From: Sulfuriferula sp. AH1
GTDB taxonomy: Bacteria > Pseudomonadota > Gammaproteobacteria > Burkholderiales > Sulfuriferulaceae
Direction of reading: 5' to 3'
NCBI RefSeq assembly: GCF_002162035.1
Contig: NZ_CP021138.1
Coordinates: 868,001-932,000, forward strand
DNA: 64,000 nt
In this document: positions 1-64,000 of the stretch, one piece after another
Position numbering within the stretch: position 1 is the stretch's first letter
Layout: every line of letters begins with the position of its first letter
Position numbers and translations under genes: made by a program
The notes under the pieces: generated by a model
Seen by the model: only the letters and a program-made list of their open reading frames with translations
Database searches by the model: none
Told to the model about the DNA's origin: nothing

Positions 1-360
1 AAGGAAGCGCTGGTATTGCAGCGTGAGCTCGACAAGCTGAACCGCAGTCTGGGCGGCATCAAGGATATGGTCGCTTTGCCTGACGCGATTTTCGTTATCG
101 ACGTGGGTTATCAGAAAGGCGCCGTGGTTGAAGCCAATGCGCTGGGTATTCCCGTGATCGGCGTGGTTGATACCAACAACAGCCCGGCTGGCGTGAACTA
201 TATCGTTCCGGGTAACGATGACTCCAGCCGTGCAATTCGCCTGTATGCGCGTGGCGTTGCAGATGCCGTGCTGGAAGGTCGTAGCCAGTCGATTGGCGAG
301 ATTCTGGGCGAAGGCGAAGAATTCGTTGAAGTTGCTGAAGAAGCGGCTTCGGCGCAATAA
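1..360 (+). CDS. rpsB: 30S ribosomal protein S2, C-terminal part (5' end outside window)
   Basis: This is the last 119 codons of ribosomal protein S2, open from the first base of the window (frame 1) to TAA at 358-360. The S2 hallmarks are the SLGGIKDM stretch, the FVIDVGYQK-type core and the [11 protein letters not shown] motif followed by [16 protein letters not shown]2 sits on the small-subunit body and recruits S1. The tail ends in an acidic, Glu-rich stretch. It is followed by a hairpin and then tsf, the usual rpsB-tsf pairing. Confidence 0.97.
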
Positions 361-378
361 TCGCCAAAATGCTTAACG

Positions 379-403
379 AAAAGGGGCTTTCGCCCCTTTT
401 TTT
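379..403 (+). terminator. Intrinsic terminator/attenuator between rpsB and tsf
   Basis: A 9-bp perfect stem (AAAAGGGGC, loop TTTC, GCCCCTTTT) at 379-387/392-400 runs straight into a seven-T tract ending at 403. It lies 18 bases after the rpsB stop and 36 bases before tsf. Hairpins here are known in other proteobacteria and let rpsB be expressed above tsf. Partial read-through is inferred, because no obvious promoter is visible in the short gap before tsf. Confidence 0.8.
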
Positions 404-439
404 GTAAATTTTGTATTGAATCAATTTAAGGAGCAAAGC

Positions 440-1312
440 ATGGCTGAAATTACAGCGGGTATGGTTAAGGATTTGCGCGAGCGTACTGGCCTGGGCATGA
501 TGGAATGCAAAAAAGCGTTGACCGAGACCAACGGCGACATGACTGCAGCAGAGGATCTGCTGCGCATCAAGAGCGGCGCCAAGGCAAGTAAAGCCGCCAG
601 TCGCGGCGGTTCTGAGGGCGTGATCGGCGCATTTATCAGTGCCGACGGCAAAACCGGTGCTCTGGTTGAAGTCAACTGCGAAACCGATTTCGTCGGCAAG
701 AATGACGATTTCCTGGCGTTTGCCAAGGCGGTGGCGCAATTGGCGGCCGAGCAGAACTGTACCGACATCGCTGCATTGTCGTCGATGACGATGACGGGCG
801 GTACTGTAGAGGAAGTGCGCCAGGCCTTGATCATGAAGCTGGGTGAAAATCTGACGATTCGTCGCATTGCGCATTATGCAACGGCAGATCGTCTGGTAAC
901 TTACCTGCATGGCTCCAAAATCGGCGTAATAGTCGATCTGAATGGTGATGAGGTTCTGGGCAAGGATCTGGCAATGCATATCGCGGCCAGCAAGCCGGTA
1001 TGTGTGTCCAAGGATCAGGTAGCGCCTGAGCTGATCGAAAAGGAACGCGAGATTTATACGGCACAGGCCGCAGAGTCCGGCAAGCCGGCTGATATCGTGG
1101 CTAAAATGGTTGATGGCCGCGTTGCCAAGTATCTGGCTGAAGTCACGTTGCTGGGTCAGCCATTCGTGAAGAATCCTGACCAGACTGTGGAAAAATTACT
1201 GGCTGAGAAAAAAGCCAAGGTGAACGGTTTTACCATGTTTATAGTGGGTGAAGGCATCGAGAAGAAAGTGGTTGATTACGCCGCTGAAGTGGCTGCTGCT
1301 GCAAAGGTGTAA
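440..1312 (+). CDS. tsf: Elongation factor Ts
   Basis: This 290-residue protein is the nucleotide exchange factor for EF-Tu, acting in the cytoplasm during translation elongation. The N-terminal UBA-like domain carries the signature [19 protein letters not shown] and is followed by the conserved core with [16 protein letters not shown]. Start ATG at 440 is chosen because AAGGAG lies about 7 bases upstream and the protein then begins MAEIT, as in the family; an upstream in-frame ATG at 416 has no such site. Only two bases separate it from pyrH. Confidence 0.97.
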
Positions 1313-1314
1313 GC

Positions 1315-2031
1315 ATGGGTGCGCCAGTGTATAAGCGTATATTGCTCAAGCTCTCCGGCGAGGCCTTGATGGGGGACGACAGTTACGGCATCAACCGCGA
1401 CACGATTACCCGTATCGTCAAGGAAGTGAAGTCCGTCGTCGATATGGGGGTGCAAGTTGCCGTCGTTATCGGCGGCGGCAACATTTTCCGCGGTGTCGCG
1501 CCTGCAGCGGCAGGCATGGACCGCGCGACTGCCGATTATATGGGAATGCTGGCAACAGTAATGAATGCACTGGCGTTGCAGGACGCTTTTCGTGTCAACG
1601 GCGTGGTAAGTCGCGTACAATCTGCGCTGAATATCGAACAGGTTGCCGAGCCGTACATCCGCGGCAAGGCTATCCGTTATCTGGAAGAAGGGCGCGTAGT
1701 GATTTTCGGTGCGGGCACCGGGAATCCGTTCTTTACCACGGATACTGCCGCTGCTTTGCGCGGCATGGAAATGAACGCCGATATCGTTATCAAGGCGACC
1801 AAGGTCGATGGCGTATATACTGATGACCCGAATAAGAATGCAAGTGCAACACGTTATCAGCGTCTGAGCTTCGATGAAGCGATACAGAAGAATCTGAAAG
1901 TGATGGACGCCACCGCGTTTACGCTGTGCCGAGATCAAAAAATGCCGCTGGCCGTTTTGAGTATTTTCAAGGCCGGGGCATTGGCGCGCTTCGTTCTGGG
2001 TGAAGACGAAGGTACGTTAGTACATTGTTGA
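1315..2031 (+). CDS. pyrH: Uridylate (UMP) kinase
   Basis: This 238-residue member of the amino-acid kinase family phosphorylates UMP to UDP in pyrimidine nucleotide synthesis and is normally hexameric and regulated by GTP and UTP. Diagnostic stretches are LLKLSGEAL near the N terminus, the [11 protein letters not shown] glycine loop, the [12 protein letters not shown]-like helix region and the [12 protein letters not shown] substrate loop. It starts two bases after tsf, so the two are probably co-transcribed and translationally coupled. Confidence 0.97.
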
Positions 2032-2043
2032 GAGGAGGATTGC

Positions 2044-2601
2044 ATGATTGCTGATGTCAGGAAAACCGCTGAACAAAAAATGACAAAGAGCCTGGAATCG
2101 CTCAAGAGCGATCTGGGCAAGGTGCGTACCGGACGTGCTCATCCGGGCATACTGGATCATGTCATGGTCGAGTATTACGGCAATCCAGCGGCTATCAATC
2201 AGGTGGCCAACGTCACCCTGATGGATGCGCGTACTATAGCGGTACAGCCGTTTGAAGCCAAAATGGTCGGTGCGGTCGAAAAAGCGATACGCGACGCCGA
2301 TTTGGGCCTGAATCCGTCGAGTCAGGGCAGTATGATCCGTGTGCCGATGCCTGCACTGACCGAAGAGCGGCGCCGGGATTTGATCAAGGTGGTCAAGACC
2401 GAAGGCGAAAACGCCAAAGTGGCGGTACGCAATGTGCGTCGTGATGCAAATGAGCAACTTAAACGCTTGCTCAAGGATAAAGCTATCAGCGAAGATGATG
2501 AGCGCCGCGCACAGGAAGATATTCAGAAATTAACCGATAAGTTCATCGCTGAAGTGGATAAAGCACTAGTTGCTAAAGAAGCCGATCTGATGGCGGTCTG
2601 A
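2044..2601 (+). CDS. frr: Ribosome recycling factor
   Basis: This 185-residue protein splits post-termination ribosomes together with EF-G. It has the two-domain RRF layout: a long three-helix bundle ([15 protein letters not shown] early, then [15 protein letters not shown] late) interrupted by a small beta domain around residues 30-105 ([19 protein letters not shown]). A strong GAGGAGGA ribosome site precedes the ATG. Length and position after pyrH are standard. Confidence 0.97.
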
Positions 2602-2603
2602 GC

Positions 2604-3365
2604 GTGAATATTTTTAGCAGTTCGACGCAAGCTATTCCGGAGTCCCCGGAAATCCCGCGTCACATTGCCATTATCATGGATGGCAATGGGCGCTGGGCGA
2701 AGAAGCGTTTCATGCCGCGCGTGGCGGGTCATAAGCGTGGTGTGGAAATGGTGCGTGAGGTTATCAAGGCTTGCGCCGCGCGCGGTGTCAAGTATCTGAC
2801 GTTATTCGCTTTCAGTTCCGAAAACTGGCGGCGTCCGGAAGAAGAAGTATCATTGCTGATGGAACTGTTTCGCTATGCGCTGGAACACGAAGTCACCAAA
2901 CTGCACAAAAATCAGGTTCGCCTTAAAGTGATAGGCGATCTTTCCCGTTTTGAACCCAAACTTATACAGCTAATACACGATTCCGAACGGCTGACCGCGG
3001 GCAACGGCGGGCTTACGCTGACCATAGCGGCAAATTACGGCGGGCGCTGGGACGTGTTGCAAGCCGCGACCAAGCTGATGGCGCATCACCCGGAGCTGGC
3101 AGGACAGTCGCTGGCAGAACATCATCTAGAGCCATACCTGTCGATGCATTACGCTCCCGAACCGGATTTGTTCATTCGTACGGGCGGCGAACAGCGCATC
3201 AGCAATTTCCTTTTGTGGCAATTAGCCTACACTGAGCTGTATTTTACTTCAACCTTGTGGCCTGACTTCGACGCGGCTGCACTGGACCAGGCAATTACCT
3301 CTTTCCAGCAGCGCGAGCGGCGATTTGGCCGAACCAGCGAACAACTTAAACAACATGTTACTTAA
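2604..3365 (+). CDS. uppS: Undecaprenyl diphosphate synthase (cis-prenyltransferase)
   Basis: This 253-residue cytoplasmic enzyme condenses eight IPP onto farnesyl diphosphate to give the C55 carrier used for peptidoglycan and O-antigen synthesis. The catalytic Asp (D26) lies in [22 protein letters not shown] and [19 protein letters not shown] are the other family motifs. The start is GTG at 2604, two bases after frr, with only a weak ribosome site. The end overlaps cdsA by 11 bases. Confidence 0.96.
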
Positions 3366-4167
3366 ACGTATATTGACTGCTGCCTTGTTGTTGATCGGTC
3401 TGCTCGCCTGTCTATTCCTGTTGCCGGATACCTTGTGGGCTATGGCGATGCTGGTGCCGTTGGGAATAGGTGCGCTGGAATGGGGCAAGCTTTCAGGTTT
3501 TTCGATGGCGGCAAGAGCGAGCTATGCCCTGGCAAATGTGGTGCTGGCCGGCGTGGTGTATTTCTTCGATCTGAGTGTGTGGATATATCTGGCCGCGCTG
3601 ATGTTGTGGCTGCTGTTCGTGCCGTTGTGGCTGGCGGCAGGCTGGCAGCTCAGATCGTCATGGTTGCGCGTGCCGCTGGGTGTGCTGGTGCTGTTGCCCT
3701 TGTGGGTGGCATTGGTCGAACTGCGCGAGCAGGGGCCGTGGTGGGTGCTGCTGTTAATGGGTGTGGTGTGGATCGCTGACACCGCAGCCTATTTCACCGG
3801 ACGCCGATTCGGCAAGCATAAACTGGCGCCGGCGATCAGCCCGGGCAAGACCTGGGAGGGTGTGATCGGCGCAATCATCGCCGTCGGAGTATATGGCGTA
3901 ATCGTGCTGGCGGTGTTGCGCGGGCCGAGATTCGACCCTTATGCCTGGGCGTTGCCGATCATGATGCTGGGTGTCGTTATGCTGTATTTGAGCATACTGG
4001 GCGATCTTTTTGAATCATGGGTGAAACGTCTGGCGAATGTCAAAGACAGCGGCAATATCTTGCCGGGACATGGCGGCGTACTTGACCGTATCGATGCGCT
4101 TACTTCAACTTTGCCGATTGCTGCATTCATCCTGTTGCATGCCGATTTATTGCAGCGAATTTTATGA
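3355..4167 (+). CDS. cdsA: Phosphatidate cytidylyltransferase (CDP-diacylglycerol synthase)
   Basis: This 270-residue integral membrane enzyme makes CDP-diacylglycerol from phosphatidate and CTP, the branch point of phospholipid synthesis. About eight hydrophobic segments are visible. The C-terminal CDP-alcohol signature is complete: SPGKTWEG, then [15 protein letters not shown] and [14 protein letters not shown] at 3355 (MLLKRIL) is preferred over an upstream TTG at 3325. It overlaps uppS by 11 bases and dxr by 4. Confidence 0.95.
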
Positions 4168-5354
4168 CAAAAGTACAAAATCTGACCATTCTGGGTGCAA
4201 CCGGGACGATAGGGGTGAATACTCTGGATGTGGTTGCCCGTCATCCTGAACGTTTTAATATCGTTGCCTTGACAGCCAGCACTCAACTGGAAAAGCTGGT
4301 TGAACAATGCCGTCGTTATCAGCCGCGTTACGCTGTGGTGCTGGATGAGAGAGCGGCTGCGCGTTTGCGCGGTATGTTGCGCGATGCTGGCGTGAGTACG
4401 CAGGTGCTGTGCGGCATCGAGGCGCTTGAACAGGTTGCTTCCATGCCTGAGGTGGATACCGTTATGGCGGCCATCGTGGGGGCAGCCGGATTGCGTCCGG
4501 CAATGGCCGCAGCACATGCCGGCAAGCGTATTCTTCTGGCGAACAAGGAAACGCTAGTAATGGCAGGCCGTCTGTTCATGCAGGCAGTTGCGGCAGGCGG
4601 AGCCGAACTGTTGCCGATCGACAGCGAACACAATGCGATTTTTCAATCCTTGCCGCGTGAATTCAAAGGCGATCTGGCTGCGTGCGGAGTACGCCGCATT
4701 CTGCTGACAGCATCGGGTGGGCCGTTCCGCACCCTGCCATTGGATGACCTGCCGCATGTCACCCCGGATCAGGCGTGCACGCATCCGAATTGGGTGATGG
4801 GCAAAAAGATATCGGTCGATTCGGCCACGATGATGAATAAAGGCCTTGAAGTCATCGAAGCGCATTGGCTGTTCAATGCCGCGCCAGAGCGAATCCAGGT
4901 GGTGATCCACCCGCAAAGCGTGATCCATTCCATGGTGGATTATCTGGACGGTTCTGTCATAGCGCAACTGGGCAACCCGGACATGCGCACGCCCATTGCC
5001 TATGCACTAGGCTTCCCGGAGCGAATAGATTCAGGTGTGTCGGCACTCGATCTGTTTGGCCGCGGCTTGACTTTCGAAGCGCCCGATTACAGCCGTTTCC
5101 CCTGCCTGAAACTGGCATTCGATGCGTTGGCCCAGGGCGGGATGCTGCCTGCGGTACTGAATGCGGCGAATGAGGCGGCAGTGGCGGCGTTTTTGGCAGG
5201 GCAAGCAGGTTATGGCGATATTGCGGCAAGTATCGAGTATGCGCTGGCACGTGCCATCTCAGGAGAGCCGGGCTCTCTGGATGACCTGGTCGAAGCAGAC
5301 GCGCAAGCGCGGCGCGATGCCGGCGCCTATCTGCAAACGCGAGCGATAAACTAA
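4164..5354 (+). CDS. dxr: 1-deoxy-D-xylulose 5-phosphate reductoisomerase
   Basis: This 396-residue NADPH enzyme converts DXP to MEP, the first committed step of the non-mevalonate isoprenoid pathway, and so feeds UppS just upstream. The N-terminal Rossmann motif is [16 protein letters not shown]. The catalytic domain has [40 protein letters not shown] and [11 protein letters not shown], which carry the metal and substrate ligands. Its ATG overlaps the cdsA stop (ATGA) and its stop overlaps the rseP start by one base. Confidence 0.97.
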
Positions 5355-6708
5355 TGCATCTGCTGAGCACCATACTCGCTTTCGCTGTTGCATTAGGCGT
5401 GCTGGTAGTGGTGCATGAGCTGGGGCATTATCTGGCAGCGCGCTGGGTGGGCGTCAAGGTATTGCGTTTTTCCGTAGGTTTTGGCAAGCCTTTGCTGAGC
5501 AAACGCTGGGGCGTGATGCCACTGAGTGGTCGGTAGCCGCGATTCCGTTGGGTGGCTTTGTGAAAATGCTCGACGAACGCGAGGCGCCTGTCGCTACCGG
5601 CGAACTGGGGCGAGCATTTAACCGGCAAAGCGTCTGGGCGCGGATGTTGATTGTCGTTGCAGGGCCGGTGGCTAATCTGCTGTTGGCCGTGTTGCTGTAC
5701 TGGGCGTTGTTTGTGCACGGCGTGCCTGCGATCAAGCCGGTATTGGCCGAGCCTGCGCCGGCGTCTGCAGCTGCAGTGGCCGGTTTGCACCGCGGTGATG
5801 AAATCAGTGAAATCGCGGGTCAGCCGGTACAAAGCTGGGCCGATGTGGACTGGATTCTAGTGCGCGCACTGCCTGCAAATCAACCCTTGCAGATAAAACT
5901 GGCGGGCGGGACTCTCCGCCAGCTCGATGCGGGCGGTGTGATGCTGGATGACGGCAAGTTCAATGTGTCGGCGCAATTGGGGCTGCAGTTGTTTGAACCG
6001 GCAGTACCTGCCGAAATCGGTCAATTAATCGCTGATGGCGTCGCGCAACGTGCAGGCTTGCGTGTCGGCGATCGAGTCGTGACGGTAAACGGGCAAAGCA
6101 TCAAGGTGTGGGCGGATTTCGTGCAATGGGTGCGTATGCATCCGGGGGATTTGCTGGCGGTGGTAGTCAGCCGCAATGGCCAGCCGGTAAAAATCGATCT
6201 GACGCCGGAGCGCACGCAGGAAGGTCCGCAAACAATCGGCAAAATCGGTGCAGGCCCCAAAATAGATGAGGTGATATTTAAGGAGATGCTGACCGAGGTG
6301 CATTATTCGTTAGGCGGTGCCTTGCGGCAGGCATTTGCCAAAACCTGGGAAACATCCTTGTTCAGTCTGGGCATGATGGGTCGGATGATCAAGGGCGAGG
6401 TGTCATGGCACAATCTGTCCGGCCCTTTGACCATTGCCGATTATGCCGGTCAGTCGGCGCGCAGTGGCGGGTTGGCTTTCATCAGCTTCCTTGCCCTTGT
6501 CAGTATCAGTTTGGGTGTACTCAATTTATTGCCGATTCCATTATTGGACGGCGGTCATTTGATGTATTATATTATCGAAGCCATTAAGGGCAGTCCGGTC
6601 TCAGAGAGCGCCATGGAATTTGGACAACGCTTCGGGATGGCGGTGCTGCTGACGCTGATGGTGTTCGCTTTTTACAACGACGTTACTCGTTTGTTTGGTT
6701 CTCAATAA
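5354..6708 (+). CDS. rseP: RseP site-2 intramembrane zinc protease, interrupted by a single-base frameshift
   Basis: RseP cuts anti-sigma factor RseA inside the membrane and clears signal peptides. The first part (5354-5536) has the HELGH zinc motif in the first transmembrane segment and then [10 protein letters not shown]. The frame then stops at 5534-5536. The rest, in the next frame from about 5512, reads [22 protein letters not shown], then two PDZ-like regions and the [11 protein letters not shown] metal-ligand motif. One missing G in the run at 5508-5511 explains the break; restoring it gives 451 codons, the normal family length. The gene is probably intact in the organism, because the remainder is well conserved and rseP is essential in most relatives. 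It overlaps dxr and bamA by one base each. Confidence 0.9.
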
Positions 6709-9020
6709 TGCAAAACAAAATCGCTATTGCACTTGTTACCAGTGTGTGGGCAATGTCTGCTCATGCAGTTGGTAGTTTTGTCGTCAAGGATATTCGCGTT
6801 GAAGGTATACAGCGTACTGAAGCGGGTACGGTGTTTAGCTATCTGCCGGTCAAGGTAGGCGATACGCTGGACGCAGAAAAATCGGCGGCAGCTATTAAAG
6901 CGCTGTACGCAACGGGATTTTTCAAGGATGTCCGTCTTGAAGAACAGAATGGCGTGCTCATCGTCGCTGTTGAAGAACGCCCCGCGATCGCCAGAATAGA
7001 CATTATCGGCAGCAAGGAATTCACCGCGGACCAGATCAAGGATGGTTTGAAGCAATCTGGTCTGGCCGAAGGGCGCATCTTCGATAAGGCTATGCTGGAT
7101 CGCGCTTCGCAAGAGATCAAGCGCTTATATTTCAGTCATGGCAAATATGCCGTGGAAATTGAAACGACGATCACCCCGATGGAACGTAACCGGGTCGCGA
7201 TCACTTTTAATGTCAAAGACGGCGATGTCGCGAAAATCAGGGATATCAATATCGTCGGCAACAAGGCTTTTAGCGGGAAGAAGCTGCGTGACTTGTTCCA
7301 GCTGCGCACGCCCGGCTGGTTTACCTGGTATACCAAGAATGACCAGTATTCAAAGCAGAAGCTGGCAGCTGATCTGGAAACGTTAAAGTCGTTTTATCTT
7401 AATCAGGGGTATCTGGAATTCAATATCGATTCCACCCAGGTATCCATCACACCAGATAAGCATGATATCTATCTGACGGTGAATCTGACCGAGGGCGAAA
7501 AATATACCGTTACCGACGTCAAGCTGGCGGGTGAAATGATAGTGCCCGCCGCTGAATTGCAGAAACTGATCAGCATCAAGCCGGGAGATACTTTTTCCCG
7601 CGAACAGATCACCGAGTCGGCGAAAAAGATCGGAGACCGGCTGGGTAACGATGGTTATGCGTTTGCCAACGTCAATGCTGTCCCTGAAGTGGACAAAAAT
7701 AAGCACACAGTCGCATTTACGTTTTTTGTGGATGCAGGACGTCGAGTCTACGTTAATCGCATCAATATCAATGGCAATACACGAACCCGCGATGAAGTCG
7801 TGCGGCGCGAGTTCCGTCAAATGGAAGGCGGCTGGTACGCGGCGGATAAAATCCAGCGCTCGCGCGAGCGTGTGGAGCGCCTGGGCTATTTTAGCGATAT
7901 CAATGTCGAAACGCCGCCGGTGCCCGGCACGACTGATCAGGTCGATGTGGACATGACAGTGACTGAAAAACCGACTGGTAACATCATGGTCGGTGCCGGT
8001 TTCTCTTCATCCGAAGGCCTGATCCTGTCAGGTTCGATCTCGCAGAATAACCTCTTCGGCAGCGGCAATGCGCTGACCGCCAGGATCAACAGCGGCGGTG
8101 TTAACAAGATCTATTCGATCTCTTATACCAATCCCTATTTCACCCCGGATGGGTTGAGTCTGGGTTACGATTTGTATCGGCGCGATACCGATACCAGTCG
8201 TTTGACGACGATCTCCAGCTACAAGAACTCGACAGTCGGTGCCGGTGTGCGTTTGGGTATCCCGCTCAATGAGAAAGATGCGCTCAGTCTGGGTCTGGCG
8301 TATGAGCGTTTTACGCTGACCGTGGATCCGGCGACGAGCCCGATACAATATGTGAATTTCGTGAACCAGTACGGTAATACCAACGACACGCTCCGCACTG
8401 ATCTGGGATGGTCGCGCGACAGTCGTGACAGTCTGACTTACCCCACCAAGGGTATGTTGCAACGGATATATGGTGAAGTGGGTGTGCCGCCAGGCAGCTT
8501 GAAGTACTATAAGATAAATTATCAGCAGCAATGGTTTAAACCGTTAAGTAAAAACTTTACGCTGATGCTGAATGGTGAAATAGGCGTTGGTGACGGATAT
8601 GGCGGGCAGGGCTTGCCATTCTTTAAAAATTTCTATGCAGGCGGTGTAAGTTCGGTACGTGGTTACGATACTGCGACCATAGGGCCGAAGTATTTGGATC
8701 AGTACGGCAATGTTGTTTCAGCAGGCGGCACTCAGCGTGTGGTAGCGAATGCCGAGATATTGTTCCCGATGCCAGGTATGGGGAATGACAAATCCGTACG
8801 CCTGAGTGCATTTTTCGATGCCGGTGAAGTTGCAGGTCCAGGAGACTATTTAGGCCGTTACAGCAATTTCTCATTCCAGGATTTGCGTTATTCGACGGGT
8901 CTGGCTGTAAACTGGATATCGCCGGTCGGCCCGCTAAAATTCAGCCTTGCGCAACCGCTTAATCCGCAAACCGATGATAAAAAACAAGTATTCCAGTTTA
9001 CGCTGGGTCAAGTATTCTAA
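6708..9020 (+). CDS. bamA: Outer membrane protein assembly factor BamA
   Basis: This 770-residue Omp85 protein inserts beta-barrel proteins into the outer membrane. A signal peptide of about 20 residues (ending AMSAHA) is followed by five POTRA domains (roughly 22-425) and a 16-strand barrel ending in phenylalanine (QVF). The [12 protein letters not shown] segment carries the conserved VRGY/F loop motif. The ATG overlaps the rseP stop by one base, and skp follows 11 bases on, so the envelope-assembly genes form one transcript. Confidence 0.97.
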
Positions 9021-9031
9021 GGAGTAATGCT

Positions 9032-9529
9032 TTGAGCAAGCCATGGTTAAAAACTTTAGTCGCTGCAGCGCTGCTGGTGGCGAGTTCAGCCTCTTTGGCC
9101 GATCTGAAAATAGGCTTCGTCAACACCGAACGCGTATTCCGCGAAGCGCCTATCGCCTTGGCAGCGCAGAAGAGACTGGAGAAAGAGTTTGCTTCGCGCG
9201 ATGCAGAATTGCAGAAAATGGCCAAACAGGCCAGGGACCTGCAAAACCAGATCGAAAAAGACGGTGTTACCCTGTCCGACACCGACCGGCGTAATAAAGA
9301 ACGTGATCTGGCAAATCTGAACCGCGAATATCAGCGCAGCGTGCGCGAATTTCGCGAAGATTTGAATCTGCGCCGTAATGAAGAGCTGGTCAAGGTGCAG
9401 GATCGCGCGCGCAAGGCGATCCAGGCTTATGGCGAATCCGAAAAATACGATGTGATTCTAGAAGACGCTATTTATTTCAGCCCCAAGATTGATATTACTG
9501 ATCGTATCATTCGTACCTTGTCACAGTAA
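9032..9529 (+). CDS. skp: OmpH/Skp-family periplasmic chaperone
   Basis: This 165-residue chaperone holds unfolded outer membrane proteins in the periplasm on the way to BamA. It has a signal peptide with likely cleavage after ASLA, a short beta segment (LKIGFVNTERVF), long coiled-coil helices rich in Lys, Glu and Gln, and a C-terminal strand. The start is TTG at 9032, supported by AAGGAG about 8 bases upstream; the nearby ATG at 9027 hits a stop after one codon. Confidence 0.93.
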   Translation: MSKPWLKTLVAAALLVASSASLADLKIGFVNTERVFREAPIALAAQKRLEKEFASRDAELQKMAKQARDLQNQIEKDGVTLSDTDRRNKERDLANLNREYQRSVREFREDLNLRRNEELVKVQDRARKAIQAYGESEKYDVILEDAIYFSPKIDITDRIIRTLSQ

Positions 9530-9541
9530 GCCGCACCCGTC

Positions 9542-10588
9542 ATGTCAGCTACCGCCTATACCCTGGCTGAGTTGGTGGAGCGGTTCGGCGGCGAGGTCCA
9601 TGGCGATGAACTGACGTCAGTTTCGCAAGTGGCAAGCCTCGCTCACGCCGATCGGCATCAGCTCGCCTTCTTAGCGAACCTCAAGTATCGCGATCAGCTT
9701 GCCACCAGTCGGGCAGGCGCATTGATCGTGGGTCCCGATATGGAGGAAGCGAGTGACAAACCTCGCATCGTTACTGCGCATCCCTATACCTATTTCGCCA
9801 AAGTCTCGAATCTGTTCAATCCGCCATTGCGCGGTGAGAGCGGTATCCACCCGAGTGCGGTCATTCATCCTGATGCAAACTTAGGTGTCGACGTGCAGGT
9901 TGCCGCTAACGCTGTGATTGAGCGCGATGTGGTCATCGGCGCACGCAGCATCATCGGTGCCGGCAGCGTGATAGGCGCGGGAGTCGTGATTGGCTGCGAT
10001 GCGCTGATTTATGCCAACGTGACGGTATACCATCGGTGCGTATTGGGCGACCGGGTGATTCTGCATTCCGGCTGCGTCATAGGCGCGGATGGTTTCGGGC
10101 TTGCACCGGATGCCGGGCGCTGGTTGAAGATTCCGCAGATTGGACGCGTAGTGATCGGCAACGATGTCGAAATCGGTGCCAATACTACCGTTGATCGAGG
10201 TGCGCTTGACGATACCATTATCAGCGACGGCGTCAAGCTGGATAACCAGATCCAGGTAGCGCATAACGTGTATATCGGTGAGCATACCGCGATTGCCGCC
10301 TGTACCGGGATTGCGGGCAGCGCCCATATTGGCGCTCATTGCACGATAGGCGGCGCCGCCATGATCTTCGGCCATATCGAGATTGCCGACAGGGTGAACA
10401 TCTCGACCAATACCCTGATTACCAAATCATTACCCAAGCCGGGGACTTATACCTCGGCTTTGCCATTTTCCGAACACGGCGAATGGCTAAAGAATGCAGT
10501 GCAGATGCGCCATCTCGACAGCATGGCCAAACGTTTGCGCGCATTGGAAAAACAGCTGGAAGCATTGGAGAAAAAAACAAATGAATAG
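9542..10588 (+). CDS. lpxD: UDP-3-O-acylglucosamine N-acyltransferase
   Basis: This 348-residue acyltransferase adds the amide-linked 3-hydroxyacyl chain in lipid A synthesis. The N-terminal uridine-binding domain (to about residue 100) is followed by a left-handed beta helix of hexapeptide repeats (many [10 protein letters not shown]-like turns) and a C-terminal helix. The catalytic His lies in the NQIQVAHNV stretch. It ends 8 bases inside fabZ. Confidence 0.96.
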
Positions 10589-11018
10589 TATGGATATCAA
10601 TGAAATCATGGCGTATTTGCCGCATCGTCCGCCATTCCTGCTGGTAGATAGAGTCATTTTTCTGGAACCGGGGAAAAGCATCACCGCATTGAAAAACGTC
10701 ACGATGAACGAGCCGTTCTTTACCGGACACTTCCCCAAGCATCCCGTAATGCCCGGTGTCCTGATACTGGAGGCACTGGCACAGGCCGCCGCTCTGCTGT
10801 CGTTCAAGACGGTAGGTAATCCGCCGGATAGCGACGCAGTCGTGTATTTCGCCGGGATTGACGGCGCGCGTTTCAAAAAGCCGGTGATGCCTGGCGATCA
10901 GTTGGTATTGCACGTCGAAATCTTGCGCAACCTCAAAGGCATATGGAAATATGCGACTTACGCCGAAGTGGATGGTCAGCGTGTTGCAGAAGCCGAGATG
11001 ATGGCAACATTGCGCTAA
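10581..11018 (+). CDS. fabZ: 3-hydroxyacyl-[ACP] dehydratase FabZ
   Basis: This 145-residue hotdog-fold dehydratase makes trans-2-enoyl-ACP in fatty acid elongation. The catalytic His is in [13 protein letters not shown] and the catalytic Glu in [26 protein letters not shown] is the family signature. ATG at 10581 is chosen because it gives the family N terminus ([10 protein letters not shown]) and overlaps lpxD by 8 bases; in-frame codons further upstream lie deep inside lpxD. Confidence 0.96.
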
Positions 11019-11033
11019 AGAAAGCCAAGTTTA

Positions 11034-11804
11034 ATGATACATGAAACTGCAATTATCCATCTGGGTGCACAGCTGGGCACGAATGTCAGCATCGGCCCGT
11101 ACAGCATCATCGGCGAACACGTGCAGATCGGCGATGGCACCACCGTTGCCGCCCATGCGGTGATTCACGGGCACACCACGATTGGACGCGATAACCGGAT
11201 TTTCCAGTTCTGCTCTCTGGGCGAAATCCCGCAGGATAAAAAATATGCAGGCGAACCGACGCGACTGGAAATAGGCGATCGCAACATTATTCGCGAGTTC
11301 TGCACGTTTAACGTCGGTACGATACAGGACGTGGGTGTAACCCGCGTCGGCAATGATAACTGGATCATGGCGTATGTCCATCTGGCGCATGATTGCCAGG
11401 TGGGGAACAATACCATCTTTGCCAATAATGCTTCGCTGGCCGGACACGTGCATGTAGGCGATTATGCAATCCTCGGCGGCTTTACCGGTGTGCATCAATT
11501 CTGCAAGATAGGCGCACACGTGATGACGGGTATTTCCAGTGTGGTGTTCAAGGATATTCCGCCTTATGTGATGGCGGCAGGGCAGCCGGCTGCACCGCAT
11601 GGCCTGAATAGCGAAGGACTCAAGCGCCGAGGTTTTTCAGCAGCGGCGCTCGCCGGACTGAAGCGCGCCTATAAAATTCTCTATCGTGAAGGTCTGAGTT
11701 TTAGCGAAGCGCAAACCAGGCTGGCTGAACTCGTTGCAGAAGTGCCGGAAGTCGCGTTGATCTCGGACTTTTTGGCACAATCCGAACGTGGAATTATCCG
11801 TTGA
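11034..11804 (+). CDS. lpxA: UDP-N-acetylglucosamine acyltransferase
   Basis: This 256-residue trimeric acyltransferase performs the first step of lipid A synthesis, 3-O-acylation of UDP-GlcNAc. Hexapeptide repeats fill residues 1-185 (IGPYSIIGEHVQIGDG at the start), with the catalytic His in VHLAHDCQVGNN and the FTGVHQFCKIGAH stretch; a helical C-terminal domain follows. It starts 15 bases after fabZ and abuts lpxB. Confidence 0.96.
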   Translation: MIHETAIIHLGAQLGTNVSIGPYSIIGEHVQIGDGTTVAAHAVIHGHTTIGRDNRIFQFCSLGEIPQDKKYAGEPTRLEIGDRNIIREFCTFNVGTIQDVGVTRVGNDNWIMAYVHLAHDCQVGNNTIFANNASLAGHVHVGDYAILGGFTGVHQFCKIGAHVMTGISSVVFKDIPPYVMAAGQPAAPHGLNSEGLKRRGFSAAALAGLKRAYKILYREGLSFSEAQTRLAELVAEVPEVALISDFLAQSERGIIR

Positions 11805-11806
11805 TT

Positions 11807-12970
11807 ATGGAAGCCAAAAGTCGACCGCCGCGCATAGCTATTGTCGCAGGCGAAGCTTCCGGTGATTTGTTGGGCAGTCATCTGATCAAGGCGATCAAGT
11901 CTCGTTGTCCGACCGCCGAATTCTACGGGATCGCCGGGCCGAAAATGATTTTTGCTGGCGCCCGGACGCTGTTTGCGATGGAAAAGCTCTCGGTCAACGG
12001 TTATGTCGAGGTGCTGCGTCATTTGCCGGAGATACTGGGCATACGGCGTAAACTCAAGCAGGCCATACTGGCCGACCCGCCGGATTTATTTATCGGCATT
12101 GACGCGCCGGATTTTAATCTGGGACTGGAATCCGACCTGAAAGCGCGTGGCATCCCTACTGTCCATTACGTCAGTCCGTCGATCTGGGCCTGGCGCGGTG
12201 GTCGCATCAAAAAAATCGCGCGTGCGGTATCGCATATGCTGGTGGTATTCCCGTTTGAAGAGGCGATCTACCGCAATGCCGGGATCCCGGTGACCTATGT
12301 CGGCCATCCGCTGGCTGATATGCTGCCGGAGCAACCGGATAAGCTGGCTACGCGCGAACGCTTGAATCTGCCAGCGGCTACACCCATTATCGCCTTGTTA
12401 CCCGGCAGCCGCGTAGGCGAGCTGCAGCAGCATGCACAGTTATTCGTGGAGACGGCTCAGCTGGTGCAGGCGCATTATCCCGAAGTGCGCTTCGTTGTGC
12501 CGCTGATCAGTCGGGCGACGCGCGAGATATTTACCGCAGCGCTGCATGCCTGTGATCATCCGCCGTCGATACAGATGATGATCGGTCACGCCGATTATGC
12601 GATGACTGCGGCCGATCTGGTGCTGGTTGCTTCGGGTACGGCAACGCTGGAGGCCGCGTTGCTGAAACGGCCGATGGTGATCACTTATCGGGTGCCGAAA
12701 TTCACAGCTTACCTGATGCGGCGTCAGGCTTATTTGCCGTGGGTGGGTTTGCCTAACATCCTGGCCAATCGCGATGTGGTGCCGGAACTGGTGCAGGAAA
12801 ACGCCACTGCCCCGCAATTGGCCGCAGCCTTGATTGCCCTGCTGGGCGATAAAACCCGCCGTGCCGAGATAGAAACCGAATTCAACCGGCAATACCGGGT
12901 ATTGAAGCAGAATACCGCGGAAAAAATGGCCGATGCCGTGCTGCCCTATTTGAGAAGCAAATGCGCCTGA
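11807..12970 (+). CDS. lpxB: Lipid-A-disaccharide synthase
   Basis: This peripheral membrane glycosyltransferase (387 residues from this start) joins UDP-2,3-diacyl-GlcN and lipid X to form the lipid A disaccharide. Family features are [15 protein letters not shown] at the N terminus, [33 protein letters not shown] and a late ASGTATLE donor-site motif. ATG at 11807 is preferred; a TTG two codons upstream (11801) overlapping the lpxA stop is possible. It overlaps rnhB by 10 bases. Confidence 0.96.
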
Positions 12971-13536
12971 TCTGCGGCGTGGATGAGGCAGGGCGCGGGC
13001 CGCTGGCCGGTGCCGTGTACGCCGCTGCGGTGATTCTCGACCCGGCACGACCGATAGACGGATTGAATGACTCGAAGAAATTGACCGCCAAGCGCCGGGA
13101 TGAACTCGAACTGCTTATTATGGAACGTTCACTGGCATACGCAGTCAGTTTCGCAACGGCAGCCGAAATCGACCAGATTAATATCCTGCAGGCTTCGCTG
13201 CTGGCGATGCAACGGGCGATTATGACGTTGGACAAGGTGCCTGACGAGGTGCTGGTCGACGGGCTGCATTGCCCGAAGATAAATCTGCCGAGCCGCGCCA
13301 TAGTTCAGGGCGACCTGTCGGAGCCGTCTATTTCTGCGGCGTCGATCCTGGCCAAGACCGCGCGTGACCGGGATATGCTGCGCCTGCATGCGCTTTATCC
13401 GCAATACGGTTTCGATCAGCATAAAGGTTATCCGACCGAGACGCATATGGCGGCGCTGCTGCAACACGGCGTTTCGCCGGAGCATCGTTTGAGTTATGCG
13501 CCCATTCAGGGCCTGGCGCAAAAAACACTGTTTTAG
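12961..13536 (+). CDS. rnhB: Ribonuclease HII
   Basis: This 191-residue endonuclease removes ribonucleotides misincorporated into DNA. The two-metal site begins with D8-E9 in [14 protein letters not shown]; later Asp ligands lie in VLVDGLHCP and the [11 protein letters not shown] region. The 3' position after lpxB is the standard order in beta- and gammaproteobacteria, and the 10-base overlap suggests co-translation at the end of the operon. Confidence 0.96.
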
Positions 13537-13618
13537 TCAGCGCCTGCGTGACGTAGCGTGGTTAACCAGCAAGGAACATTGTTGTTGGGATTGCATTCAT
13601 TCATTGAAAGGAAATTAC

Positions 13619-14065
13619 ATGATTTTGGCAAAGTTTTTACATGTGTTGAGTGTGGTGATCTGGGTAGGCGGAATGTTCTTTGCATATATGGCATTGCGTC
13701 CGATTGCCGCTGAACGGCTGGAACCGCCGCAGCGTCTGAGTTTGTGGGAAGGCGTATTCGGCCGGTTCTTTCCTTGGGTGTGGGCGTCTGTTGCGCTGAT
13801 ACTGGTTAGCGGTTTGTACATGATGGCGCAGCTCGGCAAACCGCCGGTGTATGTGATGCTCATGTTCGTGCTCGGCGTGGTCATGATGCTGCTGTTCGCG
13901 CACGTATTCTTTGCGCCATTCAAGCGTCTCAAGCGTGCCGTTGTCGCGCAGGACTGGAAAGCCGGCGGTGGCGCTCTCGGTCAGATCCGCAAGCTGATTG
14001 CGATCAATCTGACCCTGGGCCTGCTGACGGTAACCATCGCGACGCTGGGTGTTTATCTAGGATAG
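13619..14065 (+). CDS. CopD-family integral membrane protein
   Basis: This 148-residue protein has about four membrane segments. The N-terminal part (KFLHVLSVVIWVGGMFFAYM) has the His and WxGG pattern of the CopD/YcnJ-like membrane domain, which in some members is linked to copper uptake; the substrate here is unknown. ATG at 13619 is chosen over longer in-frame starts because GAAAGGAA precedes it and the hydrophobic N terminus starts there. Its last 9 bases overlap the convergent M14 peptidase gene. Confidence 0.7.
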   Translation: MILAKFLHVLSVVIWVGGMFFAYMALRPIAAERLEPPQRLSLWEGVFGRFFPWVWASVALILVSGLYMMAQLGKPPVYVMLMFVLGVVMMLLFAHVFFAPFKRLKRAVVAQDWKAGGGALGQIRKLIAINLTLGLLTVTIATLGVYLG

Positions 14066-15175
14066 TTTCAGGCAATGCGTCAGTATGGGTGACAGCAGCG
14101 CGGCACCCAGATGCTTGCTGCGTGCCGCGCTCCAGCCATGTTGCGGATCAGGCAAATCGGCATTGTCCTTGAACGGCATTTCCAGCGTCAGCGATACGCA
14201 ACCGAAGTGATGGCCAATGTATTTTGATGCCAACGTCAGCATTTCATCCGAAAAACGATCCGGCGCATAGCCGTATTGCGTCTGGAAATCCGGGCTGGCC
14301 TGTTGCAGCATGCGGGTGAATTCGAATTGCTTCGCCACCAGTTCCGGCGCGTAACCGGGTATCATTTCGCAACCGTCGGTGAATACGTACGGGATGGTCT
14401 CATCGCCGTGGATATCGAGGAATAGTGCAACGCCGGTATCGTGCATGGCCTGGCGCACATGCAGCACTTCCGGGCTGCGTGCGAGACTGGGCTGCTGCCA
14501 TTCCCGGTTCAGATTGACGCCGGCCGCATTGCTGCGAAGATTGCCGTGTATGGCACCGTCAGGATTCATGTTGGGAACGATATGCAGCGTGGCGATCTGC
14601 GCCAGCCGCCGTGCTGCGGGGTCGCTGCGATCGGTCAGCCGATCCAGCAAGCCTTCGATCAGCCATTCCGCCATGGTTTCACCGGGATGCTGCCGGGCAA
14701 TGATCCATACCGGCAGTACGCCTTTGCCCCAGTGGATAGCGTCCAGAGGGCGTCCTTCCATGCTGTTTCCCAAAGAACTGATGCGCACATTGTCCGCCGT
14801 CGAGACGCGGGCAAGCAAATCCAGATGGCGCTCGTAAGCATAAGGCGCGAAATAGGCATAATACACATCGTCATGCTGCGGGCGGTGGCGTATGGTCAGC
14901 ACTTGCCCGTCATAATCGGTAGGGACGCGGAACCAGTTATGCCGGTCATAGCTCGCCATGGCCTGATAATCCTGCCAGCCGTCGGCATAGGTACAATCGC
15001 CTGCATTCAGCAAACGCAGCGTGAGCGGAGTGTCGGCAGCGCTATGAACGCGGAAATAGAACCATTGACGGAATTCTGCGGCGTTATCGGCCCGGATATT
15101 CAACTGGATAGTACTGGCGTCGGCAGCGGACAGGACTTCAATCGCACCGGCATCGAATTGACTGGAAATTAACAT
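14057..15175 (-). CDS. M14-family zinc carboxypeptidase (cytosolic carboxypeptidase-like)
   Basis: This 372-residue protein has an N-terminal beta domain (about 1-125) of the type found in bacterial AGBL/CCP relatives, followed by the peptidase domain. Zinc ligands are H163 and E166 (ARQHPGETMAE) and H256 (LFLDIHGDE), with substrate-binding NLNREW and the general base E332 in LTLEMPF. No signal peptide is seen, so it is probably cytoplasmic. The substrate is unknown; eukaryotic relatives trim C-terminal glutamates. It is convergent with the CopD-like gene and preceded by a strong hairpin. Confidence 0.88.
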   Translation of the reverse strand: MLISSQFDAGAIEVLSAADASTIQLNIRADNAAEFRQWFYFRVHSAADTPLTLRLLNAGDCTYADGWQDYQAMASYDRHNWFRVPTDYDGQVLTIRHRPQHDDVYYAYFAPYAYERHLDLLARVSTADNVRISSLGNSMEGRPLDAIHWGKGVLPVWIIARQHPGETMAEWLIEGLLDRLTDRSDPAARRLAQIATLHIVPNMNPDGAIHGNLRSNAAGVNLNREWQQPSLARSPEVLHVRQAMHDTGVALFLDIHGDETIPYVFTDGCEMIPGYAPELVAKQFEFTRMLQQASPDFQTQYGYAPDRFSDEMLTLASKYIGHHFGCVSLTLEMPFKDNADLPDPQHGWSAARSKHLGAALLSPILTHCLKLS

Positions 15176-15180
15176 TGCAT

Positions 15181-15216
15181 CTGCGGTTTAATCATGAAAT
15201 GCAGATTAAACCGCAG
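15181..15216. repeat. Perfect 13-bp inverted repeat in the gap upstream of the M14 peptidase gene
   Basis: CTGCGGTTTAATC (15181-15193) and its exact complement (15204-15216) flank a 10-base loop. It lies between the DUF2892 gene and the M14 gene, 5 bases from the M14 start. No T tract follows on the minus strand, so it is not a classic terminator. It could be an mRNA hairpin affecting M14 translation or a protein-binding palindrome. Confidence 0.6.
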
Positions 15217-15237
15217 GTGCAGGCAAAACGCTAGCGC

Positions 15238-15426
15238 TTACCTGGTTTTGCAGGAATTTAGCCCAAGTAGTGCGTATGCCGGGCACCAGCTGATAATGCC
15301 GGTTGCCAACGGTACTACGCCTATCCATCCCCAGAGGCCTATCGTGCCGGTTGCCGCCAGTGCGATCAGAGCCAGCCCGCCAATAATACGAACTGCACGG
15401 TCAACAGTGCCAACATTATGGATCAT
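15238..15426 (-). CDS. Small DUF2892 membrane protein
   Basis: This 62-residue protein has two hydrophobic segments. It matches the DUF2892 (YgaP-like transmembrane) pattern: an N-terminal NVGTVDRAVRIIGG, two membrane helices and a short C-terminal segment with WCPAYALLG and Cys. In some proteins this unit is fused to rhodanese domains; here it stands alone. A GGAGAG ribosome site lies before ATG at 15426. Function is unknown. Confidence 0.75.
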   Translation of the reverse strand: MIHNVGTVDRAVRIIGGLALIALAATGTIGLWGWIGVVPLATGIISWCPAYALLGLNSCKTR

Positions 15427-15492
15427 CGCCTCTCTCCTGTTTATATTAATGGGATGCTTATTAGAACATAAACAGCATGCTGATGTATGCGC

Positions 15493-16221
15493 TTATTGAC
15501 CGGTTGCAGCCACCATCAGTCGTTTCATATCGCGCACCGCGGCTTCCCAGCCGACAAACAGTGCCTGCGCGACAATCGCATGACCGATGTTGAGTTCGGC
15601 GACGCCGGGGATGGCGGCAATAGCCTGGACGTTGTGATAATGCAGACCGTGTCCGGCATTGACCTGCAAACCCAGTGCATTGCCGTATTCGACTGCGCGG
15701 ATGATGCGCCGCAGCTCATTGGCCTCGTCGTGGGCGTTCTCCGCATCGGCGAAGCGACCGGTGTGGATCTCTATTACCGGTGCACCGCAGGCGCGGGCGG
15801 CATCCAGCTGGCGCTCGTCGGCGTCGATGAACAGGGAGACGCGAATGCCGGCATTAGCGAGCACGTCGCAGGCATGTTTGACTTTATCGAGTTGCCCGGC
15901 CACATCCAGGCCGCCTTCGGTGGTGAGTTCCTCGCGGCGTTCCGGTACCAGGCAGACGTCTTGCGGCTTGACCCGGCAGGCGATACCCAGCATTTCGTCG
16001 GTGACGGCCATTTCCAGATTCATGCGCGTGGTAAGCACCTGGCTCAGTGTGTCTACGTCATGGTCCTGAATATGGCGGCGGTCTTCGCGCAGGTGCAGAG
16101 TAATGGCGTCGGCACCTGCCATTTCGGCAACGAGCGCAGCCTGTACCGGGCTCGGGTAACGGGTACCGCGGGCCTGACGGATGGTGACGATATGGTCGAT
16201 GTTGACGCCGAGCTGGATCAT
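15493..16221 (-). CDS. pdxJ: Pyridoxine 5'-phosphate synthase
   Basis: This 242-residue TIM-barrel enzyme condenses 1-deoxyxylulose 5-phosphate with 3-amino-2-oxopropyl phosphate to form pyridoxine 5'-phosphate. Motifs include [17 protein letters not shown] at the N terminus, [23 protein letters not shown] and the GHGLHYHN phosphate loop. Its ATG overlaps the recO stop (ATGA), so it is translationally coupled in the era-recO-pdxJ unit. The acpS gene that often follows is absent; a DUF2892 gene comes next. Confidence 0.96.
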
Positions 16222-16979
16222 AACTGTTGTAAATCCTTGAGTAGTTCTCGCGCATGCAGGGTTTGTCCGGCGAGGTGGTGGTTAATGATGTGTCGCATCA
16301 GTTGCTTGCCCTGAGTCAGGCTGGCGGGGTCGGCATAATCGCCGCTGGCAAGATCGAGCAGCGTTTTGCCGCGCAGAATGATGCCGCCGGGCATGTGTTC
16401 GTCTGTGGCAAGGCAGGCGCCGCGCTCGCAGACGTAGCTGTAATACTGCTCGGCGATGACGGGTTTGCTGCTATCGGCTTCATGGGTGAACGGTTGTGCG
16501 TAGCCGAGCTCGGCGAGCAGGCATTGCTCGAAACGGCGCAGGATGACGGCGTAGCCGGTCTGGGTCAGGCCTGGCGTGGCCAGCGCCTGCAAGGTAGCGT
16601 AATAATGTTCGAACAATTGCGGATGCGGGTCGTCGCGGGCCAGCAGTTTGAGCATGAGCTCATTGATGTAAAAGCCGCACAATAGCCCCATGCCCTGTGG
16701 CAGCGCCAGCCCGCCTTGCCATTCGGCTTTGTGCAGGGTGCGCAGCTCATTCTTGCCGGCAAATGATAGCAGCAGCGGGGTGAAAGCCTGCATCAGGCCG
16801 CGCAGTTGGGAGCGCGGACGGCGGGCGCCGCGCGCCACCAGCGCAACGCGGCCATGCTCACGGGTAAAGGTTTCGATGATCAGGCTGGTTTCGCGGAAAT
16901 GATAGCTGTGCAGCACCAGCCCTACCGTGTTATCTACACGGCTACGTTCGTGGGCGGAGCTGGGAAGCCTGGCAGTCAT
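16218..16979 (-). CDS. recO: DNA repair protein RecO
   Basis: This 253-residue protein loads RecA onto SSB-coated single-stranded DNA in the RecFOR pathway. The N-terminal OB-fold is recognisable ([22 protein letters not shown]) and is followed by the helical domain ([24 protein letters not shown], split by conserved Leu positions). A four-Cys zinc site as in some relatives is not evident. It sits 14 bases after era. Confidence 0.93.
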
Positions 16980-16993
16980 GAATTAACGTAAAC

Positions 16994-17890
16994 TTAGTCG
17001 TAGCCGAGCTGCTTGAGGATGCGTTCGCTGTCCGCCCAGCCGCCTTTGACCTTGACCCACAGCTCCAGGTACACTTTGCCGCCGAACAGGCGTTCCATAT
17101 CCAGCCGTGCTGAGGTGCCGATTTCCTTGAGCTTGCTGCCCTCGTGGCCGATGAGAATGGCTTTCTGGTTGTCCTTGTCGACCAGAATGCTGGCAAAGAT
17201 GCGGCGCAATTCGCCTTCCTGCTCGAATTTTTCGATCATTACGCTGGCGGAGTACGGCACTTCTTCGCCGGACAGGCGGAATACCTTCTCGCGCACGATT
17301 TCGGCCGCGAGGAAACGCTCGCTTTTATCGGTGATATCATCCTCGTCAAACATCGGTACGGCGACCGGCAGGTACTTGCGGATCTCGGCCAGCAGTTGCG
17401 GCAAGTGTTCGCCATTGCGTGCGGAGATGGGCACGATGGATGCAAATTTGAAGCGCTCGTTCATCGATGCCATAAACGGCAGCAGCTGGTCTTTTTCCTT
17501 GACCAGATCGATCTTGTTGAGCACCAGTATCACCGGCAGGTCGCTGGGCAGTAATTCCAGCACTTTCTGATCGCGCGCATCGAACCGCGTGCCTTCGATC
17601 ACGAACAGCACCACGTCAGTCGAGTGCAGCGCATCCACCACGGTTTTGTTCATGCCGCGATTGAGCGCGCTGCTGTATTGCGTCTGAAAGCCGGGCGTAT
17701 CGACGAAAATGAACTGCGCGTCGTCACCGGTATAGATGCCGTGGATGCGATGACGCGTGGTTTGCGCCTTGCGCGAGGTAATGCTGACCTTGGCCCCGAC
17801 GATACGGTTGGTAAGCGTGGATTTGCCTACGTTGGGGCGACCGATAACGGCGATAAAGCCGGTGCGAAAATCGGGATTGCTGGTGTCCAT
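16994..17890 (-). CDS. era: GTPase Era
   Basis: This 298-residue essential GTPase acts in 16S rRNA maturation and 30S assembly. G motifs are visible: [12 protein letters not shown] (P-loop), DTPGFQ (G3) and NKID (G4). The C-terminal KH domain carries [15 protein letters not shown]. In most proteobacteria era directly follows rnc and often overlaps it; here rnc is about 30 kb away and a divergent glycosyltransferase gene lies upstream, so era must have its own promoter in the 262-base gap. Confidence 0.97.
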
Positions 17891-18152
17891 GGTGTTGACC
17901 GGGGATAGCGGGAGAATACCTGTATTTTAACCTAAAAAGACCGCCAGCTTGAAATTGACTCCTCAGCCTTTTTGCGAGCAGGATCAAATGCCGCAGCGCT
18001 GCCCGATATATCACTGCGATAACCTGAATGTAATGACGATGCGCTATAATCCGCGGGCCGGGCGATTGTCGCAAGTGTGGCCCCGGCGTGTTATCCGGCC
18101 GACGAATTGCCGGGCATCCATTCACATTGATTTTGAAATTTATAGCGTGCTC

Positions 18153-18917
18153 ATGACGACGACTTCCGCTACCCATCTCGTACTCATACCCAGTTATAAC
18201 CCGGGAGAGAAAGTTTATGAAACCGTGCGTGCAGCGCGTCAGTACTGGCAGCCGGTCTGGGTCGTCGTCGATGGCAGTACCGACGGCACGGCAGCCGGGT
18301 TGCAGGCCATGGCGGCCGAGGATGACGGTCTGCGCGTGATCGTGTTGGCGCACAATCAGGGTAAAGGCGCCGCGGTATTGCATGGCATCGATCTGGCAGC
18401 TGCTGCCGGGTTCACTCATGTGCTGACGATGGATTCGGACGGTCAGCATCCAGCCGAGCAGATCCCGGTGTTCATGGATGCATCGATCAGCGCGCCTGCG
18501 GTCATGGTGCTGGGTATGCCGGTATTCGACGCCAGCGCACCCGCGTTGCGCGTCCAGGGGCGGCGTGTATCCAACGCCTGGGCGAATCTGGAAACGCTAT
18601 GGGCCGGGATAGGTGACTCGTTGTTCGGGTTCCGCGTCTATCCCATTGCACCGTTGCAGCGGGTTATGCGCCATCAGCCGTGGATGCGGCACTTCGATTT
18701 CGACCCGGAGGCCGTGGTACGCTTGTGCTGGCGCGGCGTGAGGCCGGTGAACCTGCCCGCCCCGGTGCGCTATTACCGTGCCGAGGAAGGCGGGGTATCG
18801 CACTTCCGTTATTTGCGCGACAACCTGTTATTGAGCTGGATGCATTTACGCCTGTTTCTCGGGTTTGTGTTGCGCTTGCCACTGTTGCTGGTTAAACGTG
18901 GGGTGGGGCGGTTTTGA
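18153..18917 (+). CDS. Family 2 glycosyltransferase
   Basis: This 254-residue GT-A type transferase resembles dolichol-phosphate-mannose-synthase-like enzymes. An N-terminal LIPSYNPGEKVYETV precedes VVVDGSTDGTAAG and the metal-binding MDSDGQHPAEQIP. The C-terminal third has a hydrophobic segment, so membrane association is likely. ATG at 18153 is chosen because it starts just before the fold; longer starts add non-conserved residues. A TATAAT box at 18045-18050 could be its promoter, but the -35 match is poor. Donor and acceptor are unknown; such enzymes also occur in aryl-polyene clusters like the one at 31.7-47.7 kb. Confidence 0.82.
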   Translation: MTTTSATHLVLIPSYNPGEKVYETVRAARQYWQPVWVVVDGSTDGTAAGLQAMAAEDDGLRVIVLAHNQGKGAAVLHGIDLAAAAGFTHVLTMDSDGQHPAEQIPVFMDASISAPAVMVLGMPVFDASAPALRVQGRRVSNAWANLETLWAGIGDSLFGFRVYPIAPLQRVMRHQPWMRHFDFDPEAVVRLCWRGVRPVNLPAPVRYYRAEEGGVSHFRYLRDNLLLSWMHLRLFLGFVLRLPLLLVKRGVGRF

Positions 18918-18994
18918 AAGACTGAGGGCCGGCTATAAAGCATGTCGCCAACTGTATCAGGCCGGCTTTTGTGCCGTCGCACTTGTGCTCAGGG

Positions 18995-19327
18995 TTATGC
19001 ATTTTTGGGTGCGAACATGATGATTGCCATGCCCGCCAATGCAACTGAGGCACCGGTAACATCCCAGACAGTAGGTCTGACTCCATCTACAGACCAGAGC
19101 CACAAAATGGCGACGAAAATGTAAACGCCGCCGTATGCCGCATACACCCGACCTGCCGCTGTCGGGTGGAGCGAGAGCAGCCATGCGAAAAGTGTCAGGC
19201 TCAAAGCGGCTGGAATAAGCAACCAGACACTTTTGCCTTCCTTGAGCCAAAGATATGGAAGATAGCAGCCAACGCTTTCTGCCACCGCAGTAACGAAGAA
19301 GAGGGCTATGGTCTTCAGTTCAAGCAT
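18995..19327 (-). CDS. YnfA/UPF0060-family small membrane protein
   Basis: This 110-residue protein has four predicted membrane helices and clear UPF0060 features: the N-terminal [18 protein letters not shown] and the [16 protein letters not shown] stretch, ending near the C terminus with [10 protein letters not shown]. The family is related to small multidrug-resistance transporters, but its substrate is not established. It is convergent with the glycosyltransferase gene. Confidence 0.9.
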
Positions 19328-19506
19328 TTGGATTTCTCGCTAATGTGGGTTGAAGTGCGTAACGAAGCTGTAGAAAAAGCATATCCATAAGCCGCATCGT
19401 GCCGCGAACCTAATAAAATACCAAGGATGAAGGTGAGATTAACCATCGTGGTTTGACAATAAAGCATATCCCAAAGCGGGTCTGGCCGGGATTGCCCGGC
19501 GGTAAG

Positions 19507-21180
19507 TCAGTTGCCCGTGTTTGTCGTCAGCCGGTTGGCACCGCTCACCAGCGCCTTGATCGAGGCGGTCACGATATTGCCGTCCATGCCCGCGCCATAA
19601 CATGCATGGCTGCGGCCGGGCGCTGATACTTCCATGAATGCGCAGGCCTGTGCATCGCTGCCGGCACTGTCGCCCATCGAGCGCTCTTCGTAGCTGCATA
19701 CCTGCAGTTCGATATCGAGGCTGCGCAGCGCGTGAATGGCGGCATCGATCGGGCCGTTGCCTTCTCCGGTGAGTACATGGCTTGTGCCGTTTATTTCCAC
19801 ACTCAGGCGGATGCCCTGTGCAGCGCCGTGTTCGAACAGGTGGTGTTCGACATAGCTTAATGGCTGGCCGGCGGCGAGATAGGTCTGCGCGAACAATTGC
19901 CAGATGTCGGCGGCGCTCATTTCTCCGCCGTGTTCATCTACATGGCGCTGCACCGCGCCGGAAAACTCGACCTGCAGGCGGCGCGGCATCACTATGCCGT
20001 ATTCGGTTTCCAGCAGATAAGCGATGCCGCCCTTGCCGGACTGGCTGTTGACCCGAATTACGGAATCGTAGCTGCGGCCCACATCGGCGGGGTCGATGGG
20101 CAGGTAGGGGACGTTCCACAGCGCATCCGGCTGTTGCGCGGCGAAACCTTTCTTGATCGCATCCTGGTGCGAGCCGGAAAAGGCGGTGAACACCAGATCG
20201 CCGACGTAGGGATGGCGCGGATGGATCGGCATCTGGTTGCAGTATTCCACGGTACGCGCCACCGCGTTGATGTCGGAAAAATCGAGGCCCGGCGATACCC
20301 CTTGCGTATAGAGATTAAGCGCCAGGGTGACGATATCGACGTTGCCGGTGCGTTCGCCGTTGCCGAAGAGACAGCCTTCGACGCGATCGGCGCCTGCCAT
20401 CAAGCCCAGTTCGGCTGCGGCCACTGCGGTGCCGCGGTCGTTGTGCGGATGCAGGCTGAGGATGATGCTGTTGCGGCGTGCAAGGTGGCGATGCATCCAC
20501 TCGATCTGGTCGGCGTACACGTTCGACGTCGCCATTTCCACGGTGGTCGGCAAATTGAGGATGACCTTGTTGTCCGGCGTCGCACCCCAGGCGGCAGTCA
20601 CTGCATCGCAGACTTCGAGCGCGAAATCCGGTTCTGTGGCGGTGAAGGTTTCCGGGCTGTATTCCAGCACCCATTCGGTTTCCGGCTGTTCGGCGGCCAG
20701 TTGCCTGATTAGCAGTACGGCGGAAACGGCCATTTCCACCACCTCAGCCTTGCTCATGGCGAATACGATGTCGCGGAACGGCTTCGACGTGGCGTTATAG
20801 ACGTGAACGATGGCCCGGCGCGCGCCTCTGAGCGATTCCATGGTGCGGCGGATCAGGTGCTCGCGCGCCTGGGTGAGCACCTCGATGGTGACGTCGTCGG
20901 GAATGTGGCCGCCCTCGATGATATTGCGCACGAAATCGAAATCGGTCTGCGAGGCGGAAGGGAAGGCGACCTCGATCTCCTTGAAGCCGATGGCGCACAG
21001 CGTACGGAACATGCGCATCTTGCGTTCACCATTCATCGGTTCGAACAGCGACTGATTGCCGTCGCGCAGATCGGTGCTCATCCACACCGGCGGTGCGGTG
21101 ATGGTGCGGTTCGGCCACTGGCGGTCGGCGAGCCGGACTCGCGGAAAAGGGGCGTATTTGCTGGACGGGTCTGGCAACAT
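19507..21180 (-). CDS. leuA: 2-isopropylmalate synthase
   Basis: This 557-residue enzyme makes 2-isopropylmalate from acetyl-CoA and 2-oxoisovalerate, the first step of leucine synthesis. Length and N terminus ([19 protein letters not shown]) match the longer LeuA type 2 family. Catalytic-domain motifs are [28 protein letters not shown] (metal His) and [10 protein letters not shown]. The C-terminal LeuA dimer domain, the leucine feedback site, begins near residue 440. An AT-rich 153-base gap separates it from a divergent Lrp-type regulator, a plausible controller. No leucine-rich leader peptide was seen. Confidence 0.95.
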
Positions 21181-21333
21181 GATGCTGGCTCCTGCGACTG
21201 TAATCGATGGGAGGAATGTTACGCAAAACCGTCCGGCATGTGCTTGCGTTTTTATGTATTAAATGAGTATAAATAAGCATAAAATTGCGTTATATTTATA
21301 ATTATTTAAATTAAATTCTGTTTATTTAAAATT

Positions 21334-21816
21334 ATGAGCAATAATATTGAAATTGACAGATATGATCGGCAGATTCTGCGGCTATTGCAGCAGGAGGGGC
21401 GCCTCAGCAATCAGGAGCTGGCCGATCGCATCGGCCTGTCGCCATCGCCCTGTCTGCGACGGGTGCGTGCGCTGGAAGAGTCCGGCTTCATTACCGGTTA
21501 TCGTGCGCTGGTGGATGCCAAGGCGCTGGGCTTGTCGCTGATGGCGTTGATTCATATTTCCATGGATCAGCACACGCCGGAGCGTTTCGATCGGTTTGAA
21601 ACGGCAATCGGCGAGATTCCAGAAGTCCTGGAATGTCTCCTGATTACCGGGCAGGATGCGGATTATCAGCTCAAGGTGGTGGTGAAGGACATGGACGCGT
21701 ATCAAGAGCTGTTGCTGAACCGCATCAACCGCATCCCGGGGGTGACCGGCGTGCATTCGAGCTTTGTGCTGCGGCGGGTGGTGGACAAGACAGCACTTGA
21801 TGTCGGGGAGAAATAG
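21334..21816 (+). CDS. Lrp/AsnC-family transcriptional regulator
   Basis: This 160-residue protein has the N-terminal winged helix of the family (DRYDRQILRLLQQEG, then LADRIGLSPSPCLRRVRALE) and a C-terminal RAM/AsnC ligand-binding domain (VLECLLITGQDADYQLKVVV). It resembles Lrp-like regulators responding to amino acids. It is divergent from leuA across a very AT-rich spacer, so control of leuA and of itself is likely but unproven. Confidence 0.93.
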   Translation: MSNNIEIDRYDRQILRLLQQEGRLSNQELADRIGLSPSPCLRRVRALEESGFITGYRALVDAKALGLSLMALIHISMDQHTPERFDRFETAIGEIPEVLECLLITGQDADYQLKVVVKDMDAYQELLLNRINRIPGVTGVHSSFVLRRVVDKTALDVGEK

Positions 21817-21834
21817 CAGTGCTGGCAGGCAGCG

Positions 21835-22242
21835 TTAATGCGTGCGTCTGACCGGGATAAAGAAATCGGGCGTCATATGCCAGTATTCGGCAATTTCGGT
21901 AGCGCGTTGCAGGTCTTCCGGATGGACGAAAACCTGCATGTGGCTGTGATGCTCATGTGCCCAGGCGTTAAATGCCTGCCAGCGCCGGCCGCAGGATTCT
22001 TCGCCTAGATCGGTGCTGACTTCAACGACGCCAAGGATCTGTTCATCGCCTGGCCTGCCAGAGGCGACGATATCGGGACGCATATGGACATTCAGTACGG
22101 GTATGACCAATTCATCAGGCTCTTTGTAGCCGGCAAGATCCTGTACGGCCATGGGTTGATAACCTTGGGTTTTAAGGATGCCGATCGCGTCGCTGAGTAG
22201 CGCTTCGCGCTCACGCTGTACTGCATTGGGAAGGGTATGCAT
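21835..22242 (-). CDS. Uncharacterised protein
   Basis: This 135-residue soluble protein matches no family I recognise with confidence. ATG at 22242 is preferred over a TTG two codons upstream because AGGAG lies 7 bases before it. The central part (MRPDIVASGRPGDE, then GVVEVSTD) has an Asp...Glu-x-Ser spacing reminiscent of a PD-(D/E)XK-like core, but this is only a pattern resemblance and the usual Lys is missing. It lies between the Lrp regulator (convergent) and the slipin gene. Confidence 0.6.
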   Translation of the reverse strand: MHTLPNAVQREREALLSDAIGILKTQGYQPMAVQDLAGYKEPDELVIPVLNVHMRPDIVASGRPGDEQILGVVEVSTDLGEESCGRRWQAFNAWAHEHHSHMQVFVHPEDLQRATEIAEYWHMTPDFFIPVRRTH

Positions 22243-22492
22243 GGTCAATCTCCTGAAGAAAAATATTAACCGCTACAATTATTTATAGCATATTAATGCG
22301 GATTTCATAGTGAGGATTGCAAGCAAGCCGGGGAAATTGACGTGAACCGGGAAACACGCTAAACCGATGAAAGCTGCTTGGCAACAGCGGCTCAGGCTAC
22401 GCATGCTTGCGGATTCCGCGAATGGGCCTATAGTCATTATAGGGACGGGCATCGGTTGACGCAGGATGCGCCGCGTACGAGGGGGAAGCAAA

Positions 22493-23278
22493 ATGGCTTG
22501 GGAGACTGGTTCGATGAGCGCTTTTATACTGTTGTTGCTGATAGCTGCGTTGTCCGGCTCCGCCGTCCGTGTTTTTCGCGAATATGAGCGCGGCGTGATT
22601 TTTACCCTCGGGCGTTTCTGGAAGGTAAAGGGACCGGGACTGGTGATCGTGATTCCGGTGTTCCAGCAGGCGGTAAGGGTTGATCTGCGTACCGTGGTGC
22701 TGGAGGTGCCTACCCAGGATGTAATCTCGCGCGACAATGTTTCGGTCAAGGTCAGCGCTGTGGTCTATCTGCGCGTTGTCGATCCGCAGAAGGCCATCAT
22801 TCAGGTGGTCGATTTCTTGAATGCTACCAGTCAGCTGGCGCAGACGACCTTGCGCTCGGTATTGGGCAAGCATCTGCTGGATGACATGCTGGCGGAACGC
22901 GAGAAACTGAATCTGGATATCCAGCAGGCGCTGGATGCGCAAACTGATACCTGGGGCATCAAGGTTTCCAATGTCGAGATCAAGCAGGTGGATCTGACTG
23001 AATCCATGATACGGGCGATAGCCCGGCAAGCCGAGGCGGAACGTGAACGGCGTGCCAAAGTCATTCACGCCGAGGGCGAATTGCAGGCCTCGGAAAAACT
23101 GTTCCAGGCGGCAGCGGTGCTGGCGCAAGAGCCGCAGGCCATCCTGTTGCGTTATCTGGAAACGCTGACCGTGATCGGCGCGGACAAGAACACCACGGTC
23201 GTGTTTCCCCTACCGATGGATCTCGTCACACCCTTTTTGAAAAAAGCGGATCCGCAAGCGGGCAAAGCACCCTCCTGA
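22493..23278 (+). CDS. Slipin (SPFH/band 7 membrane protein)
   Basis: This 261-residue protein has an N-terminal hydrophobic anchor followed by the stomatin-like SPFH domain ([23 protein letters not shown], in two conserved blocks, then [20 protein letters not shown]) and a C-terminal helical part rich in Ala, Glu and Arg ([19 protein letters not shown]). Such proteins form membrane scaffolds. Bacterial slipins usually pair with an NfeD gene; none is next to this one. ATG at 22493 has a weak GGGGAA site; 22514 is an alternative. Confidence 0.88.
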
Positions 23279-23310
23279 GCCATGAGCGCTTGCAGTACAT
23301 AAGTCAGGGG

Positions 23311-24489
23311 TTATTCGGCTTCCACATAATCAATCGTAAGCAGATCAGGCGTGACGGCACGCAATGCCTTGTCCATGAAACGCAAATGTGCCGGATTTGT
23401 GCGGTAATGGTCTGCCACTGCCTGACTGGCAAAGCGTATCAGCCAGCAGTAACGCAAACTGCCGTCGGGCTGCAGCGATTTGCCGGTCCTGACCGTGCGT
23501 ATCCCCGGCACGGCGCTTAGCGTCTCCTGGCCGCGCAGCATGGTCGCGGTGGTCTCGCTCTCAGCCATTTTTTCCGGCGCATTGTAAAAAGCTATCTGTT
23601 CGACTTCACGCCAGGGACGGCACTGTTTCAGCACTTCGGCTGCCCGTCCGCCGCTGCCCCAGAGCCGGATCATGCGTTCGATCTCGGTGCCGATGGCATC
23701 GCGCACGCCCGCAGTCAGCTGCGGGTAGCTGCCTTTTGGATGCTCTTTCAGCTGCGCGCGGATGCAAGCACCTGCGACATCAGCCAGCCCGGTGTAATAG
23801 TTGATTTTCGCCACGCCGTGCGCAATCAGTTTTCTGAATTGGTCGTCGGTCAGGCCGGTGCCGCCATGTATGACCAGCGGAATGCCTACCGCCTCGCTGA
23901 TCTTCGACAGGCGGGTTATGTCCAGTTTGGGCGTGCCGTGCGCCAGGCCATGCACGGTGCCGATGGATACGGCGAGGCAGTCCACACCTGTGCGTTCGAC
24001 GAAAGCTTTCGCTTCCGCAGGCAAGGTGTAGGCGATATCGCCTGTGTGTTTGTTGTCGCCGTTTTCAGCCCAGGGTACATAACCCAGCTCCCCTTCTACC
24101 GCCACACCGCAGGCGTGCGCCATGTCGGTGACTTCCCGGGTGCAGCGCAGATTCTCGTCCAGCGGCAGGGCGGAGGCGTCTATCATGACCGCGTTGCAGC
24201 CTGATTTGATGCCATGGACGGCAGATTTCATGCTGGTGCCGTGATCGAGGTTGATCGCCACCGGTACTGCGGCGCGCTGTGCACCAACGACCGCGGCTGC
24301 AATCAGCATTTCAAAATTGTAATGCTCGAGATGGGATTCCGGCAGGTTGAGCACTACCGGCGCGCGGCAAGCTTCGGCTGCTGTCAGTACACCCTCAAGA
24401 AAATCGAAGTTTGCCACATTGAAAGCGCCCACCGCGTAGCCGTGACGGTAAGCGTGGTTGAGCATGTCGGCCATGTGGACTAACGCCAT
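23311..24489 (-). CDS. Class II fructose-bisphosphate aldolase-like enzyme fused to a Dabb domain
   Basis: Residues 1 to about 290 form a class II (zinc) aldolase barrel: NLDHGTS with D82 and H83, GELGYV, GTVHGL with H180, IHGGTGL with H208, and KINYYTGL phosphate site. Such enzymes cleave or make fructose 1,6-bisphosphate (or tagatose bisphosphate). Residues about 297-392 resemble a stress-responsive A/B-barrel (Dabb) domain (SAVPGIRTVRTG, YRTNPAHLRFMD, DYVEAE). Standard class II aldolases lack this tail. A strong AAGGAGT site precedes the ATG. The nearby cbb operon suggests a Calvin-cycle role, but it is a separate transcription unit. Confidence 0.82.
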   Translation of the reverse strand: MALVHMADMLNHAYRHGYAVGAFNVANFDFLEGVLTAAEACRAPVVLNLPESHLEHYNFEMLIAAAVVGAQRAAVPVAINLDHGTSMKSAVHGIKSGCNAVMIDASALPLDENLRCTREVTDMAHACGVAVEGELGYVPWAENGDNKHTGDIAYTLPAEAKAFVERTGVDCLAVSIGTVHGLAHGTPKLDITRLSKISEAVGIPLVIHGGTGLTDDQFRKLIAHGVAKINYYTGLADVAGACIRAQLKEHPKGSYPQLTAGVRDAIGTEIERMIRLWGSGGRAAEVLKQCRPWREVEQIAFYNAPEKMAESETTATMLRGQETLSAVPGIRTVRTGKSLQPDGSLRYCWLIRFASQAVADHYRTNPAHLRFMDKALRAVTPDLLTIDYVEAE

Positions 24490-24607
24490 GAGTACTCCTT
24501 AAGGCTCGTTAACGAAATAATCGGAACAAACTTTGCCGTGCATTCTCTATACATTCAAAAACGTGTATCGTATTCCTCGAGGAGACGTTCCTAAAGGAGA
24601 TGCTCTT

Positions 24608-25009
24608 ATGGAAATTACCTGCTACCGCAATCCGGAAGTGAGCCGGGAGCCGGGTCAATTGGCTGCGGCTACTTACAATCTCGCTCACACGCTGCTGTCA
24701 CGCAGTGCCACAGGTAATCTGTTCATTCCTATTCGCGCCATGCAATATCTGGCGATTCTGGACGAGGAAGAGCTGGTGTTTCTGGACGGCGTACATAAAT
24801 GCTGGATCGATGTGGCCTGGCGTCATTTCCGTCCTCAGACCAGAGTTTCGCTGGCAGACCCGGTGACATACGAAGCGGTTTATTACTCCGGCAACGCTAA
24901 AAATATCGCGTTGCGTTTGCAGGCCGAACTGCCGAGGGCGTTGCATGCGCTGGAAAACAAATCACGAATCGATGCTCCCGCGCGCGTGTTCAAATTCCCG
25001 GCGCCCTAG
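24608..25009 (+). CDS. Uncharacterised protein near the cbb operon
   Basis: This 133-residue soluble protein has no family I recognise. ATG at 24608 is chosen because AAAGGAG lies 8 bases upstream; the longer in-frame start at 24533 adds residues without a ribosome site. The sequence alternates predicted beta (NLFIPIRAMQYLAILDEEELVFLDG) and mixed segments with VTYEAVYYSG. It is divergent from the aldolase-Dabb gene and ends 3 bases from the convergent 100-residue gene of the cbb operon, so a link with carbon fixation is possible. Confidence 0.65.
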   Translation: MEITCYRNPEVSREPGQLAAATYNLAHTLLSRSATGNLFIPIRAMQYLAILDEEELVFLDGVHKCWIDVAWRHFRPQTRVSLADPVTYEAVYYSGNAKNIALRLQAELPRALHALENKSRIDAPARVFKFPAP

Positions 25010-25012
25010 CGT

Positions 25013-25315
25013 TTACTCGTCTTCATCCAGTTCCGCATTCCAGCCTTCGTTGCGTGCGGTGGTGATGGCCCGCGCATACAGTTGGGTATGCTTGTCGCGC
25101 AGCTCGTCGGGCAGACGGCTTGGCAGGTGGGCGTAGGGCTCCCAGGCGGCATAGACCTGCTCATAAAGGTTCTGCATGCGTGCCGAATCCCAGCCTTCGC
25201 AGGTTTCGGTTTCGGGAATGATGCCGAAAACCCATGCATCGCGCACTATGCGCCCCAGGTGGGTCAATCCGCCATTGGTGTCCTTGTCGACACCTGCATA
25301 TGTTTGTACTGTCAT
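25013..25315 (-). CDS. Small uncharacterised protein at the end of the cbbLSQO operon
   Basis: This 100-residue acidic soluble protein overlaps the cbbO stop by four bases (ATGA), which implies translational coupling. It has a conserved-looking core (GRIVRDAWVFGIIPETETC, then GWDSARMQNLYEQVYAAWEPY) and an acidic C terminus ending ELDEDE. I recall similarly placed small genes after cbbO in some autotrophs, but no function is known to me. A partner or adaptor of the CbbQ-CbbO activase is the simplest idea. Confidence 0.72.
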   Translation of the reverse strand: MTVQTYAGVDKDTNGGLTHLGRIVRDAWVFGIIPETETCEGWDSARMQNLYEQVYAAWEPYAHLPSRLPDELRDKHTQLYARAITTARNEGWNAELDEDE

Positions 25316-27639
25316 CGTGTCAGTCCTGCGTAAAGTACCGGCAATTTCTCCGGCAATCGTTCAACATGATCCACGACCATGTAATTGCGCGCGCCAAAAA
25401 TACGCGATACGTACTGGTCGGCACGCGGGTCGAGGCTCATGCAATAAGTAGTGACACCGGCGCGGGCGACTTCTTCTACCGCTTTCTTGGTATCGAAACG
25501 CAGGTATTGCGGGTCGCGCACATCGATGTCCGCGGGTTCGCCATCGGTAATCACCAACAGCAGTTTCTTCGAAGACTTCTGCAGCTTCAAATAATGTCCG
25601 GCATGGCGTATGGCAGCGCCCATGCGCGTGGATAGCTGCCCGGTCATGCCCGCCAGTTTGGATTTGGGTACGTCATTATAAGGCTGATCGAAGTCCTTGA
25701 AGCGATAATACTCCACGTCGTGACGGCCATCCGAACAAAAACCGTGTATCGCGAACGGGTCGCCGATCTTGTGAATCGCGTCCGCCAGCAATACGGTAGC
25801 CTGGCGCGTCAGGTCGAGCACGCTGTAATCCTGCCCGGCGACTTTTTCGTTGGTGGATTCGGATAAATCCAGCAGCACCATCACCGAAATGTCGCGCACC
25901 TTGCGTACCGAGCGCATCATGATGCGCGTATCCGGCTGCATGCCCATGCGCATGTCGATCATCGAGCGCAGTGCGGCGTTGATGTCGATTTCGTCGCCGT
26001 CTTCCAGCTTGCGGATGCGCGTGACACCTTGCGGTTGCATCGCATCGAGCAGGAATTTGAGGCGGCCGATGGTGCGTTTATGCTGGGCGGTAATGTCATC
26101 GATGACCTGCATGTCACCGGATTTGGCGCGTTTTTCCAACACCGTGGCCCAGGTCGGGCGCTCGAGCTGGATCTGGTAATCCCATTCCGAATAGTGGAAA
26201 GGGGCGGCAGCGGGTTCCTTGCCCTCCATCTCGTTAAAACTGACGCCGGTGTCCTCGTACGGGAACAGCTCGGTACCGAGCACCCAGATTTCCTGTGCAT
26301 CGTCGCCGGCCAGTTCGCAATCTATCTCATTGGCCATTTCCATCACGCTGACGTATTTGCGTACTTGCTTGATGGATTCGTAGCCAGCCGATTGCGCCTT
26401 GTCGAAGTCGAATTCTTCGAACTCCCAGAAATAGCGGTTGTCGTCGCGGTACGGTGCTCTAAGCACGTCGGTCCGCGCGTTGAACGGAATGCGCAGCTGC
26501 GACAGTTCGTGCGCCAATGCAACGCCGATTTCCCACGAGATCGTGTTGTCGGCCAGGTATTCCTGCTGGGCTTTGAACAATGCACGTGCCTTGGCGATGA
26601 TGGGATGGCCGTCCTCGTAATCTGGATCGAGCAGCGCGCGTGCGATGCGATTGAGGTAGTCGCCCAGCGTCGCGGACTGATCCGGGGTAACGAAATGCAG
26701 CGATGCCCACAACTGGTTCAGGCCGGGGAAGGCGTTGATGGCGATCTGTTCTATCCGCGCATCCTCTATCACCGAGATCACCGCCATCTGCAACGGATTG
26801 AGGCTTTCGGCCGAAATCGGCGTGCGGGTATAGACTACGTGCGCGGCGCAATGGGCGGCGGTGGCGCGGTAGAGCTCCAGTCCGGAGATGCCTGCGACAT
26901 CGTCATAGGCGTCCGGTATGTAGATCAGGTAATTTTCAATGTATGGCTTGTAGCCTTCACGGTGCTCAAAGTCGCCGGAAGTAGGGCGCATGAAAAAGTC
27001 GCGGGCCCACAACGCACGCAAGTACATGTTGATGCGGCGCTGGATATCGACGAACAGCGTGCCCTTGCGCTCCTGTTGCAGCATGGCCTGCGATTCCTTG
27101 CTTTCCAGCCCGAAATAGCGTACTTGCTCGGGATAGTCGGTGCGGTGCGCCTGTGCACCCCACAGCGCCCAGCGGCGCAAGCCGCCCAGCGTCAGATTGC
27201 CCAGCAAGGTGTCGAGGTGGTCAAGCATCGGGCGCAAGCCGCGCGGTGCCTGCGATATCAGCAGGTTCAGCAATTGTAGATAGCCGCGGAATACCTGTTC
27301 GTCGCCGAGGCGCTTGGCAGCGATGGGCGCGGTGGAATATATCCGCTCGATCACCGCGCCGCTGGTCTTGGACGCCATCATCATGCCGGTCTGTATCAGA
27401 TCGGGAATGATGTCTTCGCCAATTTCCTTGGCCACGGCGGGGGTTTCCTGGATGTAGGCGACCACCAGATCGCAGCCGCGACCCAGATTCTTGAGCGAGC
27501 GGGCACCTGTCATGTAATTGTTCAGTCCCTGCGGGCTGAACACTTTGGTGGCTTCGTGCCAGGACGCTTCCAGTACGCCTCTGGATTGCTCCGAGAGTTC
27601 GCCGAGTGTGTCTTGATAGTCTTCGAGATTAATGCTCAT
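25312..27639 (-). CDS. cbbO: CbbO, von Willebrand factor A domain RuBisCO activase subunit
   Basis: This 775-residue protein works with the AAA+ ring CbbQ to remove inhibitory sugar phosphates from RuBisCO. The C-terminal VWA domain (from about residue 580) carries the MIDAS motif DLSEST (DxSxS) near residue 590, and later conserved ITDGEPADI. The large N-terminal part is helical and acidic. It is a NorD relative; the position next to cbbQ and cbbLS identifies it as CbbO. It starts 63 bases after cbbQ. Confidence 0.92.
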   Translation of the reverse strand: MSINLEDYQDTLGELSEQSRGVLEASWHEATKVFSPQGLNNYMTGARSLKNLGRGCDLVVAYIQETPAVAKEIGEDIIPDLIQTGMMMASKTSGAVIERIYSTAPIAAKRLGDEQVFRGYLQLLNLLISQAPRGLRPMLDHLDTLLGNLTLGGLRRWALWGAQAHRTDYPEQVRYFGLESKESQAMLQQERKGTLFVDIQRRINMYLRALWARDFFMRPTSGDFEHREGYKPYIENYLIYIPDAYDDVAGISGLELYRATAAHCAAHVVYTRTPISAESLNPLQMAVISVIEDARIEQIAINAFPGLNQLWASLHFVTPDQSATLGDYLNRIARALLDPDYEDGHPIIAKARALFKAQQEYLADNTISWEIGVALAHELSQLRIPFNARTDVLRAPYRDDNRYFWEFEEFDFDKAQSAGYESIKQVRKYVSVMEMANEIDCELAGDDAQEIWVLGTELFPYEDTGVSFNEMEGKEPAAAPFHYSEWDYQIQLERPTWATVLEKRAKSGDMQVIDDITAQHKRTIGRLKFLLDAMQPQGVTRIRKLEDGDEIDINAALRSMIDMRMGMQPDTRIMMRSVRKVRDISVMVLLDLSESTNEKVAGQDYSVLDLTRQATVLLADAIHKIGDPFAIHGFCSDGRHDVEYYRFKDFDQPYNDVPKSKLAGMTGQLSTRMGAAIRHAGHYLKLQKSSKKLLLVITDGEPADIDVRDPQYLRFDTKKAVEEVARAGVTTYCMSLDPRADQYVSRIFGARNYMVVDHVERLPEKLPVLYAGLTR

Positions 27640-27702
27640 ATTCTACCTGACGATGTGGGGCAGCGTGGAAGGTGGCGATGGCCACCAGCCTGCTGCGTAT
27701 GA

Positions 27703-28506
27703 CTAAAAGAATGTCGTAACGGCTGCATCCAGCGCATCGCGCATGTCGGGGTCATCCGTGATCGGACGCACCAGCGCCACGCGGCAGGCAGCCTGAGGAT
27801 TCACCCCAGTGGCGATCAGCGATCCGGCGTAGATCAGCATGCGGGTCGAGATGCCTTCGTCCAGTCCGTGGCCTTTCAGGTTGCGCGCACGTTCCGCAAT
27901 GGAGACCAGCTTGCCTGCGACTTCTGCGGACACGCCGGTTTCATGCGACACGATTTCAGTTTCGATGTCATGCGTCGGATAATTGAAATCCAGCGCGCCG
28001 AACCGTTGTTTGGTGGACTGTTTCAGATCCTTCATCAGGCTCTGGTAGCCCGGATTGTAGGAAATCACCAGTTGAAAATCGGGGTGCGCCTGTATCAGTT
28101 CGCCCTTCTTCTCCAGAGGCAGTACGCGACGTGCGTCGGTCAGCGGGTGGATTACCACGGTGGTGTCCTGACGGGCTTCCACGACTTCGTCCAGATAGCA
28201 AATCGCGCCATAACGGGCGGCGATGGCCAGCGGACCGTCTTGCCAGCGTGTGCCGGATGCATCCAGCAGAAAGCGACCGACCAGATCGGATGCTGTCATG
28301 TCCTCATTACAGGCTACCGTGATCAGGGGTTTTCCCAGCTTCCACGCCATGTGTTCCACAAAGCGGGTTTTGCCGCAACCGGTAGGGCCCTTCAGCATCA
28401 TGGGCATGCGCACGGCATAGGTGGCTTCGTACAGCTCTACCTCATCGGCGACAGGGCGGTAATAGGGTTCTTTCTCAATCAGGTACTGCTTGATGACGTC
28501 GTTCAT
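27703..28506 (-). CDS. cbbQ: CbbQ, MoxR-type AAA+ RuBisCO activase
   Basis: This 267-residue ATPase forms the hexameric motor of the CbbQO activase. Walker A is GPTGCGKT (residues 40-47); Walker B is [10 protein letters not shown]; the VISYNPGYQ sensor 1 region and the C-terminal CbbQ-type helical domain ([20 protein letters not shown]) follow. A GGAGCT ribosome site precedes ATG. A strong hairpin lies between cbbS and this gene, so it may be expressed less than RuBisCO itself. Confidence 0.95.
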
Positions 28507-28542
28507 CGTAGAGCTCCAGTTAATAACAACTCACAGAAACAG

Positions 28543-28573
28543 AGGCCTCCGCCCCTTGCGGATGCGGAGGCCT
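28543..28573 (-). terminator. Hairpin between cbbS and cbbQ (attenuator or mRNA stabiliser)
   Basis: A perfect 10-bp stem (AGGCCTCCGC at 28543-28552 with its complement at 28564-28573, 11-base loop) lies 26 bases past the cbbS stop. On the minus strand it is followed by a weakly U-rich stretch (CTGTTTCTG), so termination would be partial. It could set the high RuBisCO to low activase ratio or protect the cbbLS 3' end. Confidence 0.6.
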
Positions 28574-28599
28574 TGTGACGGTTCAACAGTGTTGCGGAC

Positions 28600-28956
28600 T
28601 TAAACAGTCTTGCCGCGGTAGATCACCATGGATGTGCCTTGGGATTGATTGAAGTTGTTGTAACCAATCAGGCGCACATGGTTATCAGGGTTGGCTTTGT
28701 GGCAAGCCAGTGCTTCAGCCAGCACGACGTTCACGTCGGTTTCGCCGAACATCGGCAGCTTCCACATGTACCAGTATGAGTCCATCAGGTATTGCGGTTC
28801 GATGTGCTCGATAGCCGGGTTCCAGCCTTTGGAAACCAGGTATTCCACCTGTTTTCTGATTTCGGCTTCGCTCATCGCAGGCAAGTAAGAGAAAGTCTCA
28901 AATTTGCGGCTGGCTGGATCGCTCAAGCGCGATTTGTAATCCATCACTTCATTCAT
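28600..28956 (-). CDS. cbbS: RuBisCO small subunit, form I
   Basis: This 118-residue small subunit caps the L8S8 enzyme. Family features are [19 protein letters not shown] at the N terminus, then [20 protein letters not shown] and a C-terminal [22 protein letters not shown] precedes the ATG. It follows cbbL after 88 bases with no terminator in between. Confidence 0.97.
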
Positions 28957-29044
28957 GATTCATCCTTTTTAAATCGATAGTTTCGTCAATTCCGCAACGG
29001 TAGCGGGCGATTAAGCCCAAGACCGCTGCAGAATCAGGGCATGC

Positions 29045-30466
29045 TTACTTGTGAGCAACGTCCAGCTTGTCGACAGTGTCGAACTCGAACTTGATTTCTT
29101 TCCATGTTTCCATGGCGATTTTCAATTCGGGGCTGCTTGCAGCTGCCTTGGTCAGGATCTCTTTGCCTTCCTTCTCAATGGCTACGCCCTGGTTGCGTGC
29201 TTCTACGCAAGCTTCCAGTGCCACGCGGTTAGCAGCTGCACCAGCCGCGTTACCCCATGGGTGGCCTAATGTACCGCCACCGAATTGCAATACGGAGTCA
29301 TCGCCGAAGATGTTGACCAGCGCCGGCATGTGCCAAACGTGAATACCGCCGGATGCAACCGGCAATACACCGGGCATGGAACCCCAGTCCTGATCGAAGA
29401 ACAGGCCGCGGCTGCGATCTTCCTTGATGAATTCGTCACGCATGGTGTCGATCCAGCCCAGAGTCGCTTCGCGGTCGCCTTCCAGTTTGCCGACAACGGT
29501 ACCGGAGTGCAGGTGATCACCACCCGACAGACGCAGAACCTTGGTCAGCACGCGGAAGTGGATACCGTGGTGCGGGTTGCGGTCGAGCACGGCGTGCATG
29601 GCGCGGTGGATGTGCAACAGCATGCCGTTGTTGCGGCACCAGTTAGCCAGACCTGTGTTGGCGGTCAAACCGCCGGTCAGGTAATCGTGCATGATGATCG
29701 GTGCGCCGATTTCCTTGGCGAACTCTGCACGCTTGTACATTTCTTCCGGTGTTGGCGCGGTAACGTTCAGGTAGTGGCCTTTGCGCTCGCCAGTTTCACG
29801 TTCAGCCTTCAATGTAGCTTCGTGCACGAATTCGAAACGATCGCGCCAACGCATGAACGGCTGGCTGTTGACGTTTTCGTCGTCCTTGGTGAAGTCCAGA
29901 CCGCCGCGCAAGCACTCGTAAACAGCGCGACCGTAGTTCTTCGCAGACAGACCCAGCTTGGGTTTGATGGTGCAACCCAGCAATGGACGGCCATACTTGT
30001 TCATTTTGTCGCGTTCGACCTGGATGCCTTGAGGAGGACCGCCGCAGGTTTTTACGTAAGCGATCGGGAAACGTACGTCTTCCAGACGCAATGCGCGCAA
30101 TGCCTTGAAACCGAATACGTTACCAACCAGCGAGGTCAGCACGTTAACGACGGAACCTTCTTCGAACAGGTCAATCGGATAAGCAACGAAAGCGTAGAAA
30201 CATGTGTCGTCGCCAGGTACGTCTTCTATGCGATAGGCGCGGCCTTTGTAGTAATCCAGATCGGTCAACAGGTCGGTCCACACGGTGGTCCAGGTACCGG
30301 TTGAAGACTCGGCAGCAACAGCAGCAGCAACTTCTTCGCGATCAACACCCGGTTGAGGGGTGATTTTGAAACAGGCGAGAATATCGGTATCCAGCGGCGT
30401 ATATTCCGGCGTCCAGTAAGTTGCGCGGTACTCTTTCACACCGGCGTTATATGATTTTACAGCCAT
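29045..30466 (-). CDS. cbbL: RuBisCO large subunit, form IA
   Basis: This 473-residue subunit fixes CO2 onto ribulose 1,5-bisphosphate. Active-site residues are K168 and K170 ([10 protein letters not shown]), the carbamylated K194 with D196 and E197 ([11 protein letters not shown]), HIHRAMHAV and the loop-6 Lys in [10 protein letters not shown]. The sequence is green-like form IA; no carboxysome genes follow, and the cbbQO genes downstream point to the non-carboxysomal (IAq) subtype. ATG at 30466 is chosen: AAAGGAGAA lies just upstream and [13 protein letters not shown] is the family N terminus, while the longer in-frame start runs into the promoter region. Confidence 0.98.
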
Positions 30467-30521
30467 TGAAATTCTCCTTTCAAGGTTGGGGCAATGTGCT
30501 TTCCTGTGAGGGGCAGCGTAT

Positions 30522-30551
30522 AGCTCAATTGAGCTTGATGTAAATATAGCA
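30522..30551 (-). promoter_or_regulatory. Candidate cbbL promoter with adjacent 14-bp palindrome
   Basis: On the minus strand an extended -10 element (TGCTATATT, 30551-30543) is followed about 8 bases later by a perfect 14-bp palindrome AGCTCAATTGAGCT (30535-30522), around the expected transcription start. The 84 bases upstream toward cbbR are very AT-rich, the usual place for CbbR binding, though no single clear LysR site stands out. The palindrome may be an operator or fold in the 5' leader. Confidence 0.45.
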
Positions 30552-30634
30552 GTCGATAACAATAAATAATAATTGTAATTTTGAATGTATATGATAGATT
30601 AATATCAATGAATGATTTTTTGATTGGAAGTAGG

Positions 30635-31618
30635 ATGAAGCATGCCACATTGCACCAGCTCAAGATATTCGAAGTGGTCGCGCGCAACCTGAGTTTCACT
30701 CGCGCCGCCGAAGAATTGCATCTCACCCAGCCCACGGTATCCATCCAGATAAAACAGCTGACGGATATCGTCGGAATGTCTTTGCTGGAACAGGTGGGAA
30801 AGCGCATTTTCTTGACAGAGGCCGGCCGCGAGCTGCTTACCGTATGTCATAGTCTGTTTGACGGACTGTCGCGATTCGAGATGATTATTTCCGACATGAA
30901 GGGCGTGAAAACAGGCAAGTTGCGGTTGGGCGTTATCACCACTGCAAAGTATTTCGTGCCGCGGCTGCTTGGACCGTTTTGCGATCGTTATCCGGGGATA
31001 GAAGTTTCGCTGAAAGTCACCAACCGCGAACGTCTGCTGCAACGTCTGATCGACAACGAAGACGATCTGTATATCCTCGGCCAGCCGCCCGAGCACATGG
31101 ATATATGGGTAGAGCCGTTTCTGGATAACCCTCTGGTTGTGCTCGCTCCATATAATCATCCGCTGGCGGGTGAGAAAAATATCTCCGCGGAACGCATTGC
31201 GCAGGAACCGTTCCTGATGCGCGAATCAGGCTCCGGCACGCGACTTGCTACCGAAAAGTTTTTCAATGAACGCGGGCTGTCGCTCAATGTGCGGATGGAA
31301 TTAGGCAGCAACGAAGCCATCAAGCAGGCCGTCGCCGGCGGTCTCGGCGTTGCGGTGCTGTCGGCGCATACGCTGGCGCTGGAAAAAAGCGGCGACGAAT
31401 TGGCTGTGCTCGATGTGGCGGGCTTCCCCATAATGCGTCAATGGCATGTGGCTTATTCCACAGGCAAGCAGCTGTCGGTGGTAGCGAGGACATTTCTGGA
31501 GTTCCTGCAACAAGAAAGCGGGCCCATGGCAGAGCGCTATATGAAGGGATTGAGCGGATTTCCGAGTCAGGCTGCCAGGAAAAGCGTAGCCAAATCCATG
31601 GCAAAGACAAATGACTGA
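30635..31618 (+). CDS. cbbR: LysR-type regulator of the Calvin cycle operon
   Basis: This 327-residue regulator has the N-terminal LysR helix-turn-helix (HQLKIFEVVARNLSFTRAAE, then LTQPTVSIQIKQL) and a periplasmic-binding-type effector domain; CbbR proteins sense metabolites such as RuBP or NADPH. Divergent placement from cbbL across a 168-base gap supports the assignment. ATG at 30635 with GGAAGTAGG upstream is preferred over 30581 and 30608. Confidence 0.93.
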   Translation: MKHATLHQLKIFEVVARNLSFTRAAEELHLTQPTVSIQIKQLTDIVGMSLLEQVGKRIFLTEAGRELLTVCHSLFDGLSRFEMIISDMKGVKTGKLRLGVITTAKYFVPRLLGPFCDRYPGIEVSLKVTNRERLLQRLIDNEDDLYILGQPPEHMDIWVEPFLDNPLVVLAPYNHPLAGEKNISAERIAQEPFLMRESGSGTRLATEKFFNERGLSLNVRMELGSNEAIKQAVAGGLGVAVLSAHTLALEKSGDELAVLDVAGFPIMRQWHVAYSTGKQLSVVARTFLEFLQQESGPMAERYMKGLSGFPSQAARKSVAKSMAKTND

Positions 31619-31679
31619 TTCAAAAAACCATGCTGTCATAACGATAAAATCTTCGTAACCCGTCGCTACAATAAGATAC

Positions 31680-31703
31680 AATCCGCAGATAAATCCGCAG
31701 ATA
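31680..31703. repeat. Perfect tandem direct repeat before the pigment flavoprotein gene
   Basis: The 12-mer AATCCGCAGATA occurs twice back to back (31680-31691 and 31692-31703), ending 19 bases before the flavoprotein ATG. The 104-base gap between cbbR and that gene must hold its promoter if it is not read through from cbbR. A tandem 12-bp repeat matches roughly one helical turn per unit, suiting a regulator site, but it could also be a chance duplication. Confidence 0.55.
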
Positions 31704-31722
31704 TAAAAACAGCAGGCTAATT

Positions 31723-33066
31723 ATGAATATTCCTTCCACGGCAAGCAATACACATACCTCTGATTGCGATGTTCTGGTGATTGGCGGCGGACCTGCAGGT
31801 TCAACGGCGGCAGCGCTGCTGGCTGAACGCGGCCACCGCGTCACGTTGCTGGAGAAGGCGCACCATCCGCGTTTCCATATCGGCGAATCGCTGCTTCCGG
31901 CTAATTTGCCGCTGCTGGAAAAACTGGGTGTAGCGGATGAAGTCAGGGCCATCGGCATGGAAAAATGGGGCGCTGAATTCGTCTCACCGTGGCATGACCA
32001 TAAACAGACAGTCGAATTCGCCGATGCGATAGATAAGTCCATGCCCATGGCCTATCAGGTACGCCGTGCCGAATTCGATGAAATACTGATCCGCAATGCC
32101 AGCCGTAAAAACGCCCGTGTGGTGGAGGGCTGTCAGGTGCTGGATGTCGAGTTTCTGCCGGAGAACAGCGGCGTCATCGTGCAGGCGCGCCATGATGACG
32201 GCAGCATGGAAACGGTATACGCGCGTTTCGTACTGGATGCGTCAGGTCGCGATACTTTCCTGGGCAATCGCTTCAAAGCCAAGCAATGCAACAAGAAGCA
32301 CAACAGTACCGCAATTTACGGCCATTACACCGGTGCAGAACGCAATGCAGGCAAAGAGGCGGGCAACATAACCATTTTCTGGTTTGAGCATGGCTGGTTC
32401 TGGTTTATTCCACTGGCTGACGGTACGACGAGCGTCGGTGCGGTGACCTGGCCGTATTACCTGAAAACCCGTGGCAAGAAGCCGCTGGATGCGTTTTTGC
32501 AGGAAACCATAGCAATGTGCCAACCGCTGCACGACCGCTTGCGGCATGCCCGGCTGGCATCGCCGGCCGAGGCCACCGGCAATTTCGCATACGCATGCGA
32601 TCACACTCATGGCAGCAATTATTTGCTGCTGGGTGATGCCTACGCTTTTATCGACCCGGTATTCTCTTCGGGGGTCATGCTGGCGATGCACAGCGCATTT
32701 GTCGGAGCCGACACCGTGGATGTGTGCCTGCGCAATCCGCAGCAGGCGGCGGCTGCATTGAAAAAATTCGACAAGTCGATGCGTGTGGGGCCCAAGGCGT
32801 TTTCCTGGTTCATTTACCGGGTGACCAATCCGGTCATGCGCGACATGTTCATGGCTCCGCGCAATATATTCCGCACCAAGGAGGCCGTGCTGTCGGTGCT
32901 GGCTGGCGACGTGTTCGGTAAAACCCCGATTCAAGGCCCCTTGCTGGTATTCAAGGGCATTTATTACGCTGCATCCCTGTTCAATTTCAAGCGTACGCTG
33001 AAATCATGGCGGATGCGCAAGAACAATATTCGCGCCGTGGATGAACCCGGCGCAGCGGTAAACTAA
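31723..33066 (+). CDS. FAD-dependent oxidoreductase with flavin-halogenase motifs (pigment cluster)
   Basis: This 447-residue protein has the FAD-binding GGGPAGSTAAALLAERG near residue 20, the HIGESLLP motif at 52-59, a Lys at 81 (EKWGAEF) near the position of the catalytic Lys of flavin halogenases, and WFWFIP at 225-230, an exact match to the WxWxIP halogenase signature. Similar flavoproteins occur in xanthomonadin and other aryl-polyene clusters, where pigments may be brominated. It could alternatively be a non-halogenating oxidase or reductase of the same superfamily. Its stop overlaps the chorismatase ATG by one base. Confidence 0.82.
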   Translation: MNIPSTASNTHTSDCDVLVIGGGPAGSTAAALLAERGHRVTLLEKAHHPRFHIGESLLPANLPLLEKLGVADEVRAIGMEKWGAEFVSPWHDHKQTVEFADAIDKSMPMAYQVRRAEFDEILIRNASRKNARVVEGCQVLDVEFLPENSGVIVQARHDDGSMETVYARFVLDASGRDTFLGNRFKAKQCNKKHNSTAIYGHYTGAERNAGKEAGNITIFWFEHGWFWFIPLADGTTSVGAVTWPYYLKTRGKKPLDAFLQETIAMCQPLHDRLRHARLASPAEATGNFAYACDHTHGSNYLLLGDAYAFIDPVFSSGVMLAMHSAFVGADTVDVCLRNPQQAAAALKKFDKSMRVGPKAFSWFIYRVTNPVMRDMFMAPRNIFRTKEAVLSVLAGDVFGKTPIQGPLLVFKGIYYAASLFNFKRTLKSWRMRKNNIRAVDEPGAAVN

Positions 33067-34129
33067 TGGGCAATACGGCAGCATTCCTGTACGGCGAGAG
33101 TTTATCCATTGCAGCGTTTCTGCAACACCCGGTACCCTGGAAAGACAGCGTGCTGGGTGCCATCTGTTTTTCAGCGGACGCAGGCGAGCGCGAGGCGATG
33201 CAAAAAGATGCGGATATCCCCTGCGTGGCAGTACCCATGCACCGGCTGGATGCCGGCGAGTCATACTGCGAAATCTGGCATGGCAGCGCGCAATTGAAAC
33301 AGGGCCGGCAGGATGATATCCGTTACCGGCATGACGCCGACGTGCTGTTTGGCGTAATTGAGCTGACTGAAAACGCATTCCCTGGCGATGCCGATAAAAC
33401 CCCTCTGCAACAGGCTACCGAATCCGCCTACCGGCAGATATTTGCGCTGCTCGATGCACTGGATTATCCCTACCTGTTCCGTTTCTGGAATTACATCGCC
33501 GACATCAATGCGTGCAGTTTTGAGCTGGAGCGTTATCGCCAGTTTAATCTGGGGCGGCAGGATGCCTTTCTGGCGTATGGCCGCGATTTGGCCGAGAATG
33601 TCCCGGCCGCATGTGCATTGGGCTCGCCGCAAGGGCCGCTGACCATCGCGTTTCTGGCGGGTCGCGTCAGATCCGCAGCGATCGAGAATCCGCGCCAGAT
33701 CAGCGCCTATCAATATCCGCCGCAGTACGGTCCGCGCAGTCCGGTGTTCGCGCGTGCCAGTCTGGTGCGCATGGGGGAGAGCGAAATGCTGTTCATCTCC
33801 GGCACCGCCAGCATAGTGGGTCATGAAACCCTGCATCCGGGGGATGTCGTCGCCCAGACCCATGAAACCATGACCAACATCGAAGCGGTGCTGTCGGAAG
33901 CTAATCGCGTTGCCGGGCAGCCGTGTTTCTGTCTGGCCGATCTGCATTACAAGGTGTACGTGCGCCATCCGGCTGACCTGCCTCGGATACGCAGCGTGCT
34001 GGAAACGCGCGCGGGGGGGCGCATCAAGCCGTTTATTTGCAGGCGGATGTTTGCCGTGAGGATCTGCTGGTCGAAATCGAGGCGACAGCAGCGCATACAT
34101 CCGTCCCTTTCCGGGATAAGCGGAATTGA
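33066..34129 (+). CDS. XanB2-like chorismatase (hydroxybenzoate-forming), with C-terminal frameshift
   Basis: The protein resembles the FkbO/Hyg5/XanB2 chorismatase family, which hydrolyses chorismate to 3- or 4-hydroxybenzoate; XanB2 supplies the aryl starter of xanthomonadin. Recognisable parts are YLFRFWNYIADIN, ISAYQYPPQYGPRSPVFARA, LFISGTASIVGHET and YKVYVRHP. The given frame runs off the family after the seven-G run at 34013-34019. Restoring one G continues as AVYLQADVCREDLLVEIEAT and stops at 34127-34129, giving 354 residues, the family size. The corrected stop overlaps the next ATG (ATGA-like TGATG), which supports the correction. Confidence 0.85.
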
Positions 34130-34959
34130 TGATGCGCGGCATAGTACGTGGGTTGCTGAATATCTACGATTATCTGGTGCTGTATCTCGGCCTGATCTGG
34201 CTGGGGCTGATATGTCTGGCATGGACGCCGATCGCATTGATCGTCCACCCGTTATTGCCGGTACGCTGGGGACGAGCGCTTGGGCGTTACGTTATCACTT
34301 GGGGCTTTCGTTTTTATCTCGCCAGCTTGACCGCTTCCCGGCGTTGCAGTTTCGATCTGACGGAACTGGACGCGTTGCGCGATGAGCCGTCGCTGATCAT
34401 CGCCCCCAATCATCCGTGCCTGCTGGATGCGGTGATGATCATTTCGCGTTTGCCTAACGTCGCCTGTGTACTTAAAGCCGAATTGATGAACAATGTCTTC
34501 CTGGGCGCGGGTGCCAGGTTGGCACGTTATATCCGCAACGAGCCGGTACGGAGCATGGTGCAGTTGGCGACACGCGATTTCGAAAGCGGCAGTCACCTGC
34601 TGCTGTTCCCTGAGGGGACCCGCACCGTGCAGGCACCGGTCAATCCGCTCAAGGGCAGTGTCGCGCTGGTCGCGAATCGTGCGCAGGTGCCGGTACAAAC
34701 CGTCCTGATAGAAACCGATTCAGTGTACCTGAGCAAGGGCTGGCCGCTATTCCGCAAGCCGGTCATGCCGATCCATTATCGGGTGCGTTTGGGACGGCGT
34801 TTCGATCCGCCGCAGAATACCCAACAATTCATGGCCGAACTGGGGCATTACTTTGCTCACGAGCTGGTGCAAGGTTCTGCGTTCTATCCGCCCAATTCAT
34901 TGCCAGAGCAGACCAGGCGCATTGCTGACCTGTCTTCCGTGCGCAATGAGGATGAATGA
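34129..34959 (+). CDS. PlsC-type 1-acyl-glycerol-3-phosphate acyltransferase (pigment cluster)
   Basis: This 276-residue membrane-associated acyltransferase has an N-terminal hydrophobic pair of segments, the catalytic HX4D motif in NHPCLLDAVMI and the FPEGTRT motif. In xanthomonadin clusters a similar enzyme is thought to attach the polyene to a glycerolipid. The start overlaps the corrected chorismatase stop; ATG at 34132 is also possible. It ends 13 bases from the convergent antiporter gene. Confidence 0.87.
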   Translation: MMRGIVRGLLNIYDYLVLYLGLIWLGLICLAWTPIALIVHPLLPVRWGRALGRYVITWGFRFYLASLTASRRCSFDLTELDALRDEPSLIIAPNHPCLLDAVMIISRLPNVACVLKAELMNNVFLGAGARLARYIRNEPVRSMVQLATRDFESGSHLLLFPEGTRTVQAPVNPLKGSVALVANRAQVPVQTVLIETDSVYLSKGWPLFRKPVMPIHYRVRLGRRFDPPQNTQQFMAELGHYFAHELVQGSAFYPPNSLPEQTRRIADLSSVRNEDE

Positions 34960-34972
34960 TACGCGGAGTCTG

Positions 34973-36268
34973 TCAGGGGATTTTTGAAGCGGCTGTGACA
35001 GGGATGCCGATGCGCGGCAGCCAGCGCCGCAATATCGGGCTGGTGATCACGGTGCTGAAAATCGCCATGATGACCAGTATGGTAAAGACCTGCTGCGAGA
35101 TCACGCCCAGATCATAACCGACATTGATCACGATCAGCTCCATCAAGGCGCGCGTATTCATCATCACGCCTAATATCCTGCTTTCAATATGGCTCAGGCC
35201 TCCCGCTCGCGCACCCAGATATGCGCCGCCGAATTTTCCCAGCGTCGCGAGCAATACGAATAACGCACACCAGGCCCATGCAGCGGCACTGTCCAGACTG
35301 CCGATATTGGTGCGCAGACCAGTATAGGTAAAAAAGATCGGTAGGAAGAAAACCGTTACGAACGGGCTGATGCGCGCGCGCCAGGTTTTCACGAAGGCAT
35401 GCTCATCGTGCAGCAGCACACCCATCATGAAGCCGCCGAAAATGGCGAAGATGCCGAGCTGGTAGGTGGCCATCGCAGACATGAAGACTGCCGCAAGCAC
35501 GATGCCCAGCAGGTTATTGCTCAGTGCGCCGCTTCTGGCATCGCAGCGATGCAGGATGCGCTTCATGAGCGGACGCACGATCAGCCAGCTTGCGGCAAAG
35601 AACACGCCGACCAGGGTCACTTTCAACGCAAAATCTGCACCATCGAAATCGGACAGCGCGAGGGTGGTTATCAATGCCAGCAATAGCCAGCCAACGACAT
35701 CATTGATCGCCGCCGCACTGATGGCGATCACGCCTATCGGCGTCCGCGTCATGTCGAATTCCATCATGATGCGGCCGAGTATCGGCAACGCGGTAATCGA
35801 GAACGCGGTAGCGATGAACAGCGCCGATGCCACCGGATGCGCGCCGGGCGAAAGCGTGGGCGCACTGATCTGGCCGATGCCGTAACCCAGCGCAAATGGG
35901 GCAATCAGGCTGGCGAATGCCACCCATAGCATCGCCTTGCGGTTGCGCCGCTCATTGAGGTGGGAGAAATCGAATTCCAGTCCGATCTGGAACATCAGCA
36001 GCACCAGTCCGATTTGCGACAGCATCTGCATTGGTTCGGGTGCGCCGGAATGGAACACATATTGAAATAACCCCGGGGCGAGCAGCCCGAACAATGAAGG
36101 CCCCAGCAGTATGCCGACTATGATTTCGCCCACTGCGGTCGATTGCCCGATGCGCAGTGCAATCTCGCCGCCGAGACGAGCTGCCAGCACGATCACGGTC
36201 AGCTGCAACAGGGTGAAAAATAACAGGGATTCGGTCTGATGGGTGGCGATATGTACGGCAGTGGTCAT
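34973..36268 (-). CDS. CPA2-family cation:proton antiporter
   Basis: This 431-residue protein has about 12 membrane helices and the Kef/NhaA-like layout (STAVGEIIVGILLGPSLFG, GLEFDFSHL, FSITALPILGRIM and a ND pair in AAINDVVGW). No C-terminal RCK/TrkA domain is present, so it is probably a Na+ or K+/H+ exchanger without nucleotide gating. It is the last gene of the minus-strand run carrying the pigment genes, 81 bases after the PAP2 gene; its role in pigment biology is unknown. Confidence 0.88.
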   Translation of the reverse strand: MTTAVHIATHQTESLLFFTLLQLTVIVLAARLGGEIALRIGQSTAVGEIIVGILLGPSLFGLLAPGLFQYVFHSGAPEPMQMLSQIGLVLLMFQIGLEFDFSHLNERRNRKAMLWVAFASLIAPFALGYGIGQISAPTLSPGAHPVASALFIATAFSITALPILGRIMMEFDMTRTPIGVIAISAAAINDVVGWLLLALITTLALSDFDGADFALKVTLVGVFFAASWLIVRPLMKRILHRCDARSGALSNNLLGIVLAAVFMSAMATYQLGIFAIFGGFMMGVLLHDEHAFVKTWRARISPFVTVFFLPIFFTYTGLRTNIGSLDSAAAWAWCALFVLLATLGKFGGAYLGARAGGLSHIESRILGVMMNTRALMELIVINVGYDLGVISQQVFTILVIMAIFSTVITSPILRRWLPRIGIPVTAASKIP

Positions 36269-36349
36269 ATTGTTATTTTTGAACGCGGATTAAAAGGGCA
36301 GGCTACCAGCTGCCGCTGTGGATGCGATGCCGTAGCGACAGGTAAGCCG

Positions 36350-36994
36350 CTACTCCCCGAGCATGAAACCGGCATATACATCGATTGCGACATGCTGGCG
36401 GGTGGCAATGGTGGAATAGATGATGCCGATGCCCCATACGGCGTTGAGCAGGAGTATCCAGAACGGTCCGCTAATGCGGCGTAACAGGTGATGCAGCCAG
36501 ACACCCGAAAAAACGGCGGTAGCGACATGCAGTGAAGGGAAAGCATTGCCGGATGCATCCATGTTTTTGAGAAATGTCACGCCCGGATACAGTGCCCAGT
36601 CGATGTCCGCTGCGGGGACTGCCGTGGGCCAGAAATAGAAGACGGCCAGGCCGGCGATGCACATCAGGGCGATATCCAGTCCGTATTCATAGAGCCCGCG
36701 CCGGGTGGCGAAGAACAGCGGCGGCAGGGAAACATAGGCCCAGAGCGACAAATACACCGGGAGTGCCAGCGGCTGGAAACCGATCAGCCTGTCAAGCCAA
36801 GTGTTATGCATCACCGTGATCGGATACGCGGGATGCTTGAGGAAATAGAAATAGGCGCCGAAGAACACGCCGATGAACAGCATCGTACCGGTCGATTTCA
36901 GGTGCCAGTACTTCGGTATTACTGCTGCGGCTTGCCGGTACCAGGGCGTTCGCTGATTATTTTCGTTCAAGGCTTGTTCTCCGATATGCGGCAT
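36350..36994 (-). CDS. PAP2-family membrane phosphatase
   Basis: This 214-residue integral membrane protein has about six hydrophobic segments and two of the three acid-phosphatase motifs: PSLH at 153-156 with preceding GNAF, and TRQHVAID with H201 and D205. The first motif (KxxxxxxRP) is not clear, so it resembles the Aur1/inositol-phosphotransferase-like branch. A lipid phosphate substrate is likely. It lies between the NodB deacetylase and the antiporter with 70-80 base gaps. Confidence 0.82.
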   Translation of the reverse strand: MPHIGEQALNENNQRTPWYRQAAAVIPKYWHLKSTGTMLFIGVFFGAYFYFLKHPAYPITVMHNTWLDRLIGFQPLALPVYLSLWAYVSLPPLFFATRRGLYEYGLDIALMCIAGLAVFYFWPTAVPAADIDWALYPGVTFLKNMDASGNAFPSLHVATAVFSGVWLHHLLRRISGPFWILLLNAVWGIGIIYSTIATRQHVAIDVYAGFMLGE

Positions 36995-37067
36995 ATTGAC
37001 AGTTGTTAAACAAGTGGATCGAATAAAAGATCACCGAATCGAATTGAGTTAAGCGCATGGCTGATAG

Positions 37068-37871
37068 TCATGCCAGCGCCTGCCGTAACGTGATACAACG
37101 CAAACCCTTGGCCGCAGCAATTTTCAGCACGGCTGGCAACACTTCCAGTATGACCGGGGTGCCGTTTGCCGTGCGCGCGGCATTGCCGTCATGCAGCAGC
37201 AGAATTGCTCCGTTGTGCAGTTTGCGCAACAAGCTGTTTTTAACGCGCTCAGCGTCATTGATGCGGGTGTCGAAACCGCGCCCCGACCAGCTGGCGAGGG
37301 TGAGCCCCAGTCGGGTTAGCACCGGATCGAGAAAGGGATTGCGCAATCCGGCAGGGGCCCGAAAAAACAGCGGGTGCTGGCCGGTAATGCCGTTGAGCGT
37401 GATTTGCGCAGTTTGTAGTTCCCGCATAAATCCGCGCGGGCCCAACAAGGAAAAAAAGTGGCGATGATGCTGGCTATGATTCTCCACAGCATGGCCGCGG
37501 CGTACGATCTCGCGGCACAGTTCCGGATAAAGTGCAGCTTTATCACCGATGCAGAAAAAACTGGCTTTGGCCGCATAGCGATCCAGTATATCCAGCACCT
37601 GCGGCGTGACAACGGGATCGGGGCCATCGTCGATGGTAAGAGCGATTTCGTTCCTGGCTGCGGCAGCTGCAGGCAGTTGCGTCCAATTCGGCCCCAGCCA
37701 GTGGCTGCGCGGCCACAGGCCAGCGGCGGTAAGCAGCAGGTGGTTGACGATCACAGCGCCGAGTGTCCAGCGCCAATGTTCGGGTGCGACAATTATCGCC
37801 ACCAGTGCCACGCCATGCAATGCAAGGGTCGCACGGATCAGCAGCGTCGGTTGCCAGCGCGCATTATGCAT
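37068..37871 (-). CDS. NodB-type polysaccharide deacetylase with N-terminal membrane segments
   Basis: Residues 1-60 contain two hydrophobic segments; the rest is a NodB domain. Metal and catalytic residues are in LTIDDGPDP (Asp pair) and the HSQHH zinc motif (NHSQHHRHFF), followed by FFRAPAGLRNP and LLLHDG. Such enzymes remove N- or O-acetyl groups from sugars. It overlaps the MMPL exporter gene by 8 bases, so it belongs to the pigment operon; its substrate there is not obvious, perhaps a sugar or lipid head group on the polyene. Confidence 0.87.
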   Translation of the reverse strand: MHNARWQPTLLIRATLALHGVALVAIIVAPEHWRWTLGAVIVNHLLLTAAGLWPRSHWLGPNWTQLPAAAAARNEIALTIDDGPDPVVTPQVLDILDRYAAKASFFCIGDKAALYPELCREIVRRGHAVENHSQHHRHFFSLLGPRGFMRELQTAQITLNGITGQHPLFFRAPAGLRNPFLDPVLTRLGLTLASWSGRGFDTRINDAERVKNSLLRKLHNGAILLLHDGNAARTANGTPVILEVLPAVLKIAAAKGLRCITLRQALA

Positions 37872-40212
37872 GATGGGTGTTCCTGGCGAAAATCGCTGCG
37901 TAGATCAATGCCAGGATAACGCCCGGCGCCACGGTGACGCCCATGGCCTGCAATATCGATACGTTGGAAAACGCAAGCAAGCCGAAACCGGCGACGGTAG
38001 TGAGATTGGCGAACAGCATCGAGGCCAGCGTGCGCGGCTGAATCAGCGTATGCGGATCAGTCCGGTCAAAGAACAGGGCGTAATTGGAACCTACTGCGAC
38101 CACCAGCAGCAAGCCTACCAGATGCAGGATGATCAGTTGCTGGCCGAATACGGCCAGCCCTGCCGTGACAGTGACGACCGCCGCAGCCAGCGGCACAATG
38201 ATGCGCAGCACGCGCATCGGCGAGCGGAAAACGAACAGCAGCAGGCCGATGATGGAGACCAGCCCGCCCAGCGATAACAGTATGGCCTCGTGCAGATAGC
38301 CGGAATACAGACGATCGGATTCGGCCTTCATGTCCACGAACATCACGTTCGGCAAACCGGTAGTGCTCAATGCTGCCCGAATACGATCTGCGTTGATGTC
38401 GGCACCCTTCGGTGCGGTCAGCGGCAATAACGCACTCCAGCGCTGGTTCTGATGGATGAGCAAGGCATCTACCGCCATCGCCATCGAGGTCTTTTGCAGG
38501 TCGGAAGCTTGCAGCAAAGGCTGGCTGCGGGCAGCAGCGACATCGACCACGAACGGCGTAAATAGCGTTGCGCGTACTGGTAAATCCTGGATTGCTTGCC
38601 CAAGCCGCAGTTGCAGCTCGGCAGGCGGCGGCAGGCTTGCCTGACGCGCGCGCTGCATCGCTACGCTGGGCAGATAACGGCTCGGGCTTTCGAAGCCGGC
38701 GAGTTCGCCTTGATCGACCTGTGTCTGCAGCAGTGCGGAAACCCGTTCGCTGCCGCGCAAGACGGATTCCTGGCTATTGCCGGATACGACGACCAGATAG
38801 CGCACATCGGGTGCGCCCATGTCGGCACGCAGGCTGGCATCCAATGCGACATCGGCCTGGGATACCGGGCTTAACGAAGATATCTTGTCGTTGAACAGAC
38901 TGGCGCGGTTTGCGACGAGGACAGCGCAGGCTGCCAGCAGCAGGATCACGGCCGGCCAGCGCAGGGCTGCCGCGCGCTGTACCAGTGCGGCGAGTATATG
39001 ACCGATAGCGGTGACGTCATGGATGCGGAATTTCGCCGGCAGCAGATGCGGCAGCACGAAGCGGGTCACTGCGGCCGCGGCTATCAGCCCGGCGATCGCA
39101 TACAGGCCGAGCTGCGCCAGCCCGGGAAAGCCGGACAGCAGCAGCGAAGCAAAGCCGAATATCGAAGTCAGTACACCGAGACGGATGGTGGGCCAGAAGC
39201 GCCTGATCCAGGTCTGCTGGTCAGTGTCATTGTGCTCGGATTGCACAAACAGGTAGATGGAATAATCCACTGCCTCGCCGATCAGTGCGGTGCCGAATCC
39301 AAGCGTGATGCCATGCACGGCCCCGAAACCCAGACTGACTGCCGCGACACCCGCCAGCGCACCGCTGATAACGGGCAGCAAGCCCAGCGCCAGCGCGGTG
39401 AAGGAGCGGTAGACCAGCAGTAACAGGGTGGCGATGAGCATGACACTGATGATGGATAGGCGGCTGACCTGACCTTTGATGGTGTCGCGCGATGTCACTG
39501 AAAATACGCCGGGGCCGGTCATCACCAGTCTGGCGGCGGAAGAGGCGCCGGTAGCCGAGTCGAAAGCCTGGCGGATAGCGGCCATGGCGCGCTGCTGGGC
39601 ATCGGTATCGGAACCCGGTGCGCGCGTCTGCATCAGCATCAGTGCGCGCTTGCCGTCGCGCGATACCCAGGCGCCGTCCAGCAGTTGCGGGTGGGTGCCG
39701 CTATTGAGCTGGTCGAGCAATTGCACCATTTCCCCGGTCGGGTCGCGCGGCAACATGGATTTGACCAGCAGGCCGGCAGGCGAGGCGAGCAGGTCGATAC
39801 TGTCGCCCAAAGCGGCATGCAGTCCTGCCACGCCAAAGCGCGCAGGCGTGACCGCCGAACTCAGCAGGTAGCGGTTTTGGAACAGGAAATCGCGGTCGCG
39901 CTCGGTGTTGACAGGCTCGCCATTGTTAACGCTGACAAAATCGGGGTCGGCACGCAGACGCTGTGCGATCTGTTTGGAAAGCCGGGCGCGAGTGGGTGCA
40001 TCGGCGCCTTCTATGCCTGCAAGGATAAGGCGCGAGGCCAGACCGTCGCGCAGCTGATCCATCAGCAGCTGCTGCTCGGCCGTGGGAGTGCGCGGCAGGA
40101 ATGCCGATAAATCGGTGGTGAACTGGGTACGGCTGATAATGACGGTACAGCCCAGCAAAAACGCCAGCCACAGCGTGATGGCCGTGATGCCATGGCGGCG
40201 AGTGGTCGTCAT
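37864..40212 (-). CDS. MMPL/RND-type lipid exporter of the aryl polyene cluster
   Basis: This 782-residue transporter has the RND layout in two halves: one N-terminal helix, a periplasmic loop of about 220 residues, five helices (GFGTALIGEAVDYSIYLFV contains the conserved GxxxDY), then the same again. Aryl-polyene and xanthomonadin clusters carry a similar exporter thought to move the lipid-linked pigment toward the outer membrane. Its start overlaps the LolA-like gene stop by one base. Confidence 0.9.
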   Translation of the reverse strand: MTTTRRHGITAITLWLAFLLGCTVIISRTQFTTDLSAFLPRTPTAEQQLLMDQLRDGLASRLILAGIEGADAPTRARLSKQIAQRLRADPDFVSVNNGEPVNTERDRDFLFQNRYLLSSAVTPARFGVAGLHAALGDSIDLLASPAGLLVKSMLPRDPTGEMVQLLDQLNSGTHPQLLDGAWVSRDGKRALMLMQTRAPGSDTDAQQRAMAAIRQAFDSATGASSAARLVMTGPGVFSVTSRDTIKGQVSRLSIISVMLIATLLLLVYRSFTALALGLLPVISGALAGVAAVSLGFGAVHGITLGFGTALIGEAVDYSIYLFVQSEHNDTDQQTWIRRFWPTIRLGVLTSIFGFASLLLSGFPGLAQLGLYAIAGLIAAAAVTRFVLPHLLPAKFRIHDVTAIGHILAALVQRAAALRWPAVILLLAACAVLVANRASLFNDKISSLSPVSQADVALDASLRADMGAPDVRYLVVVSGNSQESVLRGSERVSALLQTQVDQGELAGFESPSRYLPSVAMQRARQASLPPPAELQLRLGQAIQDLPVRATLFTPFVVDVAAARSQPLLQASDLQKTSMAMAVDALLIHQNQRWSALLPLTAPKGADINADRIRAALSTTGLPNVMFVDMKAESDRLYSGYLHEAILLSLGGLVSIIGLLLFVFRSPMRVLRIIVPLAAAVVTVTAGLAVFGQQLIILHLVGLLLVVAVGSNYALFFDRTDPHTLIQPRTLASMLFANLTTVAGFGLLAFSNVSILQAMGVTVAPGVILALIYAAIFARNTHHA

Positions 40213-40814
40213 TATGGCGCCGCCAGTTTGGTTATCGTCATCACCGAGCTGTCGCCGTCGGCTTGCGTGATCTCGATGCTGTTCACCTGATCATGTGTGC
40301 CGGTGATGCGGATGCGCTGGATGACTTTCTGCATTTTTTCGTTTAGCGGCAGCAACTGCAGTGTCCAGTGAGCGGCCGTGCCGTCCAGGCTCAGTTGATA
40401 ATTGCGTTCCAGCGCCTTGCGGTCACCCGCCAGCGTGCCGCGTATGCTGTCGAGGAACGCAGCCAGTTCCGGATAATCCTGTAATTGCAGGCGATATTTC
40501 TGGCGGCCGCGATCGATTAACAGCTCGTCGCCGTCCACGATCATGGATTCGCTTTTGGGTTTGATGGTGCGTTTTTCCAGGTGGTCAGGTGCACTGTAGA
40601 ACAGCTCTCCGGAGGATTCCACCGGTTTGTCGAGCATGGCGATGGATTTCTTTTCGACGAAGCCGACATGACCGGAGTGTGTCTGGGCCAGGCTGCGCAT
40701 GAGCTGGTCGATATTCCAGTCAGCAGCGTGACCAAGGGCGGGCAGCGTTAATGCCAGCGCAACGAACGCTTGCCGCAGATTGCGTAACGATAAGGCAGAG
40801 GTAAATATCATCAT
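40212..40814 (-). CDS. LolA-like outer membrane lipoprotein/lipid carrier (pigment cluster)
   Basis: This 200-residue protein has an N-terminal signal peptide (cleavage near ALGHA) and a LolA-like beta fold (SGELFYSAPDHLEKRTIKP, VDGDELLIDRG). In aryl-polyene clusters a LolA paralogue probably carries the pigment lipid across the periplasm after the MMPL exporter. ATG at 40814 overlaps the acyltransferase stop; a longer in-frame start at 40871 lies within that gene. Confidence 0.88.
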   Translation of the reverse strand: MMIFTSALSLRNLRQAFVALALTLPALGHAADWNIDQLMRSLAQTHSGHVGFVEKKSIAMLDKPVESSGELFYSAPDHLEKRTIKPKSESMIVDGDELLIDRGRQKYRLQLQDYPELAAFLDSIRGTLAGDRKALERNYQLSLDGTAAHWTLQLLPLNEKMQKVIQRIRITGTHDQVNSIEITQADGDSSVMTITKLAAP

Positions 40815-41746
40815 GATTCGGAAGTCGGAGTAGTGGCTGAGGGCTGCCAGAAATCGAAAAAATTGAACCAATTATACGGCGCGATACGGCAGTAGTGGTC
40901 AAGCAGTTCTGCATAACGGATGCAGGCGGCCTGTACGGCGAGGTCGCGCTGGCCGGGGGCGATATTGGAAAAATCAGCGAGCTGATTGAAGTGGATGGCA
41001 TAGCGGTTGCCGCCCAGATACAAGCCCGTCATGAATATCACCGGGCGGCGCAACAATGCCGCCATGCGGAATGGCCCTGTAGGCAGATTTGCGTCCGCGT
41101 CGAGGATGCGCGCCGGGTACAGGGTGTCGTTGCCCGGCGTGCGATCGGCGAGCATGCCGACCATGCAACCTTCGTCCAGGCGTTGCCGCACCTGGAGCAT
41201 CGAATCCAGATGTCCGAGGCCGATGATGTCCTGTACGGCTTCCGGGTTGATGGCGCCGAGCATGGCATTGATCTTCTGGGCGTTGTCCTGATGCATGACC
41301 ATGGCGACATGCAGATCCGTATGCTTGCGCCCGATCGCACGGATCACTTCGAAACTGCCGAGATGCGCACCCATCAGGAACAGGCCTTTGCCGCCGGCCA
41401 TCAGTTCGCTCAATGCATCCTCGCCATGAATCTCAAAATCGAACAGATCGAAGCAGCGATTGACCAGGTAAATGCGGTCATGGATAGTGGCCGCAAAAGT
41501 GAAAAAATGCCGATACAGGTCGCGCCAACGGGCAGGTCGGCCTAATGCGCGTTGCAGATATTGGCTGGAGGCGCGGCGGCTGGCCGGCGCAAACAACAGG
41601 AAGTAGCCGGCGATCAGGTGCAGTACGACACGCCCTGCACGGCGCCCGAGACGCAGTGAAATCCACGTCATGATGCGCAGCATGAGCATGTTGCTGCGCT
41701 CTGGGGTCTGCGCCCAGGAAGTCTGGCTGGCTGGGGAGGTGGTCAT
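40811..41746 (-). CDS. LpxL/HtrB-type acyltransferase (pigment cluster)
   Basis: This 311-residue protein belongs to the lysophospholipid acyltransferase superfamily of lipid A late acyltransferases: a hydrophobic N terminus, the HX4E motif in GAHLGSFEVIRA and LADRTPGNDT. Within aryl-polyene clusters, such enzymes are proposed to join the polyene to a lipid or sugar acceptor. It starts at an ATGA overlap with the short dehydratase. Confidence 0.87.
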   Translation of the reverse strand: MTTSPASQTSWAQTPERSNMLMLRIMTWISLRLGRRAGRVVLHLIAGYFLLFAPASRRASSQYLQRALGRPARWRDLYRHFFTFAATIHDRIYLVNRCFDLFDFEIHGEDALSELMAGGKGLFLMGAHLGSFEVIRAIGRKHTDLHVAMVMHQDNAQKINAMLGAINPEAVQDIIGLGHLDSMLQVRQRLDEGCMVGMLADRTPGNDTLYPARILDADANLPTGPFRMAALLRRPVIFMTGLYLGGNRYAIHFNQLADFSNIAPGQRDLAVQAACIRYAELLDHYCRIAPYNWFNFFDFWQPSATTPTSES

Positions 41747-42047
41747 GCAGCCGGTCTCGCTATGATGTTGCCGCTGGCGATTTTGCGTTCACCCGCGAGG
41801 ATGTCGAAACGTATCGTGCCGTTGTCCGCAATGCTATGCCGGATTAGCAGTTCGTCCTCGGGGCGGCCGGGCTCAGGAATTTGACCGAACCGATCTCGCA
41901 GCTGTCCAGTGCGATGCTGTTGGCGTCGGCGATTGCCTGCAGCGCGATATCGAGCAGCACTACGCCAGGCAGGATAGGCATGCCGGGGAAATGACCTGCG
42001 AAGGCAGGGTGATCTGCAGGGACGGTCCAGTGACAGAGTCGATTCAT
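41743..42047 (-). CDS. ApeI-like hotdog dehydratase of the polyene synthase, single-base frameshift
   Basis: Starting at ATG 42047 (ATGA overlap with the AMP ligase) the frame reads MNRLCHWTV, then GHFPGMPILPGVVLLDIALQ, the FabZ-type signature, up to SVKFLSP, then is lost. The other frame continues as RPEDELLIRHSIADNGT to the stop at 41743. One missing C on the minus strand (+ strand GGG at 41869-41871) restores a protein of 101 residues. ApeI is known to pair with ApeP as a heterodimeric dehydratase in aryl-polyene synthesis. Confidence 0.8.
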
Positions 42048-43393
42048 GCCGATTTCCGCGCGCCGGGCGTCTGGTTGAACAGGGCTTGCAGCGCCGAGCG
42101 CGGCAGTTTGCCGGTGCAGTTGCGCGGCAATGCATCCACGAATAGCAGCGGACGCGGCAGGAATATCGGGTCGATGTGCTCGCGCAATGCGGCCAGCAGC
42201 TGCGCCTGATTCATGCCCGGTGCGACGACACATGCCGCCAGCCGGGTGACGCGCGCATGGTCATCGTCATCCGGCATGTAGAAAACACCATCCACCACAC
42301 CGGGAATCGTGTTGAGCAAATGATTGAGGCTCGCCAGCGAATGCCGTTTGCCCGCGATATTGACCAGATCGGCCAAGCGGCCGTGCAGCAGAAAATGCTC
42401 GTCGGTAACGAGTTCTATGATGTCGCCAAGCATGATCGGGGCAGGAATATGGCCACCGCTTGCGTGCACGTTCTCATCTGTAATATTCAATTTTATTCCC
42501 GGCAGCAGCTGCCATTCTGCGGTTTGGGTGGAACGCCGGGTTGCGATTAGGCCGGTTTCCGTACTGCCGTAAATCTCCATCAGTGGCGCACTGCAGCGTG
42601 CTTCGATGTCCTGCGCGAGGCGATCCGGGAGGGGGGCGGTCGCGGATAAAACGCAGGTGATTTCCGGCAGGGGCAGCCCTGCGTCGAGCAGTGCGCGCAG
42701 ATGCACGGGCGACGACACCAGCATGCGGGGGGCAGGCACCGCGGTCAGCGCCTGGCAGATATCGGCCGGATAGAAAGGCTGGGCGTGGCTGAGCGCGTTG
42801 CCGCTTTGCCAGGCCATCAGCACGGTGGATTCGAATCCGTACATATGCTGCGGCGGGACGGTGCCGATCAGCGTGCACGGCAGGGTGTTGTGCAGCAGCC
42901 CCAGACGCAATGCTTCAGCCTGCACGCTGCTGACCAGCGCGCCCCATGTTTTGGCGTGGGGCAGCGGCGTCCCGGTCGAGCCGGAGGTGAACACGATGGC
43001 GACCCGCTGATCGCTGCCAATTTGAGGAATAGTCCATGCGGTGCCCGGCTGGATGCCGGTCAGCGGATAACGTAGCTGCGGCATATCCAGCGTACAGGCG
43101 TCACTGTCAGTCAGGCAGAACACATCCGGTGCGAACGCCTTGAGCTGACGCACCACTTCGGGCGTATGGGTGGACGGCAGCAGGCTGGTTTTGCCAGTCA
43201 CGATGGCGGCCGCCAGACCGACGCTGAAACGGTAGCGATCGCTGCACATGTTGAGCAGGTGGCTGCCCGGCAGCAGCACGGCGGCGAGCTGGTCGATGTC
43301 GGCCAGGAACTGGCGCAACGTGACCGGACCTTCGGTGCACCAGGCGATGATGCTGTCAGGGGAAGTATGGGTGACCAGTGGCAGTAGAGGCAT
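42044..43393 (-). CDS. AMP-dependent acyl/aryl ligase, ApeH/XanA2-like
   Basis: This 449-residue ANL-superfamily enzyme would activate hydroxybenzoate (or another aryl acid) as adenylate and load it on the cluster ACP. Motifs are TSGSTGTPLPHAKTW (A3), IYGSTETG (A5) and GRLADLVNIAGKRHSL (A8). It is shorter than most acyl-CoA synthetases, as is usual for the polyene ligases. It follows the ketoreductase after 61 bases and overlaps the short dehydratase. Confidence 0.88.
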   Translation of the reverse strand: MPLLPLVTHTSPDSIIAWCTEGPVTLRQFLADIDQLAAVLLPGSHLLNMCSDRYRFSVGLAAAIVTGKTSLLPSTHTPEVVRQLKAFAPDVFCLTDSDACTLDMPQLRYPLTGIQPGTAWTIPQIGSDQRVAIVFTSGSTGTPLPHAKTWGALVSSVQAEALRLGLLHNTLPCTLIGTVPPQHMYGFESTVLMAWQSGNALSHAQPFYPADICQALTAVPAPRMLVSSPVHLRALLDAGLPLPEITCVLSATAPLPDRLAQDIEARCSAPLMEIYGSTETGLIATRRSTQTAEWQLLPGIKLNITDENVHASGGHIPAPIMLGDIIELVTDEHFLLHGRLADLVNIAGKRHSLASLNHLLNTIPGVVDGVFYMPDDDDHARVTRLAACVVAPGMNQAQLLAALREHIDPIFLPRPLLFVDALPRNCTGKLPRSALQALFNQTPGARKSA

Positions 43394-43454
43394 GGTTAAG
43401 GTTGCGAGGTGAGGTCGGCTGAAAATGGTTTGATAGTCGGTATTGCCGGTGCGT

Positions 43455-44174
43455 TCATATCATGCCGCCATTGATCGAAATGATTTGTCCGGTAATGTAG
43501 GCGGCATGAGGCGAGGCGAGGAAGCCGATCAGTTCGGCGACTTCATGCGGCGTGCCAGCGCGTTTCATCGGCACCATCTGCGCGATTTCTTCCTTGCTGA
43601 AAACATGCTGGCTCATCGCGGTATCGATGATGCCGGGCGCGACGGCATTGACGGTAATGCCGCGGCTGGCGACTTCCCGGGCCAGCGATTTGGTGGCGGA
43701 ATTGATCGCGCCTTTGGCCGCGGCATAATTGACCTGGCCCTGGTTCCCGGTCAGCGCGGCAATCGACGACACATTGATGATGCGTCCCCAGCGGGTGCGT
43801 ATCATCGGCATCATCAGGGTATGGGTGACGTTATAGAATCCGTTTACCGACACATCCATCACGGAGTGCCACTGTTCCGGACTCATGCCGGGAAAGACGG
43901 CGTCATCATGAATGCCGGCATTGTTGACCAGCACCTGAATGGGCGTCTGTTCGAGCAAGGGGGTGAGGATGGTCACGACAGCCGCGTGGTCGGTGATGTC
44001 GAATCCGAGCGCCTGTGCGCTGCCGCCATCCGCGATGATTTCATCCGCGAGGGCATGCGCGTTATCCGGATTGAGATTGGCGTGGATCAGCACGTGGTAA
44101 CCGTCGGCTGCCAATTTTCGGCAAACGGCAGCGCCTATGCCACCACTGCCGCCGGTGACGAGTGCGTGTTTCAT
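43455..44174 (-). CDS. 3-oxoacyl-ACP reductase, ApeQ/FabG-like
   Basis: This 239-residue short-chain dehydrogenase reduces the beta-keto group after each elongation round. NADPH-binding VTGGSGGIGAAVCRKL at the N terminus, NNAG, catalytic Ser in NVSSIAALTG and YxxxK in NYAAAKGAI are all present. Its ATG overlaps the dehydratase stop by four bases. Confidence 0.92.
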   Translation of the reverse strand: MKHALVTGGSGGIGAAVCRKLAADGYHVLIHANLNPDNAHALADEIIADGGSAQALGFDITDHAAVVTILTPLLEQTPIQVLVNNAGIHDDAVFPGMSPEQWHSVMDVSVNGFYNVTHTLMMPMIRTRWGRIINVSSIAALTGNQGQVNYAAAKGAINSATKSLAREVASRGITVNAVAPGIIDTAMSQHVFSKEEIAQMVPMKRAGTPHEVAELIGFLASPHAAYITGQIISINGGMI

Positions 44175-44638
44175 GTCGAGGCTCCTGTGATTATGTCTGC
44201 ATTGAGCATTACCGCAGCGCGACCGTCCAGCAACAGTCGCCCTGCGGCGTGCAATGTGAATTGGTACAGGATGTTATCCCCGCTGCTGTGGATACAAACG
44301 GCTTCAATGTCGAGATCCGCGGCAATATCATCCAGACGCGATACATGCAATGTCGCGCCGCGTACGCTGACCAGAAAGCCTGAGCGGGGAGGCGCGCTAT
44401 CGATCGGGGCCAATAATGCGCCATGAACAGCCATTGCCTGTGCGGCGTATTCGATGCCGCAAGCGGTGCCGAGCCGGCTGCCCGAACGTAACGGATTGCC
44501 GGTCAGGCGATGGCTGACGGCCACGCAGCGGATATGCTGCTGATCCCAGCTGGTCACGCGGTCCAGCAGGCACATGCTGCCTTTATGCGGTATATGTGTG
44601 GCGATCCAGGCATAATCCAGCTTGTCGCAATTCAGCAT
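44171..44638 (-). CDS. ApeP-like 3-hydroxyacyl-ACP dehydratase
   Basis: This 155-residue hotdog protein has the FabA/ApeP-like active-site stretch HIPHKGSMCLLDRV near residue 15 and AAQAMAVHGALL. Family knowledge says ApeP pairs with ApeI, encoded here about 2 kb further along, to form the polyene dehydratase. It overlaps the chain-length factor gene by 7 bases and the ketoreductase by 4. Confidence 0.87.
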   Translation of the reverse strand: MLNCDKLDYAWIATHIPHKGSMCLLDRVTSWDQQHIRCVAVSHRLTGNPLRSGSRLGTACGIEYAAQAMAVHGALLAPIDSAPPRSGFLVSVRGATLHVSRLDDIAADLDIEAVCIHSSGDNILYQFTLHAAGRLLLDGRAAVMLNADIITGAST

Positions 44639-45429
44639 GGTGCAATATCGACCGCGATGCGTAAATGTTCAAAGTAATCCAGTATCACCTGTGTCGGCTC
44701 ATGTTGCGCCAGTGCGCTCAGTAATGGCAGACTGCGTGCCGCCGGGATAGCCAGTCGCAAATGCTCCAGCTCGGGATGATCGAGTTTCCTGGCTGCTTCG
44801 CTGGTCAGGCTGACATGGATTTTTGCCAATGAATTCGGGCCTGCTGTGGGTGCCAATACCATGGCGATGCCAAAATTATCCAGGATGGGGCGTACCCGAT
44901 GCAGCGGCTCGGGATAAGGGGTGTCGTTGGCCGTGAGCAGCGTGGCCGTTCCATCGGCGGCCACTTGGGTGATCGCTTCGAGTAATCCGGCGCCGAAGCT
45001 GGCATCAAATGCACATAGCACGGAGATAGGCGTCATTGCGCCGGTTGCTATGCTCCAGTAGCCGGCAGCGGCATTATGAACCGAATTATGGAAACGGGTG
45101 GGCGAGATGTGCCGGTCGTCGGACGCCAGCGTTTGGCAAATTTCGTGGCAATTCTGACCGTCGCCGCCTGACGATGTGTACACACAGGGCAGGGAAGCTG
45201 CATCTACGCCGGCAGCGGCAGTGGCTTCCAGACCAGTGGCCAGCGTGAGTCTGACCAGTGCGCCGCTGCGGCGCCGCTCTGCGGCAGCGAGCAGGGCAGG
45301 CAAGGGCAGTATGGTCGGCTGCGCTTGATAGGGCTGTTTCCCGGCAAGAATGGCACGGCTGCTTGGCCAATCGGTTAAACCAGGCCCGAGCAGACCGATA
45401 CCGTCGATGTAGGCAGAGAGTGTCTGCAT
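44632..45429 (-). CDS. Ketosynthase chain-length-factor-like protein, ApeC-like
   Basis: This 265-residue protein is a truncated thiolase-fold relative of the adjacent ketosynthase. It keeps SSGGDGQN and SVHNAAAGYWSIATG regions, but the position of the nucleophile Cys reads AFDASFG, so it should be inactive and pair with the ketosynthase, as ApeC does with ApeO. ATG at 45429 lies 2 bases from the ketosynthase stop; a longer in-frame start falls inside that gene. Confidence 0.85.
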   Translation of the reverse strand: MQTLSAYIDGIGLLGPGLTDWPSSRAILAGKQPYQAQPTILPLPALLAAAERRRSGALVRLTLATGLEATAAAGVDAASLPCVYTSSGGDGQNCHEICQTLASDDRHISPTRFHNSVHNAAAGYWSIATGAMTPISVLCAFDASFGAGLLEAITQVAADGTATLLTANDTPYPEPLHRVRPILDNFGIAMVLAPTAGPNSLAKIHVSLTSEAARKLDHPELEHLRLAIPAARSLPLLSALAQHEPTQVILDYFEHLRIAVDIAPC

Positions 45430-45431
45430 GG

Positions 45432-46625
45432 TTAATCCGCCCGTCCAAAGATCAGGCTGCAATTGGTGCCGCCAAAACCGAAGGAGTTGCTCATCACCCG
45501 CTTCAGCGGCTGGCTGCGATTCTCCAGCAGATAATTGAGGCGGATGTCCGGGTCGAGTTTCCTGGTGTTGATCCCGGCTGGAAGCAAACTGTGGCGGAGT
45601 GCTAATGCACAAATCACGGCTTCGACCCCGCCGGCTGCGCCCAGAGTGTGTCCGGTAGCGCCTTTGGTCGAACTGCAGGGCGTATCCGTGCCGAATATCG
45701 TTGTCACCGCTTTGCCTTCGGCAGCATCGTTACTCTGTGTGGAAGTGCCGTGCAGATTGATATAATCGATATCTCGCGGGCTGAGTCCGGCCGTGTCCAA
45801 TGCGGCTTGCATCGCCATGCGTGCGCCCAGACCTTCCGGGTGCGGTGAAGACATGTGGTAGGCGTCACTGGACTCGCCGACGCCCAGCAATAGTATCGCA
45901 TCGTTGTCCAGCTGTTCGGGAGCATGCTCGAGCAGCGCAAACGCACCACCCTCGCCAATCGAAATGCCGTCGCGGGACGCATCATACGGACGGCAGGACT
46001 GCGCAGCAGTGAGGCCGAGCGAGTTAAAGCCGTACAAGGTGGTCAGGCATAACGAATCCACTCCGCCCACTACTGCTGCGTCGATCAGCCCCGCCGCCAT
46101 CATGCGCCGGGCCGAGCTGAATACCTTGGCACTGGAAGAGCATGCTGAGGAAACGGCGACGGCCGGCCCGGTCAGATCGAAATAGCGCCGGGTGAAATCG
46201 GCAACGGAAAACGTATTGTGCATGCCGCTGTAATGAAAATCGTCAGGCAGGGCACCGGTTTCCGGGTCGCGTTTGCGGTAAGCGATTTCGGTCTGCAAAA
46301 TGCCGGATGTGCTGGTGCCGATGAATATGCCTACCCGCTGAGGGCCGTATTTTACGGCGGCAGCATGCACTGCTGCTGTAAAACCATCCTGCTCCAGTGT
46401 CAGCTGTGCCAGCCGGTTATTGCGGCAATCAAATGTAGCGAGATGTGACGGCAGCTGTACTGCATCCAGCCCCGCGACTTCTCCGATGAACGTATCGAGG
46501 TCGACTGTTTCAAACGCACAACGCGCCAGACCTGAGCGGCCGGCGCGCAAAGCTTCCAGAGTCTGGTCCAGGCCACGGCCGATACAGCTGGTTGTGGTGA
46601 AATGGGAAAGTAACAGTGGCTTCAA
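45432..46625 (-). CDS. Beta-ketoacyl-ACP synthase, ApeO-like
   Basis: This 397-residue FabF-type ketosynthase performs the decarboxylative condensations that build the polyene. The catalytic triad is complete: C162 (SSACSSSAKV), H292 (LHGTSTQSND) and H326 (GATGHTLGAAGG). The start appears to be TTG (46625-46623), giving MKPLLLSHF; no ATG is available nearby and the ribosome site (GGAA) is weak. A 152-base gap separates it from the COG4648 gene, so a promoter could lie there. Confidence 0.92.
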   Translation of the reverse strand: MKPLLLSHFTTTSCIGRGLDQTLEALRAGRSGLARCAFETVDLDTFIGEVAGLDAVQLPSHLATFDCRNNRLAQLTLEQDGFTAAVHAAAVKYGPQRVGIFIGTSTSGILQTEIAYRKRDPETGALPDDFHYSGMHNTFSVADFTRRYFDLTGPAVAVSSACSSSAKVFSSARRMMAAGLIDAAVVGGVDSLCLTTLYGFNSLGLTAAQSCRPYDASRDGISIGEGGAFALLEHAPEQLDNDAILLLGVGESSDAYHMSSPHPEGLGARMAMQAALDTAGLSPRDIDYINLHGTSTQSNDAAEGKAVTTIFGTDTPCSSTKGATGHTLGAAGGVEAVICALALRHSLLPAGINTRKLDPDIRLNYLLENRSQPLKRVMSNSFGFGGTNCSLIFGRAD

Positions 46626-46777
46626 TGCAATATTCCGGGTGATGAGAACGTAATGGTTTTTAACGCAGGAGCGATTTTACCAAACTATTATTGATTAACG
46701 TGACTCGGATTTTGAGGGTAGATGGAGCACAAAGATTAATCGATTATTCTGACACCGTGAAAATTGTTTCAACCGAT

Positions 46778-47416
46778 TCAAGGTCTGTGTCTGGAGCTTT
46801 CCAGATAGGCTCGTACGGCATCCATGATATTTCCTTGGGCTTTTTCCTGTAGAACCAATTTGCGGATTATAAATTCGGCTATAAACATCAGCGCAACGAG
46901 CGGCAAGAAAATGAAATTGGAAAAAATCGACCAGACGCCGATCGGGTACATGAAGAATAACCAGGTCGAGGTCATGATCATGCCGGCAAAGAACAGCGTC
47001 CATGCCACGGTAACCTTGTAGGCGTAGTGCGCATGAGCCGGCGTAAGCGGGCCGTGCGTCATTTCGGCGAACCGGGTACAGAGCGGTTTGCGATTAGCGA
47101 TCAGTGTCCGCGCAAACGTAAGGAACAAGACCGACTGCAAACTTTCGTGTTCCAGCCAGTAAATCCAGTCATAGTGACGTATTAATAGCGGCCAGCCCAG
47201 CCACAATACGATACTGGTGAAAATAACCAAGGTGATCATGCGCATCCGCTGCCTGGAACGCCATATCAGCAATAGGGCGGCGAGCGCAATCGGCGCCAGC
47301 GCGACCATTGCACCCAACGCTGCATTATGGGGCGATTGGTTGGTATGGTTGGCCACTACGGCATACCCTGTTACGATGGCCCCGATTCCAAGCCAGCGCA
47401 GTATCGGAGGGATCAT
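46778..47416 (-). CDS. COG4648-family membrane protein of the aryl polyene cluster, ApeG-like
   Basis: This 212-residue integral membrane protein has about six hydrophobic segments, with conserved-looking HESLQSVLFLTFARTL in the middle and GPLTPAHAHYAYKVTVAW. Proteins of this type accompany aryl-polyene genes; the function is unknown, perhaps in membrane anchoring of the synthase. The ATG overlaps the ACP stop by one base. Confidence 0.83.
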   Translation of the reverse strand: MIPPILRWLGIGAIVTGYAVVANHTNQSPHNAALGAMVALAPIALAALLLIWRSRQRMRMITLVIFTSIVLWLGWPLLIRHYDWIYWLEHESLQSVLFLTFARTLIANRKPLCTRFAEMTHGPLTPAHAHYAYKVTVAWTLFFAGMIMTSTWLFFMYPIGVWSIFSNFIFLPLVALMFIAEFIIRKLVLQEKAQGNIMDAVRAYLESSRHRP

Positions 47417-47700
47417 TAGCGCGTGCGCTGTGCTGCGATATGGTCTGCGAGGTTGCGCAGCGAACTGAAAATATGCTGATTGTCTGCGCTGTCAGCACGC
47501 AGTTGCAAGCCATAGCGCTTGGATACAACCAGGGCGACTTCGAGTACGTCGATCGAATCGAGGCCCAGCCCTTCGCCGTACAGCGGGTCGTCAAGACCGA
47601 TATCGTCTGCCGTGACTTCAAGGTTCAGGGCTTCGATCATCAATTCGGCGATTTCGCGGTAAAAAGCAGTTGTTTCGGTCGTTGGGATAGTGTCGGACAT
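47416..47700 (-). CDS. Acyl carrier protein of the pigment cluster
   Basis: This 94-residue ACP has the phosphopantetheine site in GLGLDSIDVLEVAL (S49). It would carry the growing aryl polyene. Start ATG 47700 (MSDTIPTT) is preferred; a longer in-frame start at 47733 lacks support. It is the first gene of the minus-strand pigment run and follows rnc's 3' end after 109 bases. Only one ACP gene is seen, while many such clusters have two. Confidence 0.9.
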   Translation of the reverse strand: MSDTIPTTETTAFYREIAELMIEALNLEVTADDIGLDDPLYGEGLGLDSIDVLEVALVVSKRYGLQLRADSADNQHIFSSLRNLADHIAAQRTR

Positions 47701-47809
47701 AATGGAATAGAGTGGGAAAAATTGCCTAATCATTATACAAGATGTGGCTAATGTTGTTCAACCAACCCTGACAGCGAGTCAGCTGATTGATAGGCGACAA
47801 TATTTTTTG

Positions 47810-48511
47810 CTAACCCTGGCGCTTTTTGCCCGACCTTGCGGCAGGTTCTGCACAGATAATGGCCTGATACGCGGTGAGGGCAGCGGCTTGTTCGGCTGTG
47901 CGGCGGCTGCTGGCTACGCCGTTGGTATGGATAGACAGTGCGGGAATAATGCAATCTATGCTGAAGGTCTGTTCGTGGGCATGGCCTGTGGTGTTGACAA
48001 GCACATAATCCGGTAACGGCAGGTGCCGGCTTTGCAGCACTTCCTGCAACAGTGTTTTTGAGTCCTTGGCCGGGGTTTTGGGGTCAATCGCCGCGATACT
48101 GTCGGCATACAAACGATGAATGACCTGTTGTGCCTGGTCGAAATCGCTGTCGAGCAGAATCGCGCCGAAAATGGATTCCAGTGCGTCAGCCAATATGGAT
48201 GGCCGGTTGCGGCCGCCGCTTTTCACTTCGCCGTCGCCCAGCCGTAAAAATTCGCCGAGTTTGAGCCGGTCAGCGATTTCGAACAGGCTCTGCTGGCGTA
48301 CCAGATTCGCCCGCAGTCTGGAGAGCACGCCTTCGGGCAGGTCGGGAAAGCGGGTATAGAGGAACCGGGCTATCGCACAGTTGAGTACGCTATCGCCCAG
48401 AAACTCCAGCCGCTCGTTATGCGGCGTGCCGAAGCTGCGATGGGTGAATGCCTGGGTAAGCAGTCTGGGCTGTTTGAATTGGTAGCCGATGGCGTGTTCA
48501 ATTGCGGTCAC
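47810..48511 (-). CDS. rnc: Ribonuclease III
   Basis: This 233-residue enzyme cuts double-stranded RNA in rRNA and mRNA processing. The catalytic signature is NERLEFLGDSVLN (32-44) and a C-terminal dsRNA-binding domain begins near residue 155 (DSKTLLQEVLQSRHLPLPDY). The start is GTG at 48511, one base after the DUF4845 stop, with no visible ribosome site, implying coupling. The era gene normally next to it is absent here. Confidence 0.96.
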   Translation of the reverse strand: MTAIEHAIGYQFKQPRLLTQAFTHRSFGTPHNERLEFLGDSVLNCAIARFLYTRFPDLPEGVLSRLRANLVRQQSLFEIADRLKLGEFLRLGDGEVKSGGRNRPSILADALESIFGAILLDSDFDQAQQVIHRLYADSIAAIDPKTPAKDSKTLLQEVLQSRHLPLPDYVLVNTTGHAHEQTFSIDCIIPALSIHTNGVASSRRTAEQAAALTAYQAIICAEPAARSGKKRQG

Positions 48512-48512
48512 G

Positions 48513-48884
48513 TTATTGCGCGCTGTGCGGGGCTGTGGTCGGGGCGAAGTCGATGTAGATGCCGATATTGGAGAATAAGGGTTTTTCTACATGATATTTC
48601 GCGCTCAGGACTAACTGACCGTTGTCGCGCGAGATATCGAGGTCATCGGCCGTGACGCTGGTGATATTGTCGATGCCGGAGCGGCGGATATAGGAGTCGC
48701 GAATCTGCGACGGCTTCGCGTCCTTGAGCTCGGGGTCGGCGACCATCGCAGAAAATACCTTGTTGATCGCCATGTATTCCACGTAAGGCGGAACGAGCTT
48801 CATCACCACGATAGCGGCAAAAACCAGGCTCATGGCTACAAAAAACATACCGAACAAACCGATACCTTGCTGTTTATGGCGCAT
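48513..48884 (-). CDS. DUF4845 membrane protein
   Basis: This 123-residue protein has one N-terminal membrane helix (GIGLFGMFFVAMSLVFAAIV) and a mostly extracytoplasmic domain. It matches the DUF4845 proteins found between lepB and rnc in beta- and gammaproteobacteria. Function is unknown; a pilin-like N terminus has been noted in such proteins. It lies 11 bases after lepB. Confidence 0.85.
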   Translation of the reverse strand: MRHKQQGIGLFGMFFVAMSLVFAAIVVMKLVPPYVEYMAINKVFSAMVADPELKDAKPSQIRDSYIRRSGIDNITSVTADDLDISRDNGQLVLSAKYHVEKPLFSNIGIYIDFAPTTAPHSAQ

Positions 48885-48895
48885 GTAACTCCCCT

Positions 48896-49702
48896 TTATT
48901 CTATGAAATGGCCGATGCGGCTGAGGTCGTCAAAATTCCACCAGATCATGAATGCGCGGCCGACGATGTTACGATCGGGCACGAATCCCCAATAACGGCT
49001 GTCGTTGCTGCTGTCGCGGTTATCACCCATCATGAAATAGTAGCCTTGAGGTACTTTACAGGTAAATCCTTCGTCATTGTAATCACAATTCTGGCGGTGA
49101 GGGAACTGGCTATCAACCTGATCCACAAACACGGTAGGCATTTCTGGCTGAATCAGGATCTTATGGGTATGTGTGCCCAGTTTCTCCAGATATTGATTGG
49201 CGCTGACGGCGTTCAAGCCGCTGGCGACGTAGCTATAGATGCCATCCTTTTGCTGGGAGACAGGATGGCCGTTAATGGTGAGTTTCTTGTTGCGGTAGGT
49301 GACGACATCGCCAGGCACGCCGATAACGCGCTTGATGTAGTCAAGGCTAGGATCCTGCGGATAGCGGAAGACCATGACATCGCCGTTTTTCGGCTGGCTG
49401 ACTTCGATGATCTTGGTGTTGATTAGAGGAATGCGGATACCGTAGGTGTACTTGTTGACCAGTATGAAGTCGCCGACCAGCAGGGTCGAGAGCATGGAAC
49501 CGGACGGAATCTTGAACGGCTCCACCAGAAACGAGCGCAACATGAAGACCGCCAGAATCACCGGGAAGAAGCTCTTGGCATATTCCGCCAGTACTGGCAT
49601 TTTGTCATCGCTGGCACGTTTCGGCTTGAAAAAGACGCTATCAATCAGCCAGATCAGGCCGGTGGTTACCAATGCAACAAACATGATCAATGCGAAATTC
49701 AT
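48896..49702 (-). CDS. lepB: Signal peptidase I
   Basis: This 268-residue membrane protease removes signal peptides from secreted proteins. Two N-terminal membrane segments are followed by the catalytic Ser69 in PSGSM and Lys124 in DYIKRVIGVPGD. The box-E stretch GDNRDSSNDSRYWGFVP is clear. It follows lepA after 25 bases. Confidence 0.96.
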   Translation of the reverse strand: MNFALIMFVALVTTGLIWLIDSVFFKPKRASDDKMPVLAEYAKSFFPVILAVFMLRSFLVEPFKIPSGSMLSTLLVGDFILVNKYTYGIRIPLINTKIIEVSQPKNGDVMVFRYPQDPSLDYIKRVIGVPGDVVTYRNKKLTINGHPVSQQKDGIYSYVASGLNAVSANQYLEKLGTHTHKILIQPEMPTVFVDQVDSQFPHRQNCDYNDEGFTCKVPQGYYFMMGDNRDSSNDSRYWGFVPDRNIVGRAFMIWWNFDDLSRIGHFIE

Positions 49703-49727
49703 TTGTTTTGCCTTTATGTGCTAGAGG

Positions 49728-51521
49728 TTATTTGTCGCCGATTTGCAGGATTGCCAGGAAGGCTTCTTGGGGTATCTCGACGTTGCCGACTTGTTTCATG
49801 CGCTTCTTGCCGGCTTTTTGTTTTTCCAGCAATTTGCGTTTACGGCTGATGTCGCCGCCGTAACACTTGGCCAATACGTTCTTGCGCAACGCCTTGACGT
49901 TCTCGCGCGCAATGATCTGTGCGCCGATGGCTGCCTGGATGGCGACATCGAACATCTGGCGCGGGATGAGTTCACGCATCTTGGACGCCAGTTCGCGGCC
50001 TTTATACTGACTGGTGGCGCGGTGCACAATGAGCGAGAGCGCATCCACTTTTTCGCTGTTGACGAGAATATCCAGTTTGACCAGGTCGGCAGCGCGGAAT
50101 TCCTTGAAGTCGTAGTCTAGCGAAGCATAACCCCGAGTTGCTGACTTTAGCCTGTCGAAGAAGTCCATCACCACTTCATTCATCGGCATGTCGTAATTGA
50201 GCATGACCTGCCGGCCCATGTATTGCATGTTGGTTTGCGAACCGCGTTTCTGCGTGCACAACGTCATCACATTGCCGAGGTATTCCTCCGGCACCAGAAT
50301 GGTAGCGGTGATGATAGGCTCGCGGATTTCTTCGATCTTGGACAGATCGGGGAGCTTGGACGGGTTTTCGATCTCGATGACTTCGCCGTCCTTCATTACG
50401 ATCTGGTAGATCACGGTGGGGGCGGTGGTGATGAGATCCATATCGTACTCGCGCTCGAGGCGTTCCTGTACGATTTCCATGTGCAGCAAGCCTAAAAAGC
50501 CGCAGCGGAAACCGAATCCCAAGGCCTGGGATACTTCCGGCTCGTACTGCAACGAGGCATCGTTGAGCTTGAGTTTTTCCAGCGCATCGCGCAGGGCATC
50601 ATAATCGTGCGATTCGACCGGATACAGGCCGGCGAACACCTGCGGCTTGATTTCCTTGAAGCCGGGCAGCGCTTCGCTGGCCGGATTGGCGTCCAGGGTC
50701 ACGGTGTCGCCTACCTTGGCGGCTTTCAGTTCCTTGATGCCGGCAATGATGAAGCCGACGTCGCCGGCGGACAACTCCGGCCGCGGCCGTGCTTTGGGAG
50801 TGAATACGCCGATTTGTTCGGTCAGATACACGGCATTGGTTGCCATCAGGCGGATTTTCTGTTTGGGCTGGATTTTGCCGTCCATCACCCGTACCAGCAT
50901 CACCACGCCGACATAGTTATCGAACCAGGAATCGATAATCAGCGCTTTCAGCGGGGCGTCGGGATCGCCTTTGGGCGGCGGAATCCTGGCAATGACAGCT
51001 TCAAGCACATCCTCGATGCCCAGTCCGGTCTTGGCTGAAGCACGGACGGCATCGCTGGCTTCGATGCCGATAATGTCTTCGATTTCCTGAATAACGCGTT
51101 CCGGTTCGGCGGAGGGTAAATCGATCTTGTTGAGTACCGGTACGACTTCTACGCCCAGCTCGGTCGCGGTATAGCAGTTGGCGACAGTCTGTGCTTCGAC
51201 CCCTTGCGATGCGTCCACCACCAGCAGAGCGCCCTCGCAGGCAGACAGGGAACGGCTGACCTCGTAAGAGAAATCGACGTGTCCCGGGGTGTCGATCAGA
51301 TGCAGCTGATAGGTCTGGCCGTCACGCGCCTTGTATTCCAGCGCGGCGGTCTGTGCCTTGATGGTAATGCCGCGTTCACGTTCCAGATCCATGGAGTCGA
51401 GCACTTGCGCTTCCATTTCCCGGGCGGACAGGCCGCCGCACAACTGGATGATACGGTCGGCCATGGTGGATTTGCCGTGATCGATATGCGCGATAATGGA
51501 AAAGTTACGTATGTTTTTCAT
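49728..51521 (-). CDS. lepA: Elongation factor 4 (LepA)
   Basis: This 597-residue translational GTPase can back-translocate ribosomes or assist 30S assembly. The P-loop [13 protein letters not shown] starts near residue 11, then [18 protein letters not shown] and NKID; the C-terminal domain unique to LepA ends with the conserved basic [14 protein letters not shown]. No ribosome site precedes the ATG; the U tract of a terminator-like hairpin ends only five bases upstream. Confidence 0.97.
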
Positions 51522-51526
51522 TCAAT

Positions 51527-51550
51527 AAAAAAGGCACACGCTGTGTGCCT
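51527..51550 (-). terminator. Intrinsic terminator after the glutaredoxin-like gene, abutting lepA
   Basis: On the minus strand AGGCACAC (51550-51543), loop AGC and GTGTGCCT (51539-51532) form an 8-bp stem followed by six U (51532-51527, the first pairing in the stem). It lies 24 bases past the glutaredoxin-like stop and 5 bases before lepA, so it separates the sigma-E locus from the lepA-lepB-rnc unit unless it is read through. Confidence 0.75.
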
Positions 51551-51574
51551 GAAGCAGCTTGATAATCACCGATT

Positions 51575-51832
51575 TTAACGGATTTTTGCCAAATAAGCAG
51601 TAAACACGGCTTCGTCCAGAAAATAATGGCAGATTTCCTCTCCATTCGCATCGGTCAGGACCGGGATCAGCGTGCCATAGCGTTCTTCCAGCAGCGGATC
51701 CGTATCGATATCGATTTCGCTGATTTGCAGGCCAAACTGCTGCTGGTAGGGCTGCAGTTTGGCGAGCAGGTCATGGCACAGGTGGCAATAGCGCCGCAAA
51801 TAAACGGTCAGTTGTAATGGGTTTGTCGGCAT
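51575..51832 (-). CDS. Glutaredoxin-like small thioredoxin-fold protein
   Basis: This 85-residue protein has a thioredoxin-like fold with a CHLC redox motif at residues 16-19 near the N terminus (YLRRYCHLCHDLL) and the cis-Pro region in TLIPVLTD. It matches the DUF836/glutaredoxin-like family often found between mucD and lepA in betaproteobacteria. Its ATG overlaps the mucD stop by one base. A role in periplasmic or cytoplasmic thiol chemistry is unproven. Confidence 0.85.
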   Translation of the reverse strand: MPTNPLQLTVYLRRYCHLCHDLLAKLQPYQQQFGLQISEIDIDTDPLLEERYGTLIPVLTDANGEEICHYFLDEAVFTAYLAKIR

Positions 51833-53208
51833 TATTCTATTTGTAATGGCACATAGAGCGTTGTGTCTTCGCGTTTTATCAGCAGCGCAATGCTGCTGTT
51901 TTTGCGTACATTTGCGATGACGCTATTGAATTGTTCGACGCTGGTTATGCTGATATTGCCGACCCCGATTATGATATCGCCAGGCTGGATACCTGCACGG
52001 GCCGCTATGCCATCGCTATCTTCCACCGCAATGCCATGGCTGATGCCTAATTGTTCCAGTGTGGGCTTGTCCAGATTGCTGAGAACCAGGCCTATCCTGT
52101 TTGGCGTTTTACCCATTTTTGCGGGTTTCCCGGCTACGCTTTTAGGTTCGCTGGCTTCGCCGAGGGTGACTGACATATCCACTGTCGCCCGATTGCGCCA
52201 TACTTGCAGTTTGGCGTTGCTGCCGGGTTTGGCAGCGGCAACCAGGCGGGGTAACTCGATGGAGCGGTTGATGAGCTGACCATTGAATTTGAGGATGACA
52301 TCCCCGACCTTGATTCCCGCTTTGGTCGCAGGGCTGTCCTTTTCCACTTCCGACACCAGTGCGCCTTCCGGTTTGTTTAAACCAAACGCATTGGCAGTGC
52401 CGGCGCTGACGTCCTGGATGACCACGCCCAATCTGCCGCGTCGTACCTTTCCTTGCGTTTTGAGCTGATCGGCGACTTGCATCGCGACGTCAATCGGAAT
52501 GGCGAAGGACACGCCCATATAACCACCTGAGCGCGAGAATATCTGCGAGTTGATGCCGACCACTTCACCTTTCATATTGAACAGCGGGCCGCCCGAGTTG
52601 CCGGGATTGACGGCGACGTCGGTCTGGATGAAAGGCACGTAGTTTTCACTTGGCAATGACCGGCCCGTGGCACTGACGATACCGGCAGTGACCGAGTTTT
52701 CAAAGCCGAATGGCGAGCCGATGGCGATGACCCATTCCCCGGCCTGGAGCTGCTGCGAGTCGCCGATAGGCACTTTGGGTAAATTGCTGGCGCTGATTTT
52801 AATCAGCGCGATATCCGAACGTGCGTCGGTACCGATGACTTTGGCCTTGAATTCCCTGCGGTCGGTAAGCTTTACCGTGACCTCATCCGCCCCATCCACA
52901 ACATGTGCGTTAGTCAGGATGTAGCCGTCACTGCTGATAATGAAACCCGAGCCGCCGCTGCGTACCGGTATTTCACGATTGTTTCCCTGAGCGGCGGGCG
53001 GCGGCATGAAGCGGCGAAAGAAGTCGAACATGTCGTCATCGGGAAAGCCGCTAAACTGGTTGCGTTGTTTGATGAGCTGCGTGGAGGTGATGTTGACGAC
53101 GGAAGCACCGTGCTGTTTGACCAGTTCGGTAAAGTCGGGAAGATCCTTGGCAAAAGCAGAAAAACTCAAATTAAATAAAAACAACCCGATAAGCAGCAAC
53201 CTTTTCAT
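51832..53208 (-). CDS. mucD: MucD/DegP-type periplasmic serine protease
   Basis: This 458-residue HtrA-family protease degrades misfolded periplasmic proteins. A signal peptide (about 20 residues) is followed by the protease domain with H102 (LTNAHVVDG), D132 (ARSDIALIKI) and S205 (NPGNSGGPLF), then two PDZ domains (about 265-355 and 375-455). The rpoE locus position makes MucD the best name; the sequence would also fit DegQ/DegP. Its ATG overlaps rseC (ATGA). Confidence 0.93.
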   Translation of the reverse strand: MKRLLLIGLFLFNLSFSAFAKDLPDFTELVKQHGASVVNITSTQLIKQRNQFSGFPDDDMFDFFRRFMPPPAAQGNNREIPVRSGGSGFIISSDGYILTNAHVVDGADEVTVKLTDRREFKAKVIGTDARSDIALIKISASNLPKVPIGDSQQLQAGEWVIAIGSPFGFENSVTAGIVSATGRSLPSENYVPFIQTDVAVNPGNSGGPLFNMKGEVVGINSQIFSRSGGYMGVSFAIPIDVAMQVADQLKTQGKVRRGRLGVVIQDVSAGTANAFGLNKPEGALVSEVEKDSPATKAGIKVGDVILKFNGQLINRSIELPRLVAAAKPGSNAKLQVWRNRATVDMSVTLGEASEPKSVAGKPAKMGKTPNRIGLVLSNLDKPTLEQLGISHGIAVEDSDGIAARAGIQPGDIIIGVGNISITSVEQFNSVIANVRKNSSIALLIKREDTTLYVPLQIE

Positions 53209-53696
53209 AATTTCATTTCCTTAAGCACAAAAATATCTGAACGAACGGAACGTAAAACAACTGGTTGATATTGCGGATCATTTCCTGCCTTGCGGCTAAA
53301 ACGGAAGAGCCAGAATGCGCCGATCATGAATCCTGCTGCGGCGCCTGCGATGGATGCCAGATCCTGATTCTGAGAGGGGACGAGATAAGCCGCCAGCGTG
53401 GCGCCGATAAACACCAGCAGCAGCGGCAGTACATAAACTGCTGCAGAGCCACGTAATACTGCACCGTCGGCGATGCCGATGATGACTTCGTCGCCTATCC
53501 GGGTGCCGATGGGATCGATGACACGGTATTGTTTGGCTTTAAGTGTAAAAAGCTGTCCGATCTTGTCGGCGCCGCAGCCGCCGGCACTGGCTTCGCCGCT
53601 GCTGCTGGCACAACTGCTGCAAGAAGCGCCGGACATAGGCTCAACCAATGCTGCACCTGATTCGGTTGCTATGATGCGGGCCTGCATCTCTATCAT
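53205..53696 (-). CDS. rseC: RseC/MucC-type sigma-E regulator
   Basis: This 163-residue membrane protein has the RseC cysteine cluster (C26, C29, C41 in SGASCSSCASSSGEA and GGCG), a short beta region (YRVIDPIGTRIGDEVIIGI) and two membrane helices (about 86-104 and 112-132). RseC modulates sigma-E and has links to redox or Rnf/Rsx systems. Start ATG 53696 overlaps the rseB stop (ATGA); the long in-frame upstream extension lies inside rseB and is not real. Confidence 0.87.
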   Translation of the reverse strand: MIEMQARIIATESGAALVEPMSGASCSSCASSSGEASAGGCGADKIGQLFTLKAKQYRVIDPIGTRIGDEVIIGIADGAVLRGSAAVYVLPLLLVFIGATLAAYLVPSQNQDLASIAGAAAGFMIGAFWLFRFSRKAGNDPQYQPVVLRSVRSDIFVLKEMKL

Positions 53697-54652
53697 TTTG
53701 ATGATTCCAGATTGAGATTGTCTGCCATCATCATTAGTGTGGCGGCGGGGACTTCGCCCAAGGCCGTGACCTGATATATGCCTACCGGCCGTGCATACAA
53801 ACTCATCATGCCCTGGCTGGACAAGCCACGCGGCGGATTGCTGCCGAGCTGATCCAGCGGTTCGATAAATAAGGAGACAGTGGCGAGCCCATCGGTGTAT
53901 ACCTGATGGATGATGTCTTGCGGTTTGCCTGGCAGGTCGCGCTGGGTTTCCATGGCCAGATAAAAACCATCCGGCAATTTGCCGATGCGCCAGTGGGTTT
54001 GCACCTGAACTTCCCTGCTGGGCACGGTGACCGGTTTCTTGTCGGCGAAGCCGGATTGAAATTGCTGGCGGGCAGGAGCCTGGCCGATATCGACCTGAGT
54101 GAAAGTGAACTGGGCGACAGCCTGCTGTTTGGAATCCAGTTTTACCAGTTTGAGTAACAGGCCGGTCGCAGTATCCGCCCATAACGCGTAGCCGTAGCGG
54201 TAATCGTCGCGGGGAATCAGGCTGATGCCGAAGCTGTCATGGTCGGCGATATATGTGTGTCCCAGTGGTTTCAGGGTGTATAGCGTAGTGAGTGTGGCGG
54301 CCGATGCTGGCAGCATGGCCGGGAAAAACTTGTGGTACTGGTGCCGTTCCACCTTTACTTGGTTGCCATCGGGAATGTAGCAGTAGACCGCATCGTTTAC
54401 ACGCACAAAGGCATGTGGCGGACCGGAGAGCGCATCCAGTTTGGTTAGTTCGCTGCCATTATCCCGGCGATGTGAAATATGGGAGATTTCCACGCTGTCG
54501 TCGTGCTGATAAATGTAAGTACCGTCATAGGTCAATTGTTGGGTGGCTTTGGCGACATGGCTTAACCAGGCATTGAGATTTGACGGACTGTCGATACTTG
54601 CTGCGCTAGCGGGTAAACTCAGGAAAGCCACCCACACCAACCATAATCTCAT
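53693..54652 (-). CDS. rseB: Periplasmic sigma-E regulator RseB/MucB
   Basis: This 319-residue periplasmic protein binds RseA and shields it from proteolysis until lipid or misfolded LPS is sensed. A signal peptide (MRLWLVWVAFLSLPASAAS, about 19 residues) is followed by the LolA-like domain (LTYDGTYIYQHDDSVE, EVERHQYHK-like region) and the C-terminal MucB domain (GLSSQGMMSLYARPVG). It overlaps rseA by four bases. Confidence 0.93.
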   Translation of the reverse strand: MRLWLVWVAFLSLPASAASIDSPSNLNAWLSHVAKATQQLTYDGTYIYQHDDSVEISHISHRRDNGSELTKLDALSGPPHAFVRVNDAVYCYIPDGNQVKVERHQYHKFFPAMLPASAATLTTLYTLKPLGHTYIADHDSFGISLIPRDDYRYGYALWADTATGLLLKLVKLDSKQQAVAQFTFTQVDIGQAPARQQFQSGFADKKPVTVPSREVQVQTHWRIGKLPDGFYLAMETQRDLPGKPQDIIHQVYTDGLATVSLFIEPLDQLGSNPPRGLSSQGMMSLYARPVGIYQVTALGEVPAATLMMMADNLNLESSK

Positions 54653-55173
54653 CGGCTACGCTCCGTAGTCACCTGATAGGCAGCATTTACAAAGGGAGAG
54701 GATGCGCCTGGCGAATAATCGCGGTGCGCCGCAATAAAGTCGGCCAGTTGCACTTGATCGATTTTATCCTGTTGCATTTGCGCTGCCGCGAGCGCGGGGG
54801 CGGGAACGGAGGAAGCAGTGGGTAAATTCAGTGCGCTCCAGGCGACCAGCATGACTGCAGCGAGGGATGCCGCCATCGGCATGGCATATTTGGTGACGCT
54901 GCGTTTATGCTGCGGGGCAAGTACTGTGGGTTCATCTGTCAGCAGGTGATTGACCCTGGCTACCAGATTGCTGGTGGTAAACGGTGTCTGGCGCAGAATG
55001 TCGCCTATCATGTGGTAGGTTTCCCACTGCGACTGACAGTGGGCATCCTGCTTGTATCTTTGAATAAGCTGGTTTAGGGCCTTGTCGTCAAGTTCGCCGT
55101 CCATGCCTGCGGAGATAAATCCGTCCAGGTCGTCTTCGCTACCGTTAAGTTGTCGTTGGGCTGTAGTGTGCAT
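54649..55173 (-). CDS. rseA: Anti-sigma-E factor RseA
   Basis: This 174-residue single-pass membrane protein holds sigma-E inactive. The cytoplasmic N-terminal domain (ISAGMDGELDDKALNQLIQR, WETYHMIGDILR) is the sigma-binding region, a membrane helix spans about residues 97-115 and the rest is periplasmic, ending in the RseB-binding part. ATG 55173 is preferred because TAAGGAAT lies upstream and spans the rpoE stop; 55191 is an alternative. RseP, the protease that should cut it, is encoded at 5.4 kb. Confidence 0.88.
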   Translation of the reverse strand: MHTTAQRQLNGSEDDLDGFISAGMDGELDDKALNQLIQRYKQDAHCQSQWETYHMIGDILRQTPFTTSNLVARVNHLLTDEPTVLAPQHKRSVTKYAMPMAASLAAVMLVAWSALNLPTASSVPAPALAAAQMQQDKIDQVQLADFIAAHRDYSPGASSPFVNAAYQVTTERSR

Positions 55174-55184
55174 AATCGTATTCC

Positions 55185-55784
55185 TTACCATCTGGTATCC
55201 AGGTTTGTGCCTAGTATGGGCCGTAATTTCGCGGCGATAGCTTCCCGTGCCCGAAAAATACGGGATCTTACCGTACCGATGGGGCAACCCATGGTCTCGG
55301 CAATTTCTTCATAACTTAAACCTTCCATTTCACGTAATGAAATGGCAGTGCGTAAATCTTCCGGCAAGGCAGCCATTGCATCATTGACTACTTTTGCGAC
55401 TTCTTTCGACAATAATTCGTTTTCCGGCGTATTCAGATCCTGTAAACCTGTCGCATCTTCGAAGCCTTCGGCTTCTTCTGCATCGAACTCGGTCGATGTC
55501 GGTGCGCGACGCCCGCGGGCCATCAAATAGTTTTTGGCGGTATTGATACCGATACGATACAGCCAGGTATAAAACGCCGCATCGCCGCGAAACGTCGGCA
55601 ATGCCCGATAAGCTTTGATAAACGCTTCCTGCGCAATATCTTCGACCTCGTGCGGGTCACGTACGAAGCGCGACAACAAGCGGGTCAAACGCCTTTCATA
55701 CTTCGTTACCAGCAGATTGAATGCGCGCTTATCGCCACGTTGCACTCGTTCTACCAGTTGTTGATCGATGTCACGATCATTCAT
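55185..55784 (-). CDS. rpoE: RNA polymerase sigma-E factor
   Basis: This 199-residue ECF sigma factor (RpoE/AlgU type) directs envelope-stress transcription. Region 2 (AFNLLVTKYERRLTRLLSRF, DIAQEAFIKAYRALPTF, FYTWLYRIGINTAKNYL) and region 4 (LPEDLRTAISLREMEGLSYE, CPIGTVRSRIFRAREAI) are clear. It is the first gene of the rpoE-rseA-rseB-rseC-mucD unit and has a candidate sigma-E promoter upstream. Confidence 0.96.
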   Translation of the reverse strand: MNDRDIDQQLVERVQRGDKRAFNLLVTKYERRLTRLLSRFVRDPHEVEDIAQEAFIKAYRALPTFRGDAAFYTWLYRIGINTAKNYLMARGRRAPTSTEFDAEEAEGFEDATGLQDLNTPENELLSKEVAKVVNDAMAALPEDLRTAISLREMEGLSYEEIAETMGCPIGTVRSRIFRAREAIAAKLRPILGTNLDTRW

Positions 55785-55858
55785 CGTGCGTATTCATCCC
55801 TGAATTTTGTATGGGTGACAGTAATATAACACTGTATCACCTGCTGTTATTTGGTAAT

Positions 55859-55887
55859 ACAGACTGTCGTATTGCTCATTTAGTTCA
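55859..55887 (-). promoter_or_regulatory. Candidate sigma-E autoregulatory promoter of rpoE
   Basis: Reading the minus strand, TGAACTA (55887-55881) resembles the sigma-E -35 element GGAACTT and GTCTGT (55864-55859) the -10 element TCTGA/GTCTAA; the spacer is exactly 16 bases. It lies 75 bases before the rpoE ATG. RpoE operons are classically self-activated from such a site; other sigma-70 promoters may coexist. Confidence 0.5.
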
Positions 55888-55916
55888 ATCGCCGGGTTGC
55901 ATATAAATCGGGCAGT

Positions 55917-55946
55917 AAAAAAAAGCGGCGTATAAACGCCGCTTTT
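55917..55946 (-). terminator. Intrinsic terminator after the DsrE-family gene
   Basis: On the minus strand AAAAGCGGCGT, loop TTAT, ACGCCGCTTTT form an 11-bp perfect stem (55946-55936/55931-55921) followed by a total of eight U to 55917. It ends the DsrE gene's transcript 18 bases past its stop and insulates rpoE. Confidence 0.9.
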
Positions 55947-55963
55947 CCCGTTAAGCTTGTTGC

Positions 55964-56332
55964 TTAGTAGCACAAGGTAACAACATCTTCATCCATAGCT
56001 TGCTGGATAACATAAGCGCCGCCAACGGTTTCTTCGATTTCAGGGATCAGATCGTGACCCCAGAGTTCCAAGGTCGGGGTGCAAACCTTGAATTTAACGC
56101 CGGCTTCGTGTGCGTCTTTGATAAATTCGTACACGCTCTTAGGAGAGCCTTCCTGCACAAACAGTTTTTCAGCGAAGCCTTTAACAGCCAATTCGCCGGC
56201 ACGTGCAGTCAGAATCACTTCAACTTCGTATTCCATTGCAGCAGCTACGGTAGCCTGGAAAAATGGCGCGCCCAGTTCCGAGCCGTTCGCTGGATCGGTA
56301 TTTACCATCATAATCATTAGCTTGTCAGCCAT
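55964..56332 (-). CDS. DsrE-family protein
   Basis: This 122-residue small soluble protein has the DsrE/F-like fold pattern (KLMIMMVNTDPANGSELGAP, VEVILTARAGELAVKG) with Cys84 in KVCTPTLELWG and a second Cys121 next to the C terminus. DsrE-type proteins transfer sulfur in sulfur oxidation or tRNA thiolation via a conserved Cys; whether this one does is unknown. It is monocistronic, with its own terminator downstream and an 88-base gap to gltX upstream. It suits a sulfur-metabolising host. Confidence 0.8.
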   Translation of the reverse strand: MADKLMIMMVNTDPANGSELGAPFFQATVAAAMEYEVEVILTARAGELAVKGFAEKLFVQEGSPKSVYEFIKDAHEAGVKFKVCTPTLELWGHDLIPEIEETVGGAYVIQQAMDEDVVTLCY

Positions 56333-56420
56333 CTTTATCTCCTAAGTTAAATAAAAGCTTGAGTCTGATTACGTCAAAAAAGACGGTCGATTATAGCAAT
56401 AAAAAGTTAATAAGACGATG

Positions 56421-57824
56421 TTAATTTACTAATTTTGCCAGTTGCTGCTGTAAGCGTTGCACTACCGTGGTTTGTCCAATTAATGCCAGCGTGGCGTCAA
56501 TGCCCGGCGTTTGGGGAACGCCGGCAACGATGACGCGCAAGGGCATGGCGATTTTGGGCATCTTCAATCCCGAGTCGGCGACGACGGATTTGATGGCGGC
56601 GCTGATCGCTTCGCGCGTCCATTCGATGCGGGCAAACTGCTCGGCAAGCTGCTGCAGCGCAGGCAGTGTCTCTTCGGTAACATGCTGCTCCAGCAATTCC
56701 GCGGTGGGGTCGATGTAGCGGTAAAACAGATGCGCCGCATCGGCCAGCTCGACCAGCGTGCTGACACGCTCTTTCAGCAACTGCATGACTTCCGGAAGCG
56801 CGGGGGAGGCTGACAGCGGGCCGATCTGTTGTTCCATGAACGGACGTACAAGCGTTGCGAGCCGCTCGTTGTCGGCTGTTTTCAGATATTGTTGATTGAT
56901 CCACAGCAGTTTTTCCGGATTGAATTTGGCAGGCGAACGGCTGATGGCTTCAAGATTGAACCATTCAACGAATTGCGTCATGCTGAACACCTCTTCGTCA
57001 CCATGTGCCCAGCCGAGGCGGGCCAGATAGTTCAGCAAGGCTTCGGGAAGGAAACCTTCCTCCAGATATTGCATCACGCTGACGGCGCCATGGCGTTTGG
57101 ACAGGCGCTCGCCATCCGCACCCAATATCATCGGCACGTGTCCGTATAGCGGCACGGTGGCGCCGAGCACCTTGAGGATATTGATCTGACGCGGTGTGTT
57201 GTTGACATGGTCATCACCGCGAATCACATGGGTGATGTGCATGTCCCAGTCATCGACCACGACGCAGAAATTATAGGTCGGCGTGCCGTCGGGCCGGGCG
57301 ATGATCAAGTCATCGAGCTCGGTATTGCTGATTTCTATCGTGCCCTTGACCAGATCGCGCCAGGCGACGCTGCCTTCGACAGGGTTCTTGAAGCGAACTA
57401 CCGGTTGTACGCCGCTGGGGATGGCGGGCAGCGTCTTGCCCGGCTCCGGGCGCCAGCGCCCGTCGTAGCGCGGCTTCAATCCGGCGGCGCGCTGCTGTTC
57501 GCGCATGATCTCGACTTCTTCCTTGCTGGCATAGCAATGATAGGCATGGCCGGATGCCAGCAGTTGCGCCAATACTTCCTTGTAGCGCGGCATGCGCTGC
57601 ATTTGATAAAACGGACCTTCGTCGTAATCCAGATTGAGCCAGCTCATGCCTTGCAATATGGCTTCGACGGATTCAGGAGTGGAACGTTCCAGATCGGTGT
57701 CCTCTATACGGAGGATGAAGGTACCTGCATTGTGGCGTGCAAATGCCCAGGAAAAGAGTGCGGTGCGCGCGCCGCCGATGTGCAGATAACCGGTCGGGCT
57801 GGGGGCGAAACGAGTGCGGATCAT
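56421..57824 (-). CDS. gltX: Glutamyl-tRNA synthetase
   Basis: This 467-residue class I synthetase charges tRNA-Glu. The HIGH-type motif is [14 protein letters not shown] (10-23) and the KMSKS-type motif [12 protein letters not shown] 57824 ([12 protein letters not shown]) is the family N terminus; the longer in-frame start at 57887 falls in the upstream terminator. Length matches the discriminating bacterial form. Confidence 0.97.
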
Positions 57825-57867
57825 GGTGTGTGCAGTACTATCAATAAAAATGAATCTGAATAAAGAA

Positions 57868-57896
57868 CCGGGATGAATAAGCTGCATTCATCCCGG
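57868..57896 (-). terminator. Intrinsic terminator after tldD
   Basis: On the minus strand CCGGGATGAAT (57896-57886), loop GCAGCTT and ATTCATCCCGG (57878-57868) form an 11-bp perfect stem followed by the U-rich TTCTTTATT. It lies 19 bases after the tldD stop and 43 bases before gltX, so gltX likely has its own promoter overlapping this region or upstream read-through. Confidence 0.8.
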
Positions 57897-57915
57897 CTAT
57901 AGGACGAGCGGTAGT

Positions 57916-59385
57916 TTAAGCGGTGCCGCCGACAGTCAGCCCGTCGATGCGCAGTGTGGGCTGGCCCACGCCTACCGGCACGCTTTGACCTTCCTTGCCG
58001 CAGGTGCCGACGCCGGGGTCGAGCGCCATGTCGTTGCCGATCATGGAGACGCGGGTCAGCACATCCGGGCCGTTGCCGATCAGGGTTGCACCCTTGACCG
58101 GGTAGGTGATTTTACCATCTTCTATCATATAGGCTTCAGCAGCGGAAAACACGAATTTGCCGCTGGTGATGTCAACCTGCCCGCCGCCGAAATTGGCGGC
58201 GTAAAGGCCGTGTTTGACTGAAGCGATGATTTCCTGCGGATCCTTGTCGCCGTTGAGCATGTAGGTGTTGGTCATGCGCGGCATCGGGATGTGGGCGAAG
58301 GATTCGCGGCGTGCATTGCCGGTAACCGGCACGCCCATCAGGCGGGCGTTGAGACTGTCCTGCATGTAGCCTTTGAGTATGCCATTCTCGATCAGTGTGG
58401 TGCACTGGGTAGGATTGCCTTCGTCATCGACGTTCAGCGAGCCGCGGCGATGGGCGATAGTGCCGTCATCCACCACGGTCACGCCGGTGGCGGCTACGCG
58501 TTCGCCGATGCGTCCGCTGAATGCGGAGCTGCCTTTGCGGTTGAAGTCGCCTTCCAGGCCGTGGCCGATGGCTTCGTGCAGCAGAATGCCGGGCCAGCCC
58601 GCGCCCAGCACCACCGTCATGGTGCCAGCCGGTGCAGGCTTGGCTGACAGATTGGTGATGGCCTGATGCACGGCCTGTTCGGCGTAGTGCTTGAGCATGG
58701 CATCGGTAAAGTATTCGTAACTGAAACGACCGCCGCCGCCTGCCGAACCCTGTTCGCGACGGCCGTCCTGTTCGGTGATGACCTGCAGCGACAGGCGCAC
58801 CAGGGGGCGCACATCAGCTGCCTGATGGCCGTCGGAACGGGCGATGAACACCACGTCGTATTCAGCAGCGAGACTCGCCATGACCTGCGTGACGCGAGAA
58901 TCGGCAGCGCGCGCATAGCGTTCCAGCTTTTCCAGCAGCGCTACCTTTTCTGCATCCTTGAGCGTGGTCAGCGGATCTATCGGCTGGTACAGGGCATTGC
59001 CGGTTTTGCGGGCGACGGCGTAATGCTTGTGGCTGGCACCGCCCTTGGCGATGGCGCGGGTGGCATCGCTGGCGGCGATCAGCGCGGCATGGCTGATATC
59101 GTCGGAATAGGCAAAAGCGGTTTTTTCGCCGGAGACGGCGCGTACGCCGACACCTTGTTCGATATTGAAGCTGCCGGATTTGACCTGGCCTTCTTCCAGG
59201 CTCCAGCTTTCCGAGCGCGTGTACTGGAAATACAGGTCGGCGTAGTCCAGATGGTGATCCATCAGCCGCCCGAATACGCTGTCGAGTTGGCCCACTTCAA
59301 GCTGATTCGGCACAAACAGGGTTTCCTGGGCGGTTTCCAGTAAAGCGGCGGCGTTGGGTATATATATTCCGGAGAGCGTAGTCAT
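57916..59385 (-). CDS. tldD: TldD metalloprotease
   Basis: This 489-residue protein with TldE/PmbA forms a zinc protease acting on unfolded peptides such as antibiotic precursors. The HExxxH motif is H270-E271...H275 in LLHEAIGHGLEGD, and the C-terminal GKEGQSVPVGVGQP is a family marker. No tldE is adjacent. It follows the nitrilase gene by 9 bases. Confidence 0.95.
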   Translation of the reverse strand: MTTLSGIYIPNAAALLETAQETLFVPNQLEVGQLDSVFGRLMDHHLDYADLYFQYTRSESWSLEEGQVKSGSFNIEQGVGVRAVSGEKTAFAYSDDISHAALIAASDATRAIAKGGASHKHYAVARKTGNALYQPIDPLTTLKDAEKVALLEKLERYARAADSRVTQVMASLAAEYDVVFIARSDGHQAADVRPLVRLSLQVITEQDGRREQGSAGGGGRFSYEYFTDAMLKHYAEQAVHQAITNLSAKPAPAGTMTVVLGAGWPGILLHEAIGHGLEGDFNRKGSSAFSGRIGERVAATGVTVVDDGTIAHRRGSLNVDDEGNPTQCTTLIENGILKGYMQDSLNARLMGVPVTGNARRESFAHIPMPRMTNTYMLNGDKDPQEIIASVKHGLYAANFGGGQVDITSGKFVFSAAEAYMIEDGKITYPVKGATLIGNGPDVLTRVSMIGNDMALDPGVGTCGKEGQSVPVGVGQPTLRIDGLTVGGTA

Positions 59386-59394
59386 ATGCGTACC

Positions 59395-60300
59395 TTATGT
59401 GACAGATTTGATTTTCAGGCGGCTGCAATCGAGCGTGCGATGCTTGAGTGCGGGCAGGCTGCTGCGCAGACTGGCCTGATAATCCGGGTTGATGCCGGCC
59501 ATGACGATGCCCGAGCCACGCGGCAGGCGATCCAGCACCACGCCCCACGGGTCGACGATCATGGTGTCGCCATGGGTTTCGCGTCCCGATAAGTGATACC
59601 CGCCTTGGGCCGGGGCGACGACATAAGCCAGATTCTCGATGGCACGGGCGCGGATCAGGGTCTCAAAATGGGCCTTGCCGGTGGTGGCGGTAAACGCCGA
59701 CGGCACGAAAATGATATCGACATTATGCATGGCGCGGTACAGCTCGGGGAAGCGCAAGTCGTAACAGATCGACAGACCGATGCGTCCGAACGGGGTATCG
59801 AGCACGACGATCTCATTGCCGGGATCGATCGTATTCTCTTCCTGATAGTGTTCCGCACCCAGATCCAGGCCGAATAGATGGATTTTGTCATAGCGCGCAA
59901 CCTGTTTGCCCTTGTCATCATAGACCAGGCAGCTGTTGCGCACCTTGTCAGGGTTGTCGCAGGCGAGTGGAATCGAGCCGCCGATCAGCCAGACTTTGTG
60001 TTTTTTTGCGATATTGGACATGAATTTCTGGATCGGTCCCTTGCCTTCGGTTTCCTTGACAGCGACTTTGTCGGCATCTTTTAAGCCCATGATCGCAAAG
60101 TACTCGGGCAGTGCAACCAGTTTCGCTCCCTGCTTGGCTGCGGCAGCGATCAGGCGCTCGGCTTCAGCCAGATTGGCGGCGACATTGGGGCCTGACGCCA
60201 TCTGGATCGCGGCAACACGAATCACACCGCTATGGGCAGGTTTTTTAGCCGTGCTTCGAGTTTTGGATTTGGCGAAGCTGGACGAGGTATTGCTAGTCAT
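59395..60300 (-). CDS. Carbon-nitrogen hydrolase (Nit/omega-amidase-like)
   Basis: This 301-residue nitrilase-superfamily enzyme has the Glu-Lys-Cys triad: E66 (LPEYFA), K139 (YDKIHLF) and C179 (ICYDLRFPELYR). It most resembles the YbeM/Nit1 group that hydrolyses deaminated glutathione or omega-amides. The first 25 residues are Ser/Lys/Thr-rich and not part of the fold. It overlaps the small secreted protein gene by 8 bases and precedes tldD, a common betaproteobacterial order (yhdP-nit-tldD). Confidence 0.9.
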   Translation of the reverse strand: MTSNTSSSFAKSKTRSTAKKPAHSGVIRVAAIQMASGPNVAANLAEAERLIAAAAKQGAKLVALPEYFAIMGLKDADKVAVKETEGKGPIQKFMSNIAKKHKVWLIGGSIPLACDNPDKVRNSCLVYDDKGKQVARYDKIHLFGLDLGAEHYQEENTIDPGNEIVVLDTPFGRIGLSICYDLRFPELYRAMHNVDIIFVPSAFTATTGKAHFETLIRARAIENLAYVVAPAQGGYHLSGRETHGDTMIVDPWGVVLDRLPRGSGIVMAGINPDYQASLRSSLPALKHRTLDCSRLKIKSVT

Positions 60301-60646
60301 GTTGTATCTCCAAACGGATCGGGTCGGTTGATGCAGCTGTTTTTTTTAATATGATACGCCCAGCGGGAAGTGCCAGGGCAACTAACCACTGCCGTAATTC
60401 GTTCGCTGATACGCCTGATTCGTCGGTATCGCTGTAAATAATGGTCATTCTGCTTGTGTCATCGGCAAGCAGCTCGGTAATGCACGGCTTGATGGAAGGC
60501 TCGTTGAGTATCGTCATGCCCGAGCGCGGTTGTAACCAGAAAGCGTCGTCCAGCACGCAGGTCTCGGCATGTATGCTTGGGGATGATGTAAGCATCAAGC
60601 TTAGGATAGCGAGTTTAATAGTTTGTTCCATTTTTCTGATTTTCAT
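60293..60646 (-). CDS. Small secreted protein of unknown function
   Basis: This 117-residue protein starts with a basic N terminus and hydrophobic segment (LAILSLMLTSSPSIHAE), a likely signal peptide cut after Ala. The mature part has two Cys (CVLDD, KPCITEL) that could form a disulfide. ATG 60646 overlaps yhdP by 32 bases; ATG 60631 is an alternative. It matches no family I recognise, but its place between yhdP and the nitrilase suggests co-expression. Confidence 0.7.
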   Translation of the reverse strand: MKIRKMEQTIKLAILSLMLTSSPSIHAETCVLDDAFWLQPRSGMTILNEPSIKPCITELLADDTSRMTIIYSDTDESGVSANELRQWLVALALPAGRIILKKTAASTDPIRLEIQHD

Positions 60647-63600
60647 TAATTCGTCCAGCTTTGCTGACTGAGGGGTCGGCCCACGGTCCTGTAATCATAT
60701 AATCAAATCGCACGGCCTGACCGAACGGATCTTTCAACAGCTTCTGCATCGCATATACGCCTAAACCAACTACCGGCCCGCCTACCAGTGAACTGGCAAA
60801 GGCGACGCTCTCACTCAGTTTCGGGGTGATGGAAGCGCGCAGTTGCTGCGTTTGTGTATTTATATCCACGGCACCGCTCATTTGTACTGTGGCCGCGGGT
60901 CCCTGCATCAGGAAATCGTTGCTGTAGATGATGCCGCGATCGAGCCTTATCGTAGCGGAAATGTCATCAAAAGCGAAGCCGTTACTAAACACATCACGGA
61001 AATCCAGGCCAATGCGGCGCGGTAGCGATTGCAGGCTCAATACGCCCAGCAATTTGGCAGCCCCCGGATCTGCCTTGAGGAACTGCCCGTTGCTGGCTTC
61101 CAGGTTGAAATTGCCGGACAGGCTGGCGACTGTCATGTCAACCGGTGTGCCATTCCAGCTTGCCTGCCCGTCAACTACGGCGTGGCCGCGTTTGACGGTA
61201 TCCGCATGATCGAAACGGTTGAGGAATTGGCCGATGTCATTCACCTCGAAATGGATTTTCGCATCCGTTTGCGGCACGCTTTGCGGGCGCCAGAGAGCAG
61301 ACATCTGCAATTTGCTGTCGTTATGCGTGAGCTGGATGTGGTCGAAGTCGAGACCGCCCGGAACAGGGGTGGCGCTTACTTCCAGTTTGCCCAGACGGCG
61401 GTTGCCCAGTTGCAATTCATCCACGTTCAGCGTGAGTTTCGGCCATTGATTGTTTTCTGACTGGCCGGTGGTTGCATTGCCGGTGCCGGTGGCAGGAATG
61501 GTCAGGTTTTTGAAATGGGCATTCAAGGCATTGAACTGGTCACGGGGCGTGCCGGGTGTCCAGGTAATATCCCCTTGCATCGCAGGGCTCTGGATGCTGG
61601 AATGCCAGCTGGTTCCTGAGTGTCTGGCGCGGATGGCAACATCGTTAAAGCGGCGCCCGAATACATCAAGCTGATTGATATTGATATTGACTCCGGCAAT
61701 GGCCGGCAGGTCTTGTCCGGATTTGCTGTCAAGCTGGCCGATCCACCTATCCAGGTCGGAAGCGGCCAGATTGCCGGTTATCCATATGCCGCTTTCATCG
61801 GGTAATTCCGCGTTGCCGCCGAAGCGTATCGTGCCGCGTTCGATCTGATTGCGATTGTTCTGTTCGAGCTGCAATAATTTTGCCGTGGCGACTTGCCCAT
61901 AGCGCAGATCTATCACCGTTTCGCCCGGATTACGGGGACGGGTGCTCACATGCGTCAGTTGACGATTGGCTGCCGCCTTGTTAAATGGCGGCGGTAATGC
62001 AATGTCCAGACCCAGCAAATCACTTTCGAAATCCGTGGCATTGGCACGGCCATGGAGCAAATCGATTCTGCCTTGCCATGCCGCACTGCCGGTGACGAAT
62101 CTGGCTACGCCATTGTCAAGGTAAGGGCTCAAACCGGCAGCATTGAGGCGGCCTTGCAGATTGATGCGGGTAATGCCGTCGGCCATGCTTTGCGTCGACA
62201 GGCTGGCCGGGCCGCCGAGCAGACGCAGCGTAATGCCCTGGGCATTGATCCCCTTGTGCGTGAAGTTCAGTTTGCCGCGCACCGCATCGAGCTGCGGCAG
62301 CGGTTTGGCGGGGACAATGGTATTGCCAATGAAGGCGAGGGTGCCCGCCAACGTGGTGTCCTGGATATGGCGTAACGGCAACGCGAAATCGAGATTGAGC
62401 CTGGCGTCGCCGGTGGCGGTCGCGCCGGCGGTAAGGTTGTCGATCCTGACGGCGATCGGGCTGTTGTTGGTAAAGCGGATAAAATCGGCCAGCGTGCCGG
62501 TGGCTTCGCCGCTGACGTTAAGCGTTTCGTCTGTTGCAAACAGGTCGGGAACCACTGCGCTGATGCGGCGCAGATCCGCACCATAAAGTTTTGCGCTGTC
62601 GGAAGTGATCGCCATGCGGGTTCCGGTAAAGCGCAAATCGGCGTTGATGTGGTCGATTGCCGGGTATTCGGGTGCCGGTTGCAGTACGCCATCGGCAATT
62701 TTGACATTGACTTCCAGAAAGCCGTTTTTATCGTTGTGGAACGGATATTTCGCCAGATCGCCTTTCAAGCGGAACTGCACATTCGTCACTTTGCCATCGA
62801 GCACGTTGGTGCGTACCCAGTCATAGGCGGGCTGCTTCACAGCCAGCGGCAAATAGCGATAGGCGGCTTTGCCATTGCCGCGCCAGATGGCGCCGGTCAG
62901 GTCGATCACGCCGGGATGTCCGGCCTGCCAGCGGTATTCGCCGAATAAATTGCCGGCGACATCGGCGTTGGCAAAAGAACCCTCAGTGAGTTGAAAACGG
63001 TAATCGCTGGCTTGTTTTTGCCATTTGAGCTGGGTGGTCAGCGTGTCAAATACGACATCCGGGTCGAACAGGATGCTGGGCAGGTGCAATCCGACGTGCT
63101 GGCTGTTAAGTGCCAGATTGCCGCCTTGGGTATTGGCGTTGATTTGTCCGCTCAACCCGCTAAATCCGGGCGCCGTATTGCTGCCAGACAGGCCAAGCTG
63201 GCGGAATTGCCCTTGAATCCGGTAATCCGACGGATGCAACAGGTCGCCTTGCCAGTGGGCGCTGAACTGCTTGAGGCGTCCGCTGGGACGATGCTGATTT
63301 AGCGCATCGCGTTGAGCTGCGGATAGCGGGATGTAGGCAGCCAGCCGTGCCACGGATTGCAACCATAGGTCATTGATGCTGAGATCGCCGACAGCGGCAG
63401 TGCTGGCATTGGCGGGAGCGTAGCGCAGGTAAAAATCGAATGGCGTGACGTATAGAAAATCGCTGGTGCGCAGGCTGACCTGGCGCAAATCCAGCGATTG
63501 CGCTGAACCCAGACGTTTCCATTTTACCTTGCCGGTCAGATCGAGCAGATTCAGGCGCGGCAACTCGGCAGCGAATTGCAGCGAGAGCTGATGCAGGGTT

Positions 63601-64000
63601 GTGTTGGCGGTAATGGCGATAATCTGTTTCCGGGCGATCTGCAGTTGCAGGTCGAGATTGCCGAAGCCGCGGGTAATGCCCAGCGGAAGCGTAATCCAGG
63701 GCCGCCATTGCGCCAGATCGGTACGTTCTACGTGCAGATTCAGTGAGCCGCGCCAATCAATGAGCTGGCTGAGGCTGCTGCCGCGGAATTCGCCGCGCAA
63801 ATCCAGCGGGTTGGCGACCAGCGGCGGTGGAATGGCCGTAATCCGGAATTGATGCCTGCTGCCGCGGTTGGTGAGGTTGATGTTCACTTCGCGCGCCACC
63901 AATAACGGTGCCTGCCGCTGGTCGTCCTGCCACGACATGGTGGCATGATTGATCTGGATCTGACGCTGTTTTAACAGCCAGTCGGTGAATTCGCTGTTAT
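60615..64000 (-). CDS. yhdP: YhdP-family AsmA-like envelope protein, 5' end outside window
   Basis: At least 1128 residues are encoded; the frame is open to base 64000, and an internal ATG at 63938 is not the likely start. YhdP and related AsmA-like proteins form long hydrophobic-groove bridges between inner and outer membrane and move phospholipids. The many beta-repeat blocks and the C-terminal DUF3971/AsmA_2 region (SLQSLPRRIGLDFRDVFSNG, then ITPKLSESVAFASSLVGGP) are seen. No signal or membrane segment is visible because the N terminus is missing. Confidence 0.9.
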   Translation of the reverse strand, partial: NSEFTDWLLKQRQIQINHATMSWQDDQRQAPLLVAREVNINLTNRGSRHQFRITAIPPPLVANPLDLRGEFRGSSLSQLIDWRGSLNLHVERTDLAQWRPWITLPLGITRGFGNLDLQLQIARKQIIAITANTTLHQLSLQFAAELPRLNLLDLTGKVKWKRLGSAQSLDLRQVSLRTSDFLYVTPFDFYLRYAPANASTAAVGDLSINDLWLQSVARLAAYIPLSAAQRDALNQHRPSGRLKQFSAHWQGDLLHPSDYRIQGQFRQLGLSGSNTAPGFSGLSGQINANTQGGNLALNSQHVGLHLPSILFDPDVVFDTLTTQLKWQKQASDYRFQLTEGSFANADVAGNLFGEYRWQAGHPGVIDLTGAIWRGNGKAAYRYLPLAVKQPAYDWVRTNVLDGKVTNVQFRLKGDLAKYPFHNDKNGFLEVNVKIADGVLQPAPEYPAIDHINADLRFTGTRMAITSDSAKLYGADLRRISAVVPDLFATDETLNVSGEATGTLADFIRFTNNSPIAVRIDNLTAGATATGDARLNLDFALPLRHIQDTTLAGTLAFIGNTIVPAKPLPQLDAVRGKLNFTHKGINAQGITLRLLGGPASLSTQSMADGITRINLQGRLNAAGLSPYLDNGVARFVTGSAAWQGRIDLLHGRANATDFESDLLGLDIALPPPFNKAAANRQLTHVSTRPRNPGETVIDLRYGQVATAKLLQLEQNNRNQIERGTIRFGGNAELPDESGIWITGNLAASDLDRWIGQLDSKSGQDLPAIAGVNININQLDVFGRRFNDVAIRARHSGTSWHSSIQSPAMQGDITWTPGTPRDQFNALNAHFKNLTIPATGTGNATTGQSENNQWPKLTLNVDELQLGNRRLGKLEVSATPVPGGLDFDHIQLTHNDSKLQMSALWRPQSVPQTDAKIHFEVNDIGQFLNRFDHADTVKRGHAVVDGQASWNGTPVDMTVASLSGNFNLEASNGQFLKADPGAAKLLGVLSLQSLPRRIGLDFRDVFSNGFAFDDISATIRLDRGIIYSNDFLMQGPAATVQMSGAVDINTQTQQLRASITPKLSESVAFASSLVGGPVVGLGVYAMQKLLKDPFGQAVRFDYMITGPWADPSVSKAGRINENQKNGTNY

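Follow-up and report, generated by a model that had tools for sequence, protein, structure and literature searches.

What does a class II aldolase with a Dabb domain at its C terminus do beside a RuBisCO operon? The gene that raises this question lies in a 64,000-nucleotide stretch of Sulfuriferula sp. AH1 DNA (the window) and encodes a protein of 392 aa, P0001. As an earlier note on this DNA had observed, the gene adjoins a cbb operon: rbcL-rbcS-cbbQ-cbbO-ORF100 occupy positions 25013-30562 on the same strand, with ORF158 on the opposite strand in between. The names cbbO (25312..27639), cbbQ (27703..28506) and rbcS (28600..28956) are our assumption, assigned from the sequence. The features are:

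23311..24489, minus strand: aldolase-Dabb fusion gene P0001, 392 aa (open frame, Pfam, AlphaFold2)
23635..24489, minus strand: class II aldolase domain, residues 1-285 (PF01116, 276 bits; AlphaFold2 TIM barrel)
23323..23604, minus strand: Dabb domain, residues 296-389, Pfam envelope 309-389 (PF07876, 33 bits; tail profile; AlphaFold2)
24533..25009, plus strand: ORF158, conserved orphan divergent from the aldolase (homologues in 20 of 116 loci)
25013..25315, minus strand: ORF100, conserved orphan of 100 aa with a 4-base overlap with the cbbO stop (homologues in 34 of 116 loci)
25312..27639, minus strand: cbbO-like RuBisCO activase subunit (homologues in 56 of 116 loci; no NCBIfam match)
27703..28506, minus strand: cbbQ-like MoxR AAA+ subunit (GvpN/CobS-type matches below cut-off; homologues in 49 of 116 loci)
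28600..28956, minus strand: rbcS (homologues in 51 of 116 loci)
29045..30562, minus strand: rbcL, RuBisCO large subunit (NF003252, 800 bits)

ORF100 and ORF158 gave zero matches in Pfam or NCBIfam. Homologues of ORF100 lie on the aldolase strand in 35 of 35 cases and those of ORF158 on the opposite strand in 17 of 20; a protein of 117-168 aa upstream of the aldolase in 14 loci of other types resembles ORF158 by eye. Because ORF158 on the opposite strand parts the aldolase from ORF100, the aldolase-Dabb gene of the window probably has its own transcript. A promoter scan upstream of this gene returned 0 sites versus 1.0 expected, and no tandem repeats were found within window positions 21000-31000.

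P0001 is a single ATG-to-stop frame of 392 codons with zero internal stops. Its residues 5-282 match F_bP_aldolase (PF01116) with an E value of 5e-82 and 276 bits against a curated Pfam cut-off of 25.5. The Pfam search of the C terminus that the earlier note had proposed confirmed the Dabb domain: PF07876 matches residues 309-389 with 33 bits (curated cut-off 25), the tail searched alone scores 37 bits, and 57 of the 63 members of set A2 match this model at E ≤ 0.001. P0001 is the sole Dabb match in its genome. A profile from 11 related tails identified the Dabb-fold PDB chain 3bde (E 5e-9) as well as chains of olivetolic acid cyclase (E 3e-6), At3g17210 (E 0.004) and SP1 (E 0.015). The tail is like 3bde, olivetolic acid cyclase and SP1 in sequence and predicted topology; however, these are small proteins of 104-120 aa, whereas the Dabb domain of P0001 is fused to an aldolase. 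An AlphaFold2 model of the P0001 monomer (63-row alignment, mean pLDDT 92.1, pTM 0.91) displays two confident domains, a TIM barrel at residues ~1-285 and a beta-alpha-beta-beta-alpha-beta tail at 296-389, so that the boundary drawn in the earlier note, ~290 residues of aldolase followed by ~95 of Dabb, was correct to a few residues. A missed stop, an assembly error or another artefact is ruled out, since the fusion recurs across genomes. A table of the family was compiled from 132 sequences, which were reduced to 114 by removing 11 near-duplicates and 8 fragments (one row being both) and to 103 rows by leaving out 9 single-domain outgroups and 2 untabulated sequences. In 92 of the 103 rows, P0001 included, a single frame covers 70 or more of the 81 tail columns, a fraction that is inflated as most rows were fetched by a tail query. 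P0001 combines a class II aldolase and a genuine C-terminal Dabb domain in one protein.

The zinc site of the aldolase half had been described as complete, and the alignment bears this out: all seven class II positions checked in P0001 are present (D82, H83, E134, H180, H208, N230 and T233). By class II homology we take D82 to be the catalytic residue and H83, H180 and H208 to be zinc ligands. Five of these positions, placed by alignment, are encoded at:

24241..24246, minus strand: D82 and H83
24088..24090, minus strand: E134
23950..23952, minus strand: H180
23866..23868, minus strand: H208

Among the NCBIfam aldolase models P0001 passes only the broad ketose-bisphosphate aldolase subfamily TIGR00167 (224 versus 215.6 bits) and misses every listed FBP/TagBP aldolase equivalog, namely TIGR01859 (237.6 bits, cut-off 343.05), TIGR01858 (214.6, cut-off 443.55), TIGR01521 (105.7, cut-off 496.35) and NF005284 (271.3, cut-off 406). 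A fold search of the PDB, whose listing covers the barrel only, gave a VIA Z of 39.8 for SqiA (8q57), with YdjI and FBA on a par. GatY/KbaY, PRK06801, YdjI and SqiA have the fold and the metal site in common with P0001 (VIA Z 37-40), but they are single-domain enzymes with no Dabb domain and with their own substrates. No obvious RuBisCO-specific active-site signature emerged, because E51/H53 and the KIN[FY]YTG feature are common to the family and the single-domain outgroups L188 and L189; a signature for a new substrate was likewise rejected, as these outgroups carry the main motifs too.

The search for the same fusion, also proposed earlier, found the tail model in 54 of 276 class-level genomes. 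Form I RbcL is present in 117 of the 276 and both occur together in 50 (Fisher p 9e-18); the genomes are related and were treated as independent, therefore this and the following p value are descriptive. The best tail match lies in a frame of at least 361 aa in 45 of the 54 genomes and in shorter, mostly contig-edge frames in the other 9. Four tail-positive genomes have no form I RbcL: two of these have a RuBisCO that matches PF00016, and the other two, both fragmented drafts, gave no match. Conversely, 67 of the 117 form I RuBisCO-positive genomes have no tail. Within the form I RuBisCO-positive genomes, the tail accompanies CbbO (match above ~630 bits) in 44 of 83 genomes versus 6 of 34 without CbbO (p 4e-4). 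In an order-level sample of 100 genomes including that of the window, 21 encode a protein of the family, whether as a full fusion, with a short tail, without a tail or as a paralog; a RuBisCO large subunit (form I RbcL called at E ≤ 1e-60) occurs in 40, all 21 family carriers among them, and none of the 60 RuBisCO-less genomes carries the family. A single pattern scan of an 84,980-species collection, which is no census, yielded 40 loci, nearly all labelled Proteobacteria, with one contig labelled Gemmatimonadales and one 'Bacterium HR39'; two further full-length members outside the class were found in a 199-genome phylum sample. A virus-borne origin was discarded after a single pattern scan of viral contigs gave no relative. 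A plasmid-borne fusion was discarded as well: 87 plasmid records match, of which the best 15 show <41% identity and 2 cover at least 80% of the query.

For the gene neighbours we examined 120 loci, 116 of them with a readable aldolase (L177, L178, L184 and L185 were left out); these 116 include named and unnamed copies of some genomes, and many are cut by contig ends. Within 7 kb of the aldolase we found RbcL in 58 loci, CbbO in 56, a LysR/CbbR-type gene in 56, RbcS in 51, CbbQ in 49, ORF100 in 34, ORF158 in 20, a CbbX-like AAA gene in 12, a PurE-like gene in 9, a HAD phosphatase in 8 and CsoSCA in 7. Frequent gene orders are rbcL-rbcS-cbbQ-cbbO-(ORF100)-aldolase and rbcL-rbcS-cbbX-(small ORF)-aldolase. 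The neighbouring RuBisCOs comprise form IA, form II (one representative profiled, L049, NF010002, 890 bits), carboxysomal enzymes and a 55-57%-identical form I with CbbX, which we take to be the red type; the one CbbX-like neighbour profiled passed TIGR02880 with 527 bits. In L071 cbbO, a HAD phosphatase profiled as HAD-IA family and the aldolase stand in tandem with a 25-bp gap, and in L129 aldolase and HAD gene overlap by 4 bp. In an Acidihalobacter draft (L066:9306-10210, identical to the L160 sequence) the fusion appears split, by a sequence error or by real decay, into two overlapping frames next to rbcL-rbcS-cbbQ-cbbO, and the window's genome contains a third CbbO-like gene (G000:C1:1324041-1326113) with 40% identity to the window CbbO over residues 73-773. 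A neighbourhood of rbcL/rbcS and activase is conserved across distant taxa, as in a component of the RuBisCO operon; for 30 of the 103 rows in the table, the sequence that was read shows neither a RuBisCO nor an activase gene. In autotrophic Proteobacteria the aldolase-Dabb family is linked to RuBisCO and its activases.

Since the aldolase accompanies activases of both types, and a HAD phosphatase at some loci, clearance of RuBisCO misfire products is our leading mechanism for the intact members. The putative substrate would be a ketose bisphosphate that forms at RuBisCO, in the likeliest case an inhibitor from misfiring, for example xylulose-1,5-bisphosphate (XuBP), which CbbQO or CbbX would eject from the active site; the zinc-intact enzyme, the window's included, could then cleave XuBP to DHAP and glycolaldehyde phosphate. 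Dabb domains form dimers, and by analogy the tail may serve as a dimerisation or docking module. In several lineages catalysis would have been lost and the protein would have stayed as a binding partner associated with RuBisCO or its activase. We put this combined proposal forward tentatively, as plausible but somewhat short of probable. Sugar phosphates are released from RuBisCO by activases. XuBP and possibly pentodiulose bisphosphate are given as likely physiological RuBisCO inhibitors in the excerpted text of PMC8718961. Rabbit muscle FBP aldolase was used both to make and to assay XuBP according to the sections at hand of PMC11696622, which makes the destruction of XuBP by an aldolase reasonable in chemical terms. 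However, the product glycolaldehyde phosphate needs further handling, and the missing RuBisCO-specific signature in the active site, the many tail-less form I genomes and the rows without RuBisCO or activase in view all count against the proposal. The rabbit muscle aldolase of the XuBP assays, moreover, belongs to class I. Aldolases beside RuBisCO are common anyway, as the available part of PMC7895386 indicates.

A further difficulty for misfire clearance is the state of the active site across the family. A quick tree, in which several branches are long, separates the family from the outgroups at SH-aLRT 100, and parsimony needs 10 changes of active-site state on it. D82, H83, E134, H180 and H208 are all kept in 63 of the 103 rows. 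The full five-residue site is missing in 39 of 102 (L154, a truncated frame, being excluded from 40); for the zinc triad alone, 66 rows are intact and 37 are not (36 without L154), with all three ligands gone in 11. That 36-39 of 102 members should lose these residues and yet retain the gene is not what a purely catalytic role predicts. One clade of fused members (L126, L127, L130, L164, L165 and L173) has Gln at H180 with D82, H83, E134 and H208 intact; H180Q variants of H. pylori FBA are deposited in the PDB as 5ud1-5ud3, judging by their titles. The tail has also been lost in two groups of the family, and in two genomes of one genus (L085:6530-7645 and L091:7185-8306) the aldolase site is intact with the tail shortened to 56-58 of 81 columns; the L085 tail gave no Pfam Dabb match.

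We determined dN/dS by NG86 for pairs with a lost site and obtained nine values; three further pairs gave none because silent sites were saturated. Eight of the nine values lie at 0.03-0.28: tailless and zinc-less paralog pairs at 0.03-0.11 (0.047 and 0.031 for the former, 0.108 and 0.081 for the latter), carboxysomal fused pairs at 0.19-0.28 (0.28, 0.21 and 0.19) and the H180Q pair at 0.24. Site-intact pairs range over 0.07-0.15 (P0001/L036, 0.135). The ninth pair, L056/L059, in which H208 is lost, stands at 0.45, and uniform purifying selection on dead copies was rejected on its account. Judged by these ratios, most site-less members are not decaying and are kept by selection.

Since the zinc-less members show that something beyond catalysis is selected too, the main rival to misfire clearance is a structural or regulatory role: the protein would be a binding partner of RuBisCO, of CbbQO/CbbX or of the carboxysome, and the intact site would be ancestral or accessory. 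Besides the low dN/dS values, the predicted structure of the dead carboxysomal member L182 fits such a role, as both domains are preserved in its AlphaFold2 model (pLDDT 86.0); in L182 and L183 alike, the Pfam Dabb match falls short of significance. The full site is absent in 14 of 15 carboxysome-linked rows versus 16 of 58 other RuBisCO-linked rows and 10 of 30 rows with neither in view. In the window's genome, a zinc-less paralog of 320 aa directly follows cbbO in a carboxysome operon with RbcL, RbcS, CsoS2, CsoSCA, CsoS4A/B, CsoS1, bacterioferritin, acRAF, ParA, CbbQ and CbbO. CsoS2 matched two NCBIfam CsoS2 models below cut-off; the other gene names in this operon are presumptive, given from the sequence. 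At L076:13710-13949 a short in-frame aldolase remnant with a DHG motif, a decayed tandem copy, lies between cbbO and the zinc-less paralog. Nevertheless, the retention of five key residues in 63 rows is hard to explain without catalysis, the carboxysome correlation comes down to 4-5 phylogenetically independent pairs and is not significant, which also led us to reject carboxysome location as the cause of site loss, L056/L059 is under relaxed selection, and the tail is lost in two groups as well. We regard the purely binding role as possible but somewhat unlikely.

According to the earlier note, the fusion may serve to regulate or assemble a Calvin-cycle aldolase; the protein would then be a second FBP/SBP aldolase whose tail tunes oligomerisation or regulation. 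The intact class II site of the window copy is compatible with this, and so is its closest precedent in print. Esparza et al. (2010) assign, in their Table 3, Pfam01116 and Pfam07876 to cbbA of the A. ferrooxidans cbb1 operon (ACK80290.1, AFE_1676; PMC2942843). According to the sections of that paper at hand, cbb1 is one transcript by RT-PCR with cbbA last, after cbbQ1-cbbO1; the gene is named FBP aldolase with its tail uncommented, Pfam07876 occurs once in the text, and a second cbbA, in cbb3, is listed without Pfam07876 (PMC2942843). The earlier statement that no standard aldolase has this tail was therefore nearly right, except that the same Pfam pair had been listed for this gene (PMC2942843, in part). 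The A. ferrooxidans gene shares the pair but sits in a carboxysome operon, whereas in the window the gene neighbours an operon of the other type, from which the divergent ORF158 separates it. The name FBP aldolase for cbbA recurs in the available text of PMC6458275 and PMC2621215, and the operon span is named in that of PMC6450195. PF01116 is moreover enriched in Calvin-cycle genomes and aldolases often adjoin RuBisCO and Prk, in the excerpted text of the comparative study PMC7895386, which does not set the aldolase-Dabb family apart there.

Against this stands a separate FBA-type enzyme. The window's genome has three class II aldolases, the FBA type L002 (364-aa frame), P0001 and the 320-aa paralog. 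L002 belongs to the same Pfam family as P0001; however, identity is 43% over 216 residues only, and unlike P0001 it has insertions in the barrel and no tail. All 21 genomes of the 100-genome sample that bear the family also have a second aldolase, of FBA type as inferred from length and alignment, and therefore the P0001 family is unlikely to be the Calvin-cycle aldolase. The equivalog cut-offs are missed, and the active site is lost in many lineages while the neighbourhood persists. The recurrent neighbours are RuBisCO and activase, and an FBA-type aldolase was near the family gene in just 2 loci seen (L082 and L145). We therefore consider a second FBP/SBP aldolase improbable. The note's other suggestion, that the fusion may couple the enzyme to a different substrate, comes near to the misfire clearance that we prefer.

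Another sugar phosphate as substrate, in glycolaldehyde-phosphate or photorespiratory salvage or as a PurE-linked intermediate, is less probable still. A spacer of 10-11 bp separates the aldolase from an upstream gene that we take to be PurE-like in L039, L040, L041, L043 and L050 (labelled Gallionella, Gallionellaceae and Nitrosomonadales), and SqiA and YdjI, aldolases of other substrates, are among the closest folds; but PurE-like genes are near in 9 of 116 loci and the RuBisCO linkage is far broader. A bifunctional P0001, with a Dabb half that has a catalytic activity of its own in the manner of olivetolic acid cyclase, is very improbable, as the tail profile's match to the cyclase chains is at family level, glycine, proline and tryptophan make up most of the invariant tail residues, and no polyketide context was seen.

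We return to misfire clearance by the intact members together with a retained binding role in the others. As the catalytic site has been lost in several lineages yet selection persists, the family probably helps to look after RuBisCO, more than being another Calvin-cycle enzyme. Going further, the aldolase-Dabb protein might be an unrecognised third arm of RuBisCO maintenance, dedicated to clearing misfire sugar bisphosphates alongside inhibitor-ejecting activases and CbbY-type phosphatases, that several times turned into a pseudoenzyme still serving RuBisCO or the carboxysome; this putative wider picture is rather unlikely to hold in full. CbbY is the comparison that we assume for the HAD phosphatase neighbours (8 loci): such phosphatases are likewise proposed to act on RuBisCO misfire products, but fold and chemistry are unrelated and the analogy would be functional only. 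No treatment of the aldolase-Dabb family was found in our searches of open-licence PMC papers, and the part of a microcompartment survey at hand names no aldolase for carboxysome loci (PMC4207490). This combination of domains has been published before, in a table row that received no comment; its wide, activase-linked conservation and the repeated loss of catalysis appear to be undescribed in the papers searched.

Much research and engineering is devoted to RuBisCO and its helpers, and the work in PMC8718961, in its excerpted text, does not inform on the physiological inhibitors that CbbQO removes. Annotated as a plain FBP aldolase, the conserved aldolase-Dabb gene occurs next to every RuBisCO form observed here; it offers a tangible way to approach these inhibitors and may supply a part still missing when bacterial CO2 fixation is rebuilt elsewhere. 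The retention of zinc-less aldolases in carboxysome operons is a clear example of pseudoenzyme evolution. In many autotrophic bacteria RuBisCO is commonly accompanied by the class II aldolase-Dabb protein, a partner that has been overlooked.
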